In this document: positions 1 through 7,154 of the stretch, in pieces
Numbering within the stretch: the stretch's first letter is position 1
How the letters are laid out: each line of letters starts with the position of its first letter
Assembly (NCBI GenBank): GCA_947097375.1
Contig: CAMURE010000030.1
Coordinates: forward strand, 1 to 7,154
Source of the DNA: an uncultured Candidatus Saccharibacteria bacterium
Lineage (GTDB): Bacteria; Patescibacteria; Saccharimonadia; Saccharimonadales; Nanosynbacteraceae
DNA length: 7,154 nucleotides
Reading direction: 5' to 3'
The notes under the pieces: model-generated
Told to the model about the DNA's origin: nothing
Database searches by the model: none
What the model saw: the letters and a program-made list of their open reading frames with translations, nothing else
Made by a program: the position numbers and the translations under genes

Positions 1-221
1 CCGGCGCCCGCCTGCAGTTCGTCGAGCCGGATATGAAAACCGGCGACATCCTCAGCCTGGAGGACACATTCTCCGAGGAGGAATTAGCTGAATTTGCTCG
101 GCTTGTCGGCATTGTCTGGCGTAAAATAACCGCCCTGGAACTACCGGATATTTCTGGGTATTCAGCGGATTATAAGGGGATGGTGCAGTTTGAGGAGGAT
201 TTACTAACAGAGGCGGCGTAG
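1..221 (+). CDS. 3' end of a partial protein gene, function uncertain
   Basis: An open frame enters from the left edge (first complete codon at position 3) and ends at TAG 219-221, giving about 72 C-terminal residues. There is an internal ATG at 33, but the frame is open upstream of it and reads as ordinary protein, so the true start lies outside the window. The visible part is acidic, with a helical SEEELAEFARLVGIVWRKI stretch followed by LELPDISGYSADYKGM and a FEEDLL end. The W..I..L.LPD...Y...KG...FE pattern reminds me of the C-terminal tail of some CPR PD-(D/E)XK nuclease-family proteins. No catalytic motif is visible, so this is a weak family guess only. It is followed by a short gap and a strong promoter, so it is probably not co-transcribed with what follows. 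Confidence 0.75.
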   Translation, partial: GARLQFVEPDMKTGDILSLEDTFSEEELAEFARLVGIVWRKITALELPDISGYSADYKGMVQFEEDLLTEAA

Positions 222-240
222 GGAATTATCACAAAACCTA

Positions 241-269
241 TTGACATTTTTTGATTTTATTGATATAAA
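241..269 (+). promoter_or_regulatory. Strong sigma70-type promoter driving the structured RNA
   Basis: A perfect -35 box TTGACA (241-246) is followed by a 17-base AT-rich spacer and the -10 box TATAAA (264-269). A TG at 261-262 one base before the -10 adds an extended -10 element. The predicted start of transcription is about 275-277. No ribosome binding site and ATG follow at a usual distance; the next bases enter the three-way junction at 290-376. This supports a dedicated transcript for the RNA region rather than read-through from the upstream gene. Confidence 0.8.
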
Positions 270-289
270 TAGAATTGCTTTTGTTCGTG

Positions 290-376
290 GAGCTAACTCT
301 TGGTGAGACATCGCAAATGATACCAAACCCTGACCATGCTTCGCACAAAAGCGTGGTTCAACAGGGGAGTTAGCTC
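290..376 (+). other. 5' three-way junction domain of the structured RNA
   Basis: A perfect 10-bp closing stem (290-299 with 367-376, GAGCTAACTC/GAGTTAGCTC) encloses two arms. Arm one pairs 300-304 with 322-326 (TTGGT/ACCAA) around a 17-base loop. Arm two pairs 328-332 with 362-366 (CCCTG/CAGGG) and continues as 333-339 with 351-357, including a T337-G353 wobble. The closing stem is followed by TTTT (377-380). The shape is aptamer-like, but I do not recognise a known riboswitch. It could simply be the 5' domain of the large RNA, or a weak early attenuator because of the T run. Confidence 0.5.
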
Positions 377-490
377 TTTTCTACTGCCGCAACTTGCGGC
401 GGAGAGGGGGTGAAACCCTTGGCTGGAAACCAGACCGACGCGCGTAAACGCGCGCAGCAGAACTACAAGTCCGCTGCAAAAAGCGGAGCT

Positions 491-520
491 AGCAAACAAG
501 ACCTGGACGTCTTGTTTGCT
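491..520 (+). other. Perfect 12-bp hairpin in the structured RNA
   Basis: AGCAAACAAGAC (491-502) is perfectly complementary to GTCTTGTTTGCT (509-520) with a six-base loop CTGGAC. The 3' arm overlaps a second possible helix, 518-527 with 578-587 (GCTGCTTACG/CGTAAGCAGC), which would also break the 563-568/575-580 hairpin. The two pairings cannot fully form at once, although a shortened 521-524/581-584 helix is compatible with both hairpins. Confidence 0.55.
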
Positions 521-710
521 GCTTACGCAGCAGCACAGGCGAAGGAAAACTCCGCCTGCGGCACGAGCTATCAAGCTCGTAAGCAGCACTAACTAGTATT
601 GACGGTCGGGGTTTGTGCGACCTCGAAACCAGCTGACCTCCGCGGTCAGCAACAGAGCGTCCGTCCGCTCTCGGTCTGATTCGCCGACCGGTAGTCCGGA
701 AAAGAATCAA

Positions 711-781
711 GGGTGTGCTGGGTCAGGAGGCAAGGTTTTAAAAACCGCCGAGCCTCGCGGGTTCGACTCCCGCCACATCCA
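711..781 (+). other. tRNA-like structure resembling a tmRNA tRNA-like domain without the mRNA part
   Basis: The acceptor stem is 7 bp (711-717 GGGTGTG with 774-780 CACATCC, one G-U), followed by discriminator A781. The T arm has a 5-bp stem 757-761/769-773 and the classical 7-base loop TTCGACT (762-768). There is no proper D arm: only CTGGGTCAG (718-726) lies between the acceptor and the next stem. A 5-bp helix 727-731/752-756 (GAGGC/GCCTC) stacks directly under the T arm with no variable loop, and encloses only 20 bases with a small GGTTT/AAACC hairpin instead of a 7-base anticodon loop. CCA is not encoded; CTG follows A781. Known tmRNA ends share this layout: T arm next to helix P2, no D stem, and a 5' CTGG motif. 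Here the GATTCGAC D-loop motif is missing and the mRNA-like domain is absent between the two halves. It might instead be a tRNA pseudogene, or a tRNA mimic like the YrlA module. Confidence 0.55.
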
Positions 782-821
782 CTGGGGTGCGTGCTGTGTT
801 CAGTGTTGAGCTGCAGTACGT

Positions 822-856
822 GTGATAGACCAGTAACCTCCACTCTGGTCTATCAC
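822..856 (+). other. Perfect 12-bp hairpin displaying an anti-Shine-Dalgarno-like loop
   Basis: GTGATAGACCAG (822-833) pairs perfectly with CTGGTCTATCAC (845-856). The 11-base loop TAACCTCCACT contains ACCTCC (836-841), the same core as the anti-Shine-Dalgarno tail of 16S rRNA. A complementary GGAGG occurs upstream at 726-730 within the tRNA-like element, so an intramolecular kissing contact is possible. The hairpin is a direct observation; any binding role is inference. Confidence 0.55.
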
Positions 857-1107
857 GAAAACGGCGTTGTTTTCGCCCATCTAGCAACCGCTACAAGCGG
901 CTCGTTACTGCCATCATCAAGCAGTAACTTGAGCCAGCGGTATGGATAGGCTAAAGGGACCTTCACCTTTCAAGGTCTCGCCTGTTCATCGGAACGGAAT
1001 CTGCGTGCTTGTGACGCTACCGTTCTTAAATCCTCAGGATTCGCGAGTTTCACTCGTCGCTAGCAGCCCTCCCGGGCCGCTCCGAGCAGAACCGCTTGAG
1101 TCCACCA

Positions 1108-1143
1108 CCCCGCGTCAACGATGACGCGGGGATTTCACCTTTT
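1108..1143 (+). terminator. Probable intrinsic terminator of the structured RNA
   Basis: A perfect 9-bp GC-rich stem, CCCCGCGTC (1108-1116) with GACGCGGGG (1123-1131), has a six-base loop and is followed by ATTTCACCTTTT. The T tract is interrupted, so termination may be partial. It sits just before the -10 box of the next gene, a natural place to separate the RNA from the downstream unit. Confidence 0.55.
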
Positions 1144-1144
1144 G

Positions 1145-1153
1145 TGCTATAAT
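1145..1153 (+). promoter_or_regulatory. Extended -10 promoter of a leaderless gene
   Basis: TGCTATAAT gives a TG extended element (1145-1146) and a perfect TATAAT (1148-1153). I see no -35 match; its place is taken by the terminator hairpin. TATAAT ends 6 bases before the ATG at 1160, so transcription should start at or next to the start codon and leave no room for a ribosome binding site. Confidence 0.65.
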
Positions 1154-1159
1154 TGCCGT

Positions 1160-1765
1160 ATGAATCCAACTCAACCAAATTTCACAACCCCACCAGCCCC
1201 GCAGCCACCAACCGCCCAACCGGCAACACCGATCAAGCAAACTCAGGTTGAGCTTGCCGCGGGTGTCAACATCTTTAGTGGAACACCCGGACTACTGGAG
1301 TGGACTGCTGACAATCGTATTCGCCTCTACACTTCACAGACAGGTCAGTGGGTGCTTATGTTTGATATCACCCCATACGATATTGAGTTTGCATCATATC
1401 TCAATGGTGCATTATCCCTATCACCACGTCCGGCCTTAGGGTTACCACAAAAAAATTATTATATCATAATTGATAAGGGCGCCGCTGGCTCAAACCTTGC
1501 CGAAATAGGTGCTCGGCAGTTTGGAATCATCGGCACTGTCGCCAGTGCAGCCATTCTCACAAATGCAGCCAACCGCGAAGCAGCAACTGATGCTAACTGG
1601 TGGATACAAACCCTCACGAACTTCGGTGTTATGAAATCGGGCAACGCACTGACAATGAAACGGGAACGGAACTGGTCAATGCCATATATCATCGCGGGCA
1701 TCGCCAGCGGAGTTATCCTGCTAATCTTACTAATTGTCGCAATCGTCGCCGCTGCAAACAGTTAA
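1160..1765 (+). CDS. Hypothetical tail-anchored membrane protein (201 aa)
   Basis: I do not recognise this family. The first 35 or so residues are rich in Pro, Thr and Gln and look disordered. A compact middle region (about 36-105) alternates beta-like strands (LLEWTADNRIRLYT, GQWVLMFDI, NYYIIIDKG), loosely like a bacterial PH or GRAM-type membrane-associated fold; that is inference only. An Ala/Asn-rich helical part follows. A single hydrophobic helix at about 174-197 (MPYIIAGIASGVILLILL...) ends four residues before the C terminus, after a basic KRERNW stretch, suggesting a tail anchor with the bulk in the cytoplasm. I chose ATG 1160 over the in-frame ATG at 1121, because 1121 lies in the loop of the terminator hairpin and upstream of the -10 box. 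The stop at 1763-1765 is 8 bases before the dihydrouridine synthase start, so the two form one unit. Confidence 0.75.
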   Translation: MNPTQPNFTTPPAPQPPTAQPATPIKQTQVELAAGVNIFSGTPGLLEWTADNRIRLYTSQTGQWVLMFDITPYDIEFASYLNGALSLSPRPALGLPQKNYYIIIDKGAAGSNLAEIGARQFGIIGTVASAAILTNAANREAATDANWWIQTLTNFGVMKSGNALTMKRERNWSMPYIIAGIASGVILLILLIVAIVAAANS

Positions 1766-1773
1766 CGAGGAAC

Positions 1774-2724
1774 ATGTTGCATACCTTTTGGGACAATCTA
1801 CCGCAGCCGTTTTTCATCTTGGCGCCCATGGAAGCCGTCACCGACGTCGTCTTTCGCCATGTCGTGAAAAGGGCGGGTGCGCCCGACGTGTTTTTCACCG
1901 AGTTTGCCAATGCCACTGGCTGGGTACACGCCGGCGACAAAGCCATCGCTGGGCGGCTCGTCAAAACTGACGACGAACATCCACTAGTTGCTCAAATCTG
2001 GGGCGGCGAGCCGGGCGATATGGAGCAATTTGCCGCTCACTGCATGGAGCTCGGCTTTGACGGCATTGACATCAACATGGGCTGTCCCGCCAAATCCGCC
2101 ATCAAAAGTGGGGGAGCAGCACTGATCCGCCGACCTGACGTGGCGGTCGCCGCCATTACCGCTGCTAAAACCGCCGGGCTGCCAGTCAGTGTGAAAACAC
2201 GGCTGGGCTATTCACGCATTGACGAGTGGAAAGAATGGCTGGGCACGCTACTAGCACAAGACCTCGCCAACCTAACCATCCACCTCCGCACCAAAAAAGA
2301 AATGAGCAAAGTCCCGGCCCATTACGAACTAATCGACGACATCATCAAACTACGCGACGAAATCGCCCCGCAAACCCTGTTGACCATCAACGGCGACATC
2401 CGCGACCGTGCCCACGGTGAAGAACTATTTGCAGCCCACCCAGGCCTCAACGGCATCATGATCGGGCGGGGAGTGTTTCAGAATCCATTTTGTTTCGTAA
2501 AATCCGCAGACAGACCAATCACCAAATCAGAACTCCTCAGCTTGCTAAATTATCATCTTGACTTATTTGATGAATGGCAACCTCAATTAGGCCGCCCCTT
2601 TGAAACTCTGAAACGCTTCTTCAAAATCTACGTCCGCGACTTCGACGGCGCCAAAGAACTGCGTGAACAGTTGATGCACACCAAAAACACCGACGAAGTC
2701 CGCCAGATACTTGAAAAAATGTAA
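1774..2724 (+). CDS. dus: tRNA-dihydrouridine synthase
   Basis: FMN enzyme that uses NADPH to reduce uridines to dihydrouridine in the tRNA D loop. The 316-residue length fits the family. A TIM-barrel N-terminal part begins with ILAPMEAVTD at residues 15-24. The catalytic cysteine is in NMGCPAKSAIKSGGAALIRR (C104). FMN and tRNA motifs follow: VSVKTRLG (K141), TIHLRT (H170), TINGDI (204-209) and GIMIGRGVFQNPF (227-239). The C-terminal helical RNA-binding domain spans about 250-316. HLRTKKEMSKVPAHY replaces the HGRT-type sequence of E. coli DusB and marks a subfamily I also associate with Firmicutes. A longer frame starting at 1600 is rejected because its first 58 codons lie inside the previous gene. 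GAGGA (1767-1771) is only 2 bases from ATG 1774; the TTG at 1777 would have more normal spacing and is an alternative start. Which D position it modifies cannot be read here. Confidence 0.93.
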   Translation: MLHTFWDNLPQPFFILAPMEAVTDVVFRHVVKRAGAPDVFFTEFANATGWVHAGDKAIAGRLVKTDDEHPLVAQIWGGEPGDMEQFAAHCMELGFDGIDINMGCPAKSAIKSGGAALIRRPDVAVAAITAAKTAGLPVSVKTRLGYSRIDEWKEWLGTLLAQDLANLTIHLRTKKEMSKVPAHYELIDDIIKLRDEIAPQTLLTINGDIRDRAHGEELFAAHPGLNGIMIGRGVFQNPFCFVKSADRPITKSELLSLLNYHLDLFDEWQPQLGRPFETLKRFFKIYVRDFDGAKELREQLMHTKNTDEVRQILEKM

Positions 2725-2739
2725 TGCTTATGATATAAT
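2711..2739 (+). promoter_or_regulatory. Promoter of the leaderless kinase-like gene, inside the end of dus
   Basis: TTGAAA (2711-2716), a 17-base spacer and a perfect TATAAT (2734-2739) with TG at 2731-2732. The -35 box lies in the last codons of dus. TATAAT ends 6 bases before ATG 2746, the same spacing as at 1153/1160, so a leaderless mRNA is likely. An AGG at 2742-2744 is too close to the ATG to act as a normal ribosome binding site on read-through transcripts. Confidence 0.75.
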
Positions 2740-2745
2740 AAAGGT

Positions 2746-3612
2746 ATGGGTGAAATTAGCAGAGTTCCACTATCATCTATCAATCCCGAACAAACAACAA
2801 AGGGCTTAACACCCCGATTACAGCAACTACCAATGGATCATCTGTTATTAGTTTCTGACAATCATGAAACCGTAGACTCTTCAACGACAGCCGCCATACT
2901 TAGCCCAAGAGAAGATTACGAAACAGGACGCGATGATAGCGTACAAAAAGTACATTTCGCAGACCTGTCTGTATTAGGCGATAATGAAACACTTAGTACT
3001 CAACCAATAGCCATTAAACCTTTTGATGTCGAATGGCTAGCCACCCGTGATTATCGTACAGCAGTGCAGCTCAATGAGGGCGGGCATATAACGTTCGAGC
3101 CAATCGGCTTTTTACGAGAAGAAGATGAACAGGGCAAGAATAAAATCTGCACTATAACAAAGTTTGAACAAGGCGTAACAAGCTGTGATAACATTCTATG
3201 GGGAAATAACGAACGCCAAAGACCTGCTGATTCTAGTATATCTCTAGCACTCAGTATAGCAGCACAAAGCCTCATAATACTGCACGACAGAGGATTGCAT
3301 CATGGTGATTTTCAAGTCAAGAACACAGCCTATGACATAACCCAGCAGCCGCGTATTATTGACCTGACTAGTGTAAAGAAACAAAACGACCCATATAAAT
3401 TTGGCGAAGATTTGTCGCTATACTTAAGTTCACTGTCGCGATATGGCAGACAAACACCCTACCCAACAGAAGAGCAGGTCGAATATCTATTCCTGCGGTC
3501 ATATCATGATCAGATTGACAATATATTTCCTAACAGTAAAAGACAGACAATGCGTGAAATCATCGCCTGCCTAGCTATCAACATTAGTGATGTCATGAAT
3601 GATCGCTACTAG
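2746..3612 (+). CDS. Divergent protein-kinase-fold protein (288 aa), substrate unknown
   Basis: The second half carries a kinase-type active site. HHGDFQVKN (185-193) matches the catalytic loop HxDxxxxN, with D188 as the likely catalytic base and N193 as a metal ligand. IIDL (204-207) stands at the DFG position, with D206 as the second metal ligand, and PIAIKPFD (87-94) looks like the beta-3 strand with K91. Gly-rich loop and alphaC glutamate are not obvious. HGD plus IDL is typical of atypical kinases (Kdo/WaaP-like, RIO/Bud32-like, aminoglycoside phosphotransferase-like) rather than Hanks-type kinases. The first 80 or so residues are polar, with no recognised domain, and I see no membrane helix. 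The target could be a protein, sugar or small molecule. The gene has its own promoter, is visibly AT-richer than its neighbours (possible transfer), and its stop overlaps that of atpC on the other strand. Confidence 0.72.
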   Translation: MGEISRVPLSSINPEQTTKGLTPRLQQLPMDHLLLVSDNHETVDSSTTAAILSPREDYETGRDDSVQKVHFADLSVLGDNETLSTQPIAIKPFDVEWLATRDYRTAVQLNEGGHITFEPIGFLREEDEQGKNKICTITKFEQGVTSCDNILWGNNERQRPADSSISLALSIAAQSLIILHDRGLHHGDFQVKNTAYDITQQPRIIDLTSVKKQNDPYKFGEDLSLYLSSLSRYGRQTPYPTEEQVEYLFLRSYHDQIDNIFPNSKRQTMREIIACLAINISDVMNDRY

Positions 3613-4028
3613 CGTCGTCGCTTGCGTCGTTGCAAATCCGCCACTTTCAACCGCACCATGTGTCGGTCGATGAGCTGTTTGGCCTTTTCGCGTTCTATTT
3701 GGTCGTCGGCGTTGTCACGGGCTGCGATGGCTCGTTCCAGTGCCGCCTGAGTTTCCGCCTCGATGATGTCGTCACCATGATCGGCTTCATCAACCAAAAT
3801 CCGCACGCCTGTTTGATCAATTTCTACCACGCCGCCGGAGATAGCAAAAAATTCTTCTTCCTGCGTCTCCTTGGTGCGACGGACAGTGATGACGCCGCCC
3901 CTCGCCACCGTCACCAGCGGTTCGTGACTCGGCAGCACCGAAATCTCGCCGTCAATCGTCGGGATGGTTACCGAGTAGACCGCCTCATCGAGCTTGACAC
4001 CACCGAGCGTTACTAGCTTCAAATTCAT
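3609..4028 (-). CDS. atpC: ATP synthase F1 epsilon subunit
   Basis: Epsilon sits on the gamma stalk, links rotor to ring and can inhibit ATP hydrolysis. At 139 residues it has the usual size. The N-terminal beta-sandwich (about 1-85) shows the family pattern: LVTLGGVKLDEAVYSVTIPT, DGEISVLPSHEPLVT and EEEFFAISGGVVEI. The C-terminal helical hairpin (about 88-139) is charged and ends in RRKRRR, a strongly basic tail. The ATG at 4026-4028 is preceded by AAGGA (4037-4041) with 8-base spacing; that site lies in the last codons of atpD. The gap to the atpD stop (4033-4035) is 4 bases, so translation is probably coupled. The TAG stop lies at 3609-3611. Confidence 0.95.
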   Translation of the reverse strand: MNLKLVTLGGVKLDEAVYSVTIPTIDGEISVLPSHEPLVTVARGGVITVRRTKETQEEEFFAISGGVVEIDQTGVRILVDEADHGDDIIEAETQAALERAIAARDNADDQIEREKAKQLIDRHMVRLKVADLQRRKRRR

Positions 4029-4032
4029 CAGG

Positions 4033-5820
<1,788 letters not shown>

Positions 5821-5824
<4 letters not shown>

Positions 5825-6702
5825 TGTTCCATCGCCTCCACGCCGCCAGAAATTTCGGCGAGCTCTTGGGTAATTGCACCTTGGCGAGCTTTGTTCATCG
5901 CCAGCGTCAAGTCATCCACCAGATCAGACGCGTTGTCTGTCGCATTCTTCATAGCCATCATCCGCATGGAGTGCTCTGAGGCGCGAGCGTCCAGTAGCGC
6001 CTGCAGCAATCGCGCACCTGTCAAACGGTTCGCCACGGCGTCCAGCACTTCTGGAATACTCGGCTCGTATTTAGCATCAGAAACCGTGTTCGAGACCTCG
6101 CTCGGATCGATCAATGCTTTGGTGCCCGCCGGCAGCAAGCGCGACAGCTCCGCCGTCTGCACCATGCTATTGACAAACCGCGTATACACCAGCGTCACCG
6201 CATCAACCTCGCCATTCTCAAACATGCTAATGGCGGTGTTCAAAATCGTGTGAAAGGTGAGTCCAGACGGCTGATCTGGCAGGTCCTCGTACGTACCGAT
6301 AATCTTCGTATCCCTCAGGCGCGAGGCAAACTGCGAAGCTCGGCGGCCGATGGTCAAGGTCAAGTTCTCAATGCCGCGCTCATCGTCACGCTTAAGTAGC
6401 TCCAGATATTTCTTCAAGACATTGGTGTTATACGCGCCGGCCAGGCCTTTGTCGCTGGCAATGACGATGATCAAGCGCTTGGTAATTTTACGGCGCTTAA
6501 ACAGCGGGTGATTGTCGGTCGCACCCTGGCTGGCTAGGTAGCTCAGCAGTTCCTCGGCTGCCATGGTGTAGGGAGCTGATGCTTTGTCCGCCTCTTGGGC
6601 GCGGCGCATTTTGCTGGCCGCCACCAACTGCATCGCCTTGGTGATTTGCTTGGTCGAGTCCACCGAGCGAATGCGATTTTTCAGCGCACGAGTACTCGGC
6701 AT
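5821..6702 (-). CDS. atpG: ATP synthase F1 gamma subunit (rotor shaft)
   Basis: Gamma is the central shaft that turns inside the alpha3beta3 ring. It has 293 residues, close to the family norm. The N-terminal shaft helix MPSTRALKNRIRSVDSTKQI continues as TKAMQLVAASKMRRAQ. The middle domain carries LIIVIASDKGLAGAYNTNV (about 77-95), as in other gamma subunits. The C-terminal helix has the conserved ASEHSMRMMAMKNATDNA, then NKARQGAITQELAEISGG. Its GAGGAG ribosome binding site lies in the last two codons of atpA (the C-terminal Glu-Glu), with ATG at 6700-6702. It ends in TGA at 5821-5823, overlapping the next ATG by ATGA. The use of TGA as stop supports the standard code. Confidence 0.96.
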
Positions 6703-6705
6703 GGA

Positions 6706-7154
6706 TTACTCCTCAAAGCCTTTCGCCGCCACCTGCGTTGCCTCGTCAATGACCTGGAGTTGCTCGTCAGTCGGCTTAGCGCCCTTGTTCAATTCACGCA
6801 TGGAGTCTTTGCTATTCTTCCAAAGTTGCGTCAACAGAGTAGCCTGTACTTCCTTGATCTTAGCAACTGGCACATCATCAAAGGCGCCGCTAGTCACCGC
6901 GTGGATGCTAACAAATTGCTCCCAAACGCTCATCGGCTGATACTGCGGCTGTTTGAGCAGTTCAGTCAAGCGCTGACCGCGGTCAATTTGCGCCTTGGTC
7001 GCATCATCCAGGTCTGAGCCAAATTGCGCGAAACTAGCCAACTCACGAAACTGCGAAAGACCGAGCTTCAAGTTACCGCCGACCGATTTAACCGCCTTAG
7101 TCTGAGCAGCACCACCGACACGGGAAACCGACAGACCGGCAGAGATGGCTGGGC
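6706..7154 (-). CDS. atpA: ATP synthase F1 alpha subunit, C-terminal part (5' end outside window)
   Basis: About 149 C-terminal residues of the non-catalytic nucleotide-binding subunit. At the window edge the frame reads [20 protein letters not shown]; the Arg of SVSRVGG (codon 7120-7122) is the alpha arginine finger that reaches into the beta catalytic site. Next come [20 protein letters not shown] and [15 protein letters not shown], the standard C-terminal helical domain. The TTG at 7071 is not a start; the frame continues unbroken to the edge. It ends in GFEE and TAA (6706-6708), three bases before the atpG start. Confidence 0.96.

Follow-up and report, generated by a model that had tools for sequence, protein, structure and literature searches.

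An elaborately folded, undescribed RNA of Saccharibacteria that seems to encode an exchangeable mini-protein and to contain a tRNA look-alike

An undescribed and elaborately folded RNA of Saccharibacteria seems, as judged from its sequence, to encode an exchangeable mini-protein and to contain a tRNA look-alike. The RNA was studied in a 7,154-nt stretch of DNA (the window), in which a reading frame ending at 221 is followed by a promoter, a strongly folding region of ~860 nt and, at its end, a GC-rich hairpin; a 201-aa gene (1160–1765) comes next. An initial annotation had proposed a selected, unclassified and noncoding structured RNA at this position. Selection, structure and the lack of a known class are supported by Rfam searches, synteny, folding controls and compensatory changes, but the RNA does not seem to be purely noncoding, as it carries a mini-ORF led by a Shine-Dalgarno (SD) sequence. 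The sequence supports a chassis consisting of a promoter, a 5′ hairpin domain, a strong SD, the mini-ORF, two predicted post-stop pseudoknots, a tRNA-like domain, a 3′ domain and an end hairpin, and confidence in this predicted anatomy is high. The individual features are as follows (positions in the window).

241–269, plus strand: promoter, i.e. TTGACA (241–246), 17 nt and TATAAA (264–269), read from the sequence
289–376, plus strand: 5′ domain closed by a 10-bp stem (290–299/367–376), from inverted repeats and folding
386–413, plus strand: hairpin GCCGCAA/TTGCGGC and then the Shine-Dalgarno AGGGGGUGA (405–413), from an inverted repeat
419–592, plus strand: mini-ORF with a TTG start and 57 codons (MAGNQTDARKRAQQNYKSAAKSG...), SD-led
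601–670, plus strand: predicted pseudoknot 1, GACGG (601–605) with CCGUC (661–665), from a motif scan and the core alignment
671–709, plus strand: predicted pseudoknot 2, UGAUUC (677–682) with GAAUCA (704–709), from a scan and the core alignment
711–784, plus strand: tRNA-like domain, from a sub-threshold Rfam tmRNA match, ARAGORN and an acceptor/T-arm scan
785–1107, plus strand: 3′ domain with hairpins 822–833/845–856 and 904–911/921–928 and the conserved GAGCAGAACCGCTTGAG (1084–1100)
1108–1131, plus strand: terminal GC-rich hairpin, a probable terminator, from an inverted repeat
1145–1153, plus strand: extended -10 of the next transcription unit (TGCTATAAT), read from the sequence

Locus, ends and folding

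The loci of relatives exhibited the gene order ~1100-aa gene, interval, dus; in L003 the ~1100-aa upstream gene was assigned to UvrD-helicase plus PDDEXK_1. The RNA had initially been placed upstream of a 201-aa gene/dus pair. Synteny was observed with dus and with the upstream helicase-nuclease but not with the 201-aa gene, whose protein had no relative at E 1e-3 across 80 Dus loci. This protein contains a hydrophobic C-terminal stretch and no Pfam family was found for it. A 288-aa protein encoded at 2746–3612 of the window also had no Pfam match, and its HGDFQVKN stretch is reminiscent by eye of kinase-like folds.

The 80 loci were obtained by a Dus search of species genomes, the best being mostly Saccharibacteria and the lower ones including Bacillota. 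Approximately 540 positions of the window RNA were matched by nhmmer in L003, L006, L017, L002 and L007 at E 2.1e-11 or better. Of 394 family genomes, which sample a larger group, 355 contained a Dus at E 1e-60, and upstream DNA was collected for the best 90 of these 355 (30 loci and 60 stretches). Combining these with the window and 59 of the 80 first loci (the 21 left out were low-ranking and mostly Bacillota by title) produced 150 records, many of them duplicates. In 131 of these the upstream gene could be located, and a 200–2300-nt filter retained 121 and finally 87 distinct intervals, window included, with lengths of 242–2181 nt (median 784); tests on these 87 exclude short, long and unplaced intervals. 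A separate count covered 93 distinct loci without the window; the helicase-dus gap measured 400 nt or more in 83 of them, 100–400 nt in four and <100 nt in six. The genomes searched were of ~0.4–1.5 Mb, and TM7x, one of these bacteria by phylum, is given as 94% coding in a passage of PMC10768705.

The sequence of the proposed TTGACA-17-TATAAA promoter was confirmed by reading of 241–269, and the same layout was seen by eye in L001 and L002 (i.e. TTGACT/TATAAA). A promoter scan, which requires T at the sixth -10 position, did not list 241–269. Similar 5′ domains were aligned in L003, L006 and L134, the 386–413 hairpin and SD in three relatives, and the GAGCAGAACCGCTTGAG stretch in L003, L007 and L017; positions ~798–1031 had no counterpart in the nhmmer match to L003. 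Of the terminator that had been proposed, the GC-rich hairpin at 1108–1131 stands, but the U-run after it (ATTTCACCTTTT) is poor and the hairpin was absent from the list produced by a terminator scan of the window. In L003 the counterpart of this hairpin is followed by CTTTTCCTTTTT, and the equivalents in L003 and L017 have better U-runs. An end hairpin and then a new extended -10 at 1145–1153 hint that the RNA may be more than a dus leader. With the -10 at 1148–1153, transcription of the 201-aa gene would start from its ATG or close to it, and the gene may be leaderless.

Folding of 276–1143 as plus-strand RNA gave an MFE of -396.3 kcal/mol (z -14.5), with none of 20 dinucleotide shuffles as low, and the minus strand of the interval had a z of -10.6. 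The many local stems with long perfect pairs noted at the outset were recovered as 17 inverted-repeat pairs of 7–12 nt within 230–1150, including perfect pairs of 12 nt (491–502/509–520 and 822–833/845–856) and of 10 nt (290–299/367–376 and 1108–1117/1122–1131). Folding of the locus was assessed with the first 1000 nt of each interval and six shuffles each. Values of z < -4 were observed for 79 of the 87 intervals on the plus strand and 70 on the minus strand as compared to 2 of 83 adjacent 800-nt coding pieces, with median excess MFEs per nt of -0.091, -0.068 and -0.005, respectively. An excess MFE below -0.06 per nt was found in 70 of the 87 intervals and in one of 11 other ORF-free stretches (median -0.003). 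These controls came from the collected loci, had to be 180 nt or longer with no frame of 70 codons (actual lengths 191–707 nt) and were those left after removal of 12 of 23 that held a tRNA. Strong structure is a property of the locus. The plus strand was the more stable in 56 of the 87 intervals (one-sided binomial p 0.005). A 336-nt ORF-free stretch near a tRNA gene (L212, 858–1194) was as strongly folded as this locus.

The mini-ORF and its exchange

The region had been described as being without a protein gene, a description at odds with the SD-led 57-codon ORF at 419–592. Using a rule of an SD and 38–80 codons, ORFs were found on the plus strand in 48 of the 87 intervals, on the minus strand in 10 and in 2–9 in each of ten mononucleotide shuffles; no ORF was found by this rule in 39 of the 87. 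In a simple count, dN was lower than dS in six of six related ORF pairs, with a ratio of ~0.24–0.49 in five and a saturated dS in the sixth. ORFs weakly similar to that of the window (AGNQ type) occur in L173, L179 and L039, at 22–33% identity. Across the locus the ORFs are dissimilar in kind, some being helical and others zinc types with CxxCxGxG. The RNAs of L007 and L017 exhibited 91.0% identity over 144 nt before the ORF and 86.9% over 367 nt after it, and their ORFs gave no BLAST match to each other as DNA (E 1e-3) or protein (E 10). Both of these ORFs had been assigned to one profile (i.e. family A), which produced one match each in 17 of 198 genomes; 16 of these were at this locus, as placed by comparison of positions and, for G190, by reading of L207. 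An exchangeable mini-ORF is supported by sequence comparison, with dissimilar small ORFs (helical and zinc-type) occupying one chassis.

The predicted fold of family A is a 3-helix bundle (mean pLDDT 86), for which the best match in the PDB had an E of 1.4. No significant Pfam match was obtained among six mini-ORFs submitted, the ORF of L008 retrieved only itself in one database search, and a search for the zinc-type mini-protein in viral contigs confirmed none of 39 stretches. Net charges of +1 to +9 were calculated for the 14 mini-proteins with a post-stop module (see below), which would fit RNA binding. The codons of the window ORF folded at -78.3 kcal/mol as compared to -59.7 ± 3.9 kcal/mol for synonymous permutations and seem to be chosen for structure too, because this fold was better than all 300 permutations tried. 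On the minus strand of L134, two tandem promoter/mini-ORF/hairpin units with different mini-proteins were seen by eye in one interval.

These results bear on whether the RNA is a structured messenger in which all of the structure serves the stability and regulated expression of the mini-protein, the latter being the real effector. A constrained and SD-led mini-ORF is in keeping with such a messenger. So is L207, in which, by eye, a structured domain leads to a terminator-like hairpin and then to the ORF. So too is G017, in which the helicase-dus gap is only 48 nt and the ORF and post-stop module are found elsewhere; this relocated copy (L202, z -4.4) keeps both of these parts and has no tRNA-like fold by ARAGORN. 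Against it are the dissimilar proteins on one chassis, the structure, tRNA-like folds included, that continues for hundreds of nt beyond the stop codon, and the 39 of 87 intervals that lack an ORF by the SD and 38–80-codon rule. We regard a purely messenger role as doubtful while giving it more weight than the other alternatives considered below.

Post-stop core and tRNA-like domain

In predicted pseudoknot 1, CCGUC (661–665) is the loop of hairpin 655–659/666–670, and two hairpins (607–612/620–625 and 632–637/645–650) lie between the two halves. The first of these was misaligned by MAFFT and so lies outside the core test, its support being a hand alignment of the arms in which 33 of 36 cells were paired. 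In predicted pseudoknot 2, UGAUUC (677–682) is in the loop of hairpin 671–674/684–687 and a further hairpin (688–691/696–699) lies between the pseudoknot strands. The core with both pseudoknots was scored in an alignment of six sequences (i.e. A5), from which the structure had also been drawn, a circumstance that favours it: 97.2% of cells were paired and seven pairs exhibited two-sided changes (12 such cells), with 0 of 500 shuffles as high, and pairing fell to 26–48% when partners were slid. The UGAUUC/GAAUCA helix recurs in L001, L002, L003, L006, L007 and L017 and showed no two-sided change in A5. A scan for this helix was weak, with hits in 8 of 87 intervals (one further: L193), 6 of 87 on the reverse strand and 1–3 of 87 in shuffles.

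The post-stop module was defined as GACGG or ACGGA starting 7–48 nt past the ORF stop with TCCGTC or GTCCGT ending 55–74 nt from its start. It was present in 14 of 88 intervals (the 87 plus L202), in none on the minus strand and in 0–1 in 20 rounds of shuffled downstream sequence, the motif having been spotted in the same intervals before counting and several of the 14 being close relatives. The bare pattern was not enriched genome-wide (23 of 394 genomes versus 26 of 394 for a reversed control). A recurrent element centred on CTATTCCTGTCCGTCTCACA, with a hairpin after it and in many cases a U-run, overlaps the module and is shared by distant members (i.e. L026, L033, L036, L039, L041, L043, L047, L048, L054 and others). 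A core model (R1) found matches in 8 of 394 genomes, five of which were strong and had supplied its alignment, and a strict core pattern matched five of the 394 family genomes, all of them known beforehand. As the core model reaches 8 of 394 genomes, the window type is one narrow branch of a fast-changing locus, and the homology of other branches rests on synteny, the SD-led ORF, the post-stop motif and the tRNA-like folds.

The predicted tRNA-like fold of the window has an acceptor stem (711–717/774–780) with G3:U70 and a T-arm (757–773) with the loop UUCGACU; there is no D-stem, a hairpin replaces the normal anticodon arm and the end is ACUG, not ACCA. The G-U pair to which the initial annotation had drawn attention (713/778) is present and is position 3:70 of this acceptor stem. 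Both G3:U70 and A73, which we take to be alanine identity signals known from tmRNA, are found in the window, L003, L006 and one L002 fold; G3:U70 occurs in only 5 of 37 folds. ARAGORN called 711–784 as tRNA-Leu(TAA) and set a U before the TAA ‘anticodon’. A real tRNA-Leu(TAA) was rejected on the basis of the missing D-stem, the ACUG end and the lack of a normal anticodon arm, and a separate tRNA-Leu(TAA) is among the tRNAs read in G007.

When the intervals were searched for acceptor stems of 7 bp that stack on a T-arm of 5 bp, 37 folds were detected in 29 of the 87, with none on the minus strand and 0–1 intervals per shuffle in ten shuffles. ARAGORN made 29 calls in 24 intervals, all on the plus strand, and none in one shuffled set. 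With the two scans combined, tRNA-like folds were present in 32 of the 87 intervals, none of them on the minus strand, and 24 of the 87 had neither an SD-led ORF nor a tRNA-like fold by the rules used. In 18 folds, 125 of 126 acceptor cells were paired with two-sided change at all seven positions, counts that are biased towards pairing because the arms were chosen by hand, the A5 core being the better test. Only 15 of the 29 ARAGORN calls had U33, and 16 of the 29 had A34; in the relative G007 all 37 tRNAs read (30 loci; 42 matches in the genome) had both U33 and an encoded CCA. Because of this difference, many of the predicted tRNA-like folds cannot be ordinary decoding tRNAs. The comparisons support a putative domain that retains acceptor and T-arm pairing via compensatory changes and often does not retain decoding features. 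A third tandem tRNA-like fold in L002 (4575–4667) scored 43 bits against the selenocysteine tRNA model (threshold 47).

Two alternative explanations concern these folds. A functionless remnant, i.e. a decayed tRNA cluster or a repeat-rich spacer, is suggested by the pieces of L018 and L027, which resemble normal cloverleaves, but is at odds with the near-complete acceptor pairing of the 18 folds (125 of 126 cells in hand-picked, biased arms) and with a helicase-dus gap that has stayed at 400 nt or more in 83 of the 93 distinct loci counted; already disfavoured in our weighing, it is extremely improbable. A decoy for tRNA attackers (phage or competitor anticodon nucleases and the like) would explain fast-changing tRNA-like pieces and cargo, and both the rapid divergence of the locus and the many kinds of anticodon-like loop among the tRNA-like calls are compatible with such a role. 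Several folds, however, have long inserts instead of an anticodon loop (L006, L024, L037, L040, L046 and L121), and we consider a decoy very unlikely.

Known RNA classes and possible role

The statement that no known large RNA could be recognised has held, since an Rfam search of the window yielded no match reaching the gathering score. A sub-threshold match to tmRNA (RF00023) covered 711–784 with 36.7 bits (threshold 47), and the scores of this model in relatives were 26 (L003), 21.3 (L017) and 16.3 (L006). Only tRNA, tmRNA and tRNA-Sec were matched in six close relatives at E 0.5, and 39 further relatives' loci gave 22 tRNA matches and no other family at the gathering score. GOLLD, ROOL, OLE and HEARO were absent from the matches for the window (E 5), the six relatives (E 0.5) and the 39 loci (gathering score).

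A divergent tmRNA was rejected: all 12 relatives' genomes searched carry a canonical tmRNA over threshold at a different site, and SmpB was found in 11 of the 12, indicating that the window RNA is not the tmRNA. Like tmRNA, the RNA would combine coding sequence with pseudoknots and with a tRNA-like domain that has a T-arm but no decoding arm; G3:U70 and A73 are also present in the window fold. The tag ORF of tmRNA is not known to have an SD and is enclosed by the tRNA-like fold, whereas in the window the ORF (419–592), with an SD and a start codon of its own, precedes the tRNA-like fold (711–784). OLE, a large structured RNA in an operon-like chromosomal setting, is similar in these respects; it has no tRNA-like domain to our knowledge, and the window RNA does not match its model. 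HEARO, an RNA beside a nuclease ORF, is likewise a structured RNA linked to its own ORF but differs in that there is no model match and that the six mini-ORFs submitted had no significant Pfam match. RNAIII of S. aureus resembles the window RNA as a highly structured, dual-function regulatory RNA that encodes a small peptide, and we know of no tRNA-like domain or exchangeable ORF in RNAs of this type. Bacterial Y RNAs also have a tRNA-like module in a structured RNA and are much smaller, with no ORF known to us. No described RNA class known to us combines an exchangeable mini-ORF with a tRNA look-alike.

The resemblance in style to GOLLD, ROOL and OLE that was suggested initially is only partly supported, since none of these models was matched and the suggestion had missed the mini-ORF and the tRNA-like domain. 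The window RNA is like GOLLD and ROOL in being large and ornate with conserved and variable parts, and a passage of PMC12286853 describes tRNAs that lie nearby or, sometimes, inside the linkers of GOLLD, as well as binding of GOLLD to ribosomes in pull-downs. It is unlike them in having no model match, a syntenic chromosomal locus and a mini-ORF under selection. An RNA-only particle (a cage or oligomer), with the tRNA-like piece as cargo or linker ornament and an incidental ORF, would agree with the size, ornateness and variable parts and with the linker tRNAs and pull-downs of GOLLD (PMC12286853, same passage), but the GOLLD and ROOL models were both absent from the Rfam matches and the ORF is under constraint; such a particle is unlikely.

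A phage or plasmid origin was rejected after blastn at E 0.01 against 50,697 phage records and 72,556 plasmid records yielded no match. The strict core pattern had no match in viral contigs, and at least 120 matches to a looser pattern were chance-like and were discarded. Among 13 genomes of the genus to which L003 belongs, a search at the DNA level recovered L003 alone. The literature searched held no account of this RNA, as judged by title or abstract start, and the terms ‘tmRNA’, ‘tRNA’ and ‘non-coding’ are absent from the main text of a TM7x transcriptome paper (PMC10768705); this absence holds for what was searched and is no proof of novelty.

Taken as a whole, our reading is of an independent ~860-nt dual-function messenger and structured RNA that mimics tRNA, and we give it an even chance of being correct. 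The ~860-nt region would be one independent transcript, itself inferred to exist, from which the mini-ORF would be translated into the mini-protein and which would persist after translation as a structured RNA. The tRNA-like piece may be recognised by the ribosome or by tRNA enzymes; the domain would be handled by RNase P and perhaps by CCA addition and EF-Tu. The product, a stable RNA or RNP, would act on the translation machinery or borrow from it, with the mini-protein as a cis-encoded partner of the RNA. GOLLD, in the passage cited, provides a precedent for a large RNA that contains tRNAs and contacts the ribosome (PMC12286853). This mechanism (i.e. handling by tRNA enzymes, action on the translation machinery or borrowing from it, and a mini-protein partner) is tentative and is more apt to be wrong than right. 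A bolder and quite improbable version is a second kind of transfer-messenger RNA, in which one Saccharibacterial RNA would itself be both mRNA and tRNA mimic; its tRNA-like end would engage tRNA enzymes or the ribosome, and a partner or effector protein would come from the exchangeable mini-ORF.

If true, our reading would add a large RNA class that unites messenger, pseudoknots and tRNA mimicry outside tmRNA. With small genomes, this lineage appears to retain a structured RNA of several hundred nt at one place and yet to change most of its sequence and swap the encoded protein. As cultivated Saccharibacteria exist (e.g. TM7x, in a passage of PMC10768705), expression and deletion can be tested, and the locus may offer a testable entry into the use of RNA by ultrasmall epibionts.
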